Below, piece by piece: positions 1 through 64,000 of a stretch of DNA of 64,000 nt. Position 1 is the stretch's first letter; each line of letters opens with the position of its first letter. The stretch spans positions 1,984,001 to 2,048,000 of the forward strand of contig NZ_CP016499.1 in assembly GCF_001713475.1 (NCBI RefSeq). The letters are read 5' to 3'. Source of the stretch: Agrobacterium sp. RAC06. Lineage in GTDB: Bacteria > Pseudomonadota > Alphaproteobacteria > Rhizobiales > Rhizobiaceae. The position numbers and the translations under genes are program-made. Under the pieces are notes generated by a model. That model did no database searches and was not told the origin of the DNA. It saw only the letters and a list, made by a program, of their open reading frames with translations.

Positions 1-162
1 CTTGAAGATGATGGGGATCAGCGCGATCTCGGCCACCGTAAAGAAAGCAAGCGTGATTTCCCGGGTGATCAGATTGGATATGTGTGCCTCGCGTCCGGCT
101 TCTTGTGCAGCGACCAGCACGCTGTCTACGCCCTGGCCGAGATGGGCATAACCGTTAGACAT
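1..162 (-). CDS. Partial membrane protein of unknown function (5' part only)
   Basis: The first 54 codons of a gene that runs off the left edge. The start ATG overlaps the stop of the DUF547 gene by 8 bp (ATGTCTAA), so the two are translationally coupled and probably work together. The visible N-terminus is polar, then becomes hydrophobic from about residue 39 (LAFFTVAEIALIPIIFK), which suggests a first membrane segment. I do not recognise the family from this fragment. Confidence 0.6.
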   Translation of the reverse strand, partial: MSNGYAHLGQGVDSVLVAAQEAGREAHISNLITREITLAFFTVAEIALIPIIFK

Positions 163-979
163 CGTTGAGTGACCAATCATAGACAAAGGAGCCGACAGAG
201 GCTGTATCGATCCGTTGCGCAAGATCGGCACTGGCAAGGGATTTCCAGTGTGCCTTGAGCGCGCCCTTGCCGCCGAAGTCGTCGGCATACCAGGAATAGA
301 TTTTCGATGCAGTGATCTCGTCATCCGAGACTGTGACACCACGCGGATGGTTGACATAGTCACGGGCGTTTTCAGCGAGTAAAGCGTCGACATTGCCACC
401 AGTGTAAGCCCTCGCCGCCAGGTTCGGGCATGAGTATGACGCGCAGTTCAGGCCGTAATGGCTCATCGGGTCCTTGAACAGAGCCCGAACGATTTCGTGT
501 TCGACATCATCCAGCGAAAGCTCGACCCCGCCGACGACCATGATCTTCCTCGACCAGGGACCTGTTTTGAACAGGCCACCCCCGCCGAGCTTGATGTCTC
601 TTATCGAGGCGACGGGATAATGGTCGATAATCACCTCGAGGGTCTTGGCGTTGTAGAGATTGATCCAGAACGCATGGCCCTCGTTGCGTGATAGTCCCGC
701 AGGGTTGATGCTGGACAGTTCCGAAATGTAGGATTTGAGAACCGCCGCCCCATCTCTCCCAAGCGACTTGTAGTCGACTCGGTTGTAGCGGCTCTTGTCG
801 GGTTTGACATGGCGCTGAAGCAATTGATCGAAGGCAGTGTGGTCGAGGCTCGCTGCTCCGGCTGGAGCGAAGGCTGCGAGGCCTGAGGCGCTGGCAGGCC
901 GTGCCCCCATAGCGATTACGCCGGCACCCGCCAGACCAAGCATGGCGCGACGAGATAGTCGGCTGTGTATCGGTTTCAT
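155..979 (-). CDS. Tat-exported DUF547 domain protein
   Basis: 274 aa. The N-terminus carries a twin-arginine export signal (SRRAMLGLAG followed by a hydrophobic stretch and an ASA cleavage region), so the mature protein should be periplasmic. The rest matches the DUF547 family, with features such as the FWINLYNAKT segment near residue 105 and a Cys-containing GLNCASYSCPNL segment near residue 177. DUF547 proteins have no established reaction. The gene overlaps the next membrane gene by 8 bp and is divergent from an ECF sigma gene 140 bp away, so the sigma factor may control it; that is inference. Confidence 0.85.
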   Translation of the reverse strand: MKPIHSRLSRRAMLGLAGAGVIAMGARPASASGLAAFAPAGAASLDHTAFDQLLQRHVKPDKSRYNRVDYKSLGRDGAAVLKSYISELSSINPAGLSRNEGHAFWINLYNAKTLEVIIDHYPVASIRDIKLGGGGLFKTGPWSRKIMVVGGVELSLDDVEHEIVRALFKDPMSHYGLNCASYSCPNLAARAYTGGNVDALLAENARDYVNHPRGVTVSDDEITASKIYSWYADDFGGKGALKAHWKSLASADLAQRIDTASVGSFVYDWSLNDV

Positions 980-1122
980 GCTCTTGTCCTTCTCGTTGTG
1001 AATCTGATTTTGCTCAAGAAGCCCCCGAATTCAGAGTCACGATGACTTGAAGCTCGCGAATCTTGCTGGACTTTCAGAACGATTGTTCTGTTAATGCCTC
1101 GCCAACATCGACTGGAGGGGCT

Positions 1123-1731
1123 GTGGAAGATAACGAGTGTGATGACGCGATCTTGCTTCCGCGGCTGGTCGTAGGCGATCGGATGGCTTTTCAGCGACTG
1201 TTTCGGCTGCACAATGCCCCGATGATCCGTTTTGCGACTGGCATCGTCAGAAGCCGTCATGTGGCCGAAGAAGTCGTCCAGGATACCTGGGTCTCGGTCC
1301 TCGGACGGATCGATCTCTTCGAAGGACGAAGCTCTCTGGCAAGCTGGATCTACGCCATTCTCGTCAATAAAGCCCGAACCGTTGCGAAGCGTGAGGGCCG
1401 CATCGTCTTCTTCGACGATGCCGGTGATGGCAACGGCCTTGCAGATGCCTTTGACGGGCGCGGTCGCTGGCGCGACATTCCCGAGCTCTGGGATGAGTTG
1501 ACGCCGGACAGACATGTTGAGGGCCGCAGCGTCCTTCAGCACGTCGAAGCGGCCATCGAGGCGCTCCCGCCGGCGCAGCGCGCGGTCCTGATCCTCCGCA
1601 GCCAGCAGGAACTCGAGGCCAAGGAGGTCTGCACTCTTCTCGGCATGAGCGAGGGCAACATGCGCGTGCTTCTCCACCGGGCTCGTGTGAACGTGCGAAA
1701 CGTCCTCGATCGGCTCAACAAGGATCTCTGA
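1123..1731 (+). CDS. ECF-family RNA polymerase sigma factor
   Basis: About 202 aa from a GTG start preceded by GGAGGGG; an upstream in-frame TTG at 1063 would add 20 residues with no good ribosome site. Region 2 is visible as FQRLFRLHNAPMIRFATGI then HVAEEVVQDTWVSVL, and region 4 as ALPPAQRAVLILRSQQEL followed by the helix-turn-helix EVCTLLGMSEGNMRVLLHRAR. It would direct core RNA polymerase to a small regulon, perhaps including the divergent DUF547 gene. No recognisable anti-sigma gene follows, which is unusual because ECF genes normally sit beside one. The call is firm; target and signal are unknown. Confidence 0.9.
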   Translation: MEDNECDDAILLPRLVVGDRMAFQRLFRLHNAPMIRFATGIVRSRHVAEEVVQDTWVSVLGRIDLFEGRSSLASWIYAILVNKARTVAKREGRIVFFDDAGDGNGLADAFDGRGRWRDIPELWDELTPDRHVEGRSVLQHVEAAIEALPPAQRAVLILRSQQELEAKEVCTLLGMSEGNMRVLLHRARVNVRNVLDRLNKDL

Positions 1732-2032
1732 CATGGCGCTTGGCGTAGCGCACTCCAGTATCGGCGCAATGCAGGCCGAGACTAGGTCCGCATATCCTGC
1801 CCCAATGGCAATCCGATTGCGGTTCAACCGTTTTGGTCGCGACCAAAGACGATTGGACCGGGCGGAGTTTTGATCGGTCGATGCAACCCGGGCTCCTTGC
1901 GAAACTTCGGCCCAACAGGCCTGCTGCACGAAGGACTATCGAGCATTCAATTTGTTACACAGGAGGAAGCAAAAACGTCGCCAGAGGTTTCTCGCAGGCG
2001 TGTTCAGGTCGCCAAACAAGTTCGCCAATTCC
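1732..2032. other. Intergenic stretch after the ECF sigma gene
   Basis: 301 bp between the sigma stop and the convergent TetR gene. One bp after the sigma stop an ATG at 1733 opens a 46-codon frame ending at 1873 (MALGVAHSSIGAMQAE...), exactly where an anti-sigma gene would be expected. It has no zinc-binding Cys/His cluster or membrane segment, so I do not call it a gene. No RNA gene or strong terminator was seen. Confidence 0.4.
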
Positions 2033-2656
2033 TTATGGAGCGGCGCTTAGGCTCGTCACAGCGGTGACTGCCGCTTGGGCGACAGGTTTGAGCTCATCGG
2101 CTGTCTGGCCAGAGCGCGCCTTGAGCGTCATCCCGCGGGCCACGGACGCAATCATTCCTGCTACAGCCCCAGGCGCGATCTTGGCGTTAGCGGGCCACGG
2201 GGCCAATTGAAGGCGTGCCTCTATTTGCTTTTCCATCGCCACGAAACGACGGTCGAGCTCTACCGTGAAGACCGGGTTGGTTCCCGCTGCTTCCGCCAGG
2301 ACGCAGGAGATCAGGCAACCTGGTGTCTCACGATCCGATGAGGCAAGATAAATGACCTCATCGAAGAAGGCAGACAAATCCTCAGCAAGCGTGCCCTTCG
2401 GTCCCAGCGCAGCAATAATACGCGATACGCGCGTCTCGCCGTAGCGGCCGAGCGCAGACAGAAACAGGCCCTGTTTGTCTCCAAAGAGCTGATAGAGGCT
2501 GGCGCGAGGCATGTTCATCGCCCGACACAGCCTGTCGATCGAAGCCGCTTCATATCCTTCTGCCCAGAAAGACCTCATCGCTGCTTCCAACGCAGTCTCC
2601 CGATCAAAGCCGCTGGGACGGCCCCGCTGACGGGTTGTTGGGGTGGTGGCTGCCAT
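2033..2656 (-). CDS. TetR/AcrR-family transcriptional repressor
   Basis: 207 aa. The N-terminal TetR DNA-binding domain spans roughly residues 13-60 (RGRPSGFDRETALEAAMRSF, then the recognition-helix region MPRASLYQLFGDKQGLF). The C-terminal two-thirds is the variable ligand-binding and dimerisation part, including GCLISCVLAEAAG near residue 112. The gene is divergent from a carboxymuconolactone-decarboxylase-family gene across a 94-bp A+T-rich gap holding repeated ACTGWTCATTC elements, the usual layout for a TetR protein controlling its neighbour and itself. The ligand is unknown. Confidence 0.93.
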   Translation of the reverse strand: MAATTPTTRQRGRPSGFDRETALEAAMRSFWAEGYEAASIDRLCRAMNMPRASLYQLFGDKQGLFLSALGRYGETRVSRIIAALGPKGTLAEDLSAFFDEVIYLASSDRETPGCLISCVLAEAAGTNPVFTVELDRRFVAMEKQIEARLQLAPWPANAKIAPGAVAGMIASVARGMTLKARSGQTADELKPVAQAAVTAVTSLSAAP

Positions 2657-2673
2657 TGATCACCTAATTCTGG

Positions 2674-2735
2674 ACTGATCATTCTAAAATAACTGTTCAT
2701 TCCTCGAAATTCAATTTAAAGAATGACTGTTCTGA
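2674..2735. promoter_or_regulatory. Candidate TetR operator region (repeated ACTGWTCATTC)
   Basis: ACTGATCATTC (2674-2684) is repeated as ACTGTTCATTC (2692-2702), 18 bp start to start. A related GACTGTTCTGA lies at 2725-2735. TTCATTC also has an inverted partner GAATGA at 2721-2726. The cluster fills the gap between the divergent TetR and decarboxylase-family genes. Operator function is inferred from position. Confidence 0.4.
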
Positions 2736-2750
2736 AATTAAGGAGGCTTC

Positions 2751-3317
2751 ATGACTCGCACCCCTCTTCTCGATATGCACCCCGAAACACTAGAAGCATC
2801 AACGGGCGAGGCGCATGCCTTGTTGGCGACGGCAAAGTCAAAACTCGGCTTCGTGCCCAATATGTATGGCTACATGGCGAAATTGCCGCCGGTCCTCGCC
2901 AACTACATGTCGAGCTATGACGCCTTTCGCAACCAGTCCGGCTTTACACCTGCTGAACAGGAAACTGTGTTTCTCACCATCAGCCGCGTTAATGGCTGCA
3001 CCTACTGCATGGCCGCACATTCAATGATTGCCGACAAGAAGTCGGGCGTACCTGCAGCATCTCTTGCGGCGCTCAGATCCGGAAAAGAATTGCCGGATGC
3101 CGGACTTCAGGCTGTCGCAGCTTTCACCGAAGTCATGGTCATCTCGCGTGGCAATCCTGGAAAAGCGGCGGTCGATGCATTTATCCAGGCTGGCTACACC
3201 GAACAGCACATCCTGGGCATCGTATTGGCGATCGCTGCAAAAACGTTTTCCAACTACGTCAACCACCTGGCAGGAACTACGGTCGATCCGGTATTTGCGC
3301 CTTATTCGGTGGATTGA
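2751..3317 (+). CDS. Carboxymuconolactone decarboxylase family (AhpD-like) protein
   Basis: 188 aa, preceded by a strong AAGGAGG site. The segment RVNGCTYCMAAHSMIADKKSGV near residue 83 holds the CxxC pair and following His typical of the AhpD-like, peroxidase-associated branch; the two cysteines form the redox centre in characterised members. The family includes alkylhydroperoxidase reductants and decarboxylases, so the exact substrate cannot be read from sequence. The gene is divergent from a TetR gene and is probably induced when that repressor releases, which fits a detoxification role. Confidence 0.88.
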   Translation: MTRTPLLDMHPETLEASTGEAHALLATAKSKLGFVPNMYGYMAKLPPVLANYMSSYDAFRNQSGFTPAEQETVFLTISRVNGCTYCMAAHSMIADKKSGVPAASLAALRSGKELPDAGLQAVAAFTEVMVISRGNPGKAAVDAFIQAGYTEQHILGIVLAIAAKTFSNYVNHLAGTTVDPVFAPYSVD

Positions 3318-3344
3318 TACGGCATGGCAAAGAACAATTGAGGT

Positions 3345-3363
3345 GCGCCCCGAATAGGGGCGC
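3345..3363 (+). terminator. Possible terminator after the CMD-family gene
   Basis: Perfect 7-bp stem GCGCCCC/GGGGCGC with a 5-base loop, 27 bp after the stop codon. No good T tract follows, so it may be an inefficient or Rho-assisted terminator. Confidence 0.4.
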
Positions 3364-3437
3364 CCTCTAGAGACAGCCATTGAAAACGGGCGTCCGAGAT
3401 CGGCACTGGATGAGATATTGTCTAGCCTGAAGCGAAG

Positions 3438-3571
3438 GCTCTCCCGCCATGTTGACGTCAGCCCAAAGCCAGAGCACAAAGATGGCATCCACGGTCGTTC
3501 TCGGCGGAAAAACAGAGGGAAATCAAAGGTAATTTTCCAAGCCTTCGAAATGAGGCGAGGAATTTAGGTTC
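3438..3571 (+). repeat. Dispersed intergenic repeat, copy 1 (with 27-codon ORF)
   Basis: Aligns by eye with 15785-15917 over most of its length, sharing the blocks CATGTTGACGTCA, CAAAGATGGCATCCACGGTCG and CCAAGCCT, with scattered mismatches between. Inside, an ATG at 3449 opens a 27-codon frame ending at 3532 (MLTSAQSQSTKMASTV...). The second copy keeps the same frame for 52 codons. It may be a noncoding repetitive element of the kind common in rhizobia or a decaying small gene. Confidence 0.75.
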
Positions 3572-3757
3572 TTCAGGCCGGCCATTGTAGGTCGGTTTTC
3601 CGCTGAAAATCAGCGTCCGTTTATCACAGAAGAAAGGGACGCCTTCTCAAGAACTTAAGCAATTCTGGCTGCTGTTCTTCGGGCCAGCCGTCATGCTTAA
3701 AACGGGTCTCGCAAAATCGGCTGGGGACGTTAGTCGGCGCCCGAATGGTAATAGACC

Positions 3758-5392
3758 TCACTGAGCTGGTTCACCCCCCATCCGGTCCTGCCGGATCAGG
3801 TCGGCCGCTTTCTCGGCGATCATCACCACCGGTGAGGCGGTATTGCCCGAGACGATGCTGGGCATGATGGAGGCATCGACGACGCGCAGGCCCTGGATGC
3901 CAGTCACCCGCAGCGAGGGGTCAACCACGGCATCGGGGTCCGGGCCCATGCGGCAGGTGCCGACGGGGTGAAAGATGGTGGTGGCGATGTCGCCGGCCTT
4001 TTGCAGCAGGGCTTCGTCGTCCTGGAACTCAAGGCCCGGCAGGATCTCCTCGGGTTGGAAGGGGCGAAGGGCTGCAGCCGACATCACCTGTCTTGCTTGG
4101 CGGATGGCGGCAATCGCGACGGAACGATCCTGGTCGGTCGAGAGATAGTTCGGACGGATCTCCGGCTGCAAGGCCGGATCGGCCGACGTTATGTGGCAGG
4201 TGCCGGCGCTGGTCGGGCGCAACTGGCAGACCGAGACGGTGATGGCCGGAAACGGGTGCAGCGGGTCACCGAGCTTGTCGGTGGAGAGCGGCTGGATGTG
4301 ATATTCGATGTCGGGCCGGTCTTCTTCCGGGTTGGACCTCGTGAACATGCCGAACTGGCTGGGTGCCATCGACATGGGACCCGAACGGTAAAGGGCATAT
4401 TCGGCAGCGATCTTCATCTTGCCGCGCCAGGAATTGGCAAGCTGGTTTAGCGTCACCACGTTTTTTACCTTGAAGACCGTGCGGATCTGCAGATGATCCT
4501 GCAGGTTTGTGCCGACGGCAGGTTTCGCCATGGTAACATCGATGCCGAGCGACCAAAGGCGGGCGGGATCGCCGATGCCGGAGAGTTCAAGCAGCTTCGG
4601 CGAGTTGATCGCGCCGGCGGCGAGGATCACTTCGCCTGACGCCTTTGCGGAGAACGCGCCTCCCAGCGTGCGATACTGGACGCCGGTCACGCGTTTGCCT
4701 TCCAAGGTCAGGCGTTCGACCAGCGCATGCTGGACCAGGCGTAGATTGGGGCGTTTGAGGGCCGGCCTCAGAAAGCCGCGGGCCGTGTTCCAGCGGACGC
4801 CCTTGTGCTGGTTGACATCGAAGAAGCCGGAGCCTTCATTATTCCCGTCGTTGAAGTCGGCGCGCGGTTCGATGCCGAATTCGCGGGCGCCTTCCTGGAC
4901 GGCCTCCAGGATATCCCATTTCAGGCGCTGGCGGCTGACCTTCCAGGGGCCACCGTTTGCATGCATGTCTCCTGACGGTCCGTGATAGTCCTCCGACTTC
5001 AGGAAATAGGGCAGCACATCCGACCATCCCCAGCCGGGATTGCCGAGGTCACGCCAGCCGTCGTAATCGGCCGCCTGGCCGCGCATGTAGATCATGCCAT
5101 TGACCGACGTGCAGCCGCCGAGCACCTTGCCCCGCGGATAGGCGAGGCTACGGCCGTTGAGCCCGGGTTCGGATGCGGTGCGCATCATCCAGTCAGTGCG
5201 CGGATTGCCGATGCAGTAGAGATAGCCGACGGGGATCTGTACCCAGTGATAGCGGTCAGAGCCTCCGGCCTCCAGGAGCAGCACGCGGATCTTCGGATCC
5301 TCCGTCAGGCGGGCGGCGAGCACGCAGCCTGCCGTCCCTGCCCCGACGATGACATAGTCATAGTCGCCATCGAGCCGTATCGTGTCCGGCAT
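3758..5392 (-). CDS. GMC-family FAD-dependent oxidoreductase (choline dehydrogenase-like)
   Basis: 544 aa. The N-terminal FAD-binding dinucleotide fold reads YVIVGAGTAGCVLAARL. The GMC signatures follow: PRGKVLGGCTSVNGMIYMRG near residue 87 and GAINSPKLLELSGIG near 258. The catalytic His lies in HPVGTCRMG near 466 and the closing motif NTASPVVMIAEKAADL near 510. Members oxidise primary or secondary alcohols to carbonyls. It is the last gene of the polyol operon, 59 bp after the kinase, with an AAGGAC ribosome site, so a sugar alcohol or related alcohol is the likely substrate. Annotation as choline dehydrogenase (betA) would be unsafe because no bet partner genes are present. Confidence 0.9.
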   Translation of the reverse strand: MPDTIRLDGDYDYVIVGAGTAGCVLAARLTEDPKIRVLLLEAGGSDRYHWVQIPVGYLYCIGNPRTDWMMRTASEPGLNGRSLAYPRGKVLGGCTSVNGMIYMRGQAADYDGWRDLGNPGWGWSDVLPYFLKSEDYHGPSGDMHANGGPWKVSRQRLKWDILEAVQEGAREFGIEPRADFNDGNNEGSGFFDVNQHKGVRWNTARGFLRPALKRPNLRLVQHALVERLTLEGKRVTGVQYRTLGGAFSAKASGEVILAAGAINSPKLLELSGIGDPARLWSLGIDVTMAKPAVGTNLQDHLQIRTVFKVKNVVTLNQLANSWRGKMKIAAEYALYRSGPMSMAPSQFGMFTRSNPEEDRPDIEYHIQPLSTDKLGDPLHPFPAITVSVCQLRPTSAGTCHITSADPALQPEIRPNYLSTDQDRSVAIAAIRQARQVMSAAALRPFQPEEILPGLEFQDDEALLQKAGDIATTIFHPVGTCRMGPDPDAVVDPSLRVTGIQGLRVVDASIMPSIVSGNTASPVVMIAEKAADLIRQDRMGGEPAQ

Positions 5393-5451
5393 GGTCTGTC
5401 CTTTCGTTGGCGATCAGGATCGCCTCTGTTCGTCTGTGGTCTTTAGCCGGC

Positions 5452-6951
5452 CTAGGGCTTCAGGCGGAGTGCGCTCCAGAAGTCCCGCATCTGGTCGGTC
5501 AGGGCCGTGTAGAGCCCGTATCGCCTGCGAAAATGCTCCGTCCGTTCCGTATTCGGCTGGAAGTCTCTGGCAGAGCGGGTCATGGCGGCAACGGCCTCTT
5601 CGTAGGAGGCATAAAGGCCGATCGCGACCGTGGCACCGATTGCAGCCCCGAGAGCACCCGTCTCCTGGGCCTCTGCCACGGTGAGCGGGATCTCCAGGAC
5701 ATCGGCCATCATCTGCGGCCAATGGGGGCTGCGCGAGCCGCCGCCGGACATGACTGCGCGGTCGACGGCCAGACCGGCGTTGCGCAGCACTTCGATATGC
5801 CGTCGATGCTCAAAGCAGACGCCTTCGAAGAGCGCCCGGATCATGTGGCCTTCGCCATGCCACCCGGCCAGCCCATAAAAGCCGCCGCGAAACTCGGCGC
5901 CGAGGCGCGAGCCGAAGATGAAGGGATGGAAGAAGGGGTCGTCGGCGCGGGCCACGACCTTGCCGACCTCTTCGTTGCAGCGATCGAAGGCTTCGCCGCC
6001 ATGGTCGCCGCGCATGCGATGCACATACCATTCGAGATTGGCGGCCGATGTCGCGCTGGATTCAATGTTGACGTATCGCCCCTGCCCGAAGGTCGTGACC
6101 ATGAAGACGTCGGGGCTGATGACGGGCTCATCGGCAAAGACCTGGTTGATGCTCCAGGTCCCCGCGATGACGGAGGCTTCACCGGCATGGATGACGCCTG
6201 AACCCATGGCGCTTGAGACGACGTCGAAATAACCACCGATCACAGGCGTACCTTCCGCGAGACCCGTTGCCTTGGCGGCCGCTGCGGTGACCCGACCGAC
6301 AATATCTGCGGACTGCACGCGTTCGGGGAAGAACGGCAGGGCATCCTCAAGATGGTAGAGGCCAAGCAAATCAGCGTCGAGTTCGCCCTCCGGCATGGCA
6401 AGGAGCCCCGCACCGCTGAGGTCGGAGATATCGTTGGCCAGGCGTTCTGTCAGGCGGAAGTTGATGTAGTCCTTGCAGAACAGGACAGCGCCGATCCTGG
6501 CATATGTCTCCGGCGCGTGGCGCTTGATCCAGGCGAGCAGGCTCGGGGTCTGCGATGGCCAGGGGCGCTGCAGACAGCGCGCCTGGAGTGCGTCTCCGTT
6601 CTCCCGGTCGAGTTCTGCGGCGATATCGGCTGCCCGGCTGTCCAGCGACTGTATGCCTTTCAGCGGCTGATAGGACCGATCGAGCAGATAGAGGCCGTTG
6701 CCATGGCCGGCACATCCAAGGCCAAGGATCCGCGTGGGATCGACACCGGATATGGAAATCACTTCGCGGATCGCCGCGCAGCCGTTTTCCCAGAGTTCTG
6801 AGAGATCACGCTCGACATGGCCGGGTTCGGGAAAGCTCGACTGGCCGTCGATGGCGCACTGTGCGATCTGGTGGCCCTCCGTGTCGAAAAGCACGGCCTT
6901 GATGACCGTGTTTCCGACATCGACACCCAAAATGTAGTTCTTCTCAGCCAC
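5452..6951 (-). CDS. FGGY-family carbohydrate kinase (LyxK/EryA-like)
   Basis: 499 aa, GTG start overlapping the aldolase stop by 8 bp. The N-terminal phosphate-binding loop is LGVDVGNTVIKAVLFD. The segments PVIGGYFDVVSSAMGSG and AGTWSINQVF in the middle, and VMSGGGSRSPHWPQMMADVL with QETGALGAAIGA near the C-terminus, are the actin-like ATPase elements of FGGY kinases. Overall pattern is closest to L-xylulose kinase LyxK and the erythritol kinase type. It should phosphorylate the imported polyol or ketose in the cytoplasm, feeding the GlpD-like dehydrogenase and aldolase encoded just upstream. The exact sugar is not readable. Confidence 0.9.
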   Translation of the reverse strand: MAEKNYILGVDVGNTVIKAVLFDTEGHQIAQCAIDGQSSFPEPGHVERDLSELWENGCAAIREVISISGVDPTRILGLGCAGHGNGLYLLDRSYQPLKGIQSLDSRAADIAAELDRENGDALQARCLQRPWPSQTPSLLAWIKRHAPETYARIGAVLFCKDYINFRLTERLANDISDLSGAGLLAMPEGELDADLLGLYHLEDALPFFPERVQSADIVGRVTAAAAKATGLAEGTPVIGGYFDVVSSAMGSGVIHAGEASVIAGTWSINQVFADEPVISPDVFMVTTFGQGRYVNIESSATSAANLEWYVHRMRGDHGGEAFDRCNEEVGKVVARADDPFFHPFIFGSRLGAEFRGGFYGLAGWHGEGHMIRALFEGVCFEHRRHIEVLRNAGLAVDRAVMSGGGSRSPHWPQMMADVLEIPLTVAEAQETGALGAAIGATVAIGLYASYEEAVAAMTRSARDFQPNTERTEHFRRRYGLYTALTDQMRDFWSALRLKP

Positions 6952-7789
6952 GGTTATAAATGTCCCATGCTTCTTCGCCGCTGGCGCGCTGATGGATGAT
7001 CGCCATCAGTGCCTTCACGACCGCCTTCGGATTGTCATGCTGATAGATGTTGCGTCCATAGACCATCCCGTTTGCGCCTTGAGCAATCAGAGCCGCTGAT
7101 TTCGCCAGCACGACGCGCAGATCTTCGCGACCGCCTCCACGGACCAGAACCGGGCAGCGGGCAGCTTCGATGACCTTGTGGAAGTCCTCGGGATCGCTGG
7201 TCGGATCGGCCTTGATGATATCAGCGCCCATTTCGGAGGCCAGGCGGACCAGCGTGACGATCTTCTCGGCATCGCCGTCCACCTGATAGCCGCCCCTGAT
7301 ATCATTGGGCAGCATCACCAAGGGCTCGATCATCAGCGGCATGCCATAAAGATGGCAATCGGCGCGGACGCGGGAGATGTTTTCGACGCATTGGCGAAAG
7401 AGTTCCGGCTCGTCTGGCAGCATGAACAGATTGACGACGACGCAGGCCGCATCCATTTCCAGCGCGCCGATGATCGGTTCGTCATGGTTCTGCAGTTGCG
7501 ACCACATGCTGCGGTGGCGGGTGGAATTGTAGGGATTGCCCATGTCGATGCGCATCACCAGAGCCGGCTTGTCACGTTCGGGTCTTGCCTGCAGCAGATC
7601 GGCCTGGCCATAGGCCATCTGGATGGCATCGGGACCTGCTTCGACGAGCTTGTCCACCACGCCTGCCATGTCCTCCAGGCCGATCAGAAAGCTCGGCTCG
7701 TTGCAGACACCGTGATCGATGGCGACGTCGAGGCAGCCGCCCTGACGGAACAGCCTGTTCATTCGTGCCTTCTTGGAAATTCGCATCAT
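6944..7789 (-). CDS. Class I aldolase (DhnA/LsrF-like) of a sugar-phosphate pathway
   Basis: 281 aa from the ATG at 7789, which overlaps the upstream stop as ATGA; an alternative ATG at 7813 is less likely. It shows the features of the archaeal-type class I fructose-bisphosphate aldolase/LsrF family: CLDVAIDHGVCN near the N-terminus, MGADIIKADPTSDPEDF with the presumed Schiff-base lysine near residue 193, and PVLVRGGGREDLR, the phosphate-binding strand. It probably cleaves (or thiolyses) a ketose phosphate made by the kinase and dehydrogenase of this operon. Substrate is inferred only from context. Confidence 0.87.
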   Translation of the reverse strand: MMRISKKARMNRLFRQGGCLDVAIDHGVCNEPSFLIGLEDMAGVVDKLVEAGPDAIQMAYGQADLLQARPERDKPALVMRIDMGNPYNSTRHRSMWSQLQNHDEPIIGALEMDAACVVVNLFMLPDEPELFRQCVENISRVRADCHLYGMPLMIEPLVMLPNDIRGGYQVDGDAEKIVTLVRLASEMGADIIKADPTSDPEDFHKVIEAARCPVLVRGGGREDLRVVLAKSAALIAQGANGMVYGRNIYQHDNPKAVVKALMAIIHQRASGEEAWDIYNRG

Positions 7790-9513
7790 GACGCCTTGTC
7801 CTTTTCCTTGCATCTGTCCTGAAGCATTGCGACCGAGACCCCGTAATAGGTCCCGAGTTCATCGATGAGTTGCCGCCGCTCCGCCAACATCTGCTCACCC
7901 GACCAGGCAAGCTCGCGGGCCATGACGGTCAGCAGGGTGTCGAGAATTTCGAGATCGATCTGGCCGGTGATCGCAAGGCTCGTGCGGCGGAGCACGATGT
8001 CGGCCAGGTGGAGGACGTCTTCTCCCCCGATGAGCCAGAGGATTTCGGCCAGCGTCATCACAGTTGTGGAGGACAAGGGAACGTCGTCCGGGTGTCCGTC
8101 GCAGAAGGCCATGAGATCGAAGGCGCGCGATCCATAGGTGGATGCCAGGTGATCGGCGCGGGCCTTGCCGATCGGAAACTCGCGGGAGAGCAGAGCCGAC
8201 AACCGCTCGCCATCGGCCGGGTAGTTCCGGCCGCCACCGATCGGGCGGTCGGCGGTTGTCGCGATGCGGGGACGGCCGAGGAAGGCGAGCACCTCGTCGG
8301 TCACCTGTTCACCAAAGGCGCGGAAGGTCGTCCACTTGCCGCCGACCATGCAGAGCTGGGGCGGATCGCTCTCGACCCGGTGAATGACATGGCTGCGTGA
8401 GATCTTGCCCGTGAATTCCGCATCGCTGCGCGGCAGCGGACGGATGCCGCTGAAGCTGAAGACGATATCGGAGGCAGCGATGGCGAGATCCGGAAAGACG
8501 GTGCGGATCGCAGCGAGAATATAGTCGCGTTCCTCAGGCTCGCAGCGCGTCCGGCCCGGCTTGTCGACCTTGATATCCGTCGATCCGGCCAGGACGCGGC
8601 CGAGATAGGGAAAGAGGATGCAGACCCTGTTGTCGGTGTTCTCGAAGAAGATCATGTGGCCGTTCAGAGCCTGGTAGAGCGCGTCATTCGCGAGGATGAG
8701 ATGTGATCCCTTGGTCCCGGTCACGGTCTTTTCGGCTGGTGCTGCGCCGTCGCTGAGCGCCGTGATGGTCTGATCGATCCATGCGCCTGTGGCATTGACG
8801 ATCATGCGGGGACGCACGACGATGAGTTCGTTCGACCCCTCTGCCGAGAGCTGGTAGCTGTCGCCGATCCGCAGAAGTTTCGCGTAGTTCAGCGCGATCG
8901 CCTGGGGCGCGTCGTGTCGCGTATCGAGGACAAGTTCGAGTGCCAGGCGCTCCGGCTGGCTGATCCAGGCATCGTAATAGGTTGCGGAATAGCGGACCTG
9001 AGACGTCAAGGCCGGCCAGAGGGCCCGGGTGCTGCGGGCATTGCGGAACTGGTGGCGCGGGAGAAGCCGGTTCTTGCGGGTGACAAAATCATAGAGCGAG
9101 AGGCCCGCCTTGATCGCGAGCGCGCCACGGCTCGATGGTTTACCGACTGAGCCGAAGAAGGTCGCAGCCGCGTTGAAGAAGCCGCTGAAGATCGAGTGGA
9201 TCGGGATCGTCGTCGGCAGGGGGTGGACCATGTGGGGTGCGAGCCTGAGCAGTGCATCGCGCTCGGCCAAGGATTCCCGGACGAGATTGAATTCGCCATT
9301 TTCGAGATATCGCAGGCCGCCATGGATCATGCGCGAGGGGGCGGCACTGCAGCCAGAGGCGAAATCGTCCCGCTCGACCAGAAGCACGCGCAATCCCTGC
9401 AGCGCCAGATCGCGAAAGGCGGCGATACCATTGATGCCGCCGCCGACCACGACGGCATCAAAATCGCCGTCCTGTCGAATTCGCCTGAGCGCGTCCTCGC
9501 GGAATGTGGACAT
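7786..9513 (-). CDS. GlpD/EryB-like FAD-dependent polyol-phosphate dehydrogenase
   Basis: About 575 aa from the ATG at 9513; an in-frame TTG at 9543 is possible. The N-terminus has the FAD fold (FDAVVVGGGINGIAAFRDL) and the GlpD signature region SGCSAAPSRMIHGGLRYLEN. The middle holds GTKGSHLILAND, and the C-terminal third is the DAO_C-like helical domain. GlpD proteins oxidise glycerol-3-phosphate; EryB, a close paralogue in brucellae and rhizobia, oxidises erythritol-phosphate. Because it sits among an FGGY kinase, a SorC regulator and a ribose-type ABC importer rather than glycerol genes, a polyol-phosphate other than glycerol-3-phosphate is the better guess. Confidence 0.88.
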   Translation of the reverse strand: MSTFREDALRRIRQDGDFDAVVVGGGINGIAAFRDLALQGLRVLLVERDDFASGCSAAPSRMIHGGLRYLENGEFNLVRESLAERDALLRLAPHMVHPLPTTIPIHSIFSGFFNAAATFFGSVGKPSSRGALAIKAGLSLYDFVTRKNRLLPRHQFRNARSTRALWPALTSQVRYSATYYDAWISQPERLALELVLDTRHDAPQAIALNYAKLLRIGDSYQLSAEGSNELIVVRPRMIVNATGAWIDQTITALSDGAAPAEKTVTGTKGSHLILANDALYQALNGHMIFFENTDNRVCILFPYLGRVLAGSTDIKVDKPGRTRCEPEERDYILAAIRTVFPDLAIAASDIVFSFSGIRPLPRSDAEFTGKISRSHVIHRVESDPPQLCMVGGKWTTFRAFGEQVTDEVLAFLGRPRIATTADRPIGGGRNYPADGERLSALLSREFPIGKARADHLASTYGSRAFDLMAFCDGHPDDVPLSSTTVMTLAEILWLIGGEDVLHLADIVLRRTSLAITGQIDLEILDTLLTVMARELAWSGEQMLAERRQLIDELGTYYGVSVAMLQDRCKEKDKAS

Positions 9514-9574
9514 GGAAGTACCGTTCGCTGGTTTTGAGGCCAACGTCCCAATTCTCTGTTGTGGTCTGTGAGGG

Positions 9575-10573
9575 TTACCGGTCGAGTTCGACCAGATGGT
9601 CTCTAATGCCGGCCGTGATGGTCGACAGTTCGTGTTCGGTCAGGCGCAAGCGTGCGGCACCGGCATTCTCGATCGCCTGGGTGGGGTCGCGCGCACCGCA
9701 CAGCGAGAAGGTGATGCCCGGCTGGGCGAGCGTCCAGGCGATGACCACCTGGGCAACCGATGCCTCGTGCTGGTCAGCGATCGAGCGGATCACATGCATC
9801 AGTCGAGCGACCTTCTCCCGATTGCCGAGGCTGAAGCGCGGATTGCCATGCCGCTGGTCATCGTCGGCAAAGATGCGCTCGGGACCGATCTTGCCCGAGA
9901 GCAGGCCGAGCGCCAGCGACGAATAGCTGAGAATGGAAACCCCGTTGTCGAGACAGGTCGGAACGAAGCTCGTCTCGATATCGCGTTTCACCATGGAGTA
10001 TTCCTCCTGGATCGCGTCGAGCGCACCGGTTGCGAGATAGGCGGCCAGATCTGCCTCTGAGACATTGCTCGCGCCGATCGAGCGGATCTTGCCCTCGTCC
10101 TTCAGGCGAAGCAGTTCCCCGACCGTCTCGGCAATCGGCGTCGTCGCATCCTGCCAATGGGTGACATAGTGGTCGATATAGTCGGTGCCCAAACGGCGCA
10201 GGCTTTGTTCGACTTCGTAGCGGATGGAGGACGGCCCGAGATAGCGGTGTACCGGCTTGCCGGCCTGCTCGAAGAAGTAGGTCCCCTCGCCGACATGCCA
10301 GACGAGACCGCATTTGGAAACGAGCACGACCTTGTCGCGCTGGCCTGCAATCGCCTTGCCGACGATCGTTTCAGCCAGCCCCATGCCATAGGCGGGTGCG
10401 GTATCAATGAGCGAGACGCCGGCATCCACCGAGGCCCTGATAGCGTCGATCGATTGCTTTTCGTCGGTGCCGCCCCACATCCAGCCGCCGATGGCCCAGG
10501 TTCCGAGCCCGACTGCCGATGCCTTGATGCCACTTTGGCCGATGGGCCTGTTGAGTATGCCTTGGTCCGTCAC
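9575..10573 (-). CDS. Aldo/keto reductase
   Basis: About 332 aa from a GTG at 10573 that follows AAGGA and lies 4 bp past the regulator stop; an ATG at 10591 overlaps that stop with no clear ribosome site. The catalytic tetrad is visible: Asp and Tyr in IDTAPAYGMGLAE, Lys in VLVSKCGLVWH, His in YVTHWQDA. IRSIGASNVSEADL and the C-terminal LCGARDPTQAIENA (NADPH-binding part) complete the fold. It should interconvert a sugar aldehyde or ketone and its alcohol with NAD(P)H. In this operon it may act on the aldehyde released by the aldolase or on the free sugar. Confidence 0.92.
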   Translation of the reverse strand: MTDQGILNRPIGQSGIKASAVGLGTWAIGGWMWGGTDEKQSIDAIRASVDAGVSLIDTAPAYGMGLAETIVGKAIAGQRDKVVLVSKCGLVWHVGEGTYFFEQAGKPVHRYLGPSSIRYEVEQSLRRLGTDYIDHYVTHWQDATTPIAETVGELLRLKDEGKIRSIGASNVSEADLAAYLATGALDAIQEEYSMVKRDIETSFVPTCLDNGVSILSYSSLALGLLSGKIGPERIFADDDQRHGNPRFSLGNREKVARLMHVIRSIADQHEASVAQVVIAWTLAQPGITFSLCGARDPTQAIENAGAARLRLTEHELSTITAGIRDHLVELDR

Positions 10574-10577
10574 CGGA

Positions 10578-11543
10578 TCATCCTTCCCCATGTGTATCGA
10601 GTGCCCGGGCGATTTCTTCGTCCACCACGAGCGAGGTCAAAAACCGTCCGGCAAGGGTTGCTGCCACCGGGCCCGCCTTCAGGCTGCCTGCCGCGACGCC
10701 GATGATGGTCGGGCAGTTGGCAAGGTCTGCCGGGTCGAGTGCGACGACCCGCGAATTGAGATCGATCTCGGCGAGCGAACCGTCCGCCTTGATCAGATGC
10801 GCCAGAAATTCCCCGGCAATGCCCGCGTCAACAAGCGCCTGGCCGCCACGTGCCGGATCCGGCAACAGGTCGTAATAGCCGGAGCCTGGTGCCTGGACGG
10901 AGCCGATACCGACAAGGGCCACGGTCGCCTGGCGTGCCAGATCGAAGACCTCGCGGATCGAGGCGACATTCATCAGAAGGTCGCGCTGCTTATCGTCCTC
11001 GGCAAACAGCGGGGCATGGACGAGCTGCGCGGTGCCTCCAAGCTTGTCGGCCAGTTGCGTCGCCAGGTGGTTGACGTCGGTATAATGCTTTCCCTGCACG
11101 CCGCCGGTCAGCGGCACGACACGGACATCGAAACGGCGCTCGGCCTCGAGGTTTTCGACCACGGCACTCACCGCCTTGCCGCCGGTGATGGCGATGACGT
11201 CGCCGTCGCGAAGCGTTTCGAGGAGATGGTTGGCCGCGACTCGTCCGACCATCTGCAGCGTCGTCTCGGGATTATCCGATACGGTGGGCGTGACCACAGA
11301 CTGCTTCAGGCCAAAGCGCTGCGTGACGTCGTTTTCCATATCGACCAGCCGCTGATAGGGGCTGGAGATGCTGATCTTGACCATGCCTGCCTTGCGGCCA
11401 GCGGCAATCATACGGTTCACCTTCGTATGCGAGAGGTTGAGCTTCTCGGCGATCTCCGACTGCTTCACACCCTCGATGAAATGCAGGACGAGGACCGAAT
11501 ACATCTGGCGCTGCTGATCGAATTCATCCCTGTTGTCCACCAT
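10578..11543 (-). CDS. SorC/DeoR-like sugar-responsive transcriptional regulator
   Basis: 321 aa. The N-terminal helix-turn-helix is visible in FIEGVKQSEIAEKLNLSHTK followed by VNRMIAAGRKAGMVKISI. The rest is the SorC sugar-binding domain, with VIAITGGKAVSAVVENL near residue 130 and GIGSVQAPGSGYYD near 213. Members bind a phosphosugar and act as repressor or activator. Length and domain layout match EryD, the erythritol regulator. It lies inside the operon between permease and reductase, 32 bp after the permease, with a GAGGAG site, so it is probably autoregulated through the inverted repeat in front of the binding-protein gene. Confidence 0.92.
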   Translation of the reverse strand: MVDNRDEFDQQRQMYSVLVLHFIEGVKQSEIAEKLNLSHTKVNRMIAAGRKAGMVKISISSPYQRLVDMENDVTQRFGLKQSVVTPTVSDNPETTLQMVGRVAANHLLETLRDGDVIAITGGKAVSAVVENLEAERRFDVRVVPLTGGVQGKHYTDVNHLATQLADKLGGTAQLVHAPLFAEDDKQRDLLMNVASIREVFDLARQATVALVGIGSVQAPGSGYYDLLPDPARGGQALVDAGIAGEFLAHLIKADGSLAEIDLNSRVVALDPADLANCPTIIGVAAGSLKAGPVAATLAGRFLTSLVVDEEIARALDTHGEG

Positions 11544-11575
11544 GACGCGTCATCTCCTCGTTGCTTCCCGGCTGC

Positions 11576-12577
11576 TCAGCGGCGGCGCTTGACCAGGTAG
11601 TGGTCGAACAGCACGGCGGTGAGCAGAATGCTTCCCTTGATGATGTCCTGCCAGTAAACCGACACATTGAGCAAGGCGAGCGAGCTGGAAACCACCGAAA
11701 GCAGGACCGCGCCGAGGATCGCACCGAAGATGGTGCCGGCACCGCCCGAGAGGCTGGCGCCACCGATGACGGCAGCGGCGATCACGTTCAGTTCCATGCC
11801 GACGCCGAAACTGGGCTGGGCGGAGCCGAAGCGGGCCATGTAGATGACGCCAGCCACACCGCAAAGCGCAGAGCAGAGCGTGGTGGTGGCGAAGACGACG
11901 CGGCCGACGCGGATGCCGGAATAGGCGGCCGCCTTGGGATTGCTGCCGGTGTAGAAGACCTTGCGGAAGGCCGTTGTCCGGCGCAGCAGGAAGTCGAAGG
12001 ACACCACGACGACCACGAAGATGATGATGACTAGCGGGATGCCGTAGACAGCGCCCTGGCCGATGAACTTGAACTCCGGCGGCAGGGAGAAGAGCCCGAG
12101 CGGTCGACCACCCGTCGCCAGCAGGCAGATGCCGCGGGCAATCACCATGACGCCGAGCGAGACGATGAAATGGTGCAGGCCGACCACGGTGGTCAGAAAG
12201 CCCATGAACATGCCGATGCAGGTGGTGACAGCGATGGCAAAGGCGGCAGCGGCCCAGGGATCGATCCCGTTCAGGAAGAGCCAGCCGGCGACCACCATGG
12301 CCAGCGCCGTAACCGAGCCGACCGACAGGTCGATGCCGCCCGAGATCAAGAGGATCGTCATACCGACCACCACGATGCTCTCGACCGCGAAGGCCATGGA
12401 CATGGCCCGGAGATTATCCACCGTCAGGAAGTAGGGTGAGATGAAGGACATCACCGTGAACAACGTCAGGATGATGACGATCAGGCCTGTCTCGCGCGCC
12501 TTGATCGCAGGTGTCCACCACTGTGCGCGGCGCTCGGCGGCCGAGCCTGCGTGATGCTGTGTTTCGATCGTTACCAT
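11576..12577 (-). CDS. Ribose-type sugar ABC transporter, permease
   Basis: 333 aa from the ATG at 12577, preceded by a GGGAG site and 13 bp after the ATPase stop; a longer frame starting at 12616 overlaps the ATPase. It is strongly hydrophobic with about eight to ten membrane segments and the RbsC-family core SGGIDLSVGSVTALAMVVAG near residue 80 and GGASLSGGAGTIFGAILGAV near the C-terminus. It forms the inner-membrane channel with the adjacent dual ATPase and takes polyol or sugar from the binding protein. Confidence 0.95.
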   Translation of the reverse strand: MVTIETQHHAGSAAERRAQWWTPAIKARETGLIVIILTLFTVMSFISPYFLTVDNLRAMSMAFAVESIVVVGMTILLISGGIDLSVGSVTALAMVVAGWLFLNGIDPWAAAAFAIAVTTCIGMFMGFLTTVVGLHHFIVSLGVMVIARGICLLATGGRPLGLFSLPPEFKFIGQGAVYGIPLVIIIFVVVVVSFDFLLRRTTAFRKVFYTGSNPKAAAYSGIRVGRVVFATTTLCSALCGVAGVIYMARFGSAQPSFGVGMELNVIAAAVIGGASLSGGAGTIFGAILGAVLLSVVSSSLALLNVSVYWQDIIKGSILLTAVLFDHYLVKRRR

Positions 12578-12590
12578 TTGTCCCACTCCC

Positions 12591-14129
12591 TCATGCTTCG
12601 CCGTGGGGCGACGCATCGCCCTGGGTCAACTGACTGCTGATCGATGCAAGCTGCATGATCCGTTCTTCGGTCATCTCGGCACCGGTGACCTCTCCGGTAA
12701 TGCGCCCCTCGCGGACCACCAGCACACGGTCGCTCACCCCGATGAGCTCGGGGAGTTCCGAGGATATGACGACGACACCAACGCCCTCATTGGCGAGGTC
12801 CCTGATCTGGCGATGGATTTCCGCCTTGGCGCCGACATCGACACCACGGGTCGGTTCGTCGAGGAACACGACCTCAGGCTCGACCGACAGCATTCTGGCA
12901 AGCGCGACCTTCTGCTGGTTGCCGCCGCTCAGCGTGTTGACGGCGTCGCCCACCCCGTTGGAGCGCAGCTTCAGCCGCGTCCCGTAGTGCTCGGCGCGTG
13001 TCGTTTCCTGCCGGCGGCTGATCAGGCCGAAGGGATTGGCCACACGCTTGAGATCAAGCGCCGAGACATTGCTGGCGATGGACATGTTGAGAAACAGGCC
13101 GTCGCCCTTGCGGTCCTCGGAGACATAGACCAGCCCCTCGCGAATGCTGTCGCGATAGTCGCGGAGAGAAAGTTTCCGGCCCTTCAGCACCACCTCGCCC
13201 TCGGCCTTGCCTTCCAGCCGGCAGATGGCGCGCACAATCTCGCTGCGCCCCGCCCCGATCAGGCCGGCCAGGCCGAGGATCTCGCCCTTGCGTAAGTCGA
13301 AGCTGACGTTGGAGACCCTTCGCCCTTCGGTCAGATTGCGCACCGAGAGAATAACATCGTCGGACTTTGCATCCGGCGCCTGCTTGGGCGGATAGAGCTT
13401 GTCGAGCACGCGCCCGACCATGCTGTTGACGACATCCTGCGGGGTGATCGCCGCGATTTCCGCCGTCTTGATGTGGCAGCCGTCGCGCATGATGGTGATC
13501 CGGTCGCAATGCTGGAAGATCTCCGCCATGCGGTGGGAAATGTAGATGATCGCGATGCCGCGATCGGCGAGGCGACGCATGATCTTGAACAGCGTCTGCG
13601 CTTCGGTTTCGGTGAGGGCCGCCGTCGGCTCGTCGAGGATCAGAATGCGGCAGTCGAGCGTCAGCGCCTTGGCGATCTCGACGATCTGTTGCTGCGAAAT
13701 CGAGAGATCGCCAGCACGGCGCCTCGGATCGATATCGCCGATTTCCTTGAGGATCTCGCCGGCGCGGACGACCAGTGCGCGGTAATCCATCAAAAGGGTC
13801 CGGCTGCGGCCGGTCTCCGCCATGAACATGTTTTCGGCGACGGAGATCTCCGGGCAAAGGGCGATTTCCTGGTGGACGAAGCCGATGCCGAGCCGGTTGG
13901 CGGCATTCGGCGAAGCGATGCGAACGGGAGCGCCGTCGAGACGGATCTCGCCACGGTCGGGCTGCAGGATGCCGTCGATGATATGCATCAGCGTCGACTT
14001 GCCCGCACCGTTTTCGCCGGCCAGCGCATGGATTTCGCCCCGACGCAGTTCCAGTTCGGCGCCACGCAGGGCCTGGACCGGTCCGAACGACTTGTGCACA
14101 TCCGTCATGCTGAGGACGACCTCCGCCAT
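12591..14129 (-). CDS. Ribose-type sugar ABC transporter, dual ATP-binding protein
   Basis: 512 aa with two ABC modules, as in RbsA. The first module has Walker A GENGAGKSTLMH, signature LSISQQQIVEIAKAL and Walker B ILILDEPTAAL. The second has the degenerate Walker A GLIGAGRSEIVRAI usual for this family, an intact signature LSGGNQQKVALARML and Walker B VVFLDEPTRGVDVG. It powers import by the neighbouring permease. The gene is 75 bp downstream of the binding-protein gene. Confidence 0.96.
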   Translation of the reverse strand: MAEVVLSMTDVHKSFGPVQALRGAELELRRGEIHALAGENGAGKSTLMHIIDGILQPDRGEIRLDGAPVRIASPNAANRLGIGFVHQEIALCPEISVAENMFMAETGRSRTLLMDYRALVVRAGEILKEIGDIDPRRRAGDLSISQQQIVEIAKALTLDCRILILDEPTAALTETEAQTLFKIMRRLADRGIAIIYISHRMAEIFQHCDRITIMRDGCHIKTAEIAAITPQDVVNSMVGRVLDKLYPPKQAPDAKSDDVILSVRNLTEGRRVSNVSFDLRKGEILGLAGLIGAGRSEIVRAICRLEGKAEGEVVLKGRKLSLRDYRDSIREGLVYVSEDRKGDGLFLNMSIASNVSALDLKRVANPFGLISRRQETTRAEHYGTRLKLRSNGVGDAVNTLSGGNQQKVALARMLSVEPEVVFLDEPTRGVDVGAKAEIHRQIRDLANEGVGVVVISSELPELIGVSDRVLVVREGRITGEVTGAEMTEERIMQLASISSQLTQGDASPHGEA

Positions 14130-14204
14130 GACACCCCTCCCCTTCCATCACTTCGACTTCCCCGGCGCCGCGCGACGCGCCGCCGGGGTCATGCAGGTCG
14201 GCGC

Positions 14205-15221
14205 TCAGCGCCCCTTCATGTATTCGTTGAGGTCGAAGGATGCGGCGTTCGCCTTGGTGATGACCGCAAAGCCATTGTCCATCGACGGAACCTGCATCGG
14301 GTTGAAGCCCGACACCTTGTAGTCGTTGAACGGGTCGATCAGTTCCGGATGGGCGCCGAGGAAGGTATTCATGAAGCCCATGAAGCCCTGGATGCCCTGG
14401 TTCGGATTGATCGACATGTGGATATTGCCCTGCTTGATGTGCTCGAGCGTGGTGGGCGTGATGTCGGCGTGCAGGATCAGGACCTTCTTCTTGGCTTCGA
14501 GCACGGAGGCAACCGCGCCTTCTGCCGAACCCGCTTCGGGGATCCAGAGAGCACCGAGGTTCGGATTGGCCTGCAGCATGGCGGAGACCGCCTGATAGGC
14601 CGCGTTGGAATCCTGGTTGGTCGCCTGGCGCCCGACCAGCTTCATGTCCGGATGGGTTCGCTCCATGTAGTCGATGAGTGCGGTCACCCGCAGGTCGTGG
14701 TTGCTCTGGCCCGGATTTTCGAGAACCGCATATTCGCCCTTGCCGCCGAGCGCCTTGACGATTTCTTCGGCTGCAAACTTCGCCTCGGCGACATTGTCGG
14801 AGGTGATATAGGCAGTGCGCTTGGACATCGGCGAGTCTGCCGCAAAGGTCGTGACCGAGATGCCGGAGTCGATGGCCCGGTTGATCGGCTCGATGAACGG
14901 ATCCGACTGCATCGGATGCAGCAGGATGCCCTTCGGCTTCTTCACCACTTCCTGCTCGAAAGAGGCGATCTGCTTGGTGATGTCGTATTCCGGCGTACCG
15001 GTAAAGGCAGCCTCGCAGCCCAGCGCCTTGGCCGCCTGCTTGAAGCCTTCGAAGACCGGGACCCAATAGGGATGGCCGGAGACCATGACGTTCATGACAT
15101 AGGTTTCGCCCGGCTCGCAGGCAAACTTTCCTTCGGCGTTGGCCGGCGCGACGGCCCCGGCAATGGCGGCGGCGGCGGCAATCAGGCCGATGGCGGTGGC
15201 GGCCTTCAGAGACTTCAGCAT
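14205..15221 (-). CDS. Periplasmic sugar-binding protein of the ABC importer
   Basis: 338 aa from the ATG at 15221, preceded by GGGAGGGG; the frame also extends to 15254 without ribosome-site support. The signal peptide is MLKSLKAATAIGLIAAAAA with cleavage after PANA. The mature protein follows the periplasmic binding protein type-1 (RbsB-like) fold, for example MVSGHPYWVPVFEGFKQAAK near residue 48 and TFAADSPMSKRTAYITSDN near 140. It is the first gene of the operon and captures the substrate; the family is used for pentoses, tetritols, inositol and autoinducer-2, so sequence does not fix the ligand. Confidence 0.94.
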   Translation of the reverse strand: MLKSLKAATAIGLIAAAAAIAGAVAPANAEGKFACEPGETYVMNVMVSGHPYWVPVFEGFKQAAKALGCEAAFTGTPEYDITKQIASFEQEVVKKPKGILLHPMQSDPFIEPINRAIDSGISVTTFAADSPMSKRTAYITSDNVAEAKFAAEEIVKALGGKGEYAVLENPGQSNHDLRVTALIDYMERTHPDMKLVGRQATNQDSNAAYQAVSAMLQANPNLGALWIPEAGSAEGAVASVLEAKKKVLILHADITPTTLEHIKQGNIHMSINPNQGIQGFMGFMNTFLGAHPELIDPFNDYKVSGFNPMQVPSMDNGFAVITKANAASFDLNEYMKGR

Positions 15222-15249
15222 TTTTCCCCTCCCAGAGATGGTGATCAAC

Positions 15250-15282
15250 TGCAATAAAAATCGCCTTAAGCAATTTATTGCA
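15250..15282. promoter_or_regulatory. Inverted repeat TGCAATAAA-N15-TTTATTGCA, candidate SorC operator
   Basis: A perfect 9-bp inverted repeat 28 bp upstream of the binding-protein start and in the gap shared with the divergent 97-aa gene. GTGATCAAC/GTGATCAAT flank it at 15241 and 15287 as a further repeat. Position in front of an operon that encodes its own SorC regulator makes it the natural operator candidate. Confidence 0.6.
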
Positions 15283-15373
15283 TGACGTGATCAATATCGC
15301 GGCGAAGGGCTTGCGTCAATCACGTCTGCATAATATTTTTGTTTCTGAAATTTATTTCACGCAGGGGGATCAC

Positions 15374-15667
15374 ATGAACCAACAGCGACGGTCGATTGGC
15401 GTGCATCTGCGGATGACCTGTGCACCTCTGGAGGCAGATAGCCTGCTGAGTGCCCTTCAGGATCTGCAGCGCTTGAGCCGCGAAGAACCCGGAAACCGAA
15501 TGTTCGACATTCTGCAGTGCTGCGAGCATGCCGGTGGTTTTCTGGTCCTCGAAGAATTTGAAAACGGAGCGGCGCTTGCGACCCACAGGGCATCGGACCA
15601 CTTCCGGCGATTCAAGGAGGCCACGGCATCGCTGACGTTGACGATCGAGCGTTATGCCCCGGTCTGA
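15374..15667 (+). CDS. Small ABM-type (antibiotic biosynthesis monooxygenase fold) protein
   Basis: 97 aa from the ATG at 15374 after GCAGGGGG; a longer frame from 15278 has no ribosome site and would overlap the inverted repeat. The pattern LRMTCAPLEADSLLSALQDL, then FDILQCCEHAGGFLVLEEFE and ALATHRASDHFRRFKEATA matches the dimeric alpha/beta-barrel family that includes YgiN. Such proteins are quinol or aldehyde-related monooxygenases, or have no enzyme activity known. It is divergent from the polyol operon and may share its operator. Confidence 0.75.
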   Translation: MNQQRRSIGVHLRMTCAPLEADSLLSALQDLQRLSREEPGNRMFDILQCCEHAGGFLVLEEFENGAALATHRASDHFRRFKEATASLTLTIERYAPV

Positions 15668-16049
15668 TGCGGCACGTCACCGGGTGACTGCAGCATTAGC
15701 CTTCGAAAGCGTGAGAGTTTCAGGTCTTGCAACGACAATAGAATCACGGAAGCACATGATGGGTCAGACGCGGATATAATTGCCGCTCTCCCGTCATGTT
15801 GACGTCAACCCAAAGCCGAGGCGCAAAGATGGCATCCACGGTCGCTCGCGGCAGGAAAACCATAGGAAAATCAAAGGAAATTTCTCCAAGCCTCAGAAAT
15901 CATGGGAGAATCGAGGATCCCCAGCCAATTCCCCCCAAAAGCCCTGATTCCTAAGTTTTTCCGTCATCCCGGATCCCGTTTTGGCGTCGTCGGCGACCTG
16001 ATGCCCAAAACTGATGCCCAAGCCGAAATCGGCACGCGCGACCTTTCGC
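15668..16049. other. Intergenic region holding copy 2 of the dispersed repeat
   Basis: 382 bp between convergent genes. A short palindrome GTCACCGGGTGAC (15676-15688) follows the 97-aa gene. The repeat copy lies at about 15785-15917. The rest shows no gene or RNA that I can support. Confidence 0.55.
15785..15917 (+). repeat. Dispersed intergenic repeat, copy 2 (with 52-codon ORF)
   Basis: Second copy of the element at 3438-3571, same orientation. Its ATG at 15796 opens a 52-codon frame to 15954 (MLTSTQSRGAKMASTVARG..., ending PPKSPDS). Copy 1 has the same start and frame but stops after 27 codons. No ribosome site precedes the ATG in either copy, so the conserved frame may be incidental. Confidence 0.75.
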
Positions 16050-17126
16050 TTAACCCTCCATGCCGGACCTGACCGAAGCCGATGCCGGTTTCTGTTGTTG
16101 TAGCGTGAACAGTGACCATGCCGAAATGAACAGCGCCGCAATGAGTGGCCCGATAACGAAACCGCTCAGGCCAAAGAGCGAGATTCCACCGACGGTCGAA
16201 ATGAGGACGACATAGTCCGGCAGTCTCGCGCCCTGCCCGACCAAGGGAGGACGCAGAAGGTTGTCGATCAGACCGATAACGAGAGCGCCGACCGCGACCA
16301 TGACGATCCCCTTGATCCAGGCACCAATGAGGAAAAGCCAGATAGCGGCCGGCAACCAGACGATCGCGGCGCCAATGGCCGGGAGCATCGAGAGAAACGT
16401 CATCACAACGCCCCAAAGGAGGGCCGCCTCTATGCCCAGGGCCCAGAAGGTTAATCCGCCGATGACACCTTGGACTATCGCGATGATTACATTGCCACGG
16501 ACCGTGGCACGGACAACCGCCGCGAATTTGTCGACGAACTGCCGGGTGTAGTCGTCGCTGAGCGGAATCGAGTGGCGCAAGGTCTTTGCAAGGGATGCGC
16601 CATCCCGAAACAGGAAGAACAAAAGGTAGAGCATCAGCCCCATGCCTATGAAGAATTGCAGCGTGTTCTGACCAAAGCTCAGTACTCCGCCTGCAATTGA
16701 CTGGCCTGCCTCCATCAGGCCGGACGAGAGCTGTGCCCACAACTCGGCAAAGCCATCAAGCTTCAGCGAAGTCAGCCAGGTGCCCACAAACTCCGGAAGC
16801 ACCGCCTGCAAACGCAGAAGATGGGCGTTCAGGTCAATTTCATTGCTGCTGATGCGCTGGTAAAGGCTCGTCCCTTCTTGAATGAGGGATGCAAGGATGC
16901 CGAGAGCCGGCAGGATGACGAGGCAGATGCAAAGAAGCAGCGTCAGCAATGCCGCCACGGTTGCGCGACCACCCAGCCACCGCTCCAGCCGCTTATGGAC
17001 CGGGAAGAAAAGGATCGCCAGGATGACGGCCCACAACACCGCTGTGTAATAGGGAATGAGAAGCCACACGAAGGCAATCGTTATGATGAAAAGCAGCACG
17101 TAGAAGCTTGCTCGCTGAATGGTCAT
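16050..17126 (-). CDS. AI-2E family transporter (YdgG/PerM type)
   Basis: 358 aa, AAGGAAGG ribosome site. About eight membrane segments: an N-terminal pair (FYVLLFIITIAFVWLLIPYY and AVLWAVILAILFFP), a soluble stretch around residues 85-150, then a cluster ending in FVIGPLIAALFISAWSLF. The order and the GVVMTFLSMLPAIGAAIVWLPA segment near residue 242 match the AI-2E exporter/PerM family, whose members export autoinducer-2 or act as Na+/H+ antiporters. Substrate cannot be assigned. Monocistronic, 86 bp from the transglutaminase gene. Confidence 0.9.
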   Translation of the reverse strand: MTIQRASFYVLLFIITIAFVWLLIPYYTAVLWAVILAILFFPVHKRLERWLGGRATVAALLTLLLCICLVILPALGILASLIQEGTSLYQRISSNEIDLNAHLLRLQAVLPEFVGTWLTSLKLDGFAELWAQLSSGLMEAGQSIAGGVLSFGQNTLQFFIGMGLMLYLLFFLFRDGASLAKTLRHSIPLSDDYTRQFVDKFAAVVRATVRGNVIIAIVQGVIGGLTFWALGIEAALLWGVVMTFLSMLPAIGAAIVWLPAAIWLFLIGAWIKGIVMVAVGALVIGLIDNLLRPPLVGQGARLPDYVVLISTVGGISLFGLSGFVIGPLIAALFISAWSLFTLQQQKPASASVRSGMEG

Positions 17127-17212
17127 TTGGGCACCTTCCTTTGTCGGCTCGGTCTCGCGCCCATGGCGATGGTTCGAGGTCTTCGTCCATCGCGCCAGGT
17201 GCCTGATGGCCG

Positions 17213-18019
17213 TCAGTCAACTTCTTCCGTGACGACTTCGAAATGCGTCAGCGTTGCTGGCCCAAAGGCTGTCGAGAGCGCGACATCCGTGGCATCACGC
17301 CCCCTCGCCATGAGGATGCGCCCGATACGCGGGACATTGTGGCGCGCATCGACGGTCCACCAGCGACCGCCGAGATAGACTTCGCACCAGGCACTGAAAT
17401 CCATGGGATGCGGATCCTTCGGCACGCCGATATCACCGAGATAACCGGTGCAATAGCGGGCTGGGATGTTGAGGCATCGGCAGAGCGTGATGGTGAGATG
17501 CGCGAAATCGCGGCAGACGCCTGTCCGGTCCATGAAACCGCCATGAGCAGTGCGGGTCGGGTCGGCCCTGTCATAATCGAAGACAAGATGGCCATGGACG
17601 AAGTCCAAGATGGCCTTCACCCGCGGCCAGCCCAAAGGCGTTTCGGAAAACTGCTTCCAGGCAAAATCGGCCAGACGGTCCGTGTCGCAGTAACGGCTCC
17701 CCAGCAGGAAAACCAGGACATCGTCGGGCAAGTCCTGAATTGGAAGCTGAACGGCCTGTTCGGGCAGGGCTTCCAACAGGCCGCTGTCGCTCACATCGAA
17801 TTGGGCCGAGATCATCGTTCGGCCAGCAGGCGCCACGATCCGGCTGCAGGCATTGCCGTAAGCATCGAGATAATCGCGCTGGGAAATCGGGCGGCTGAAG
17901 GAGAGGTTTTCTTCGCTGCACAGATCCCGTTCCCGCGACGGGTGAATTTTGAGGACGAGCAGCATCGGAGTCTCGTTCTGACACGCGTATTCGATGTTAA
18001 ACCCTGCACGGATCTTCAT
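17213..18019 (-). CDS. Transglutaminase-like cysteine protease-fold protein
   Basis: 268 aa from the ATG at 18019 (frame extends to 18046). The catalytic triad is visible: Cys in DRTGVCRDFAHL, His in DPHPMDFSAWCEVYL, Asp in WWTVDARHNVP. An N-terminal beta-rich region precedes the catalytic core. This is the stand-alone bacterial transglutaminase-like family, often found with alpha-E/circularly permuted ATP-grasp genes, which are absent here. Substrate is unknown; there is no signal peptide, so it is probably cytoplasmic. Confidence 0.9.
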   Translation of the reverse strand: MKIRAGFNIEYACQNETPMLLVLKIHPSRERDLCSEENLSFSRPISQRDYLDAYGNACSRIVAPAGRTMISAQFDVSDSGLLEALPEQAVQLPIQDLPDDVLVFLLGSRYCDTDRLADFAWKQFSETPLGWPRVKAILDFVHGHLVFDYDRADPTRTAHGGFMDRTGVCRDFAHLTITLCRCLNIPARYCTGYLGDIGVPKDPHPMDFSAWCEVYLGGRWWTVDARHNVPRIGRILMARGRDATDVALSTAFGPATLTHFEVVTEEVD

Positions 18020-18158
18020 GCCATCGTCTTTCTGAAATCTCGCCAAGCCAGTCTACTCATGGCAACGGTTGACGCGCGGCGGCGTTCCTCTCCATCCCCG
18101 GATCCCGAAATGGAGACGCTTGTCAGCGTCACCCCGCCGCCATCCAGCGGAAAAAGCC

Positions 18159-19109
18159 TCAGGCTGCGGTACTCGTGTTCGAGTGGAACGTCGCATGGGC
18201 AACGGTGACACTCATGCCCTTGTCGCTGGATGCAATCTCGACCCGCGCGTCGAGCTGCTTGGCGAGCGGCTCGATGATCAAAGATCCGAGACCAGATCCG
18301 GACTCAGTCGGCTTTTCCGTCACGCTGCGACCGAGACCGTAGTCAGCGACGACCAGCCGCCAGTCAGTATCGCGTGTCTTGTAGCTGACGAGCACCCGTT
18401 CAGACCCAGTGGACACCGGGAAGGCATATTTTATGGCGTTGATGATAAGTTCGGTCACGATCAGGCCGATGCTCACGGCGTTGCGTGACGGGAGGGTGCT
18501 TTCACTGGCATGCAGATCAATTGAGATCGGCCGGCTATCCAGAATGATCGACTTTGCCAAACCGTCACAGAGCTTCTGCAGATAGGCCGAAACTTCGATC
18601 TCGTCGACGCCATCCATCAAGTGCAGGTCGTTCTGCACCGATGCGACCGACATGACGCGCTGGCGGGCGTCTTCGAGATGGCGACGGCTTTCCTCGGACG
18701 TCACGGCGCAGGCCTTGAGCATCAGAATGCTGGCGATGATCTGCAGACTGTTGGCCACCCTGTGCTGCATTTCCTGAAAGAGAACGTGCTGTTGGACGAG
18801 CAATTCTTCCGTGCGCTCCAGCAGTGCCTGCTTCTCAGCTTCCGCTCGCCTTGCCTCAGTGATGTCGCGAAACGCGAGCAGCGTGTTCGGGGCGAATGAT
18901 CCGCCATAATCGACGGTTCGCGCCGACATCAGGAGCGTGCGGCGTCCGATCTTGGCGACATCCCTGTCGAATTCGAAGGTCTCGAAGAAGGTAGCGTTCG
19001 CTGCAACCAGCCGCATATGACTATCGAGCACAACGAGGGGTTCCGGTATGCTTTCAACGATAGCGAGCGCGAGCCTTTTCGCGTCACTCGGGTCCCCGAA
19101 TTGCTGCAT
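18159..19109 (-). CDS. PAS-containing sensor histidine kinase (HWE/HisKA_2 type)
   Basis: 316 aa, GGAGGGG ribosome site 8 bp before the start. An N-terminal PAS begins SIPEPLVVLDSHMRLVAANA. The phosphoacceptor helix is FQEMQHRVANSLQIIASIL with His near residue 115, the form of HisKA_2/HWE kinases. The ATP-binding domain has VTELIINAIKYAFP and the G-box GSGLGSLIIEPLAKQL. No membrane segment is present, so it is a cytoplasmic sensor. The PAS looks short: FFETFEFDRD joins directly to VAKIGRRTLLMSAR, where related proteins have a further stretch of some 40 residues. Its partner regulator is not adjacent. Confidence 0.9.
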   Translation of the reverse strand: MQQFGDPSDAKRLALAIVESIPEPLVVLDSHMRLVAANATFFETFEFDRDVAKIGRRTLLMSARTVDYGGSFAPNTLLAFRDITEARRAEAEKQALLERTEELLVQQHVLFQEMQHRVANSLQIIASILMLKACAVTSEESRRHLEDARQRVMSVASVQNDLHLMDGVDEIEVSAYLQKLCDGLAKSIILDSRPISIDLHASESTLPSRNAVSIGLIVTELIINAIKYAFPVSTGSERVLVSYKTRDTDWRLVVADYGLGRSVTEKPTESGSGLGSLIIEPLAKQLDARVEIASSDKGMSVTVAHATFHSNTSTAA

Positions 19110-19432
19110 CGGCTATCCCCTCCATGGCAAGGCTGACTATCGCAATTGACTTCTGGCCCGGCCACCAAGAAATACTACGCCTCGTTGTTCCCTTTGGCCA
19201 TAACAATCGACATGTGTTGTTTGCCAAGGGCTTGACGACCTTCGCACAGAAGTTCGCCGCCGATTTCAGCCGTCTTGATGCCGATCAACTCCCGCCTGTG
19301 GCCTGATGATATGGTGCATCTCATGATCCTCTCGGAGGATCCCCTGAGCAGGACGTGCGATGCTTGCATACAGGATCTCGGCACGACGGATTGATCACAG
19401 GGAGAGCGTGGCGCGTACCTCGGCCGCAGAGG
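19110..19432. other. Intergenic stretch between kinase gene and MFS remnant
   Basis: 323 bp. Short frames occur on both strands (for example 69 codons on the minus strand, 19175-19384) but have no ribosome site or family likeness. It could be decayed sequence associated with the MFS remnant. No RNA or repeat was recognised. Confidence 0.4.
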
Positions 19433-19690
19433 TCAGGTGAACCGACTAACGCTCGTATAGTCGATCAGTCGCCCTGCCGATGTCAGCTTCAGCGCACTGG
19501 CAAAGGTTCCGGCTGCATAGGTGGCACCGAGACCACCATCGGTCAGATTGAACGCTGCGCGGAAATAGGAGCCGGAAACAGAGACGAAGTAGGTCTGGCC
19601 AAAGCTTGAAAGCGCCATCAACAGCGCACCGAACAGCAGCTGCTGCCAGTTGGCGCTGGCAAAATCGCAATAGCTGCGAACCATTGGCAC
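19433..19690 (-). pseudogene. Truncated MFS transporter remnant
   Basis: 85 codons encoding what looks like the first two membrane segments of a major facilitator: NWQQLLFGALLMALSSFGQT, then SGSYFRAAFNLTDGGLGATY and the loop motif GRLIDYTSVSRFT. The frame stops where the third segment should begin and no continuation is visible in other frames downstream. A full member has about 400 residues and twelve segments, so this is a 5' fragment left after deletion. Confidence 0.65.
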
Positions 19691-19892
19691 TTTCCAAAAC
19701 GATATGCGCCCGAGGCAAGACCTGCACGTTGACGAAACGTGATCGAAACGGATGAGCGGTGCTTGTGTAACGCAGCAGTTTCTGACGCGCTACCGGCAAC
19801 CGGGGTTCGGCGGCGAGGGTTGAGATCCTCGGCCAGGGTTGCTGCTGCATGGCGTCCATGCGGGATAATCGTCCCACGCTCTGCTGATCCAG

Positions 19893-20009
19893 CTAGACTG
19901 GAGCTCGATATTCGCGGCTTTCGTCAATCAGCGGAACCATCTCAATCAGCTCGTGTTCGAGACGACACTTGAACGCCTCGACGATATCGGGATCCTCGAA
20001 CGTTTTCAT
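19893..20009 (-). CDS. Small acidic protein (38 aa), unknown function
   Basis: Open frame MKTFEDPDIVEAFKCRLEHE... ending EYRAPV, with GGAAGA five bases before the ATG. It follows the universal stress gene by 49 bp on the same strand, separated only by a GC hairpin, so it may be cotranscribed with partial attenuation. It is soluble, with a predicted helix over most of its length and one cysteine. I do not recognise a family. Confidence 0.5.
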   Translation of the reverse strand: MKTFEDPDIVEAFKCRLEHELIEMVPLIDESREYRAPV

Positions 20010-20028
20010 GGTTTTCTTCCGGGCAAGA

Positions 20029-20049
20029 GGGCGGGCATTTTACCCGCCC
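20029..20049 (-). terminator. Hairpin after the universal stress gene
   Basis: Stem GGGCGGG/CCCGCCC with a 7-base loop, 9 bp after the stress-protein stop. No U tract follows on the minus strand, so it may act as a partial terminator or 3'-end stabiliser before the 38-aa gene. Confidence 0.4.
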
Positions 20050-20058
20050 GTCCTGATC

Positions 20059-20913
20059 TCAGCGGAAGATGACGACCGGCACCTTGCAGGAGCGGATCAT
20101 CTCCGTCGTCGTCGAGCCGATGAAGAGGGAGCGCAGCCGGGAATGGCTGTAGGCCCCCATGGCAAGGAGGTCGAAGCCTTCCTTTTCCACCATCTCCGAG
20201 ATCACCTTGTCGGGCGCTCCCTGCACGAGTGCGACTTCCGGGGCGTAGCCCGCCGCCTTCAGGATCACAGCAGCATCATCGAGCTTCTTGCGGTTCTCGC
20301 TCGTGTCCGAACCCGCCATCACCACCGTGCAGCCGAGACCGTCAAGGATCGGGCTGCGGGACACCTGGTTGACCGTTTTCATGGCCATGGTGCCGCCGTC
20401 ATGGGCGATCAGCAGCTTGGCGACCGGCTTGAAGGCGCGCGAGGCGATGACGATCGCCTTTTGGGTCGAGCGCACGACACGTTCAAGGTTGGATCCGAGG
20501 TGGCCCTTGGCAAAGTCGGCACCCTCCCCACGCTTGCCGATAACGATGATGTCGGCATTGGCCTCGAATTCCAGCACGGTCTCGACCAGATCACCGTTGC
20601 GCAGCTTCGTCTCGACATTGGCAACGCCAGCATCGTTGAGCCGGGCCTTTGCCTCGCCGAGCAACAGACGTCCACGTTTGTGGGCAACCTTGGCCTGCTG
20701 CGCATCAAGTTCTGCCAGTTCTTCAAGAAGCGCCGTGCGGGCACCCAGCCCGATATTGCCGCTGAGGTTGACTGGCTCGGAGGCGAGATCCCGCCTGCCG
20801 ATGACGTGGAGGAGTTCGACGGTCACGTCGGTTTTGCCTGCGATCCAGGCAATGTAGTCGCATACGCTCTGGGCATAGGGCGAGCCGTCGATCAATCCGA
20901 GTATTCTTGTCAT
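20059..20913 (-). CDS. Tandem universal stress protein (UspA domains)
   Basis: 284 aa with two Usp folds. The first starts TRILGLIDGSPYAQSVCDYI and ends near DIIVIGKRGEGADFAKGHLG; the second starts KPVAKLLIAHDGGTMAMKTV and ends LLAMGAYSHSRLRSLFIGST. Both keep the G-rich ATP-binding signature (GxxG-9x-G(S/T)) in recognisable form (GKRGEGA...GSN and GAYSHSR...GST). It is 13 bp downstream of a SulP transporter gene on the same strand, so the pair is probably an operon linking anion or bicarbonate uptake to stress response. Confidence 0.93.
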   Translation of the reverse strand: MTRILGLIDGSPYAQSVCDYIAWIAGKTDVTVELLHVIGRRDLASEPVNLSGNIGLGARTALLEELAELDAQQAKVAHKRGRLLLGEAKARLNDAGVANVETKLRNGDLVETVLEFEANADIIVIGKRGEGADFAKGHLGSNLERVVRSTQKAIVIASRAFKPVAKLLIAHDGGTMAMKTVNQVSRSPILDGLGCTVVMAGSDTSENRKKLDDAAVILKAAGYAPEVALVQGAPDKVISEMVEKEGFDLLAMGAYSHSRLRSLFIGSTTTEMIRSCKVPVVIFR

Positions 20914-20926
20914 TTTTGATCCTCCC

Positions 20927-22432
20927 TCAATGGCCCATCAGACGTTCCATGGCGCCGGGCTTGTCATGGATGGCGAGCTTGTCGACGATGGTCTCGCTTG
21001 CCTGATTGAGGCCAATGATTTCGACATCCGCGCCTTCACGACGGAACTTGAGCACGATCATGTCGAGGGCCGCGACGCTGGAGATATCCCAGATATGGGC
21101 ATGGCTGACGTCGATGGTGACCTTGTCGAGGGCTTCCTTGAAGTCGAAGGCCTTATTGAAGTCCTCGACGGAGGCAAAGAACACCTGCCCTTCGACCGTA
21201 TAGGTGCGATGCATGCCGTCAGCCGACACAGCCGAAGTAACGCGGAAAATCTGCGAGATCTTCCAGGCGAAGAAGACGGCCGAAAGCAGCACACCGATCA
21301 ACACGCCGATGGCGAGGTTGTGGGTGTAGACGACACCGATGACGGTCGCGATCATCACGATCGACGACGACCGCGGGTGATCCCTCAGATTCTTGATCGA
21401 GGACCAGGAGAAGGTGCCGATCGAGACCATGATCATGATGGCGACGAGTGCTGCCATCGGGATCTGACTGACGAGATCGCCCAACACAAGAAGCAGGAAA
21501 AGCAGGAAGACGCCGGCGCAGAAGGTCGATAGACGTCCGCGACCGCCGGACTTCACGTTGATGATCGACTGGCCGATCATCGCGCAACCGGCCATGCCGC
21601 CGATGAAGCCGGTCGCCGTGTTGGCGATGCCCTGGCCGATGCATTCGCGGTTCTTGTCGCTCGGCGTGTCGGTCAGATCATCGACGATCTGAGCCGTCAT
21701 CAGCGATTCCAGAAGCCCCACGGCTGCCACAGCGATGGAATATGGCAGGATGATCATCAGCGTTTCGAGATTGAAGGGGATCTGCGGGATCAGGAAGATC
21801 GGCAGGGTCGACGGCAGCTCGCCCATATCGCCAACGGTGCGGATGTCGAAACCGAACCAGAGCGAGAGCGCCGTGAGAACCACGATGCAGACGAGCGGCG
21901 ACGGCACAGCCTTGGTGACATAGGGGAAGAGATAGATGATCCCGAGACCGGCGGCGACCATGATATAGGTGAGCATCGGCACGTCGATCAGTTCCGGCAG
22001 TTGCGCCATGAAGATCAAAATGGCGAGCGCGTTAACGAAGCCGGTCATGACGGACTTCGAGACGAAGCGCATGACGTAACCGAGTTTCAAAATACCCGCG
22101 ACGATCTGGATCAGCCCCGCCAGGACGGTCGCCGCCAAGAGATACTGGAGGCCATGGTCGCGCACCAGCGTGACCATGAGGACTGCGGTGGCGGCAGTGG
22201 CGGCCGAGATCATGCCAGGACGACCGCCGACAAAGGCGATAAGGACAGCGATCGAGAAGGAGGCATAGAGGCCAATCTTCGGATCAACGCCAGCGATGAT
22301 CGAAAAGGCGATGGCTTCGGGGATGAGGGCGAGTGCCACCACGAGCCCGGCCAGAACATCTGCCCGGATGTTGCCGAACCATTCGGCTTTGAGGGTTCCT
22401 ATATAATCGCGATTCAAGTGTGTGTTCTCCAT
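20927..22432 (-). CDS. SulP-family anion transporter with STAS domain
   Basis: 501 aa from the ATG of MENTHLN; the frame runs open to 22501. Roughly twelve membrane segments begin at [20 protein letters not shown], the SulP signature region. [18 protein letters not shown] and the central [20 protein letters not shown] are conserved core pieces. A C-terminal STAS domain ([20 protein letters not shown]) occupies about the last 110 residues. Bacterial members move sulfate, bicarbonate or dicarboxylates with Na+ or H+. Substrate is not fixed; the neighbouring stress protein is the only context. Confidence 0.93.
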
Positions 22433-23130
22433 GCCGGCGACGCTTGGGAGTCCGTCAGCGCGGCGGGTCAATTGTGAATGGATGCGTGACGTCGCGCGCA
22501 CAGAATGTGAGCATGATGAGCACGGCGAGCGCCGTGGTGATCGACGTCGGTTCTATGGCGCAATCAGGCCGTCATGGTCATTGGGGATGTCCAATCGGAA
22601 TACTCGCTGCAGCGATATCGATAGAGATATGGGCAGGAGTCAGCTGGTTGCCGGGGGATAGGCGCCCGGAGAAGCCACCCGCTTTGCGGGTCCGGTTGAT
22701 GGTGGCAATATTGCGGCAAACAGGCCTAAGGGCAAGTGAAAAATCCCTCGCCCAGGCTGATGTCGCAGCGAACGGGTCGAAGGTAGGGCCTTGGCCTTAG
22801 TTTCGCTCGATGGCTACAGGGAAGCCTCCATTAGCAGTAGGTCTGCATCCAGCAGCGAGGGATCACGAATTGAATGACCGAAGGGAAGGCGCTTAGCGGA
22901 AATGAGGTCCGACACCGGACCACCTAAAACTGAACTCGGCAATGACAAAACCAAAGGTTGACAACCTTCTGAAACACTCATACAAGGAGTGATCGATATT
23001 TTGCTGCTGAGCTTTGGTTATCGCGCGTTTGGCACCGCGCCCTGAACGAACCCTCCCTTTAAAGCATCGCTATCACCATCCGCTGCGCAATCGCGCGGGG
23101 GTCTCTCCTATTGCTACGAAAGGGTTCATC
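22433..23130. other. Long divergent region between sulP and the cold-shock gene
   Basis: 698 bp. A hairpin GGTCCG-ACAC-CGGACC lies near 22907. From 22958 on it holds the promoter and untranslated leader of the cold-shock gene. The sulP promoter must also be here. Short frames on both strands lack ribosome sites, and I see no gene. Confidence 0.5.
22958..22986 (+). promoter_or_regulatory. Sigma-70-type promoter of the cold-shock gene
   Basis: TTGACA, 17-bp spacer, TACAAG. Transcription from about 22993 would give a leader near 140 nt before the ATG at 23131, matching the long regulatory leaders of cspA-type genes. Confidence 0.55.
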
Positions 23131-23340
23131 ATGACCACTGGCACAGTAAAATGGTTCAATTCCACCAAGGGCTTCGGCTTCATTCAGCCTGACAACGGCG
23201 GCCCAGACGCATTCGTTCACATCTCGGCTGTTGAACGGTCCGGCATGCGCGAAATCGTCGAAGGCCAGAAGCTGTCTTACGACATGGAGCGCGACAATAA
23301 GTCGGGCAAGATGTCGGCCTGCAACCTTCAGGCCGCCTGA
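23131..23340 (+). CDS. Cold-shock protein, CspA family
   Basis: 69 aa. Both RNA-binding motifs are present: KWFNSTKGFGFIQPD (RNP1 region) and DAFVHISAVERSG (RNP2 region). It is a single OB-fold RNA chaperone that melts mRNA structure in the cytoplasm. The ATG at 23131 has AAAGGG seven bases upstream; the frame upstream to 23014 is leader sequence. Followed by a strong terminator. The long leader suggests post-transcriptional control, as for cspA. Confidence 0.97.
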   Translation: MTTGTVKWFNSTKGFGFIQPDNGGPDAFVHISAVERSGMREIVEGQKLSYDMERDNKSGKMSACNLQAA

Positions 23341-23406
23341 TATATCAGGGATCTGCTTTCCTCTGACCACGGATGTACTGGCAGGGTGAGAGCGCGAGAC
23401 CAATGA

Positions 23407-23434
23407 AGGTCAGGCAATTGCCTGGCCTTTTTTT
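23407..23434 (+). terminator. Rho-independent terminator of the cold-shock gene
   Basis: Hairpin GGTCAGGCAATTGCCTGGCC (one mismatch in the stem) followed directly by seven T residues. About 70 bp after the csp stop. Confidence 0.85.
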
Positions 23435-23478
23435 ATGCCTCACTCGCAGCCGATACCGGACTGCAGACGGGAGCCTTC

Positions 23479-23757
23479 ATGACACAAACAGCAGCAGCAG
23501 AACTTCAGGCGATCAACACTGCCTGGCAGATCGCCATTCAAGAGATCCTGAGGGTCGTCGTACGCGATATGTACATGTCTGGTGACGAGCCCGCATTCAG
23601 ATCGCATGTCAAGCGGATCGAGGAGACAGCGGTCGACAGCATCTACAGCGGCTTGGTGCTTCGAGGTACCGACGAGTGGACGGAAGTCCTGGTCAAGGAA
23701 AAGGCCAGCAATTTCGTGACAACGCTTCTGACCTCGTTCACCTACGACAAGGTTTGA
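23479..23757 (+). CDS. Hypothetical protein, 92 aa
   Basis: Frame beginning MTQTAAAELQAINTAWQIAI, after a GGGAG site. It is soluble and mixed-charge, with helices predicted throughout (AINTAWQIAIQEILRVVVRDM, HVKRIEETAVDSIYSGLVL). It lies between the cold-shock terminator and a BLUF gene. No family recognised. Ribosome site, length and codon use support a real gene. Confidence 0.6.
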   Translation: MTQTAAAELQAINTAWQIAIQEILRVVVRDMYMSGDEPAFRSHVKRIEETAVDSIYSGLVLRGTDEWTEVLVKEKASNFVTTLLTSFTYDKV

Positions 23758-23972
23758 TCCAGAAGCTCGACTTGGTCCCGGCGCCCTCTGGTCGGCTCGC
23801 TTGTTGATATGCCGAGTTGAGGCTGGATACTATATTTGACGCCTGACCCTGCTATGGTCGAAACGCCCGATGCGACGAGGTATCTGGTAGACGCCGCCTT
23901 GCGAAACTGCTCGAATGCCACGGTGCGAGGGTGTGTCGATCAGGGCGTCCCAAAGACAGGAGACAAGAGCGC

Positions 23973-24383
23973 ATGGATGTGTTTCGGGCCATCTACACGT
24001 CACAACCCTTTGGCTATGACAGCTCAATTTTAGACGGGATCCTGATGGAGGCCCGGCGCGCGAATGTCCGTGACGGCATTACAGGTGCCCTTATCTGCCG
24101 CGCAGACATCTACCTGCAGTGGCTTGAAGGCCCCGAGCTGGAGGTGCGCAAGACCCTTGAGCGCATTGAGCGCGACGACCGCCACCTCGACGTCAAGGTG
24201 CATGTTGCTGAACATGTAACAGAGCGAACGTTCGCAGAATGGGCCATGTTGCACGATCCGGCGGCGACATGGATCTGGTCGCAAAGCGAGATTGCAGGCG
24301 GTGCCCTCCAGCGAACCACTCCGGAAGAGATAACGGGCTTTTTCCTAAAACTTCGCAGCAGCGGAGCTGCTGACGACAAGTGA
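23973..24383 (+). CDS. BLUF-domain blue-light photoreceptor
   Basis: 136 aa from the ATG at 23973 after AGGAGACAAGAGC. The BLUF core covers residues 1-95. The flavin-interacting Tyr is in FRAIYTSQPFG, the Asn in RANVRDGITGAL, the photoactive Gln in DIYLQWLEGPE and the conserved Trp/Met pair in FAEWAMLHD, so all key residues are intact. Short BLUF proteins with no output domain signal through partner proteins. A stand-alone receiver gene lies 160 bp further on, convergent. FAD would be the cofactor. Confidence 0.93.
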   Translation: MDVFRAIYTSQPFGYDSSILDGILMEARRANVRDGITGALICRADIYLQWLEGPELEVRKTLERIERDDRHLDVKVHVAEHVTERTFAEWAMLHDPAATWIWSQSEIAGGALQRTTPEEITGFFLKLRSSGAADDK

Positions 24384-24543
24384 CACCCCTGCCCGCAAGC
24401 TGCTTCGGACGCTTGCCGCGATGAGACAGGAGCGCCATCTTCGAAAACGCCTCAATATCGGGAGGCTCGAGAAGGAAGGCGCCGACCGCACCAAAACAGC
24501 GATGAATGCGAGCCCATGAGAAGTCCGCTTCCCAAGCGGATGC

Positions 24544-24915
24544 CTATAATGGTGCGAGCATTTCTCGAATGGCCGATATGATGCGGGCATGGTCATACGG
24601 CTTACTGAAGAACTTGCCCTCTATCGGAAGAAGATCATCTCGCAACTGCCGGTGTCCTGAAGCAATGATGATCTTGACCGGAGGCCATCTGTCACGCACG
24701 GCCTCTGCAAGCTTCAGGCCGTCCATACTACCGGGCATGTCGATGTCCGTGAACATGAGCCTGATTTCTGCATGCGCATTGAGAAGTCCTATCGCTTCGT
24801 CGGCATTGGACGCTTCGAGCACAATGAACCCCTCATCCTCAAGCGACATTGCGATGTCCATGCGGACGATCGTTTCGTCCTCAACGACAATAACTGTGGT
24901 CCCCTTCTGCGCCAT
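24544..24915 (-). CDS. Stand-alone response-regulator receiver
   Basis: 123 aa, one CheY-like domain. The acidic pocket is VVEDETIVRMD, the phosphorylated Asp is in RLMFTDIDMPGSMDG, the Ser/Thr switch position is in KIIIASGH and the Lys in KFFSKPYD. No output domain, so it passes phosphate or acts by protein contact. Receivers of this form are frequently paired with HWE kinases such as the one at 18159-19109. Convergent with the BLUF gene. Confidence 0.92.
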   Translation of the reverse strand: MAQKGTTVIVVEDETIVRMDIAMSLEDEGFIVLEASNADEAIGLLNAHAEIRLMFTDIDMPGSMDGLKLAEAVRDRWPPVKIIIASGHRQLRDDLLPIEGKFFSKPYDHARIISAIREMLAPL

Positions 24916-25260
24916 TGCCTATGCTTTCTGTCTGATACGTTGCGCATGTGCCAATTAAGTGCGCCATCACAGGCAACGCGCTCTCAGGCTATTCGATCCT
25001 TCTATGTTCGGCTTATTTTATCAATGGTTACGACCGCTTGCGTAGACAGACTGTTCCAGATGGCAATTAATTCGCGCTAATGCGTTCGACAGGCCCTCGC
25101 CAGCAATCTTCACATTGGCTTCGAATATGAGCAAGGGGTGCCGCTCGCTCCAGTGCAATGATGATTGGCACTTCGGAGCTGTCGGGCTGCTCGGCCAGAT
25201 GCGCCCCAATTTGCGCGAAATCGGCGGAATTCAGCGCCTCGTTTCCCCGTCTCAAAGACG
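24916..25260. other. Intergenic stretch before the epimerase gene end
   Basis: 345 bp between the divergent-side start of the receiver gene and the 3' end of the epimerase gene. It must contain the receiver promoter. Short minus-strand frames starting just past the epimerase stop (for example TTG at 25255) have no ribosome site. Nothing else recognised. Confidence 0.4.
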
Positions 25261-26424
25261 TCAGGCTGTTCCACCGCGGGACCGGGAGCGGGCGTACCTG
25301 CCATCTTCGACCAGATCCGCCACGGCAGTCCAGAGATGATAGAGCGAGCTTGCGGGGATTGTCTGGGCAATCGGCATATCATTCGTATCAAGCCGGTCAT
25401 GCCAGCAACCGGGAGGTGCTCCGGTCATGTAGGCTGCCAGGATAGCAGCAGCCACGTCGTCTGCCTCGACGAGATATCCTTGGAAACCGAAACGCTCATA
25501 GAGTGACAAGAACGCCTTCAGCATCTCCACCTGAGGCCAGAGTCTCCGCGAAGGAGTAATGGGCCTGATCGCCGAGACGACATCGACGAGGAAGGGTGAA
25601 CCCTCGATGCGCCCGATCGCCAGAGCGGTCGAGAGGAGATCGAGGCAGATCTTGCCGTGGTCGCTGTCGGCCAGCATGTCATGTCGTGTCGTCAGCCACA
25701 CCCATTCGCACATGTGACCAGGTTCCAGCCGATCTGATCCATAGCGGGCGGCGAGTTCCCATTGCGGCCCGAAGAACTCGTGAAGCGGCCCTTTCGGTCC
25801 GACGAGGAAATGTGAGCCCAGAAGTGCAAAGGCGCGACCTTCGGCGCTCATGTGAGCGGATGTTCGGTTGTTTTCGCATAGGGCCAAGGCCGCTTCGAGG
25901 TAATGCATATGCGGGTTCTGTCTGCGCGGCAGGCTTCCGTCGCTGTCTTCGGCCCACCCGCCAAAAGGATCCTTCAATGTCTGGTCGATCGCGGTGAGAG
26001 CCTGATCGATATGATGACGGTACATGTCCTTGCCAGTCGCGGTCAGCAGCCAGGAGAGGGCAAGCAGGATACAGGAACTGTCATAGAGGTCGCGGATGGG
26101 GTCGGTGATGCTGTCGGTATGGCGGTTGAAGGCGCGAGCGTAACCGCCACGCGGACCGCCAATCCAGGCGACGCGGTGGAGATTGGCAAAGGCCGCCTCA
26201 GCCATTTGAAGTGATGCGGGCGGGGCGACGCCGAGATGCGCCGCATGCGCATGCACATAGATCTGCCGCGCTACCGTCCGCGTCCTCACCTCTCCGGATG
26301 TCTGGGCTGATCCGTCGAGTTCCAGATGTTCAACAAACTGACCGCAGCGCTCGTCGTAGCCCACTGCGGCCCAGGTCGGCAAAATCTCCTGAAGGAACTG
26401 TGATTTGAGAAGCGACAGGCTCAC
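25261..26424 (-). CDS. AGE-family sugar epimerase/isomerase
   Basis: 387 aa, GTG start with GAGAGGAG eight bases before it. The (alpha/alpha)6-barrel family of N-acylglucosamine 2-epimerase, mannose isomerase and cellobiose 2-epimerase is recognised by WIGGPRGGYARAFNRHTD near residue 90, DLYDSSCILLALSW near 112, EPGHMCEWVWLTTRHD near 232 and the C-terminal PASSLYHLWTAVADL. The His of PGHMCEW and of YHLWTAV are the usual catalytic residues. It interconverts glucose- and mannose-type sugars at C2 (or aldose/ketose). Last gene of the operon with GH130 and a glycosyltransferase, which points to mannose-containing oligosaccharide metabolism. Confidence 0.9.
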   Translation of the reverse strand: MSLSLLKSQFLQEILPTWAAVGYDERCGQFVEHLELDGSAQTSGEVRTRTVARQIYVHAHAAHLGVAPPASLQMAEAAFANLHRVAWIGGPRGGYARAFNRHTDSITDPIRDLYDSSCILLALSWLLTATGKDMYRHHIDQALTAIDQTLKDPFGGWAEDSDGSLPRRQNPHMHYLEAALALCENNRTSAHMSAEGRAFALLGSHFLVGPKGPLHEFFGPQWELAARYGSDRLEPGHMCEWVWLTTRHDMLADSDHGKICLDLLSTALAIGRIEGSPFLVDVVSAIRPITPSRRLWPQVEMLKAFLSLYERFGFQGYLVEADDVAAAILAAYMTGAPPGCWHDRLDTNDMPIAQTIPASSLYHLWTAVADLVEDGRYARSRSRGGTA

Positions 26425-26463
26425 ATGGAACTCCTCTCGGCTGCGTTCCGATACCCTTCGTCG

Positions 26464-27819
26464 TCATGACGTCGCCCCGACGGGACGCATCGTTTCCAGA
26501 AGCTCACGGATCTTGATCGTCATGAAGTTGGAGTAGGTGTCCGACACGGCATAAGGCAGGGCGATCAGATCGCCGTGTCGCATTGCACCGCAGGAATAGA
26601 CTACATTGGGCACATAGCCTTCCCGCTCGGTCGGTTCCGGCTGCAGCAGGGGTTCGACTGTCCGCGAAAGAATGATGCTTGGGTCCTGCTTGTCGAGCAG
26701 GGTCACCCCGATCGCGTAGCGTCGCATCGGCCCCACCCCGTGGGTGAACAGGAGCCAGCCCTCATCGATTTCGACTGGCGAGCCGCAATTTCCGATTTGT
26801 ACGAACTGCCAGGCAAATTCCGGCTTCATCAGCATCTGCCCCTCCTCCCAGTGAAGCAGATCGTCAGAATAGAGGATAAAGAGGTTTTCGCTGTCTTGCC
26901 GGGCGATCATCGCGTAGCGGCCGTTGATCCGCCGAGGAAAGAGCGCCATGCCTTTGTTGCGGGCAGCAGGGCCGCGCAAAGGGGTCAGGGTAAAGCTCGC
27001 GAAGTCTTTCGTCTCAAGGAGTTCCGACCGAATTGAAGAGCCGCTATAGGCCGTATAGGTGGCAAAATAGATCGTCTCGCCCTCGTCCTCGAAGGCCACG
27101 AAACGGGCATCCTCAATGCCGTTGGACTGGGCTTCGGTGACCGGAAAGACAACGCGCTCACTGAGGTCGCTGTCACGGTTGAAGCTGAGCCCGATACAGC
27201 CGGCAGGCGCGAGCCCGTCATGTGCATGAATAACCGGCAGCCCCGCCAAACGTGTCGGAGGATCGATGGCCAAATCACCATCCGGATCAAGCACACCCGA
27301 GCGGAAGGTTAGCGAAGAGATGTGGCCCTCTCCGACAGCCCTCAGGCTGAGGATCACCCGCCTGCTACCCTTGGCGACACCAGACTGATCTGGATGCGCA
27401 ACGATACTGGGATTGAAGAGGGCGGCGGATTCGAACGAATACTCGTTCATGAAATAGGCCCCGACCAACTGCCTTTGTTGCTGACTGAACTGCTGATGAT
27501 GGTGGAATGCATCTTCCATCGCATCCGCCCGAAGCTCGAACTGCCGCAACAGGTTGCGATGTCGTGTGTCGAAATTGGCGAGGATATCGCGCAACTGGTT
27601 GGCCGTGGCGATCGGGTCCAGCGACAGAACACGATCGACGATCTCGTTCGCCCTGCTCTTGTCACGGGGATTGAAGTGGCGCGGCTCGGTCGATGGCTTG
27701 AATGGGCGTACTATCACGCGTGTCGGGTCGGGCCTGAGATAAAGAGCCTGCCGGTTCAGAAGGTTGTCTTGGGGCAAAAGGGAACCTGCTCTCTCTGGAT
27801 ATGGGGTAACCCGGCTCAT
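26464..27819 (-). CDS. GH130-family mannoside phosphorylase/hydrolase
   Basis: 451 aa, ATG overlapping the upstream stop as ATGA. After a helical N-terminal region (to about residue 125) the five-bladed propeller shows GH130 landmarks: FNPSIVAHPDQSG near 135, NGIEDARFVAFEDEGETIYF near 238, KGMALFPRRINGRYAMIARQ near 288 and EGYVPNVVYSCGAM near 400. The Asp of the EDARF segment is the usual catalytic acid. Family members phosphorolyse beta-1,4- or beta-1,2-linked mannosides. Coupling to a glycosyltransferase and an AGE epimerase suggests turnover of a mannose-containing glycan made by the same operon; the exact linkage is unknown. Confidence 0.9.
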   Translation of the reverse strand: MSRVTPYPERAGSLLPQDNLLNRQALYLRPDPTRVIVRPFKPSTEPRHFNPRDKSRANEIVDRVLSLDPIATANQLRDILANFDTRHRNLLRQFELRADAMEDAFHHHQQFSQQQRQLVGAYFMNEYSFESAALFNPSIVAHPDQSGVAKGSRRVILSLRAVGEGHISSLTFRSGVLDPDGDLAIDPPTRLAGLPVIHAHDGLAPAGCIGLSFNRDSDLSERVVFPVTEAQSNGIEDARFVAFEDEGETIYFATYTAYSGSSIRSELLETKDFASFTLTPLRGPAARNKGMALFPRRINGRYAMIARQDSENLFILYSDDLLHWEEGQMLMKPEFAWQFVQIGNCGSPVEIDEGWLLFTHGVGPMRRYAIGVTLLDKQDPSIILSRTVEPLLQPEPTEREGYVPNVVYSCGAMRHGDLIALPYAVSDTYSNFMTIKIRELLETMRPVGATS

Positions 27820-30095
27820 GAGAATTGCCGGAAAACGACCCGGGGAAGCACGGGCGTGTGTGCCAGATGAACTCTGCCGATTTCGATTGAAGAGATCAGA
27901 TAGCAGAGCACGGATTCAGCGCCTCTGTTCTCATTGGCGCGGTCGGCATGCAGGCCATCTCGGCAACTTCCCGTTTCCGGATCGACAAGGGAGATCCCAT
28001 GATCGTTGCTGCCCGTGAACCAATTGAAGGTGCTGTTGGCAAGCTCGATCCAGTGCTTGTCGGAGGTGGCGTCATAGGCGGCAAGACATGCCGATATGGT
28101 TGCCGTTGCCTCCACTGGCTGCTGATCGAATGGCTTCGGCGGCTCGCCGATTTCAAAGAAGCCTTCCGTGCCAATGGCGCGAAAGTGACCTGCCTCTGCA
28201 GTCTGCTGGACCATCAACCATTGCAGGGTAGCCAGGCCGGTGTCGACAAAGGCAGACACTTTGGTAGCAAGCCCCGTGACAATCAAAGCCTGGCTCAGTC
28301 TCGCGTTTTCGTAAGAGAGGCCCTCCTCGAACCAGCGGCGACCGTTCTTCGACACACGCCGCTCCAGATCCATCAGACTTTCGGCGAGCCGAACGCGCAG
28401 CATACGTGCGTGGGGATCGTGGGGATTGGCCGTGCAATAGTCGTTCAAGCCGAGGAGCGTGAAAGCCCAGGCTCTGGGAGAGCGAAAGTCGAGCGTAACC
28501 GACATGGCTTTCGCAAAGAGCGCACTTGCCCAGCGGCGGCGAGGCGCATCGGTATCCGACAGCGCACAGGAACCCAGGGCCCAGAGCGTCCTCCCGTGGC
28601 TATCTTCGGATCCCTCGTCTTCGAGCCATCGGCGATCATAGCTCATGAAGTTGCGGAAACGGCCCGTATCCGGATTCCACGCATGTTCGACAAAGGCTGC
28701 GAATGACGCCGTCATCCGATCGGTGATTCCAATCTCAGCAGCTTTCGACAGCAGAGAAGATAAAAGCAGCGCCCGCGCATTGTCGTCAACGCAGTAACCG
28801 TGGGACCTGTCTGGCACAGAAAAGACGGCATGTTGAACAATGCCAGTATCGTCACACATGGCGTGGAGATGACCGAGCTTCAACGCCGTTCGCTGCGCGG
28901 GCCGCGTAATCCGCAACGAGACGAGGTCGCTGACGAGTTTCGGTCGAAAGGATTCGCGCGCCTTTGCCATGCTCTCCAGATAGAGCACGGCCACATGGGA
29001 CCAGATCATCGAACGTCCCGCATCGTATGCGAGGTGGCGCATGGCCATACGACGCTCATCGTCTCCCAGCAGATCGCCAATCGCCTTGCCGGTCGCCGAT
29101 GCGTCGCCAAATGGAACGAGAACGCCGCGTGCATCCGTCAGAAGTTCCAGGGCGTGCCAGTAGGGGGTCGATACGACCGCGCTGCCCATGCCGAAGCTAT
29201 AGGCAAGCGTTCCGGACGTCATCTGCGCCTCGTCGAGATAAGGCGTCACATAGACGTCGCACATGGCGATAAAGTCGAGCAGTGTCGGCAGGTCCACAAA
29301 CTGATTGAGGAATTCCACGGCGTGGTCGACGCCAAGCTTTTCCGCACGGTGCCGCAGGCTGTCCCGATAGGTGTCGCCCTGCTTGCGCAGCAATGTCGGA
29401 TGGGTGGCTCCAAGCACGATGTAGAGCGCCCGAGGATTCTGCTCCAGGATCGCGGGCATGGCATCAATCACCACCTCGATCCCCTTGTTCGGAGAGAGCA
29501 GGCCAAATGTCAGGATGATCGGTCGTCCCGCGTAGCCCCGTTCGACTTTGGCCAATTCCGGATCATGAAAGGGGCGATCCGGTATGCCATGCGCGATGAC
29601 GTCGATCTTCTCTGGCGCAACCCCATAAACCTGCGTGAGCAAGAGACGTCCGCGCTCCGCCATAACGACAATGCGATTGGAATGCGCGGCGACCTTTTTC
29701 AGGACGTGGTGTTGTGAAGGTGTCGGATCCGCAAGGATCGTATGGCAGGTCGTGACAACCGGTACCCGCAAATGCGACAGGAGTGTCAGGATGAATTCGC
29801 CGTCAGGTCCGCCGAAGATGCCGAATTCGTGCTGCAGGGACACAGCGTCGAACCGTCCTTCGTTCAGGATCCTCGCCGCGGTCACATAGTCTTCAGGTTC
29901 GGACTCCCGGATCTCGAAGATCACGTCGGGCGGGTAGGCGTAACTCTGGTCCTCGTCCGTGATGGCAATGATGCTGGCACTCACATCGGCGGTGCTTTCG
30001 GTCATGGCGTGCGACAGATCACCCGTGAAGGTGGCAATGCCACACTGACGCGGCGGAGAGTTGCCGATAAAGGCGATACGCGTTGGCTTGTTCAT
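27816..30095 (-). CDS. Two-domain glycosyltransferase (GT4-like plus C-terminal helical domain)
   Basis: 759 aa, nearly twice a normal GT4 enzyme. Residues 1-380 are GT-B: RIAFIGNSPPRQCGIATFTG at the start, FDAVSLQHEFGIFGGPDGEF near 95, PIILTFGLLSPNKGIEVVID near 193, and TSGTLAYSFGMGSAVVSTPY near 292 at the nucleotide-sugar site. The C-terminal 350 residues (from about VDDNARALLLSSLL) resemble an alpha/alpha-barrel glycan-binding or hydrolase-like domain with repeated Trp/helix pattern. First gene of a translationally coupled operon (ATGA overlap with GH130). It probably adds a sugar, perhaps mannose, to a glycan. Confidence 0.85.
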   Translation of the reverse strand: MNKPTRIAFIGNSPPRQCGIATFTGDLSHAMTESTADVSASIIAITDEDQSYAYPPDVIFEIRESEPEDYVTAARILNEGRFDAVSLQHEFGIFGGPDGEFILTLLSHLRVPVVTTCHTILADPTPSQHHVLKKVAAHSNRIVVMAERGRLLLTQVYGVAPEKIDVIAHGIPDRPFHDPELAKVERGYAGRPIILTFGLLSPNKGIEVVIDAMPAILEQNPRALYIVLGATHPTLLRKQGDTYRDSLRHRAEKLGVDHAVEFLNQFVDLPTLLDFIAMCDVYVTPYLDEAQMTSGTLAYSFGMGSAVVSTPYWHALELLTDARGVLVPFGDASATGKAIGDLLGDDERRMAMRHLAYDAGRSMIWSHVAVLYLESMAKARESFRPKLVSDLVSLRITRPAQRTALKLGHLHAMCDDTGIVQHAVFSVPDRSHGYCVDDNARALLLSSLLSKAAEIGITDRMTASFAAFVEHAWNPDTGRFRNFMSYDRRWLEDEGSEDSHGRTLWALGSCALSDTDAPRRRWASALFAKAMSVTLDFRSPRAWAFTLLGLNDYCTANPHDPHARMLRVRLAESLMDLERRVSKNGRRWFEEGLSYENARLSQALIVTGLATKVSAFVDTGLATLQWLMVQQTAEAGHFRAIGTEGFFEIGEPPKPFDQQPVEATATISACLAAYDATSDKHWIELANSTFNWFTGSNDHGISLVDPETGSCRDGLHADRANENRGAESVLCYLISSIEIGRVHLAHTPVLPRVVFRQFS

Positions 30096-30148
30096 GGACG
30101 TTCACCTTCCGACACAATGGCAAGCTGGTTGCCGCACAGGTTAAGACA

Positions 30149-30358
30149 TCAAAGTCGTTCGGGTTCCACCGCTTCGAGTTCGCGTTCGAGAGCGACACGC
30201 CCCTGATGGAGTTCAGCATTCCACAGTCGGTACTGCGGGCTGTTCTGATAGGCGGGCATGGGAGCCGCGACCGTGTAGGTGACTGCGGCAGCAGGCGACA
30301 GGCCCTTGGTCGTGACGAGGCGGACCATCTGGCCGATGGTAAAGCGATGAGAAGGCAT
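30149..30358 (-). CDS. Small conserved-type protein, 69 aa, unknown function
   Basis: Starts MPSHRFTIGQMVRLVTTKGL with AAGGAG eight bases upstream; longer frame to 30481 has no site. The pattern (FTIGQMVRL, a middle YTVAAPMPA, then SPQYRLWNAELHQGRVALE and a C-terminal ELEAVE) looks like a small beta-barrel protein that I recall from rhizobial genomes as uncharacterised. Same strand as the glycan operon, 53 bp upstream of its first start, so it could lead that transcript. Confidence 0.65.
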   Translation of the reverse strand: MPSHRFTIGQMVRLVTTKGLSPAAAVTYTVAAPMPAYQNSPQYRLWNAELHQGRVALERELEAVEPERL

Positions 30359-30434
30359 GCTGTTTCTCCTTTTTAGAGGGTTAGCGCGACGTGGGCGGGA
30401 CTGCGGGCCTTTCGGGTCGACGATCGGCTCCCGA

Positions 30435-30698
30435 TCAAAGTCCCGGCACCGCAAGAAGCTTGTCCTTTTCCAGGGCGGCATCGAGTTCCGACGGATCTAT
30501 GTCAACCAAGCTCTTCTTGTTGCCTGAGGCCACTTCGATCATGGTGGAGACGCGCCTGTAGGCGAGCCAGGAGATCCCGGTGATCTGCTCCTCGTCGTCC
30601 AAGACATCGTAGTCACCCGCCGGGTACACGCCCTGGAGACCCGTCAGCGTGAAGGGTGCCTTGAATTGTACGGTTCTCTTTTTCGTTCGCGTGAACAT
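30435..30698 (-). CDS. Hypothetical protein, 87 aa
   Basis: Starts MFTRTKKRTVQFKAPFTLTG with AAGGAG upstream of the ATG at 30698. The N-terminal half reads like a small beta domain (FKAPFTLTGLQGVYPAGDYD); the C-terminal half is acidic (SLVDIDPSELDAALEKDKL). No family recognised. Same strand as the 69-aa gene, 76 bp upstream of it. Confidence 0.65.
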   Translation of the reverse strand: MFTRTKKRTVQFKAPFTLTGLQGVYPAGDYDVLDDEEQITGISWLAYRRVSTMIEVASGNKKSLVDIDPSELDAALEKDKLLAVPGL

Positions 30699-30942
30699 GT
30701 GAGACTCCTTTTGTGGTGACGGCGAGACATTGCAGCGGATAGAATCCGAGCGTCTCGCGTCATCCGTGTTCATGAGCCCTGCTTGGGCGGAACAGCGGGC
30801 CTTGCTGTGAATGCGTGGATGCTGCAATCCGGCCGTTTCCCAGCCCCCGACCTGATCTCAAAGACATTCGGTCGGCAGGTCGCCGTTGCAATCCGCTTCT
30901 TGCGAATGTCAGCGAGTATGATGACCTTGTCGGAGCTCTCCA

Positions 30943-31245
30943 TCAGGTGCTTGGCTTTCCGGCTGTGCCAGACAGATCGCCGCCACATGGACTTCCGCCC
31001 TCATCTTCCCAGCGCCACAGAGCAGCGGCGTCACTGAAAACCACATCCTCCCAGATTGCGGTTTGCATATCGGCCATCAGCATTCCGTTGCGAAGGCGAT
31101 TGATGATCAGCACCTCCGTTTCGTAGTTGCTGCCTGACTGAGCGTGCGGATCCGTACTCGAGTAGTTGGAGCGATGGAGCAGTGCGCGCAGCAACGCCTG
31201 GTCAGCCAGTCTTCGCTCGTTCTCTGGCTGGTTTCTAATCAGCAT
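30943..31245 (-). CDS. Doubtful hypothetical protein, about 100 aa
   Basis: An open frame beginning MLIRNQPENERRLADQALLR with MQTAIWEDVVFSDAAALWRW in the middle. There is no ribosome site before the ATG at 31245 or the GTG at 31272, and the C-terminus (GGSPCGGDLSGTAGKPST) is of low complexity. It lies in the same-strand block of small genes, which is the only argument for it. Confidence 0.3.
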   Translation of the reverse strand: MLIRNQPENERRLADQALLRALLHRSNYSSTDPHAQSGSNYETEVLIINRLRNGMLMADMQTAIWEDVVFSDAAALWRWEDEGGSPCGGDLSGTAGKPST

Positions 31246-31363
31246 TGCAGCACGGCGAGATCTGCCCGACACCGTCGTTGTGCAGGCAAATTGCAGTGGA
31301 CCGCTGAAGATCGACCATGATCTGCTCCTATTGTGGGTTCACAAAGCGCTCTGATTGACGTCT

Positions 31364-31651
31364 TCACACAGCCGTCTGAAGGGACGATCCGAATGCACTG
31401 AGATCGAGTTCGATCGTGTGTCGTCGCCGAGACTGATAGGCTTGCCTCGCTGCCGTCAGGATCCGATCCCGCAGGCGGTCGAATGCCAGGAGATACTCGC
31501 GTTCCATCCGGCGGCTGGTCGCCCCCTCACGGTCAAACACTGCGACAGGCAATAGAAACAGAACCTGGTTCAGACCATCATGACCGATGAAACGGATCAG
31601 ACCGCGCGTCTCGTCATAGGCACGGGTCGGGTTGGGGAAGGCAAGGGTCAC
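31364..31651 (-). CDS. DUF1488 domain protein
   Basis: 95 aa, GTG start overlapping the upstream stop (GTGA). MTLAFPNPTRAYDETRGLIR and FIGHDGLNQVLFLLPVAVF match the DUF1488 family of small proteobacterial proteins, no function established. The C-terminus has a basic stretch AYQSRRRHTIELDLSAF. Translationally coupled to the 82-aa gene, so the two products are probably made in fixed ratio. Confidence 0.85.
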   Translation of the reverse strand: MTLAFPNPTRAYDETRGLIRFIGHDGLNQVLFLLPVAVFDREGATSRRMEREYLLAFDRLRDRILTAARQAYQSRRRHTIELDLSAFGSSLQTAV

Positions 31652-31896
31652 AGGCTCGATCCCTGAACGTGATGCTTTTGCCTTGTGAGTACTGTCTTAT
31701 CTGCCCAGAGGTTGACGGCGGGGGTCAAATCGCCGGATCTGCGAACGCCCTTCTGGTAAAGGGTGATCGCGTGGCGCGCCGCGCCGCGGTCCAGTTCGCA
31801 CAGTGGTTCCTCATGGCGGAAGCCTGCATGCCGTAATGCGTTTCTGATGGTGCTGATGTCGAAGCTGCCGATAGGCTGATGCAAGGCGGAAGACAT
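31648..31896 (-). CDS. Small hypothetical protein, 82 aa, coupled to DUF1488 gene
   Basis: Starts MSSALHQPIGSFDISTIRNA with a perfect AAGGAGG six bases before the ATG. Contains FRHEEPLCELDRGAARHAIT, otherwise unremarkable and soluble. Overlaps the DUF1488 gene by 4 bp. No family recognised. Confidence 0.7.
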   Translation of the reverse strand: MSSALHQPIGSFDISTIRNALRHAGFRHEEPLCELDRGAARHAITLYQKGVRRSGDLTPAVNLWADKTVLTRQKHHVQGSSL

Positions 31897-32319
31897 GATG
31901 TCCTCCTTAATTGGGGCCAGGGTGAGTGCCGCCCAGAAAGTGGCAGTGCCCGTTCAATGGCTGCCACTAATCTATATATGGACACTATATCTGAAATTGC
32001 AAGGCAAAGCGGGAAACATCCAATGAGCGTATCTTGCGAGCTGGGCCATCGTAGATCGGGTGCGGTGGGCACTCGGGGGCTCTGTAGAATGACGCCTGCA
32101 CCTTTCCTTCCGACAAACAACTCGAGAGTTGGCGCCGGCCATATCCGAAGTCACAAGGGGCGGACATGGATGGACAGGCCAGGCTCACTGCCGAGCCGTC
32201 GAAGAAAAACTTCGTGTGACCGTCTCGAATTTCAGCCTCAGGCTCCATAAGTGGGTGCATATGCCGCTCGCGCCCCGCGGGCGAAAAGCGCCAATCGCGA
32301 CAACCGCTTCCAGGAGCCC
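31897..32319. other. Intergenic region between divergent small genes
   Basis: 423 bp. The A+T-rich stretch at 31970-32000 (CTATATATGGACACTATATC) probably carries the promoter of the 82-aa/DUF1488 pair: on the minus strand TTGCAA is followed by TATATA at an 18-bp spacing. No supportable gene; plus-strand frames here lack ribosome sites. Confidence 0.45.
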
Positions 32320-32826
32320 ATGGCCGAATTTTACGTTCTCGAACCACCAGGCGTCGGTCTGGTTCCGACCTGGCAGTGGCTTATGGCCACCTGGTTCGGA
32401 ACAGGATTGGTCGTTCCGCTGCGGGCGGGGCTTGCAGTCTTCGCGCTCTTGCCGCTGCTGGTCGTGTCCATCAAGATGCCCCGGCTCGCGGTTCCGATGT
32501 TTGCCGTGCTCATCTTCGCCCTCGGAGTCTATGTCTCGTCAGCGATCGATCTGGCAACCGGCGTGAAGGATGACCGCCGGATCGTCATCGATGAAGTGGC
32601 AGCCTTCCTGATCGGTGCCTCGCTGATCCGTCAGGCGGGCTGGCGGATGCTGGTGCCGTTTGCGGCTCTCTTCCTGTTCTTCGACAGATTGAAACCCTGG
32701 CCGATGGCCTATGTCGAGCAGGTCCCATCCGGCTGGGGCGTCATGCTGGATGACCTGGTCCCGGCGGTCGCGGTCGGCCTTGTCCTGGCGGTTGCCCAGC
32801 ATTTCTGGAACCGCCAATCGCGGTGA
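32320..32826 (+). CDS. PgpA-like phosphatidylglycerophosphatase family protein
   Basis: 168 aa from the ATG at 32320 after CCAGGAG. Membrane segments near residues 18-36, 40-58, 84-96 and 140-158. PgpA signatures: KDDRRIVIDEVAAFLIG near 85 (Asp/Glu cluster) and FFDRLKPWPMAYVEQ with SGWGVMLDDLVPAV near 115-147. PgpA removes phosphate from phosphatidylglycerophosphate in the inner membrane with Mg2+. Usual length is about 165 aa. It is isolated from other lipid genes here, so a paralogue with a special role is possible. Confidence 0.85.
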   Translation: MAEFYVLEPPGVGLVPTWQWLMATWFGTGLVVPLRAGLAVFALLPLLVVSIKMPRLAVPMFAVLIFALGVYVSSAIDLATGVKDDRRIVIDEVAAFLIGASLIRQAGWRMLVPFAALFLFFDRLKPWPMAYVEQVPSGWGVMLDDLVPAVAVGLVLAVAQHFWNRQSR

Positions 32827-32880
32827 AACCGACCGCCGACCGACTTGCTGGCACAGGGCCGCGCGCGTGCGCATCACCCC

Positions 32881-33348
32881 TCACGGCGCCAGATAGATCG
32901 TCACGCGCTTTTCGGAACTCAAGCGACTGTCTCCGTCGGCAAGGTCCGCACCGATGACATCACTCGCGGCGACACCCTCGCTCCGCATGGCCGTGTAGAA
33001 CAATGCGCTGCTCTCTACGGCGGCCTGCAGGCGCGAGACGTCGGATTGCCTTTTTTCGAGCTCCGGTGCCACGACGTCCATGCTGTCCTGCTTCAGCGCC
33101 ACGAACCGGAACTGCGTGGCGCCGAAGACCATTTTGACCTCCTCAGCCGTGTCTCTCGCGCGCTGGACGGCACGCAACGCGTTTTCGGCCACGCGCTCAC
33201 TGTCCGTTTCGCTGACCTCAATCTCGTAGCCGAAGAGTTCGGCAGGGTCATCGTTCCCAGGGTATGGTGCGGATTGTCCCAATGCCGGCGAGGCCGCGGC
33301 CCCGCAGGTGAGCATCGCCATCATCGCGAGCGTGCGTTTTAGTGTCAT
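32881..33348 (-). CDS. Exported hypothetical protein, 155 aa
   Basis: AAGGAG ribosome site. Signal peptide MTLKRTLAMMAMLTCGAAAS, cleavage near ALG/Q at residue 24. The mature part has a helical, charged centre (NALRAVQRARDTAEEVKMVF) and VTIYLAP at the end, possibly a SIMPL-type fold, but I would not name it. It lies 99 bp downstream of the tiny membrane-peptide gene on the same strand and may be cotranscribed with it. Confidence 0.75.
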   Translation of the reverse strand: MTLKRTLAMMAMLTCGAAASPALGQSAPYPGNDDPAELFGYEIEVSETDSERVAENALRAVQRARDTAEEVKMVFGATQFRFVALKQDSMDVVAPELEKRQSDVSRLQAAVESSALFYTAMRSEGVAASDVIGADLADGDSRLSSEKRVTIYLAP

Positions 33349-33447
33349 CTGTCACTCCTTTGATTTCATCACCTCTTTCGTCTTCGTACGCGGAGACGTG
33401 CGTTCGGCCCCTGGCATACTGTCTCCTGAAGCTGGCAGCGTCAGGCC

Positions 33448-33534
33448 TCAGAAAATCAGCATCAGGAGCAGAACGACGACCGCCAATCCGATGAGAAATA
33501 TGACCCCGATGGTGCTACCTATAAACTTGAGCAT
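33448..33534 (-). CDS. Tiny single-span membrane peptide, 28 aa
   Basis: The frame reads MLKFIGSTIGVIFLIGLAVV then eight more residues, ending LIF at the stop. It is one hydrophobic span with a lone positive charge at the N-terminus. AAGGAG stands seven bases before the ATG, as strong as any site in this window. It is divergent from the Mrp operon and shares its regulatory gap. Small membrane peptides of this kind often modulate transporters or kinases; that is inference. Too short for standard gene callers. Confidence 0.65.
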   Translation of the reverse strand: MLKFIGSTIGVIFLIGLAVVVLLLMLIF

Positions 33535-33708
33535 GTGTCTTCTCCTTAGCGATGTTCGTGAGTGAACGCGGTCGGGGCTTTTGCCCCGAATTCCACTTTA
33601 GGAAATCGTGTTGGTAGGCCGATGGTTCCCCTCCGTTCGAATACGCGGCCGTGCAGACTTTGACGAAATGCGTCCTCGGGATCGTGAAGCTTGAAGAGTA
33701 TTCGCGCG

Positions 33709-33722
33709 TTCGGAATTCCGAA
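33709..33722. promoter_or_regulatory. Palindrome TTCGGAATTCCGAA, distal activator-site candidate
   Basis: Perfect 14-bp palindrome, repeated identically at 33738-33751. It lies about 120 bp upstream of the predicted start of the Mrp operon transcript, the usual place for binding sites of NtrC-type activators. Confidence 0.65.
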
Positions 33723-33737
33723 TTCCGATAGCTCGCA

Positions 33738-33751
33738 TTCGGAATTCCGAA
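33738..33751. promoter_or_regulatory. Palindrome TTCGGAATTCCGAA, proximal activator-site candidate
   Basis: Second exact copy, 29 bp start to start from the first and about 90 bp upstream of the predicted transcription start. Paired sites favour cooperative binding by activator dimers that form a hexamer. Confidence 0.65.
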
Positions 33752-33804
33752 CACACTTCGAGAAAGCTGACATCTAAAGCCCTGATTTTCAGGTGTTTTC
33801 AGAC

Positions 33805-33820
33805 TGGCATGCCTCTTGCT
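33805..33820 (+). promoter_or_regulatory. Sigma-54 (-24/-12) promoter of the Mrp operon
   Basis: TGGCATGCCTCTTGCT fits the consensus TGGCACG-N4-TTGCW, with GG and GC exactly 10 bp apart. Predicted transcription start near 33831, giving a short leader of about 23 nt with AGAGGAA before the GTG at 33854. Confidence 0.75.
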
Positions 33821-33853
33821 GTCCGATAATGGACAACAAGAGGAACTCGCACC

Positions 33854-36172
33854 GTGAACTTTGAGTGGACCATACTGATCGCACTGGCCGGGGCCATCAT
33901 TGCCAAACCGGCCTCGTCGCTGCTCGGGCGATACACCGGCTGGGTGGTAAGCCTCATACCTCTGTTCATCTTCGCCTCGCTTCTCACGCATCTCGCTCCA
34001 GTGGCGAACGGAGAGGCGTTGATCGCGCAGCTGGCCTGGGTGCCCTCGCTCGGCGTCGAACTCGCGTTCCGCCTGGACGGTTTCGCACTGCTGTTCGGCC
34101 TGCTGATCAGCGGCATCGGAACGCTGGTGGTGATCTATGCGGGGGCCTATTTCGCCGAAAAGCCGAGCGCCGAGATCGGCCGTTTCCTCAGCCTCATCAT
34201 GCTGTTCATGACCGCCATGCTGGGAACCGTCCTGTCGGACAATCTCATTGTCATGTTCGTCTTCTGGGAACTGACAAGCCTCGCCTCCTTCCTGCTGATC
34301 GGCTTCGACGGTCACAAGGAAGCGGCACGCAAGTCGGCGCTGCAGTCACTGATCGTCACCGGCGGCGGCGGTCTCGCGCTGTTTGCCGGCATCCTTCTCA
34401 TCGGCATGACGCTCGGCACCTTCTCGTTCACGGAAGTCCTCGCACGCTCGAACGAACTGGTCGCAAGCAGCTGGGCTATCCCGATCGCAGTCCTGATCAT
34501 GATCGGCGCCTTCACCAAGAGCGCGCAGTTCCCGTTCCACTTCTGGCTGCCCAATGCCATGGCCGCGCCGACACCCGCCTCCGCCTACCTGCATTCGGCA
34601 ACCATGGTGAAGCTCGGCGTCTTCCTGCTCGCCCGCTTCGACGGTGTGTTTGCCGGCATGCCGGGCTTCGGACATACGCTGGTGGTCTTCGGCTCCTTGA
34701 CCATGGTCGTTGCGGCCCTGCAAGCACTTCGCGCCGAAGGCTTCAAGGCGGTCCTCGCCCAGTCCACCGTCGCCTCGCTTGGCATTCTGGTGATGCTGAT
34801 CGGCCTGACAGGCGAAGTGGCAGCTGTCGCCACGGTCGGCTTTATCCTCAGCCATGCGCTCTACAAGGCGGCCCTGTTCTTCTGCGCGGGCACCGCCATC
34901 CATGCGACCGGCGAAACCCGATTGGACAAGCTTGCCGGCCTCGCGCGCTTCCTGCCGGTCACCGCCGTTGCTGCCGTCCTTGCCAGCCTGTCGATGGCGG
35001 GACTGCCCCCCTTTGTCGGCTTCATCTCGAAGGAATATCTGTTCGAAGCGCAGCTTGCCAATGACTGGAACATCCTGCCGATCGCGGCTGCGGTTCTCGT
35101 CAATGCCGTCATGGTCGGCGTGGCCGGCGTCGTATCGATCCGTCCGTTCTACTTCAAGTCCGAGGCTGAACGTGAGATCCATCATGGCGAGACATCAGGC
35201 CTTCTGGCAGGCCCCTTACTGCTCGCAGCCGGCGGCATTCTGATCGGCCTTATCCCCGCGCCGGCTGGACAGTGGCTCATTGGTCCGGCTGCCTCGGCAC
35301 TCCTCGGTCAGCCGGTCGACGTTTCGTTCAAGCTCTGGCACGGCCTGACGCCCATGCTGGTCCTGTCAATGCTCGTCGTCGCCATCGGCGCTGTCATCGT
35401 CATCCAGTGGACCCGGATCCACAACGCGCTCCGTCGTTACGACACGCTGTATGCCTTCCTCGGCGATCGCTTCTACCACAAGGCACTGAACGGCGTACTG
35501 GCGATGGCACGCCTGTCGACGAGAGTGCTCCAGAACGGCGACCAGCATCGCTACACCACACTTGTCGTCCTGGCGGTCACCCTGGGTCTGGCCATCGCCT
35601 TCCTGGCGGCCCCGTCGGCCGACTTCCTCGCCTCTGAGGGCAGCATCCGCATCTCGGTTGCACTTGTCCTGATGCTGACGGTGGTCGGCGCACTCGCAAC
35701 GATCTTTGTCCGCTCGCTGATTGCCGGGCTCGTCTCTGTCGGCATCGTCGGCTTCGGCTCGGCTGTGATCTTCATGTTGAACGGCGCTCCGGACCTCGCT
35801 CTGACACAGATGGCCGTTGAAACGCTGATCGTGATCCTGATGACGGCCGTACTCATCAAACTGCCGTCGCGACGCCGGCACTCGCGCACGCTTTCCGAGC
35901 GCCGGCGCGACGGCGTGATCGCTTCAGGCTTTGCCGTGATGATGTTCATCGCGCTCGCCTCCATCGGCGTCACGCCCATCGACCTGCGTCTTTCCGACTA
36001 CTTCGGCGAAACGAGCTACCTCGAAGCCTATGGCCGCAATGTCGTGAACGTCATTCTCGTCGATTACCGCGCCATCGATACGCTTGGCGAGATCGTCGTC
36101 GTCGCCATTGCCACCATTGCCGCCTGGGGACTGCTGCGCGGCTCCCTCAAACCCGCCCGCAACAAGGAGTGA
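33854..36172 (+). CDS. mrpA: Mrp/Pha cation:proton antiporter subunit A
   Basis: 772 aa, GTG start after AGAGGAA. NuoL-like core with the conserved Glu in VFWELTSLASFLLIG and Lys residues in GAFTKSAQFPFHFWLPNA and LHSATMVKLGVFLLARF. C-terminal third is the MbhD/DUF4040-like part (GAPDLALTQMAVETLIVILM) with VNVILVDYRAIDTLGEIVVV at the end, so the subunit is the usual long MrpA. It forms the proton and cation path of a Na+(or K+)/H+ antiporter complex in the inner membrane. First gene of a sigma-54-type operon. Confidence 0.95.
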   Translation: MNFEWTILIALAGAIIAKPASSLLGRYTGWVVSLIPLFIFASLLTHLAPVANGEALIAQLAWVPSLGVELAFRLDGFALLFGLLISGIGTLVVIYAGAYFAEKPSAEIGRFLSLIMLFMTAMLGTVLSDNLIVMFVFWELTSLASFLLIGFDGHKEAARKSALQSLIVTGGGGLALFAGILLIGMTLGTFSFTEVLARSNELVASSWAIPIAVLIMIGAFTKSAQFPFHFWLPNAMAAPTPASAYLHSATMVKLGVFLLARFDGVFAGMPGFGHTLVVFGSLTMVVAALQALRAEGFKAVLAQSTVASLGILVMLIGLTGEVAAVATVGFILSHALYKAALFFCAGTAIHATGETRLDKLAGLARFLPVTAVAAVLASLSMAGLPPFVGFISKEYLFEAQLANDWNILPIAAAVLVNAVMVGVAGVVSIRPFYFKSEAEREIHHGETSGLLAGPLLLAAGGILIGLIPAPAGQWLIGPAASALLGQPVDVSFKLWHGLTPMLVLSMLVVAIGAVIVIQWTRIHNALRRYDTLYAFLGDRFYHKALNGVLAMARLSTRVLQNGDQHRYTTLVVLAVTLGLAIAFLAAPSADFLASEGSIRISVALVLMLTVVGALATIFVRSLIAGLVSVGIVGFGSAVIFMLNGAPDLALTQMAVETLIVILMTAVLIKLPSRRRHSRTLSERRRDGVIASGFAVMMFIALASIGVTPIDLRLSDYFGETSYLEAYGRNVVNVILVDYRAIDTLGEIVVVAIATIAAWGLLRGSLKPARNKE

Positions 36173-36178
36173 CCGACC

Positions 36179-36583
36179 ATGTCCGTCATCTTTTCCACCA
36201 TGTCCCGCCTGTTCTTCGTGCTTCTGCTGGGCGCGGCTGTCTTTATGCTGTTTCGCGGCCATAACGAGCCAGGCGGCGGCTTCATCGGCGGGCTGTTCGC
36301 AGCTCTCGCCTTTGCCCTGCTTGCTCTCTCCGACAGCGTGGCGAAGGCCCGCAAGGCGCTGATCGTCCACCCGGTCGTGCTGATCGGCATGGGTCTCGTG
36401 CTGGCCTTCGCCAGCGGCATACCCGGCCTGATCTCGGATGGATCGTTCCTGACCCATTGGTGGTTCAAGCTCGGCTCCACGCATCTCGGCACCGCTACCG
36501 CCTTCGATATCGGCGTCTTCATGGTCGTTATCGGCGGCGTGCTTTCCCTGGTTTTCCGTTTTTATGAAGGAGTAGAACAGTGA
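36179..36583 (+). CDS. mrpB: Mrp antiporter subunit B
   Basis: 134 aa, separate from subunit A here, unlike the second operon of this window. Four membrane segments; [20 protein letters not shown] near residue 22 is the MnhB signature. Six bp after mrpA, overlapping mrpC by 4 bp. Required for assembly of the complex in studied systems. Confidence 0.94.
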
Positions 36584-36958
36584 GCCTGATCTACGCGTTT
36601 GCCGTTGCCGCCCAGATGGGTGCCGGCATCTACCTCCTCCTGTCGCGCCATGTGATGCGCATCCTGTTCGGGGTCGTGCTGCTGTCCACCGCAGCGAACC
36701 TTCTGATCTTCATTGCAGGCGGCCTGCAGTTCACAGCGCCCCCCGTCATCGAACCGGGATCACAGACGCTGGGCGAAGGGGCTGCAAATCCCCTGCCCCA
36801 GGCGCTCATCCTGACCGCGATCGTCATTGGCTTTGCACTCGTCTCGTTCGCCGCAGCCCTCGTGCTCAAGGCCTACTACACGCTCGGCTCGGTCTTTACC
36901 GACGAGCATAACGATGCCGAAGCTCTTGGCTCGCCTTTCGAAAAGGAGGCCATCCGCA

Positions 36959-36966
<8 letters not shown>
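36580..36966 (+). CDS. mrpC: Mrp antiporter subunit C
   Basis: 128 aa, NuoK-like with three membrane segments. [20 protein letters not shown] and [20 protein letters not shown] are the family landmarks. Start overlaps mrpB (GTGA form), end overlaps mrpD by 8 bp, so translation is coupled through the operon. Confidence 0.94.
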
Positions 36967-38460
<1,494 letters not shown>

Positions 38461-38464
<4 letters not shown>

Positions 38465-38796
38465 CCCTCGTCAATCGTATCGGCAGGTCCATGACACTTG
38501 GACTGGTCTTCATCAACGAACTCGTCCGTTCGTCGATTGCCGTCGCCCGTCAGGTGCTTGGCGACAGCTCGCAGCTCAAGCCGGCGATCCTCGCCGTGCC
38601 GCTTGATCTGCGCAGCAGAGCGGGCGTTACGGCGCTTGCGAACTGCGTGAGCCTGACCCCCGGCACGACCTCGCTGCATGTCAGCGAGGATCTGAGCACC
38701 CTCTATGTTCACGTTCTGGATGCGCCACAGCCCGATGCGGTGGTGGACAGCATCAAGAACACGTTCGAGACACGCATAAAGGAGATCGAAGGATGA
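38461..38796 (+). CDS. mrpE: Mrp antiporter subunit E, short form
   Basis: 111 aa, start overlapping mrpD as ATGA. LVFINELVRSSIAVARQVLG and SLTPGTTSLHVSEDLSTLYV are MnhE core. Compared with the 158-aa MrpE of the second operon here it lacks the N-terminal pair of membrane segments; the upstream in-frame sequence is mrpD read in another frame, with no hydrophobic span. Probably a natural short variant of this operon type. Confidence 0.9.
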
Positions 38797-39083
38797 TTGC
38801 GCTTCTGGATGGGTTTCTATCAACATTTGCCGCCATCATGATCGCCGTCCTGATGGTACCGCTGCTTCTTGCGGCCGTCCGCATGGTGACGGGCCCCGGC
38901 TATGCCGACCGCTTCATCGCGCTGGACATGCTGACCGGCATTGCCGTCGCGATCGCCGCCTTGACGATGATCGTCACCGGCCGGCGCGAATTCCTCGACG
39001 TCGCCTTCGGGATCGCGTTGATCGGGTTCCTTGCGACGTGTTCGCTGTCTGCTCTTCTCGAGAAGAAAAAGGAGGATGCGTGA
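38793..39083 (+). CDS. mrpF: Mrp antiporter subunit F
   Basis: 96 aa, three membrane segments, ATGA overlap with mrpE. RMVTGPGYADRFIALDMLTG near residue 30 is the MnhF signature. In other systems this subunit is also linked to bile-salt or Na+ efflux. Confidence 0.94.
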   Translation: MIALLDGFLSTFAAIMIAVLMVPLLLAAVRMVTGPGYADRFIALDMLTGIAVAIAALTMIVTGRREFLDVAFGIALIGFLATCSLSALLEKKKEDA

Positions 39084-40324
39084 TGCTCGCAATCCTGTCC
39101 ATTCTGTTCAAGCTTGTCGGTGTCGTGTTCCTCTGCATCGCCGCCTACGGCGTCATCAAACTTGCCGATCCGTTCCAGCGCATGCACGCCGCCACCAAAG
39201 CCGGCACCTTGGGTGCAGGCCTGGTGATCATCGGCAGCGTCATCGCCCATGGAGCGCTGGATGCGACGGTAATGGGTATCCTGACCGTGGTCTTCCTGCT
39301 GCTTACCGTGCCGGTCGCTGGCCATCTCCTGGGTCGCGCCGCCTATGTCTCGGGTGCGCAGCTGACGCTTTCGGGCGATGACGCCCTTGACGGCGTGCTG
39401 ACGCGGGCCGACCAGTCGCTCGGCAGGCGGAGCGGCTGGGATCCCGTCACTCCGATAACACTAACGGTCGACGAGCGAGCCAGATCGCCCGTACCGAAAC
39501 CGACGCCACGAAACGACATGCCGGTATTGCCGGCACTCGAGGCGGTCCGGTTCGCCGTCATCGACGGACAGGTTGCTCACGTTGCGGAACGTGCTTGTGC
39601 CATTGCCAAGCAAACAGGGGCGAGCCTCTCGGCATTCACCATCATAGATACGCATGCGATCCATGCCGCAGCCGATCAGGCGCGCGTGCGTCGGTTGATC
39701 CGCGAGCGGGCGAGCGACGCCATCAGCGATCTCAAATCCGTGACGGCGGCGACGGACGTGGCTTCGATCCTGCACTACGATGAAGGCGATCCCGAAGCCA
39801 TTCTCCGCTGCGAGACACAGCCGGGCCAGACCGTCCTTGTCCTGCCGTGCCAGGGCTGGTTCCATCACCAGGTCGAGGCCCGGATGGACCGCACCACCTG
39901 GGATCCGGATGGCCTTTTGCGTCTGCCGAGCTGCCACAGCGGCCCGGTGCTATTCGTAGGCAAGACGCCTTTGCCTGACACGGCACGGACGCTGGTGGTT
40001 CGTGATTGTGGCGAAGATCATCTGGCCCCGCTCGTCGAATGGTCCCTTCTCAACAATCTCTGGGAGGTGACGCAGATCGTGCATGTTGCGGACAAGCAGT
40101 TGAAGGATACCGGATTTGCCGAGATCGCAGACCGTTTCGGTTGCAGCTATACCCGCCATGCGGCGCCGGACAGTGTCTGCGCCATACCGGCCGGGATCGT
40201 CGGTGTACGTGCGGTGGTGCTGGGCCGTACACCACGGCCACTGCGGACGAACTGGTTTGGCGCGCCCTGGCTCGACCGCATCGCACCCGACATGGCAGGT
40301 GACGTCCTGATCATGGAACGGTGA
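39083..40324 (+). CDS. mrpG: Mrp antiporter subunit G fused to universal-stress-like domains
   Basis: 413 aa, three to four times a normal MrpG. Residues 1-115 are MnhG: KLADPFQRMHAATKAGTLGA and three membrane segments. After a linker rich in Pro and Arg, residues about 150-413 form two Usp-like alpha/beta halves (ALEAVRFAVIDGQVAHVAER and ARTLVVRDCGEDHLAPLVEW starting them, SGPVLFVG closing the first). No stop or frameshift separates the parts. The soluble part should face the cytoplasm and may bind nucleotide to regulate the antiporter. The MrpG of the second operon is a plain 121 aa. Confidence 0.88.
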   Translation: MLAILSILFKLVGVVFLCIAAYGVIKLADPFQRMHAATKAGTLGAGLVIIGSVIAHGALDATVMGILTVVFLLLTVPVAGHLLGRAAYVSGAQLTLSGDDALDGVLTRADQSLGRRSGWDPVTPITLTVDERARSPVPKPTPRNDMPVLPALEAVRFAVIDGQVAHVAERACAIAKQTGASLSAFTIIDTHAIHAAADQARVRRLIRERASDAISDLKSVTAATDVASILHYDEGDPEAILRCETQPGQTVLVLPCQGWFHHQVEARMDRTTWDPDGLLRLPSCHSGPVLFVGKTPLPDTARTLVVRDCGEDHLAPLVEWSLLNNLWEVTQIVHVADKQLKDTGFAEIADRFGCSYTRHAAPDSVCAIPAGIVGVRAVVLGRTPRPLRTNWFGAPWLDRIAPDMAGDVLIMER

Positions 40325-40383
40325 GGGCTCGGGCTGGAATAATGTGCTGGCAGGTCAAGCGCGAGTTGGTCTAATCAATCTGC

Positions 40384-41823
40384 ATGTCCTCACTTTCGCG
40401 TCCCAAACTGCCTCTCTCCGTCGCACTGCCACTCTTCGTGGCAGTCGCGATGTTCCTGGTGGCAGTCGGCACGACCCAGATCGGCATCATGGCTCTGCGG
40501 TCGAGCAACGAGACGGGCCTGCGCGATCAGGCGCTGGTCTTCCTCGATGCCGTCGCCGGCAATATTGCTGCCGAGATCAGAGAGGCCGATGCCCGGCAAT
40601 CCGTGCAGCGGACCCTGGCGGCGTCGCTTGAGTTTCGCACCGCGCTTCTCGAAGAAAGCATCGCGGCACGCTGGACCGACACGTCGGGCGAAACGATCAC
40701 GGTGGCGCTGGCCGAGAGCGATGGAGATCTGCTCGATCAGGCTTTGAACGAGGCGCAAGCCAACAGCCCTGGCGACGTCAGTCCGCGACTGGTTCCAGAC
40801 AGATCCGTTCTTCTGGTTGCACGCAGCTACGGAATGGCCGAGGGGCGCCTCTATCTCGCCGCGACCTTTGACACGCAGCCGCTTGAGGCGGCCACGGATG
40901 CCGCGTCCAATGCGGCAATCGGGATCGACATCCTGGTGGCCATCATCGCTGCGGCTGCGGCTTATGTCGTAACACGGCGTTCGCTCAAGCCACTCGATCA
41001 GTTTATCGACCGGCTGGCCGATCCGGAGGGTTCCTCGACAAACGGGGCCGACTGGCGGCGCGGCAACGAATTGCGCCAGCTGGAAGCGGCTCTGGCGATG
41101 CGCGAGCAATCGGAAGCCCAGAGGGTCACCATCCTCGAACAAATGGCGCAGCAGGAACGCGACGGTCTTCTCGCGCGCATGGCAGCCAGCATCGCGCACG
41201 AGGTGCGCAATCCGCTGGCCGGGCTGAAGAACGGCATCTCCACGCTGAAGCGCTTTGGCGACCGCGAGGATGTGCGGAAGGAAACGCTGGCATTTCTGGA
41301 GAACGGGCTCGACAGCATCGGCCGGGTGGTCGACGTCACGCTCTCCACCTATCGCCGGCGCTCCGGATCCAGAATGATCACCGCTCAGGATATTCGCGAC
41401 CTCGAGATCTTGATCGCTCCGGAAGCGGGACGAGCCGGCGTCGGGCTTGCCTGGATGTTCGAGGAGCCGACTGAGTTCCGGGTAGATGTCGATGCGCTCC
41501 GACAAATTCTGATCAATCTGATGCTGAATGCCGTTCGCGCATCACCGCCAGGATCCACCGTCACCGTTTCTCTCACCCGCAAGGATGCCCAGACGGTTGC
41601 GCTCAGCGTCGCCGACGAGGGACCGGGGATGCCGCCCGAGATCGTCGCCGCCATGATCTCGGGCCGTGTCAACGACATCCCCGTGGAGCGCAGCATCGGG
41701 ATCTGGATCGTCGCCTCCCTGGTGGAGCGGATTGGAGCGGATTTGTCGATCCGCAGCGACAACACGGGAACGAATGTCCAGCTGACGTTGGCGACGGCGC
41801 AGCAGGGCGGAGCGGAGACATGA
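40384..41823 (+). CDS. Membrane sensor histidine kinase of the Mrp operon
   Basis: 479 aa. First membrane segment about residues 12-33 (LPLFVAVAMFLVAVGTTQIG), periplasmic domain to about 175, second segment near AIGIDILVAIIAAAAAYVVT. H-box MAASIAHEVRNPLAGLKNGI near residue 270, N-box ILINLMLNAVRASP, G-box DEGPGMPPEIV. The kinase lies 59 bp after mrpG and 1 bp before the response-regulator gene. It should phosphorylate that NtrC-type regulator. The periplasmic domain is the likely sensor, perhaps of ions, pH or envelope state; the ligand is not readable. Ribosome site is weak. Confidence 0.92.
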   Translation: MSSLSRPKLPLSVALPLFVAVAMFLVAVGTTQIGIMALRSSNETGLRDQALVFLDAVAGNIAAEIREADARQSVQRTLAASLEFRTALLEESIAARWTDTSGETITVALAESDGDLLDQALNEAQANSPGDVSPRLVPDRSVLLVARSYGMAEGRLYLAATFDTQPLEAATDAASNAAIGIDILVAIIAAAAAYVVTRRSLKPLDQFIDRLADPEGSSTNGADWRRGNELRQLEAALAMREQSEAQRVTILEQMAQQERDGLLARMAASIAHEVRNPLAGLKNGISTLKRFGDREDVRKETLAFLENGLDSIGRVVDVTLSTYRRRSGSRMITAQDIRDLEILIAPEAGRAGVGLAWMFEEPTEFRVDVDALRQILINLMLNAVRASPPGSTVTVSLTRKDAQTVALSVADEGPGMPPEIVAAMISGRVNDIPVERSIGIWIVASLVERIGADLSIRSDNTGTNVQLTLATAQQGGAET

Positions 41824-41824
41824 C

Positions 41825-43165
41825 ATGGTGACGGCAGGTCGCATACTGGTGGTCGAGGACGACGCGACGCTTGGCCAGTCGCTGCAACAAAGACTTACCC
41901 TGGAAGGCTTCACCGTCAGATGGGCGCGTTCGGCGGCAGAAGCCAATGCAGCGCTCAAGGCTGGGGCACCCGACATCATTCTCTCGGATATCCGGCTGCC
42001 GGATGGCGACGGCGAGACCATCATGCGCCGGCATTTCGAACGCTTCGGATTGGTCCCGGTCATCTTCATGACGGCCTATGGCGACATAGATCAGGCCGTT
42101 CGCCTGGTGCGGGACGGCGCGGTCGATTACGTCAGCAAACCTTTCGATCTCGATCAGCTTGTCGAGACCTTGCAGGGTATCAGCCGCCGCAAGAGCAGCG
42201 GGCCACAGGTTGGGGCGGCATTTTCCGGCAGCAGCGCGATGCGCAAGATCGGCGCGACACTTTTGCGGGCAGCCGAAATCGATCTGCCGGTCCTCGTCCT
42301 CGGCGAGACGGGAACCGGCAAGGAGGTCGCGGCCCGCTATGTCCATGAGGCCGGCCCGCGCAAGAACCTGCCGTTTGTCCCGGTCAACTGCGGCGCATTG
42401 CCTGCAGAGCTTGCGGACTCGCTGCTCTTCGGCCATGAGCGCGGTTCCTTTACCGGCGCTTCGGGCATGCATCGCGGCTTTTTCGAGGAGGCAGACGAAG
42501 GCACGCTTTTTCTGGACGAGATCGGCGATCTGTCGCCCGTGCTGCAGGTGAAGTTGCTGCGCGTTCTGGAAACGCGGGAATTCCGACGGCTGGGGGGAAG
42601 CGAGACACGCAAATTCGGAGCACGTCTCGTCTGCGCCACCAACAAGGATCTCGGCGCCATGGTGGCCGAGGGCCAGTTCCGCGAGGATCTCTGGTTTCGC
42701 ATCAATGTCATCGCCTGCAAGCTGCCGCCGCTCAGAGAAAGACATGAAGAGCTGTCGTCACTGCTTGAGAGCTTCGCATCTGCCGCAGCATCAAGGCTTG
42801 GGCACGGCAGCATCGTCGTTGACGCGGCAGCACATGAAGCGACCAAGCGCCACCGCTGGCCCGGAAACATCCGCGAACTGATCAACCGCGTCGACCGCGC
42901 CGTTGCCATGGGTGACGGTCGTGTCCTGTCCGAGGCTGAACTTTTCCCCGAGGGACTAGCCCGGACGGATACCAAGTCAGGCGTCGTTCAAGACACGAAT
43001 GCCACACTCGCCGACGTACGCGACGCCGCCGAGCGGGCTCACATCAAGGCGGCACTGGCTCGCGCCAATGGATCGCCCAAGGAGGCTGCCGAAGCGCTTG
43101 GGGTGTCGCGAACGACATTGTGGGAAAAGATGCGACGCCTGAACATCAGCCCCGACCACAACTGA
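41825..43165 (+). CDS. NtrC-family sigma-54-dependent response regulator
   Basis: 446 aa in three domains. Receiver 1-120: phospho-Asp in DIILSDIRLPDGDGE, Lys in VDYVSKPFDLDQ. AAA+ ATPase about 135-365: Walker A GETGTGKEVAARYV, sigma-54 loop in HERGSFTGASGMHRG (GSFTGA instead of the usual GAFTGA), Walker B TLFLDEIGDL, arginine region LWFRINVI. C-terminal Fis-type helix-turn-helix SPKEAAEALGVSRTTLWEKM. It activates sigma-54 RNA polymerase by ATP hydrolysis from upstream sites. The -24/-12 promoter and twin palindromes in front of this very operon make it the likely self-activating regulator. Confidence 0.95.
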   Translation: MVTAGRILVVEDDATLGQSLQQRLTLEGFTVRWARSAAEANAALKAGAPDIILSDIRLPDGDGETIMRRHFERFGLVPVIFMTAYGDIDQAVRLVRDGAVDYVSKPFDLDQLVETLQGISRRKSSGPQVGAAFSGSSAMRKIGATLLRAAEIDLPVLVLGETGTGKEVAARYVHEAGPRKNLPFVPVNCGALPAELADSLLFGHERGSFTGASGMHRGFFEEADEGTLFLDEIGDLSPVLQVKLLRVLETREFRRLGGSETRKFGARLVCATNKDLGAMVAEGQFREDLWFRINVIACKLPPLRERHEELSSLLESFASAAASRLGHGSIVVDAAAHEATKRHRWPGNIRELINRVDRAVAMGDGRVLSEAELFPEGLARTDTKSGVVQDTNATLADVRDAAERAHIKAALARANGSPKEAAEALGVSRTTLWEKMRRLNISPDHN

Positions 43166-43252
43166 GGCGTCTAGCCTTGGTCAGGCTCCCTGGCGGTCGG
43201 AGACACACTGCCGCTGCGTGGCAACGGCACTGTCCGATGCGCCGAGGGCGTC

Positions 43253-46173
43253 CTAAAACTCTGCAGAGGCGCCGACCCAGAGAGTGCGGCCGATGACCCA
43301 GGGATTGCCGTTGGATGACTTTGCGTTGCCAAGCTCGTTGAAGAGATTGACGACCTTGAAGTTCAGGGTCATTCCATGGTCGTCCACGGATGCGAACTTG
43401 TAAGAGCCGCTCAAATCGACGGTCAGCACGGCAGCGAAAGCCTTGTCATCCCAGATGTCATGCAGCACTCCATCAATGCTCTCGTTGTCGTCGGTGTCTT
43501 CGACGCCATCATATGCGAAGTTGTAGTTGGCAGCGAGACCAAGCGTCAGCCGCTCGTCGAAGAAACTGCCGGAGAGACCGACCTGGGCGCGCAGCGGAAT
43601 GTCCATGTTGCCGGTGACGGCGTTGAATCCAGCCTGCGTGTAGGATGTCCCCTTGTATGAAATCCGTTTTTCCAGATCGTCTTCGTCGACGAAGTAGCTG
43701 TCGGCTGAGACATTTTTTTTTTGTCTGCCCAGGTGATCGAGGCTGCAAGAAGCGAGTTGTCCGCCGGGTTCCACGTGGCTGTCGGCAGTTCCTTCGCATA
43801 TTCGGCCGTCAAGGAGTCATACGAGCCTTTGGCATTGTTGGTCAGCACATAGGACGTATTCGTGGGCGTACGCGAGGAATACTGATCACGAGAACTACGA
43901 TGCAGATAACGAAAGCGCCATTCACCCTCGGTGAAAGGATCGGTAAAGTTGATCGCGGCAGTGAACTCATCCGTATATGGCGTCTTCAGATCCGCAGCAT
44001 CAAGGGTGTAATAGGTTTGCGTCGGCGTCGTTGCGAAATCCCCGACGGCACCTGTGGAGCTCGGCTGCCTTGAGTAGGTCGTGACGCGTGGTTGCTGGTT
44101 CCGAATTGCGTAAGAAAGATTGGCAGCGTCGTAATACCGGTTGAAACCACCGGAAATGCTGAAATCCTCCATCGGCGTTACCGTCGCAACGAGGCGCGGA
44201 GATATGTTCAGGTTGCCCTGATAGTCGTCATAGTCGAAACGGATGCCGGGGCGGAGGTTCAGCCAGTCGAAGGTCTGGTCGAGCTCCAGATAGGCGTTTG
44301 CCTGCATGATCTGCGCATGGATATCGTACGCCTTGTGGACCGTCTTGCTATACGCAAACTGTTCGCCGTAGCACTCTTCCGTCGTGTTGCAGGTAAAGGT
44401 CGATATGTTCGCAGCCCTCAAGGCCGTATAGGCTTGAGCGACGTTGTAGGTGTAGCTGACATAGTCTTCTGCCCGCCATCGGTGAGCCTCAGTGTAGCCG
44501 AACTCGTAGCCGGTCCGGAAAGTACCATTCCCGATATCGCCGGCCAGAGCCTGGGACCAGGTGTAGCTTTCCTGCCCCTGACCGCGCTCCTTGCCCATTC
44601 CGCCTTCTCGGCAAGATGTGGTGGTGGTCGAGGTCGGATCGACGCGGCACCAGTCGAGCATGCTCGATTCGAAGACCTTGGTTCTTGTCCCCGAAATGGT
44701 GCGCCAGTAGGTCGAGATCCAGTTGCGGATCGTGTTATCGCCACCGAGGTTGAGCGCGTCGGATTTCGATGCCGTGATCTTGCTGGTCAGAGAAACGTTC
44801 GAAAGCGTTTCGCCACCGAGCGAAAAATCCTCGAACTCGTACAAGTTCTCCAGCTTGCCTGCATAGGTCCGGGTCGCAGTATCAATCTCAAGGACCCGGT
44901 AATCGTCTGACTCGAAATCCTGATAGTAGTCAGTGTGAATGCCTTCCAGCTTGAACAGGCCGAGATCCGTCTCTGCATTGGCCTGGAACCGGTAGAACTC
45001 GTTCTTGGATTCGGACTGCACGAGCTCGTCGCCGTAGATGTAGTTCTTCGCCTTGTTGGTCCAGGCATCCGTCACGCTGTACTGGCCGATGACAGCGATA
45101 TTGTCCGTGATCGGACCGGTGACCGAGAAAGCCTTCTTCTTCTTGTAGAATTCCGGCTCACCTATGGCATTCGAATTGAGACCATCCTCTGTCGCGAGAT
45201 TGTATTTGACGAGGTCATCACTCTCGTATTCCACCGAGGCCAATGCTCTCAGCCTGTCGGTTGCTGGCTGCATCAGTTCGTACTCGACAACGCCGCCCTG
45301 GAAGGCGCCGTAACGGGCCGACGCATTGCTGTCGATGACCGTTGCGGATTCAACAAAATCCGTGGGCACGAACACGGTCTGCGAATGCAAGCCGTAGATG
45401 CGATCTGCATTGTAGGCCGTATCCTCGTCAGACAGTTCACCGCGGTTGCCGGTGTTGTAAGGCTCCTCGGTCCCCGTGATCGTATTGATGCCGATGCCGT
45501 TCAGGATGAAGTTGTTCTCATAGGTTCGCCCACCCGAGATCGAGACTTCCTGCGGCTTGGTGTTGAGGATTGCCTGGCTCTCGACGCCGGCATTCTCGTT
45601 GGTATCGTTCTGGTATTGCACATTGGGCAGACCGCGCAGGAAGCTGTTGGCATCCCCGCTGCTCGTGCGAATTCCGACCTGGGTTGAATCCATCACGGTG
45701 GTCCCCGTATCCGCCGCGCTCTCGGTTCCGAGTTTCACGCCGCCGCCGGAGGACGACACTGTAATTTCCTCAAGAACGGTCGTGCCGGCAGCAGCGGCTT
45801 CGTCGATCGTGCCTTCGGCAACCAGCGATGCGGTGCGGGCGCCTGTCACGCGGATCTCGATGCCGGCACCGGCAGTGAGGGCGCGCAGTGCAACCAGCGG
45901 ATCGGTTTCGCCGGCGACGGCCGCTGAGGTCCGGCCAGACACGAGGGCTGCGGCATAGCCGACCTGCCAGCCCGTCTGACGCGTGAAGGCCCTGAGGGCC
46001 GCATCGAGCGGCTGCGCAGGGATCGAGATCGCCCGGGGACCGTTCGTCGTCGGACTTGTCCCGGCATCCTGCGCTCGAACCTCAAATACACCGGCCGAAG
46101 CCGAAACCAGTGCCGTGGACACCATGAACATGGCAAGCCTGCGCTTGCCGACCGATACTCTACGCTCTGCCAT
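43253..46173 (-). CDS. TonB-dependent receptor/transducer, frameshifted at an A10 tract
   Basis: About 970 codons in two frames. N-terminus: signal peptide (LAMFMVSTALVSASAGVF), then an STN signalling domain (AISIPAQPLDAALRAFTRQT and GAGIEIRVTGARTASLVAEG), plug and beta-barrel. The frame breaks at 43713-43722, a run of ten A on the coding strand after GCAGAC: upstream reads WADKKK then out of frame, downstream resumes NVSADSYFVDEDDLEKRISY and ends at the aromatic C-terminal WVGASAEF. One extra A (or loss of two) joins them. The STN domain and adjacent FecR/FecI-like genes mark a surface-signalling receptor. Substrate unknown; the M16 protease upstream suggests a protein or peptide ligand. Confidence 0.85.
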
Positions 46174-46294
46174 CTTGATCCCGGGCCGGAAGCCCTTGTC
46201 ACCCTGTTGTCACCCCGCCGCCGCGCGTCATGCGCGTCGGCTCTGATGGGGATGACGTGTCAGCCCGGCCGGTCTCACAAAAAAACTTGAGATT

Positions 46295-47290
46295 TTAGCG
46301 AATGAATAAGATGCCGCCCGGCAATCGCTCGATGCGCGCCCCTGCGGCGGTGGCCACGCTATCGAGTGCGGCATCTGCCTCGGCAATGCGGAAGCTGCCG
46401 CTGACGGGGGTTTCAAGGGCGGCGGCCGGCAGAGTGACGATGGTGAGATCCGTATGGCGTCCGATCTCGACGAGGGCGTCACGCAAGGGAATGGCGGAAA
46501 GCTGGATCCAGCCTTCGCGCCAGGCAAGCCGGCTTTCATCGTCTCCCTGAGGAAGGAATGCGATCCGTGTGCGATCGACGGCCGCCGTCTGACCTGGCGT
46601 CATGGCAACCGGGCTCGATTGCTCGCCATCGCGGGTCAAGACGACGCGACCGCTTTCCAGATGCACGACGTCTTCTGCATCTCCGCGCGCCACATCAAAA
46701 GCCGTGCCGGTCACTGTCACGGTGCCATAGGCGCCTGTCACGCTGAACGGCCGGATAGCGTCATGCGCCACCTCAAAATAGGCCTCACCCTCGAGAAGCC
46801 GCACGGCCCGCCTGCCATCTTCGAAATCGAGGCGGACTGCCGTCTGGCTGTTCATCTGCATGCGGGAGCCGTCGGGCAGATCGACCGCGACGATCTCGCC
46901 GGCAGCGGTCCGATAGTCGGCCTGCAAACCGAGGATCCAGTCGCTTCCAAGCAGCGGCACGACGATGGCGGCGGTGATCGAGGCTGCGAGCGCGAGCGAC
47001 AGACGCGGAGAGCGCCGGGTGATAGCCGGCGAGTGTCTGATGGCCTCGACCGGCAGCAGCGATGCCGTCGCCGTCTGGGCGGAAGCCACAGTCAATGCGG
47101 GACATTCATAGAGCGCCAGCACCCGCGCCAAAGCCGCGCCCCGGTCCGCATCTTCGGCCAGCCAGGCATCGAGCGCATCCTGATCGACCTCCCCCGCCTG
47201 ACGCTTCAACACCCATTCGAGCGCCTGGTCTATTATCGGGTCCGGATGCCGATAGCGCGCTTGATCCTCATTGTCAGTCACTGCGTGCAT
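46295..47290 (-). CDS. FecR-family anti-sigma/signal-transducing protein
   Basis: 331 aa. N-terminal cytoplasmic DUF4880-like region (PIIDQALEWVLKRQAGEVDQ, DALDAWLAEDADRGAALARV), one membrane segment near residue 102-120 (LSLALAASITAAIVVPLLGS), then the periplasmic FecR domain (AAGEIVAVDLPDGSRMQMNS, VRLLEGEAYFEVAHDA, AFDVARGDAEDVVHLESGRV). It relays receptor occupancy to the sigma factor encoded 93 bp upstream. Gap to the receptor gene is 121 bp. A complete, normal-length member. Confidence 0.93.
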   Translation of the reverse strand: MHAVTDNEDQARYRHPDPIIDQALEWVLKRQAGEVDQDALDAWLAEDADRGAALARVLALYECPALTVASAQTATASLLPVEAIRHSPAITRRSPRLSLALAASITAAIVVPLLGSDWILGLQADYRTAAGEIVAVDLPDGSRMQMNSQTAVRLDFEDGRRAVRLLEGEAYFEVAHDAIRPFSVTGAYGTVTVTGTAFDVARGDAEDVVHLESGRVVLTRDGEQSSPVAMTPGQTAAVDRTRIAFLPQGDDESRLAWREGWIQLSAIPLRDALVEIGRHTDLTIVTLPAAALETPVSGSFRIAEADAALDSVATAAGARIERLPGGILFIR

Positions 47291-47383
47291 GACGGTCTTC
47301 CGCTGAAATGGTGCATGTTAATAGATGACGTTTCAAATCAGTTCTCCTCCCAAAAATTGCAGATTCGCGCCCGTGCACGCGGC

Positions 47384-47905
47384 TCATCGCTCCATCTTCT
47401 CCCGGATTTCCATGAGGACGGCCATGGCCATCTTCATGTCGTTGAACACGGTGTTTGGCGACACACCCAGCCTTCTGGCGATCTCGGGATAGGCAAGGCC
47501 TTCCAGCCGGTTGAGGCACCAGGCCGAACGGGCGCGCGGTGGAAGCGTCAGCAGCGCACGATTGAAGGCCTTGACCAGGTCGCGCTGGATGGCCTGATCT
47601 TCGATGCTCGGCTGGGGATCGGCGACAACGACGGTATCGGCCGCCTGGAATTCCCGCTCCTCATGCAGGGCCCGCACCTTGCGCCGGCGAAGATGATCGA
47701 GGGCGAGATTGCGAGCAGTCTGCCAGAGAAAGGCCTCGATATTGCCAGGCGTGCCCTGGTCGAGCGCCCGACGCGCTCTCAGATAGGCGTCGTGCGTCAA
47801 CTCCTCGGCCTCGGCCGTGTCGCGCACGATCCGCAGGATCGCCCGGTAGAGCGACTGCCGCATGCCGAGAAACGCGTCGTCCAGCCTCTGCGTATCGCCG
47901 GTCAT
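47384..47905 (-). CDS. FecI-like ECF sigma factor
   Basis: 173 aa from the ATG at 47905, preceded by AAGGG; the longer frame to 48148 runs into the protease gene. Region 2: YRAILRIVRDTAEAEELTHD and NIEAFLWQTARNLALDHLRR. Region 4: LPPRARSAWCLNRLEGLAYP then IARRLGVSPNTVFNDMKMAM. With FecR and an STN-bearing receptor it forms a classical cell-surface signalling cascade that should switch on the receptor gene when its ligand binds. Confidence 0.93.
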   Translation of the reverse strand: MTGDTQRLDDAFLGMRQSLYRAILRIVRDTAEAEELTHDAYLRARRALDQGTPGNIEAFLWQTARNLALDHLRRRKVRALHEEREFQAADTVVVADPQPSIEDQAIQRDLVKAFNRALLTLPPRARSAWCLNRLEGLAYPEIARRLGVSPNTVFNDMKMAMAVLMEIREKMER

Positions 47906-47987
47906 GACGATCCCTTGCCGAAGGACACGAGCGACGACGCCAGCCTCAGCCAAGCGCGCAATGGCTCCGCCCGGGCCGGCATGTCCG

Positions 47988-50762
47988 TCATTCGACCTCG
48001 CGTTCCGGCCTGGCGGCCGTGCCAAGCGGAAGCTTGGTGAGGACGGCGATATCTTCAGTGCGGAAGATATGGTTCGCATGGGCGACAAGCCTTTGCGCCG
48101 TGACCCGCTCGCCAAGGCCCTGCATGCGCCGCAGATAGCCCGCGTCACCGTAGCGGCGGTGGCTCAGAGCAAGGCGGCGCAGCCAGGTGTTGGGATCGGT
48201 CAGACGACTTTCTTCGGCAAAGGCGATGTCGGAGCGGATCTTCTCCACATCCGCCTGTCTGGCAATCTCCGGCATGCGATAGAGTACGGCAAATGCGGCT
48301 TGCGTCAGTTCCTCCGTGCGTTCCGGCGCGCAGTAAAAGGCGAGCGTGCCGAGAACACGATCCTGATCGGGATCGGCCTCCAGCTCGAATTCGAGGCTGT
48401 AGATGCCACCGAGAACATTGCGCAGTTCCTTCTTCAGGTTCTGCTGGGCAATCGGCGTCAGCGTTGAGATGACGAAGCTTGCCTCCGGCGTCCAGTCGAG
48501 CCCGGCGAAGAAGGAAATCTCGACACGTGCGCGATCGTCGGAGAAGACTTCGACCTGTGCCGCATGCCGCCCGGCCCTTTGCAGGGCGACCTCCGTCGTC
48601 ATCGAGGCCGCACGTGGGACGGCGCCGATCACGGAGGCGAAGCTGTCGCGGATCTCAAAGCCGGGCTCGGGGCCGACGGCATACCAGGTCACCGGTTGGT
48701 GAAAGTGGGTGCGGGCGATGTGGCTCAACTCTTCCGCATCCACCTGCCTCAGGTCCTGCAACGTATCGACCGCACCTGCTTCGCCGTAAAGCAGTTCGGC
48801 GCGCCGTGCGGCAAGCTCATCCGGCCGTTGGTCTTTCATCTGCGCATGCAGGGCCTCGACGGCTTCCGGCCTTACGCCACCGAAAGCAATGATTGCGGCA
48901 TAGGCCTCAAGGCGGGCCGGGAGATCGGCCGGGGCCGCAGCGATGCCAGCGTCGAGATCGCCTTCCTTGAGCGCGATGCTCCACTGCTGCGTCTGCTCCT
49001 TTGCCCAGAGATCGTGTTCGGACTGGCTCCAGAAGGTGAAGCCACTCTGATCAAAAAGCTGGACCGCCGCCTGGGAGGCCGAGCTTGGAAAAAGGCTGTT
49101 GAGGTATCCCGGGCGCGATTGGCCCGAGAGATAAACCTTGCCATCCGGCGTATCCCGCACCAGCCAGACCACCACGTCCCCGTTTGACAGCGTCCATTCG
49201 ATGACATCGGGATTTCCGGAGCGGCGCTCAGCGGAGATGCGGCCCGATCTGGCCACCTGTCGATCGGCTGGCCATACGGGTGCGGCGGTCGCAATCTCAG
49301 GTTCTGGTGTCCGTGGCTGACGTGGCGGAAGGTCAGCCATGGCCGCCCAGCGCGCGCGTTCCGCTTCCACGGTGGCAACCGTCGGCAGCGTCACCGAAAC
49401 GCCGCCCGGCACCTGGTAGAACAGGACCTGATCCTCGGCTGCCAGCATCTCCCGCAGGCGCTTATTGAGACCCTCGAACGTGATGCGATCGAGGAGAGCG
49501 GCCGTGCGGGTCGTGCGGGTTGCGGGATCATCGACGACCGAGCCGGTCAGAACCGCAGAGGCGATCCGGTCCTCCCATTCCGCATAGGTTCGGTTCTCGG
49601 CTGCTTTTCTGTTGTTCTCGTTGATGGCGCGGGCGCGCATCATCAGGCTTTCAAACCCGTCGCGCGCCACACCGTCACGCCGCAGCCGTTCGAGTGTTTC
49701 CATCAGCACAGGTATAGCTGCTGCGTGGTTGTCGGTGCGGGCGTTGAACGCGAGGATCAGCCGCTCCTCGGTCGTTTCCTGCGCCGCAAAGCCGAGGCTG
49801 TCATTGACCGTCGCATGATACGGTGCCTCCGCCTGCACGGCGTCGCGGATCAACCGCGTCAGGAAATACTGCTGCAGATAGGCGATCTGTCCCGCATCCG
49901 TCAGCCGGTTCGGCATGGGCAGCCGCAGGGCATAGGTTACCTGCGAGCTCGAGCCCTGCTCGTCCTGCACCAGGTTGACGTTGAGACCCTGCTTCAGGGG
50001 CAAAATACGGTAGTCGCGCTCCGGTGCGGGCAGCCTCGGTGCAGGACCGAAAGCCCTCTCAAGGGCATCACGTACTGCTTCCTTGTCAATGCGGCCGGAG
50101 ACGATCAGCGTCATGTTGGAGGCGCGATAGAGGCTTTCATAAAAGCTGCGGATCTCCTCGATCGAGGTGCGCGATATGCCGGCATGGGTGCCGATTGTCG
50201 GCCGGTCGACGTAACGCGACCCCGTGCGCAGGGCGGCCTTCTTCAGGCGGCTCACCCGGTCGGCGACGCTTACCGTCTGGCGCAGTTCCTCGAGGATGAC
50301 GAAGCGCTCCTTCTCCCAGTCCTCAGCCTCCAGTGCCGGCTTCATCACCAGATCGGCCATGAACTGCAGCGATCCCGCAAGATCAAGCGCATCATCCGGG
50401 CGGGTGCGCAGCATGAACTGTGTCTCCGCCTCCCGCGTCACCGCATTGATCTCGACGCCGGTTCGCCAGCCGAGCGCCTCGATCTCCTCGTGCATGGAGC
50501 GTCCGCGGGCCTCGTTCCTCTGGAAAACCATGTGTTCAAGGATATGGGCAATGCCGCTCGGCATCGGCTCGTCCACCGAACCGGCATGCACGATCAGGCG
50601 GATATTGAAGGGGTCCGCCTCCTTGCCGCTGTCATGGAGGAAGTAGCGCAGGCCGTTGTCGAGCGTCCCGGTCGCAATGCGCGGGTCCCAACCGGGGTCT
50701 TGTGCGGCCGAAGGGCCAGAAAGGCAAAACAGCGAGAGGACCGCAATGAAGATCAGGCGCAT
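47988..50762 (-). CDS. Periplasmic M16-family zinc metalloprotease (PqqL/FusC-like)
   Basis: 924 aa from the ATG at 50762; signal peptide MRLIFIAVLSLFCLSGPSAA. The inverted zinc motif HxxEH is in SGIAHILEHMVFQRN near residue 70, with the third ligand Glu in RFVILEELRQTVS about 75 residues on. Two M16 halves are visible (second around AIPVLMETLERLRRDG onward, with a further pseudo-domain to the C-terminus). M16 enzymes of this size degrade imported peptides; FusC and PqqL pair with TonB receptors to cleave imported ferredoxin-like proteins. First gene of the cluster, 82 bp ahead of the sigma gene. Confidence 0.9.
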   Translation of the reverse strand: MRLIFIAVLSLFCLSGPSAAQDPGWDPRIATGTLDNGLRYFLHDSGKEADPFNIRLIVHAGSVDEPMPSGIAHILEHMVFQRNEARGRSMHEEIEALGWRTGVEINAVTREAETQFMLRTRPDDALDLAGSLQFMADLVMKPALEAEDWEKERFVILEELRQTVSVADRVSRLKKAALRTGSRYVDRPTIGTHAGISRTSIEEIRSFYESLYRASNMTLIVSGRIDKEAVRDALERAFGPAPRLPAPERDYRILPLKQGLNVNLVQDEQGSSSQVTYALRLPMPNRLTDAGQIAYLQQYFLTRLIRDAVQAEAPYHATVNDSLGFAAQETTEERLILAFNARTDNHAAAIPVLMETLERLRRDGVARDGFESLMMRARAINENNRKAAENRTYAEWEDRIASAVLTGSVVDDPATRTTRTAALLDRITFEGLNKRLREMLAAEDQVLFYQVPGGVSVTLPTVATVEAERARWAAMADLPPRQPRTPEPEIATAAPVWPADRQVARSGRISAERRSGNPDVIEWTLSNGDVVVWLVRDTPDGKVYLSGQSRPGYLNSLFPSSASQAAVQLFDQSGFTFWSQSEHDLWAKEQTQQWSIALKEGDLDAGIAAAPADLPARLEAYAAIIAFGGVRPEAVEALHAQMKDQRPDELAARRAELLYGEAGAVDTLQDLRQVDAEELSHIARTHFHQPVTWYAVGPEPGFEIRDSFASVIGAVPRAASMTTEVALQRAGRHAAQVEVFSDDRARVEISFFAGLDWTPEASFVISTLTPIAQQNLKKELRNVLGGIYSLEFELEADPDQDRVLGTLAFYCAPERTEELTQAAFAVLYRMPEIARQADVEKIRSDIAFAEESRLTDPNTWLRRLALSHRRYGDAGYLRRMQGLGERVTAQRLVAHANHIFRTEDIAVLTKLPLGTAARPEREVE

Positions 50763-50923
50763 GTGAAGTTCCAAACAAGGGGGATCGGATCGTCGCAAGA
50801 CGCGACCGCCTCCAAAAGATGAATGGACCTATCAACTATAACAATTGATCACAAGTGCTGTGTTCGGAGCTTCCCAAGGGGGCATTCAATGGAAACAGCG
50901 GAGCCCGCCCCTCTCCACAAGGG

Positions 50924-51289
50924 TCAGGGCTGATCTTGCGGCGGATTGGCCGAAGGAACGGACGTATTGCCTTCGGTGCGGTCGCGGTGCAGCGCTGCCC
51001 TTGCAAGCAGGATAAGGGTGACCGGGGTCGTCAGCGTGACGAAGACACCGATGAGGATCTCGTGCAGGACGGCGCGCGAGCCGACGACTGAGAAGTAGAG
51101 GATCGAGGCCAGCATGATTGCGCCCGTGCCCCAACTCGTGCCGAGGGTTGGCGCGTGGATCCGCTGATAGAAGGTTGGCAGGCGCAAAAGCCCGATGGCA
51201 CCGAGCAGCGTCAGGCCCGAGCCGAGCAGAAGCAGCACGGAAACGCCGATGACGACCCAGAGCGGAAGATCGGCGACTGGCACGGTCAT
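50924..51289 (-). CDS. mrpG: Mrp antiporter subunit G (second operon)
   Basis: 121 aa, three membrane segments, family core LLRLPTFYQRIHAPTLGTSW near residue 34. Normal length, in contrast to the fused copy at 39083-40324. Overlaps mrpF by 4 bp; last gene of the operon, C-terminus rich in polar residues. Confidence 0.93.
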   Translation of the reverse strand: MTVPVADLPLWVVIGVSVLLLLGSGLTLLGAIGLLRLPTFYQRIHAPTLGTSWGTGAIMLASILYFSVVGSRAVLHEILIGVFVTLTTPVTLILLARAALHRDRTEGNTSVPSANPPQDQP

Positions 51290-51567
51290 TCGATTACCTC
51301 ACCGCGCATGAGGAATTTGGCCAGCGCCACGGTTGCCACGAAACCCAACAGGCTGATCACCAGGGCCGCCTCGAAATAGACCGTGCGGCCACTGCCGATC
51401 CCGAAGGTAACGAGCATCAGCATGGCGATCACATAACATGCATCGAGGGCGAGGATGCGGTCCTGGGCACGTGGGCCGATGAAGATGCGTACGGCCGCGA
51501 TAATCAGGGCGAGCCCGAGCAGCACCTTGGCAATCGAGACGGCGGTGAAAAGAATGATGGCGCTCAT
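51286..51567 (-). CDS. mrpF: Mrp antiporter subunit F (second operon)
   Basis: 93 aa, three membrane segments. RIFIGPRAQDRILALDACYV near residue 27 is the MnhF signature. Overlaps both neighbours by 4 bp. Confidence 0.93.
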   Translation of the reverse strand: MSAIILFTAVSIAKVLLGLALIIAAVRIFIGPRAQDRILALDACYVIAMLMLVTFGIGSGRTVYFEAALVISLLGFVATVALAKFLMRGEVIE

Positions 51568-52040
51568 TCGATAATCTCCAGCAACAGGCGTTCGTAGCGA
51601 TGCTTGATGTTAGCGACCCATTGCTCCTCGTCGATCAGGTCGAGAACGTGGATCAGGACAGTCTTCCGGCGCTCGTCATAGGCGAGCCAGGCAGAGCCCG
51701 GCGTGCTGGTCAGGATGACGGCCATGATGGCAAGGGCGGTGGGGTGCTCGATTTCGAGCGGCACCGTGATGAAGCCCGATGTCTGTTTTCGGCGCTTGCC
51801 GCTGAGCATCAGCAGGGCGACGGCAGCATTCGAGCGGATGATGTCGACGAAGACGATCAGGAAGAGCTTGGGCAGCAGATACCACTTCTTTATCTTCGGC
51901 TTGTCGGGTCTGAGCGATGCCATGGCCCAACCGCCGAAGATCGCCACGACAGAACCAAGGACCAGATGTCCGAGGGTAAAGTCATTGAGCAGCAGCCACA
52001 TTAGAAGCAGCGCCAGGCTGAGAAGTGGATGAGGGATCAT
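51564..52040 (-). CDS. mrpE: Mrp antiporter subunit E, full-length (second operon)
   Basis: 158 aa, normal length with the N-terminal membrane pair (LLSLALLLMWLLLNDFTLGH, LVLGSVVAIFGGWAMASL). Core segments IVFVDIIRSNAAVALLMLSG and VILTSTPGSAWLAYDERRKT. Overlaps neighbours by 4 bp. Confidence 0.93.
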   Translation of the reverse strand: MIPHPLLSLALLLMWLLLNDFTLGHLVLGSVVAIFGGWAMASLRPDKPKIKKWYLLPKLFLIVFVDIIRSNAAVALLMLSGKRRKQTSGFITVPLEIEHPTALAIMAVILTSTPGSAWLAYDERRKTVLIHVLDLIDEEQWVANIKHRYERLLLEIIE

Positions 52041-53677
52041 GGCGCGCTTCCTCCCTCACCTGCTGTCGTGCCGGAAGAGCTTTGATCCTTCACCACATGG
52101 GCATTGCGCACAGCATCCACATAGGCGGACGGGTTGGAGAGTGTCCGGATCGTCGTGTCCATATAGGTCATCGCCGGTCCTGCCTTCACGGTCAGGCCGA
52201 GCGTGAGCGAGAGCAACAGCATCACGGGAACGAGTTCGACCACGAGTACCCGCGGCACAGCCCCTTCGATCGATCCCCAGAAGGTGCGTATGCCCGCACG
52301 GGTCATGGAGATCAGGGCCGCGACGCCTGAGAGAATGACCAGCACGATCAGGGTCCAGACGGCAAGATCGGGCGTCGTCCCGATCGAGCCCGTGCCCATC
52401 ATGGCGGACAGCATGGCGAACTTGGCGATGAAGCCCGACAGCGGCGGCAGGCCGGCAAGCAAAATGCCGCAGGCCGCAAAGCAGATGCCGAGGATAGCCA
52501 TGGTCCCGGGCATGGTCGTGCCCTCGCCGTCCTCTATGTCCGCCTCCTCGCCGTCGCCATAGGCCTCCATGGTGACGGCAAGGACGTTGGCGCCCGCATC
52601 CTGTCCGCGCTCCACCAGTTCGATCAGCATGAAAAAGGCGCTGATCGTCAGGGTGGAACTCACGAGATAAAGCAGGGCACCGGAGGAGACGACACCGTCA
52701 TTGATGCCGAGCACCATCAAAAGCGTGCCGGAGGAAACGAGGACCGAATAGCCGGCGAGACGCCCCAGAGCCTGGGATGCGAGAACGCCGATGGTTCCGA
52801 AGACGAGCGTCGCCATGCCGCCGAGCAGCAGGACCTCCGCCCCGAAGCCGGCCGATGGACCATCACCGAACAGCAGCATGGTCAGGCGCAGGATGACGTA
52901 GATGCCGACCTTGCTGAGGATGGCGAACATGCCAGCCACCGGGGCTGAAGCCGCGCTGTAAGCGGACGGCAGCCAGAAACAGAGCGGCCACATGCCGACC
53001 TTGATCAGGAAGGCGACGCCGAGCACAGCAGCGCCAGCCTCCATCAGGATCAGGCGATCCGGCTCCATGTCCGGCATGCGCAGGGCAAGGTCGGCCATGT
53101 TCAGCGTGCCGGCGGTTCCATAGACAAGGCTGACCCCGATCAGGAAGAAGAGCGCTGCGACAAGGTTGACGGCGATGTAGTGGAGCCCGGACTTGACGCG
53201 CAGCGTGCCCGTGCCGTGCAACAGCAACCCATAGGAGGCGGCCAGCATGACTTCGAAGAAGACGAAGAGATTGAAGAGGTCCCCGGTCAGCAGCGCGCCG
53301 TTGACGCCAACCAGCAGAAGCTGGAACAGGGTGTGGAAATGGGCTCCGACGGCGTGCCACCTGGCCATGGAGAAGACCAGTGCGGCGATGGCGAGGACAG
53401 CGGTCAACAACAGCATCATCGCCGAAAGCCCGTCAATGACGAGCACGACGCCGAAGGGGGCCGCCCAATTTCCGAGCAGATAGACGTTTTCGAAACTGTT
53501 CGGTCCGCTCTCGACAATGAAGAGAACGAGGGCGTTCGCGAGCAGCAGAACCGTCGCCGTCAGGCTGACCAGCGCCTTGGTCGTCCTGTTGCGTTCGTCG
53601 ATGAACAGTAGGATCGCTGCCGTCATCATCGGCAAGAGGATCGGCGTGACGATGAGATGGTGGCTCCAGTCGATCAC
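52037..53677 (-). CDS. mrpD: Mrp antiporter subunit D (second operon)
   Basis: 546 aa from a GTG at 53677 that overlaps the mrpC stop (GTGA); longer frame to 54037 is mrpC in another frame. FNLFVFFEVMLAASYGLLLH with the conserved Glu near residue 140, FLIKVGMWPLCFWLPSAYSA with Lys. An acidic insert in a loop (VTMEAYGDGEEADIEDGEGT, about residues 361-380) is absent from the first operon's copy. Subunit of a K+ or Na+/H+ antiporter. Confidence 0.94.
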   Translation of the reverse strand: MIDWSHHLIVTPILLPMMTAAILLFIDERNRTTKALVSLTATVLLLANALVLFIVESGPNSFENVYLLGNWAAPFGVVLVIDGLSAMMLLLTAVLAIAALVFSMARWHAVGAHFHTLFQLLLVGVNGALLTGDLFNLFVFFEVMLAASYGLLLHGTGTLRVKSGLHYIAVNLVAALFFLIGVSLVYGTAGTLNMADLALRMPDMEPDRLILMEAGAAVLGVAFLIKVGMWPLCFWLPSAYSAASAPVAGMFAILSKVGIYVILRLTMLLFGDGPSAGFGAEVLLLGGMATLVFGTIGVLASQALGRLAGYSVLVSSGTLLMVLGINDGVVSSGALLYLVSSTLTISAFFMLIELVERGQDAGANVLAVTMEAYGDGEEADIEDGEGTTMPGTMAILGICFAACGILLAGLPPLSGFIAKFAMLSAMMGTGSIGTTPDLAVWTLIVLVILSGVAALISMTRAGIRTFWGSIEGAVPRVLVVELVPVMLLLSLTLGLTVKAGPAMTYMDTTIRTLSNPSAYVDAVRNAHVVKDQSSSGTTAGEGGSAP

Positions 53678-54012
53678 GGCTTCTCGTTCCTCCCGTCGAC
53701 ATGGTCGTTGCCGGTCAGTCCGCGAGCGGCGAGCAGCACGACAAGGAAGAGAGCCGTGGTGGCAAAGCCGATGACGATGGCGGTCAGCACCAGGGCCTGG
53801 GGCACGGGGTCGCTCAGCGTCGTCGACACCACGCCGTTCTCCAGGATAGGCGGCATGTTGCTCTTCACCCCGCCAACGCCGAAGATGAAGAGGTTCACTG
53901 CGTAGGACAGCAGCGACAGTCCAATGATCACCTGATAGGTCCGCGGACGCAGGATGAGCCAGACACCACAGGTGGTCATCAGTCCGATGGCGAGCGACAG
54001 GATGAGTTCCAT
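53674..54012 (-). CDS. mrpC: Mrp antiporter subunit C (second operon)
   Basis: 112 aa, NuoK-like, three membrane segments. VIIGLSLLSYAVNLFIFGVG and [20 protein letters not shown] are characteristic. Overlaps the A/B fusion by one base pair region (stop/start) and mrpD by 4 bp. Confidence 0.94.
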   Translation of the reverse strand: MELILSLAIGLMTTCGVWLILRPRTYQVIIGLSLLSYAVNLFIFGVGGVKSNMPPILENGVVSTTLSDPVPQALVLTAIVIGFATTALFLVVLLAARGLTGNDHVDGRNEKP

Positions 54013-56909
54013 CAGCGCTTCTCCCCCTTGGCTTCAAGTGCCCTCAGGCGGTTGATGCGGATCGACTGGTGGGCAAGCGCCGTCAGGATCAGCACGGTCG
54101 CGCCGACCACCAGCGAAAAGACCCCGAGATCAAAGAGAAGCGCGGAGGCCGCCGGCACCTGGCCGATCAGGGGGATTTCCAGATAGCGGAAATGCGAGGT
54201 AAGGAAGGGATAACCGAGGAGCCATGCCCCGATCCCCGTTGCCGATGCAGTGAGGATGCCGGCTCCCATCCAGCGCAACGGCAGGATGCGGATGCGATCT
54301 TCCGCCCAGCGCGTGCCGCCCGCCAGATATTGCAGCAGGAAGGCGATCGACAGGGTGAGGCCGGCCGAGAAGCCGCCGCCGGGCATGTCGTGACCGCGCA
54401 TGAAGAGATAGACGGAAAGCGTGATGATGACCGGAAACAGCCACTGCATCAGCACCGAAGGCACGAGCAGATAGTCGCGCATCATGTCGCCCGGCGACCG
54501 TTCCGGCTGGTCTGCATCGAAGCGGTTTTGGCGTACCTGCTGTTCCGGCAGTTCCATGCTGTCATCAGCCGGACGGAAACGGCGCAGCAGGCCATAGACG
54601 GTCAGGCCGACGATGCCGAGGACGGCGATTTCACCGAAGGTGTCGAAGGCGCGGAAGTCAACGAGGATGACGTTGACGACATTGCGTCCGCCGCCTTCCG
54701 TATAGGCGTTCTCAAGGAAGTAGGTGGCAATCGCATCCGGCACCGGCATGGTCATCACCGTGAAGGCAACGACCGACATGCCAATGCCGCAGGCGATCGC
54801 CAGTGAAAGATCGCGGAAACGCCGGAACCGGCTTTTCAGGGTCATGACCTCGCCTCGGTCGGGGCTGCGCTTCGGCAACCAGCGCAAGCCGAGAAGGATC
54901 AGGACCGTTGTGACGATCTCCACCAGCAACTGGGTGATCGCAAGGTCAGGCGCGGATAGCCAGACGAAGGTCATGCAGACGATCAGCCCCACCCCGCCGA
55001 GCATGATGAGGGCTGCGAGACGATGGTACTTGGCAGAAACCGCGGCGCCGATGGCGAGCGCCATGCCGACCAGCCAGAGAAGGCCAAAAGCCGGATCGAT
55101 GGCGGAAAAGACGATCGGCCTGCGTTCGAAACCCGAGAAATAGAGTGGCAGGGCTGCAGCGACGAAGCCGCTGACCACGATCCAGCGGAGCTGCGGCTGC
55201 AGATTGCGGGTGCCGAGCCGGCTTTCCGCGAGACGCGCCCAGCGCCAAGAGACGGTAACCAGGACCCGTTCGAAAAGGCGCTGGCCACGCAGTCGACGGA
55301 GATAGGGCGGCCCATCCTCGCAACGTGACAGGTAGTCCCGCATCACCACATAAAGACCGATGCCGCCGAGAAGGGCGATCAAGCTCATGAGCAGCGGCAC
55401 GTTAATGCCATGCCAGACGCTGAGGCTGTATTCCGGGGTCTGGTCACCGAGCACACTCTCAACGGCCGTCTGCAGGAACGGGCCGATGGAAATCGCGGGC
55501 ACGATGCCGACGATGAGGCAGACCACCACGAGGATCTCGATGGGAACGCGCATCCAGCGCGGCGGCTCATGCGGGGTCTTTATGGGCAGGTCCTTCGGCA
55601 GTGGGCCGAAGAAGACCGTGTGGATGAAGCGGAGCGAGTAGACGACGCTGAAGAGGCCGGCCAGCGTTGCGACATAGGGCAGGCTCACATCGAGCCAGGA
55701 ATCCGCATGGGTTTCGACAGCTTCGGCAAAAAACATTTCCTTCGACAGGAAGCCATTGAGCAGGGGCACGCCGGCCATGGCGGCACTGGCGACCATGGCG
55801 AGCGTGGCCGTTGCCGGCATGAAGCGATAGAGGCCGCTCAGCCGCTGCATGTCACGCGTGCCCGTCTCGTGATCGATGATCCCGGCTGCCATGAAGAGGG
55901 AGGCCTTGAAGGTTGCGTGGTTGAGCATGTGGAAGATCGCCGCCACCGTCGACAACGGACTTCCGAGGCTGAGGAGCGTCGTAATCAGGCCGAGATGGCT
56001 GATCGTCGAATAGGCGAGCAAACCCTTGAGATCACGCTGGAACATCGCCAGGAAGGCGCCGAGCAGCATGGTCGAGATGCCTGCAAGGCCGACGAGAATG
56101 AACCATTCATAGGTCCCTGACAGCACCGGCCAGAAGCGCACCAGCAGGAAGACACCCGCCTTCACCATGGTCGCGGAATGCAGGAAGGCGGAGACCGGCG
56201 TCGGGGCTGCCATCGCATTGGGCAGCCAGAAATGGAACGGGAACTGGGCGCTCTTGGTCAAGGCACCGAGCAGGATGAAGATCAGCGTCGGCAGATAGAG
56301 CGGATGTTCGCGCACCAGCTGGCCTGAAGCCAGGATCTTGTCGAGATCGTAGCTGCCGACGATCTTGCCGAGGAGGAGCATGCCGATCAGCAGGCAGAAA
56401 CCGCCGATACCGGTGATCGTCAGTGCCATGCGCGCACCGTCGCGGGCTGCGGCATTCGTGTGCCAGTAACTGATCAGCAGGAAGGAGAAGATGCTGGTCA
56501 GTTCCCAGAAGATCGAGAGCAGGATGACATTGCCCGAGACGATGATGCCAAGCATCGCCCCCATGAAGGCCAGCAGGAAGGAGAAGAAGCGCGGGATGGG
56601 GTCATCCTTGCCCATGTAGTAGCGGGCATAGAGGATGACGAGAAAGCCGATCGACGTGACCAGCATGGAGAAGATCCAGGCGAAGCCATCAAGCCGCAGG
56701 GAGAAATTTAGCCCGACTTGCGGCAGCCACTCGGCCGTGAACCGCAGAACGCCGTTCTGCATCACGAACGGGTAGGCCGAAGCCGTCAGGATCAGGGTCA
56801 GGAGCGTCGTTGCCCCTGCAACGAAGACCGGAAGATCACGGGACGTCGTGTTGAGGATGAAAGCCGAGCCAAGACTGCCGAGGAACGGAAGAACCAGCAG
56901 CAGAAGCAA
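54012..56909 (-). CDS. mrpA: Fused Mrp antiporter subunit A/B (second operon)
   Basis: 965 aa: NuoL-like A core (SIFWELTSIFSFLLISYWHT with the conserved Glu, LGALTKSAQFPFHFWLPNAM and LHSATMVKAGVFLLVRF with Lys), MbhD-like part (SAPDLAITQLLVEIVTTVLI), MbhE-like VVNVILVDFRAFDTFGEIAV near 760, then a complete MrpB part (FMRGHDMPGGGFSAGLTLSI near 865). This six-gene A/B-fused layout is that of the first Pha system described in Sinorhizobium meliloti, reported as K+/H+ type; I infer the same ion here. Confidence 0.94.
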   Translation of the reverse strand: MLLLLVLPFLGSLGSAFILNTTSRDLPVFVAGATTLLTLILTASAYPFVMQNGVLRFTAEWLPQVGLNFSLRLDGFAWIFSMLVTSIGFLVILYARYYMGKDDPIPRFFSFLLAFMGAMLGIIVSGNVILLSIFWELTSIFSFLLISYWHTNAAARDGARMALTITGIGGFCLLIGMLLLGKIVGSYDLDKILASGQLVREHPLYLPTLIFILLGALTKSAQFPFHFWLPNAMAAPTPVSAFLHSATMVKAGVFLLVRFWPVLSGTYEWFILVGLAGISTMLLGAFLAMFQRDLKGLLAYSTISHLGLITTLLSLGSPLSTVAAIFHMLNHATFKASLFMAAGIIDHETGTRDMQRLSGLYRFMPATATLAMVASAAMAGVPLLNGFLSKEMFFAEAVETHADSWLDVSLPYVATLAGLFSVVYSLRFIHTVFFGPLPKDLPIKTPHEPPRWMRVPIEILVVVCLIVGIVPAISIGPFLQTAVESVLGDQTPEYSLSVWHGINVPLLMSLIALLGGIGLYVVMRDYLSRCEDGPPYLRRLRGQRLFERVLVTVSWRWARLAESRLGTRNLQPQLRWIVVSGFVAAALPLYFSGFERRPIVFSAIDPAFGLLWLVGMALAIGAAVSAKYHRLAALIMLGGVGLIVCMTFVWLSAPDLAITQLLVEIVTTVLILLGLRWLPKRSPDRGEVMTLKSRFRRFRDLSLAIACGIGMSVVAFTVMTMPVPDAIATYFLENAYTEGGGRNVVNVILVDFRAFDTFGEIAVLGIVGLTVYGLLRRFRPADDSMELPEQQVRQNRFDADQPERSPGDMMRDYLLVPSVLMQWLFPVIITLSVYLFMRGHDMPGGGFSAGLTLSIAFLLQYLAGGTRWAEDRIRILPLRWMGAGILTASATGIGAWLLGYPFLTSHFRYLEIPLIGQVPAASALLFDLGVFSLVVGATVLILTALAHQSIRINRLRALEAKGEKR

Positions 56910-57012
56910 AAGACTCGAAGCGTCCAGCGTTATCCCAAATCCATATCCCCCGAAGAAATCTGCTCGGGTGACACAAAGCGCAGACTGGAAAACCCGCTGC
57001 AGTCACCCTAAA

Positions 57013-57037
57013 TGGTCAATATCCACTTATATGGTCA
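57013..57037 (+). promoter_or_regulatory. Direct repeat TGGTCA-N13-TGGTCA before the XRE gene
   Basis: Two TGGTCA hexamers 19 bp apart start to start, the second ending three bases before the ATG at 57041. Binding there by the gene's own product would block translation-region access or transcription. Autoregulation is inferred. Confidence 0.35.
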
Positions 57038-57040
57038 GTT

Positions 57041-57307
57041 ATGAACATGGTTCAATCCGCTCAGGACACTGTTTTTTCACCTGCTCTCTGTCGTGCGGCC
57101 CGTGGGTATCTGGACTGGACGCAGGAGGAACTGGCGTTGCAGTCGCTTGTCTCCCGCAGCACCATCCGCGACTACGAAGGCCAGCGCCATGGTGCGCACC
57201 GATCGACCGAGGCGCAGCTCAAACTGGCCTTCGAGAAGGCAGGTCTGCGCTTCACCAACGACAATGGTTTTCCGGGCATCTTCTGCTCTTCTCCGCGGGA
57301 AGGCTAG
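57041..57307 (+). CDS. Small XRE-type helix-turn-helix regulator
   Basis: 88 aa. Helix-turn-helix: LCRAARGYLDWTQEELALQS then LVSRSTIRDYEGQRHGAHR, followed by a short C-terminal tail LKLAFEKAGLRFTNDNGFPG of the kind found in many single-domain rhizobial XRE proteins. Divergent from the second Mrp operon across 131 bp and convergent with secDF, from which a strong hairpin separates it. May control the Mrp operon or itself. Confidence 0.85.
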   Translation: MNMVQSAQDTVFSPALCRAARGYLDWTQEELALQSLVSRSTIRDYEGQRHGAHRSTEAQLKLAFEKAGLRFTNDNGFPGIFCSSPREG

Positions 57308-57344
57308 TTGAGGCGGGCTCGAAACGTGCCCGCCTCAAGCTTTT
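57308..57344 (+). terminator. Strong terminator between the XRE gene and secDF
   Basis: Perfect 11-bp stem TTGAGGCGGGC/GCCCGCCTCAA, 9-base loop, followed by AGCTTTT. It starts at the XRE stop codon. The secDF stop lies at 57346 on the other strand. Confidence 0.85.
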
Positions 57345-57345
57345 A

Positions 57346-59858
57346 TCACGCGGGCTGTTCCTGCAGCGGCTCCCGATTGCGGATCTTTCTGCGGTTTCGC
57401 CAGTCCCCGAGGAAGAGCAGGATCGGCGCGGCAATCAACACCGAAGACGACGCCGCGATAAAGATCCCGAAGACCATCGGCACGGCAAAGCTCTCGACCG
57501 CACTGCCACCCCAGACCGCCATAGGCACCATGGCGAGGAAGGCTGTGGCGGAGGTGTAGAGGCTTCGGGCCAGCGTCTCGTTGATTGACAGATTGATCAG
57601 GTCTCGGAACGGCATTGCCTTGTAGAGACGCATGTTCTCACGCATTCGGTCATAGACCACCACCTTGTCGTTGACGGAGTAGCCGACCAGCGTCAGCAAT
57701 GCCGCGATCGCCGTCAGATTGAAGTCGAGCCCTGTTAGAGCGAAAAAGCCGATCGTCTTGGTCACGTCGAGGATCAGGGTCGCGATCGCACCAACGGCGA
57801 ACGGCCAGTCGAAGCGCACCCAGATGTAGACGAGCATCGCAAGCGACGCGAGGATGACCGACGTCAGTCCTGCCGCTGCCAGTTCGCCGCTGACTTTGGG
57901 GCCAACCACCTCGGTTCGCTCGATCTTGGCCGAGGCGTCGATCGTCTGGATCGCCTCGCGGACCTTTGTGACCGCGTCGGTCTGGGCCTGCTCTCCCCCG
58001 GCTGCCGCTCGAGGCGCAGCATGACGTGATTGCTGTCACCGAACTCCTGCAAGGCGACTTCCCCGAGGTTCAATCCCTCGATCCCGGAGCGGAGACGGCC
58101 TAGATCGGCGGGCCCGGTTGTCGACAGTTCAAGTTGGATGCCGCCCTTGAAATCGACGCCGTAGTTGAGGCCGGGTGTGATGAAAAGGATGATCGACGAG
58201 ATCGACAGGAAGGCCGAAACACCGATACCGAACAGGCGCGCCTTCATGAAGTCGATCCTGGTGCCGTCCTTGATCAGCTTGAACGGCAACAGCGGCTTGA
58301 TCGTGATCGTCTTGAGTTTCCAGCGGCGAGCGATGGCAACCATGGCGACACGGACGACCGAGACGGCGGTGAACATCGAGATTGCGATGCCGAGGCCCAT
58401 GGTGACGGCAAAGCCGCGCACCGGACCCGAGCCGAACCAGAACAGGAGCACGGTTGCGATCAGGGCCGTGACATTGCTGTCGATGATCGTCGAATAGGCC
58501 TTGGCGAAGCCCTGGTCGATGGCCGCGAAGGCCCCTCGCCCCTTGGCCGCCTCCTCGCGGATACGTTCGTTGATCAAGACGTTCGCGTCGACCGCAAGAC
58601 CGATACCAAGCACGATCCCCGCGATCCCGGGTAAGGTGAGCGTCGCCCCGACGATGGTCAGCCCTGCAAAGGTGAGGATGACGTTCAGGGTCAGAGCGAG
58701 CACGGCCAGCAGGCCCCAGGCGCCATAGAGCGCGACGATGAAGGCAACGACCAGGCCGAAACCGGCAAGACCCGATACGATGCCCATTTCTATCGCGTCG
58801 CCACCGAGGTCGGCGCCGACGGTGCGTTCTTCGATAACGGTGAGCTTGGCGGGGAGCGCACCGGCGCGCAAGAGTGCCGCGAGCGTATTGGCCTCATCGA
58901 CCGAAAAGTCCCCGGAGATCTGTCCCGCTCCACCTGTGATCGGCTCACGGATGACCGGCGCGCTCAGGACCTTGTCGTCGAGCACGATGGCGAAGGGACG
59001 GCCGACATTGTCGCTCGTGATGCGGGCAAAGCGTTCCGCGCCGACGCCATCGAAGCGGAATGACACCACCGGCTGGCCGCCCTGCTGGTCGAACTGGACG
59101 CGCGCATCGGTAAGCCTGTCACCGGCCAGCAGCACCGTTGCCTGCACCGGATAGCTGCGACCTTCGTCATCCCTCAGCGTCTCGACGCCGGCGGCACCCG
59201 GCTCGCCGAGCAGATGAAAGCTCATCTTCGCGGTCGTGCCGAGAAGCGCCCGCAGCCGTGACGGATCCTGCTCTCCCGGAAGCTGGACGAGAACACGGTC
59301 GCCACCGACACGCTGGATGGTGGGTTCGGCCACGCCGACCTGATCGACACGCTGGCGAATGACTTCGAGGCTCTGGTCGACGGCATGGCCGAGGCGCGCC
59401 GTGATACCCTGTTCGGTTGGCGCCATGCGCACCGTGTCGCCGCCGGTTGTGAAGACATCGAGCTCCGGCAGGCCAGTCCCGGTGACGGTGATCGCAGGGT
59501 TATTGAGCACCGCAAGCGCCTGTCTTGCCGCAGCAAGCTGGGCGGGGTTGGCCAGCGTGACAGCAAGGGCGTCGCCGTCACGGCGGATGCTGCGTGTCTG
59601 GATGCGGGCTTCGAGCAAGGCGGTACGCGCTTCCTGGGTCAGGCTCTGAAGCCATTCGTCGAGCATGGCAGGACGATCCACCTCCAGAACGAGATGGGAT
59701 CCGCCGCGCAGATCGAGACCGAGAGAGACGCGCTCGTGGGGCATGAAGGAAGGAAAGCGGGACAGGGTTGCGTCGGAGAGCACGTTTGGCAGAGCCACGA
59801 GCAGGCCGAGCACGATGACGAGCATATAGCCCATCACCTTGGCGATAGAGTTCTTCAT
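57346..59858 (-). CDS. secDF: Fused SecD-SecF protein-export subunit, frameshifted at a G5 tract
   Basis: About 840 codons in two frames. SecD part: MKNSIAKVMGYMLVIVLGLL, SLGLDLRGGSHLVLEVDRPA (D1 motif), GISGIAGIVLGIGL-like core as PGIAGIVLGIGLAVDANVLI with INERIREEAAKGRG. SecF part: GLNYGVDFKGGIQLELSTTG, later AALLTLVGYSVNDKVVVYDR and ETLARSLYTSATAFLAMVPM. The frame breaks at 57995-57999, five G on the coding strand, where one more G restores RQPGGEQAQTD and continues into VTKVREAIQTID. SecDF uses the proton gradient to pull exported proteins. An intact gene would be expected, so a base undercall is likely. Confidence 0.88.
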
Positions 59859-59942
59859 TTGAAAATCCAGCATTTCGCGGCCGCTGCTTGAGGAGCAGTG
59901 GCGCAAACGGTTCGAGCCATCACGGAGATGGCGGCAAAACGG

Positions 59943-60350
59943 TCAGACGAGGGGCTGGATCGTCGGGGGTGCGCGCGACCGATAGGCCAGCGGCAAATGA
60001 AAGAGGGCGCGGTCGGAAAGGATCCGTTTGGCCCGGTCACCCTGTCGGCTTGTCGAGACGGCGTGGATCTCGGGCGCAACAAAGCCATCACCCGCCTCGC
60101 CCGGCCTCAGCTTCGGTCGCGAGGACCGTTCGGATGCGCTGAGATAGCGGGTGTCACTGGTGGCGCCGGCAACCAGTTGTCCGGCATCCGAGCTGGTCAG
60201 GACGCTTGCGCTGGAAGATCCGTGGTGAAGACGACCAAAAGCATCGCCGCCGAACACCAGGAGCAGCGAGGCAAACAGACTTGCAATGACGGCTTTCAGG
60301 TGCGCGCGCTGCCGAAGCGGCGTGTGATGCCTCAAGTCTTGAGCGTCCAT
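59943..60350 (-). CDS. Small single-span hypothetical protein, 135 aa
   Basis: ATG at 60350 with GGAAGG six bases before. One membrane segment near residues 20-38 (LKAVIASLFASLLLVFGGDA), then a polar, Arg/Ser-rich tail with LRPGEAGDGFVAPEIHAVST. Upstream of secDF on the same strand, 84 bp away, so possibly cotranscribed. No family recognised; the C-terminal half is of low complexity and could be out of frame with a real gene, but no other frame here is better. Confidence 0.55.
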   Translation of the reverse strand: MDAQDLRHHTPLRQRAHLKAVIASLFASLLLVFGGDAFGRLHHGSSSASVLTSSDAGQLVAGATSDTRYLSASERSSRPKLRPGEAGDGFVAPEIHAVSTSRQGDRAKRILSDRALFHLPLAYRSRAPPTIQPLV

Positions 60351-60780
60351 GACCATCCTTCCGAGGACGGATGTGGCATATCCGAAAGCATTTCTCCACC
60401 CAGCAAGCTCGAGCCTCCTCTATAGTCGGACCGCTCGCCTTCAGCCGGCGTTCGGGTCGATGGACCGCGTTTTCACGTGCATGTGATCGAAATGCAGGTC
60501 ATCTGGCCTTTGCGAAAGTGGTGGCGAGCGATCGAGAAGGCAAGCCTTGTGCCGCGCAGATCCCTCTCCGCCCACGTTTTCAATAGCATCCGATCGCGAT
60601 CTTTGATTGTACACAGCTCCGGACAACCGACTGTCACAATTTCGTTGCAGGTTCATATGTTTTCGTTTTGAATGCGAGACGCTTCAAACGAAGCGCGCTC
60701 ACGCAGATCTGGGAGGATCTGACGTAGGGCAAGTCTTGGCCAGCCTGTCGCTTGGCCAGGTGGAACATCAGGGAGGCACC
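60351..60780. other. Control region of the ugp operon and the 135-aa gene
   Basis: 430 bp between divergent genes. CTGTCAC at 60631 followed 11 bp later by a weak second half (TCGTTGC) is a possible PHO box, as expected for ugp genes under phosphate control, but only the first half is good. GGGAGG precedes the ugpB ATG. No gene or RNA supported. Confidence 0.4.
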
Positions 60781-62088
60781 ATGTCCACGAAACGTTTCGC
60801 TGCATCCGCGGCGACCCTCGCCCTTTCGCTTTCTTTCGGCTCTTCTGCCTTTGCCGCCACGGAACTGCAGTGGTGGCATGCCATGACCGGCGCCAATAAC
60901 GAAGTTGTCGACCAACTGGCCAAGGAATTCAACGAGAGCCAGAGCGATTACAAGATCATGCCCGTCTTCAAGGGCACCTATCCGGAAACGCTGAATGCCG
61001 GCATCGCCGCATTCCGCTCCAAGCAGCCACCGGCTATCATTCAGGTCTTCGACGCTGGCTCGGGCGTCATGATGGGCGCTGAAGGCGCTGTCGTTCCGGT
61101 TGCTGAAGTGCTGCAGAAGGGTGGCTTCGAGTTCAACAAGTCCGACTATCTGGCCGGCATCGTTGCCTACTATTCGAAGCCTGACGGCACCATGCTGTCC
61201 TTCCCCTACAATTCGTCCTCGCCAGTTCTCTACTACAACAAGGATACCTTCACGAAGGCCGGCCTTGACGCAGAAAACCCGCCGAAGACCTGGCCGGAAG
61301 TCTTCGAAGCCGCACGCAAGATCAAGGACAGCGGCGCGGCTCCATGCGGCATGACGTCGACCTGGCTGACCTGGATCCAGACCGAGAACTTCGCCGCCTG
61401 GAACAACGTGTCCTACGGCACCAATGAAAACGGTCTTGCCGGCGGCACCGTCGAACTGAAGGTCAATTCTGATCTCTACGTCCAGCACTTCCAGTCGATC
61501 GCCGATCTGGCCAAGGATGGCGCGTTCCGCTACGGCGGCCGCACCTCGGAGGCCAAGCAGCTGTTCCTTTCCGGCGAATGCGCGATCATGACCGAGTCCT
61601 CCGGCGGCCTTGGCGACATCGTCAAGTCGGGCATGAACTACGGTATCGGCCAGCTTCCCTACTACGAAGGCAATGGCCCGCAGAACACCATTCCGGGTGG
61701 CGCCAGCCTCTGGGTCTTCGGTGGCAAGAGCGATGAAGAATACAAGGGCATCGCCCAATTCTTCAACTTCCTGTCGCAGACGGAAATCCAGGCACGCCTG
61801 CACCAGGTATCCGGCTATCTTCCGGTGACCAATGCCGCTTATGAGGCGACCAAGTCCTCGGGCTTCTACGAGAAGAACCCGGCGCGCGAAACGCCGATCC
61901 TGCAGATGACCGGCAAGGCTCCGACCGAAAACTCCAAGGGCGTGCGTCTGCCGAACCTGCCGCAGGTTCGCGACATCATGAACGAAGAGTTCGAAGCCAT
62001 GCTGGCCGGCTCGCAGGATGCCAAGACGACGCTCGACAAGATCGTCGAGCGTGGCAATGCAGCCATCGCTTCCGTTTCCAGCAACTGA
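60781..62088 (+). CDS. ugpB: sn-Glycerol-3-phosphate-binding protein UgpB
   Basis: 435 aa from the ATG at 60781 after GGGAGG; longer frame to 60607 has no site. Signal peptide MSTKRFAASAATLALSLSFG, cleavage after AFA. UgpB pattern: TELQWWHAMTGANNEVVDQL, VFKGTYPETLNAGIAAFRSK, IIQVFDAGSGVMMGAEGAVV and GMTSTWLTWIQTENFAAWNN. Cluster-1 binding protein for glycerol-3-phosphate and glycerophosphodiesters, giving phosphate and glycerol. Gene order B-A-E-C follows directly. Confidence 0.96.
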   Translation: MSTKRFAASAATLALSLSFGSSAFAATELQWWHAMTGANNEVVDQLAKEFNESQSDYKIMPVFKGTYPETLNAGIAAFRSKQPPAIIQVFDAGSGVMMGAEGAVVPVAEVLQKGGFEFNKSDYLAGIVAYYSKPDGTMLSFPYNSSSPVLYYNKDTFTKAGLDAENPPKTWPEVFEAARKIKDSGAAPCGMTSTWLTWIQTENFAAWNNVSYGTNENGLAGGTVELKVNSDLYVQHFQSIADLAKDGAFRYGGRTSEAKQLFLSGECAIMTESSGGLGDIVKSGMNYGIGQLPYYEGNGPQNTIPGGASLWVFGGKSDEEYKGIAQFFNFLSQTEIQARLHQVSGYLPVTNAAYEATKSSGFYEKNPARETPILQMTGKAPTENSKGVRLPNLPQVRDIMNEEFEAMLAGSQDAKTTLDKIVERGNAAIASVSSN

Positions 62089-62104
62089 TCTGACCGAATG
62101 ACGA

Positions 62105-62140
62105 CACTGCCCGCATCGCAAGGTGCGGGCAGTGCTTTTT
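62105..62140 (+). terminator. Attenuating hairpin between ugpB and ugpA
   Basis: Stem CACTGCCCGCA/TGCGGGCAGTG (11 bp, 8-base loop) followed by CTTTTT. It is terminator-shaped but internal to the operon, so it probably lowers downstream expression and gives an excess of binding protein. Confidence 0.75.
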
Positions 62141-62165
62141 CCATGGCCGGCTGAGGAGCATCGCC

Positions 62166-63047
62166 TTGCACACGGTTCACTTCCCGAACAAAATCCTGCC
62201 CTATCTGCTGTTGGCGCCCCAGATCATCCTGACGCTGGTCTTCTTCTTCTGGCCCGCAAGCCAGGCGATCTACCAGTCCATGCTGAGGGAAGATCCGTTC
62301 GGGCTCAAAAGCACCTTCGTGGGCTTCGCCAATTTCTCCAACATTCTGTCGGATCCGAATTACCTGCACGCGTTTCAGGTGACGATCGTGTTCAGCGCGC
62401 TGACGGCTCTCGTCTCGATGGCGGTCGCGCTGCTTCTGGCCACGGCGGCCGACAAGGTGGTCCGCGGCCAGACCTTTTACCGCACGCTGCTGATCTGGCC
62501 CTATGCCGTCGCCCCTGCCGTTGCAGGCATGCTGTGGCTCTTCATGTTCAACCCGGCCATGGGAACGCTTGCCTATCTCTTGCGCTCCACAGGCTTTGAT
62601 TGGGATCCGCTTCTGAAGGGCGACCAGGCCATGGCGCTCATCGTCTTCGCCGCCGCCTGGAAGCAGATCAGCTACAACTTCCTCTTCTTCGTTGCAGGCC
62701 TTCAGGCGATCCCGAAATCGCTCATCGAAGCGGCCGCCATCGACGGGGCCCGCGGCAGCAGGCGGTTCTGGACCATCATCTTCCCGCTTCTGGCCCCGAC
62801 GACCTTCTTCCTGCTGGTGGTCAACACCGTCTACGCCTTCTTCGATACCTTCGGCATCATCCATGCCGTCACCGGTGGTGGCCCGGCCAAGGCGACCGAA
62901 ACGCTGGTTTACAAGGTTTACAACGACGGCTTCGTCAACCTGAACCTCGGCTCATCCGCAGCGCAGTCCGTCATCCTGATGATCATCGTGATCGGCCTGA
63001 CTGCCTTCCAGTTCCGCTTCGTCGAGAAGCGGGTTCATTACGGCTGA
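62166..63047 (+). CDS. ugpA: Glycerol-3-phosphate ABC permease UgpA
   Basis: 293 aa, TTG start after GAGGAG. Six membrane segments; the permease EAA loop is [20 protein letters not shown] near residue 197. [20 protein letters not shown] and the C-terminal [21 protein letters not shown] end are typical of UgpA. Forms the channel with UgpE. Confidence 0.95.
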
Positions 63048-63056
63048 GGACCGGAC

Positions 63057-63905
63057 ATGATTGAAAAACGCCCCATCGCCAATATGATTGGCCACCTGAT
63101 CCTCGTCATCGGCATCATCGTCGTTGCCTTTCCGATCTACTACACCTTCATCGCGTCCTCGATGAGCTCGCAGGATATCATCCGGCCGCCCATGTCGCTG
63201 TTGCCGGGCGACCATCTGGTCGAAAACTACACGGAAGCCATGTCCGGCGGCGTGGAGCGCGTCGTCGGCGTGAGCCTCGAACGGCTGTTGTTCAATTCCT
63301 TCGTCGTCGCGATCGCGATCGCCGTCGGCAAGATCATCATCTCGTTCCTCTCGGCCTTCGCGATTGTCTTCTTCCGCTTCCGTTTCCGGATGTTCTTCTT
63401 CTGGATGATCTTCATCACCCTGATGCTACCGGTCGAGGTACGCATTCTGCCCACCTACAAGGTGATCGTGGATCTTGGGCTGATCGACACCTATGCGGGG
63501 CTCACGCTCCCGCTGATGGCGTCAGCGACGGCAACCTTCCTGTTCAGACAGTTCTTCCTGACCATACCGGGCGAACTGGTTGAAGCTGCGCGCATCGACA
63601 ATGCCGGGCCGTTCCGCTTCATGAAGGACATCCTGCTGCCGCTGTCGACCACCAACATCGCAGCACTCTTCGTCATCCTCTTCATCTATGGTTGGACCCA
63701 GTATCTCTGGCCGCTTCTGGTCACGAACGATGCGAAGATGAATACCATCATCATCGGCCTTCGCCGCATGGTCGATTTCACCGACGCCTCCACGCCCTGG
63801 AATTACGTCATGGTTACGGCGATCCTCGCCATCATCCCTCCCATCATCGTTGTCGTTCTGATGCAGCGATGGTTCGTCAAAGGTCTTGTGGAGACAGAAA
63901 AGTAA
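63057..63905 (+). CDS. ugpE: Glycerol-3-phosphate ABC permease UgpE
   Basis: 282 aa, six membrane segments. EAA loop EAARIDNAGPFRFMKDILLP near residue 179 and LILVIGIIVVAFPIYYTFIA at the N-terminus. 9 bp after ugpA; its stop overlaps the start of ugpC (TAATG). Confidence 0.95.
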   Translation: MIEKRPIANMIGHLILVIGIIVVAFPIYYTFIASSMSSQDIIRPPMSLLPGDHLVENYTEAMSGGVERVVGVSLERLLFNSFVVAIAIAVGKIIISFLSAFAIVFFRFRFRMFFFWMIFITLMLPVEVRILPTYKVIVDLGLIDTYAGLTLPLMASATATFLFRQFFLTIPGELVEAARIDNAGPFRFMKDILLPLSTTNIAALFVILFIYGWTQYLWPLLVTNDAKMNTIIIGLRRMVDFTDASTPWNYVMVTAILAIIPPIIVVVLMQRWFVKGLVETEK

Positions 63906-64000
63906 TGGCCCAGATTGTTTTGAACGATGTCCGCAAGATGTATGGCAATGTCGAAGCCATCAAAGGCGTGTCTCTGGAAATCGCCGATGGGGAGCTCGTG
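63905..64000 (+). CDS. ugpC: Glycerol-3-phosphate ABC ATPase UgpC, partial
   Basis: Only the first 32 codons are present (MAQIVLNDVRKMYGNVEAIK then GVSLEIADGELV), the usual N-terminus of an MsiK/UgpC-type ATPase ending just before Walker A. The ATG overlaps the ugpE stop. Runs off the right edge. Confidence 0.9.
   Translation, partial: MAQIVLNDVRKMYGNVEAIKGVSLEIADGELV

Follow-up and report, generated by a model that had tools for sequence, protein, structure and literature searches.

The soil bacterium Agrobacterium sp. RAC06 harbors, on NZ_CP016499.1, a nine-gene cassette of about 9.5 kb, promoter included, in which mrpA to mrpG are followed by a histidine kinase and a response regulator. 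Mrp is a seven-subunit sodium/proton antiporter, and subunits A to G are all present in this one operon. The features are listed below, with positions counted along the 64-kb stretch of DNA that was analysed (the window):

33708..33723, no strand assigned: putative activator site 1, GTTCGGAATTCCGAAT (exact match; conserved with the kinase-regulator pair)
33737..33752, no strand assigned: putative activator site 2, ATTCGGAATTCCGAAC, 29 bp from site 1 and 52 bp before the -24 element (exact match, conservation)
33775..33787, minus strand: likely IHF site TAAAGCCCTGATT, 17 bp before the -24 element (9/9 to the consensus WATCARNNNNTTR)
33805..33820, plus strand: predicted sigma-54 -24/-12 promoter TGGCATGCCTCTTGCT, start predicted near 33831 (exact match, conservation, rpoN present)
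33854..36172, plus strand: mrpA, with MbhD/MbhE domains and a GTG start (domain profile match)
36179..36583, plus strand: mrpB (domain profile match)
36580..36966, plus strand: mrpC (domain profile match)
36959..38464, plus strand: mrpD (domain and family profile match)
38467..38796, plus strand: mrpE, short, 109 aa, covering profile positions 45-145 only (profile match)
38793..39083, plus strand: mrpF (domain profile match)
39083..40324, plus strand: mrpG; residues ~150-413 form a fused domain predicted to be a tandem universal stress protein (profiles, predicted fold)
40384..41823, plus strand: membrane histidine kinase, AioS-like, with HisKA, HATPase_c and His272 in AHEVRNP (profiles, comparison)
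41825..43165, plus strand: response regulator of the AioR/ArxR family, with REC, sigma-54 AAA+ and HTH_8 (profiles, tree)

The overlapping order mrpABCDEFG described in an earlier note on this DNA was confirmed, with mrpC, mrpD, mrpF and mrpG each overlapping the preceding gene and mrpB and mrpE following after gaps of 6 and 2 bp; the kinase and the activator do lie 59 bp and 1 bp downstream, as the note had placed them. An upstream 28-aa ORF and a SIMPL-type gene were rejected as members of the unit on poor conservation: across 15 loci (L005-L019, stretches of unequal length) only L005 retains the ORF, and the SIMPL gene recurs just in L005 and L007. Three observations go beyond the earlier note, namely the likely IHF site at 33775-33787, the length of MrpG (413 aa, not ~110) and the loop of the regulator, GSFTGA in the window versus the usual GAFTGA.

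The repeats are of a ~16-bp inverted type, GTTCGG-N4-CCGAAC, present in two copies ahead of mrpA, and the identical palindromes previously pointed out at 33709 and 33738 are exact copies of TTCGGAATTCCGAA (33709-33722 and 33738-33751). With up to two mismatches this motif has three matches in the 64-kb window, the third overlapping the first, against a mean of 0.32 in shuffled windows and 0/100 shuffles reaching three, and chance was rejected as the origin of the palindromes. The exact 14-mer is found nowhere else in the 4.96-Mb genome; the one copy with a single mismatch (C1:3398551) falls within a predicted 340-aa ORF, and the 150 bp to each side of it contain no -24/-12 score above 8/12. 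Taken alone, the short repeat GTYCG-N6-CGRAC shows no genome-wide enrichment (34 matches vs 81 for the reversed control), and a whole-genome search found the combination of perfect repeat and -24/-12 box to be unique.

At 33805-33820 TGGCATGCCTCTTGCT matches exactly, with the GG-N10-GC spacing that had been noted for the -24/-12 site, and rpoN was found in the genome. The pattern by itself is weak (one-mismatch matches in the window number 3 vs 1.37 expected), hence the site owes its credibility to conservation across operons, on which a chance occurrence was rejected. No start-up promoter for the kinase and regulator genes stands out.

Conservation was assessed in 29 alphaproteobacterial mrp operons with the same kinase-regulator pair and 11 showing none alongside; the promoter played no part in the choice of operons. 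The repeat pair is present in 29/29 operons with the kinase-regulator pair vs 0/11 without, at a cut of 13 of 16 set after the first scores had been seen; scores run from 13 to 16 with the pair and from 10 to 12 without, so that the margin is thin at the low end. A -24/-12 score of at least 10 (of 12) is reached in 28/29 operons with the pair vs 0/11 without; strict GG-N10-GC is present in 24/29. Overall, sites and pair agree in 40/40 typed operons (29 with both, 11 with neither), one of those with neither being the second mrp operon of this same genome (L168). The conservation of both motifs in relatives, proposed in the earlier note as a test, therefore favours the proposed system.

The arrangement spans several families of Alphaproteobacteria and its geometry is well kept, with a repeat spacing of 30-33 bp in 26/29 operons with the pair and a gap of 52-54 bp from repeat to -24 element in 22/29. 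An IHF-like site scoring at least 7 of 9 lies 16-18 bp before the -24 element in 22/30 promoters; taken singly, only 12 of 30 IHF-like matches beat shuffles at 0.05. L144, L161 and L162 stand apart, with 88-106 bp between the sites and a -24/-12 box whose -12 element is non-canonical, and L164 and L166 likewise deviate at -12. Among 36 other genomes searched, rpoN was found in 35; it was not found in the draft genome of L008, which has the operon.

Concerning the regulator, the REC, sigma-54 AAA+ and Fis-type HTH domains expected of an NtrC-type activator are all present. The earlier assignment to the NtrC family holds at this level, but by tree and profile scores the nearest characterised kin is AioR, not NtrC. 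Mrp-, Aio- and Arx-linked regulators form a 38-row clade with support 100/99, in which several Aio/Arx labels were assigned from neighbouring genes. An early tree had AioR nested within the Mrp-linked regulators; this was dropped after a wider tree, since with betaproteobacterial AioR/ArxR-type rows added the Mrp branch falls inside the Aio/Arx family. On sequence comparison the regulator is hence a member of the AioR/ArxR arsenic-oxyanion regulator family, an assignment that is new here. The recognition helix reads SRTTLWEKM in 18/29 regulators (SRTTLW in 25/29) and also in AioR of NT-26 and pSinA, and the regions upstream of aioB in NT-26 and pSinA show the same two-site plan plus a -24/-12 box. 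Eleven of the 29 regulators have the loop as GSFTGA (the window's own and ten orthologues), 16 have it as GAFTGA and two (L019 and L165) have neither form; the eleven GSFTGA operons have the same promoter plan.

The kinase has a ~140-residue periplasmic domain, whose layout we read as Cache-like from the predicted strands; the matches listed in the fold search are mostly kinase cores. Neither the kinase nor the regulator reaches the curated cut-off of any of the 25 families listed for them, and the nearest characterised relatives of the pair, as judged from their sequences, are AioS-AioR, not NtrB-NtrC.

Taken as a whole, the sequence evidence indicates that the operon very probably has in this pair a sigma-54 switch of its own. 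We consider it highly likely that the nine genes form a self-regulated transporter operon, in which the pair drives the mrpA promoter through the repeats, IHF and sigma-54. The periplasmic domain of the kinase would sense a condition in which Mrp is needed, with cation, alkaline or membrane-potential stress the likeliest, and the kinase would phosphorylate Asp55 of the regulator. Regulator dimers would then occupy the two ~16-bp repeats, the nearer of which ends 52 bp before -24, a step with strong comparative support; IHF would bend the DNA at 33775-33787, and the AAA+ domain would open the sigma-54 polymerase at 33805-33820. Gene order suggests that mrpA-G and the kinase and regulator genes are co-transcribed, which would create a positive feedback. 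By sequence comparison the pair is a branch of the AioS-AioR/ArxR family that lacks AioX. The tandem universal-stress-protein domain of MrpG might, through nucleotide binding, adjust the pump or signal what state it is in. Of the earlier suggestion that the operon encodes its own sensor and switches itself on under cation or pH stress, the switch is borne out by the sigma-54 promoter, the paired sites and the operon's own pair (29/29 vs 0/11); the suggestion is thus supported in part, with cation or pH stress as a presumed cue.

Because AioS-AioR are the pair's closest characterised relatives, a cue from metalloids or from the envelope has to be taken seriously as an alternative. In the metalloid version the same switch would respond to arsenite, antimonite or another metalloid and the operon would be an accessory to arsenic metabolism, with Mrp restoring an ion balance upset by metalloid stress or arsenite oxidation; we regard a metalloid cue as possible though unlikely. 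An Agrobacterium Na+/H+ antiporter is reportedly needed for arsenite oxidation, according to an old report, and in the family sample aioA occurs in 6/13 genomes with the operon vs 36/375 others (Fisher p 0.001), although the excess loses significance when genera are counted (3/6 vs 25/103, p 0.17). Against such a cue, the cassette consists of mrpA-G, kinase and regulator only, with no AioX beside the kinase, 20/27 operon genomes are without aioA, and no AioA scores above the cut-off in the RAC06 genome, on which ground the operon was also rejected as a relic of an arsenite oxidase island there. The 7/27 genomes combining the operon with aioA offer a natural test of how paralogue cross-talk is avoided or used; in the six of these 7 that were read, the aio promoter sites range from clearly different from the mrp sites to very similar.

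The pump itself may be what is sensed. MrpG is predicted to be fused to a tandem universal-stress-protein (Usp) domain, the predicted fold of the window's copy showing two Usp-like alpha/beta domains; the Pfam Usp match to the extension is marginal (3/20 members), and the Usp domain of the kinase KdpD is one of the weaker Foldseek matches. In this reading the kinase would respond to the condition of the Mrp complex, perhaps via this domain, and not to a free ligand. A long MrpG (286-444 aa) accompanies the pair in 29/29 operons vs 2/11 without it, a comparison in which many operons were collected by an MrpG-based search that favours long copies; in Skermanella, a kinase-regulator pair of related type follows a stand-alone Usp gene, which itself lies downstream of a single site of this kind and a -24/-12-like box. 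Yet in L142 and L143 MrpG is long and no pair is seen (the contig of L143 stops 2.5 kb past the gene), and sensing of the pump seems to us just as doubtful as a metalloid cue. Its fullest form is a shade more tentative: an AioR/ArxR-family regulator, working without a periplasmic binding protein, would read the pump via the MrpG extension, making the transporter the sensor that controls its own synthesis through a sigma-54 switch.

That an unrelated factor binds the repeats while the neighbouring pair regulates something else is very improbable, given the concordance in all typed operons, the sites of this type at aioB promoters adjoining a homologous regulator and the absence of the arrangement anywhere else in the genome. 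General nitrogen control is the least probable reading: NtrC also works at sigma-54 promoters and could act through the same -24/-12 site, but the regulator groups with AioR/ArxR and scores 360.8 bits against the NtrC profile, under its cut-off of 558.6, and a general NtrC operon was rejected on these grounds.

For the preferred reading, a dedicated sigma-54 switch, the earlier note knew of no described precedent, and the literature searched, outside which most subscription papers fall, yielded no account of Mrp being under sigma-54 or NtrC-type control; there, the switching-on of Mrp antiporters is little described. In a Dietzia two-component mutant the mrp genes are reported to be without significant change (PMC9602371). 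The switch would link regulators of arsenite oxidation to cation homeostasis, and since promoter, activator sites, sensor and target lie within ~9.5 kb, the cue could be sought with one set of fusion experiments.

Compared with Mrp antiporters having all subunits A-G, the operon has all seven in the same order and differs by the predicted tandem Usp on MrpG, the short MrpE and the sigma-54 type promoter. Tandem universal stress proteins of the UspE type are comparable, except that here the domain, marginal in Pfam, is joined to a membrane antiporter subunit. ZraS-ZraR and AtoS-AtoC likewise pair a membrane kinase with an NtrC-type regulator, and their family profiles match, but their target differs. 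Closest is the AioXSR/aioBA system, which governs arsenite oxidase in Rhizobium sp. NT-26 and A. tumefaciens, with a regulator 45-47% identical to AioR, a kinase related to AioS (about 31-35% identity over the C-terminal half) and, as in the mrp plan, two repeats, there spaced by 33 bp, ahead of a -24/-12 box. According to the NT-26 report, AioR acts upstream of an RpoN promoter and aioXSR forms a separate operon (PMC6011840), unlike the cassette described here, where the kinase and regulator genes lie within the operon that they are predicted to control and the predicted target is mrp, not aioBA.

The sequence features on which the earlier note had built its reading, an mrp operon behind a -24/-12 promoter and two palindromes, with its own kinase and regulator genes, were each located where it had placed them. 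Domain searches confirm mrpA-G, then a kinase with HisKA and HATPase domains and a regulator of REC-AAA+-HTH_8 architecture, and the two palindromes are identical as claimed, the exact 14-mer being found at no other place in the 4.96-Mb genome. The elements are:

33708-33723, predicted activator site 1, GTTCGGAATTCCGAAT, 16 bp
33737-33752, predicted activator site 2, ATTCGGAATTCCGAAC, 16 bp, 29 bp from site 1
33805-33820 (+), predicted -24/-12 promoter
33854-40324 (+), mrpA-G
40384-41823 (+), AioS-like membrane histidine kinase
41825-43165 (+), AioR/ArxR-family regulator

The -24 element, at 33805, is preceded by the end of site 2 by 52 bp, and the genome has a single rpoN gene. The repeat core alone is frequent (34 matches in this genome vs 81 for the reversed control); a perfect repeat with a -24/-12 box within 45-75 bp downstream occurs once, at the mrp operon. 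The second mrp operon of this genome has neither the kinase-regulator pair nor the sites, and a kinase about 4 kb beyond it looks unrelated (27% over the core). The operon would be co-transcribed, with feedback; sigma-70-like matches within it show no excess (2 vs 1.8 in shuffles), hence basal expression of the kinase and regulator genes needs leak or an undetected promoter.

The distribution of the operon is patchy, with near-identical cassettes in other named Rhizobiaceae and no extended MrpG match in five other genomes of its own genus. A regulator-based genome scan yielded 80 loci, the best 80 of 112, 14 of which (L005-L017, L019) carry the nine genes in the same order, in Rhizobium, Peteryoungia, Agrobacterium albertimagni, Mesorhizobium, Aliihoeflea, Pannonibacter, Aquibium, Chelativorans, Pararhizobium and a MAG; the regulators of L005-L007 are 88-96% identical to that of the window. 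Another contig, L018, begins at mrpD and holds the same genes from there onward. MrpG is extended by a predicted tandem universal-stress-protein (Usp) domain (413 aa in the window), and near-full-length extended copies (~400 or more of 413 residues) were found in 8 genomes among 397 from the order and in 11 among 394 from the family, own genome included in both; in the class 5 of 385, including the own genome, pass E 1e-22, the other four being partial matches. The five other genomes of the genus listed in the family sample have none at E 1e-22. Thirty regions around full or partial MrpG matches and two from the own genome were fetched; five, being the same records as L008, L009, L011, L012 and L016, were dropped from the counts, as were L169 (no mrp) and the cut contig L018.

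The promoter had no role in selecting the 41 operons compared, of which 29 carry the kinase-regulator pair, 11 show no such pair within the sequence retrieved, and one, L141, is cut off by the contig edge after mrpG. A repeat pair, called at 13 or more of 16 core positions (a cut chosen after the promoters had already been viewed), is present in 29/29 operons with the kinase-regulator pair and 0/11 without (best pair scores 10-12). A -24/-12 score of at least 10 of 12 is reached in 28/29 vs 0/11 (Fisher p 5e-9 for operons with vs without the pair, kinship ignored). What the sequence itself gives is the set of parts, how far they are conserved and how they co-occur. In L141 a GG-N10-GC box with score 9 accompanies two repeats spaced by 33 bp, and a kinase-regulator pair would be predicted past the edge of its contig. 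The L007 repeats lie at -147 and -117.

A strict GG-N10-GC motif is found in 24/29 operons with the pair; the -12 departures are TTGTG in L166, TTGAA in L164 and TTTCA in L144, L161 and L162. In all five, the regulator differs within or just after the recognition helix. L144, L161 and L162, related operons whose sites lie farther away (88-106 bp), have TTTCA instead of TTGCA although their genomes have rpoN. Among operons where no kinase-regulator pair was seen, L142 and L143 have a long MrpG (371 and 373 aa) and no sites, the L143 contig ending 2.5 kb after mrpG, and L157 and L159 show another palindrome (GTTCCGGTTCCGGAAC and GTTCCGGTACCGGAAC) ~110 bp before mrpA.

DNA looping at these promoters is presumed. 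The IHF consensus is WATCARNNNNTTR, and a match at 7 or more of 9 positions lies 16-18 bp before the -24 element in 22/30 promoters (the 29 operons and L141), nine of them matching at 9 of 9, including L164-L166, which belong to other families within the class. Single matches exceed shuffles at 0.05 in only 12/30, so the weight rests on the fixed position. In none of four aio promoters scanned does the best match occupy that place and orientation with 7 or more positions.

Two membrane spans are predicted in the kinase, flanking a ~140-residue periplasmic part, which in the window's protein contains no cysteine. Phosphorylation would take place within the kinase-regulator pair, and any identity given to the cue is presumptive. 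Concerning neighbouring genes, a TonB-dependent receptor gene downstream (43253-46173, -) is in two frames, as 875-aa and 173-aa pieces, whose counterparts in L005 and L013 share one frame. A 28-codon ORF divergent from mrpA (33448-33534, -), encoding a single hydrophobic helix, is kept among L005-L019 only in L005. The Pannonibacter phragmitetus regulator (L014:11146-11365) goes out of frame with the others close to its C-terminal end. MrpE measures only ~102-126 aa in the operons listed, by chosen starts, and the window copy (38467-38796) lacks profile positions 1-44.

A tree of 46 regulators, leaving out twelve near-copies or outgroup rows of a first tree and with several Aio and Arx labels assigned from neighbouring genes, joins Mrp-, Aio- and Arx-linked regulators in a single clade (100/99). 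Its alphaproteobacterial part (95/95) excludes the betaproteobacterial Aio/Arx rows, and the Azonexus and Thiothrix rows fall with the outgroup. One subclade (97/89) holds 21 Mrp-linked rows and a Skermanella row; the Mrp-linked L165 and L194 group with an AioX-linked Elioraea row (95/86), beside other alphaproteobacterial AioR (85/85, not firm). From this placement, the link to mrp would have arisen or been exchanged at least twice, rooting being the weak point of this tree. The opposite polarity, suggested by the first tree without betaproteobacterial rows, was set aside, as the tree that includes them differs.

No arsenite oxidase over cut-off was found in the own genome, and 7 of 27 searched genomes carrying the operon have one (the L019 genome outside the count). 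In the family sample it occurs in 6/13 genomes with the operon vs 36/375 without, taking all 13 as within the sample of 388; by genus the values are 3/6 vs 25/103, not significant. The aio sites of A. albertimagni, GTTCAGATAGTTGAAC and GTTCCAATTCTTGAAC, are unlike its mrp sites at the inner letters and those of Aquibium are closer, a place where insulation or cross-talk is testable.

In full-text literature searching, judged by title, opening of the abstract and term counts plus portions of PMC6011840, PMC7533571, PMC4563254, PMC5908839, PMC9602371 and PMC12516955, no description of an Mrp operon controlled through sigma-54 or by an NtrC-type regulator, or of an MrpG-Usp fusion, was recognised. 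In the parts consulted, PMC9602371 concerns a Dietzia two-component mutant whose mrp genes reportedly do not change significantly, and in PMC12516955 Mrp genes and a sigma-54 regulator appear in separate contexts.

On plasmid records, the closest regulators comprise some annotated as AioR, at 45-47%, and others, many unannotated, at 45-49%. Related alphaproteobacterial regulators adjoin aioBA or part of it in those inspected from Bosea, Microvirga, Sinorhizobium, NT-26, pSinA, Acuticoccus and Phyllobacterium. Beta- and gammaproteobacterial ones (~40-42%) adjoin arsenite oxidase or molybdopterin-oxidoreductase genes, except in Thiothrix, around whose regulator neither was seen. On a Pseudoroseomonas plasmid (L194:7562-17055) a related kinase and regulator precede a PTS IIA gene and a differently arranged mrp operon, with none of the mrp-type sites in three stretches scanned. 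On a Skermanella plasmid (L196:6459-7506) a Usp gene, kinase and regulator stand behind a single TGTTC..GAACA site and TGGCACGCCTCTTGTA, with a chemoreceptor gene downstream on the opposite strand. The aioB promoters of NT-26 and pSinA share the plan of the mrp promoter, with a -24/-12 box and a pair of such repeats spaced by 33 bp.
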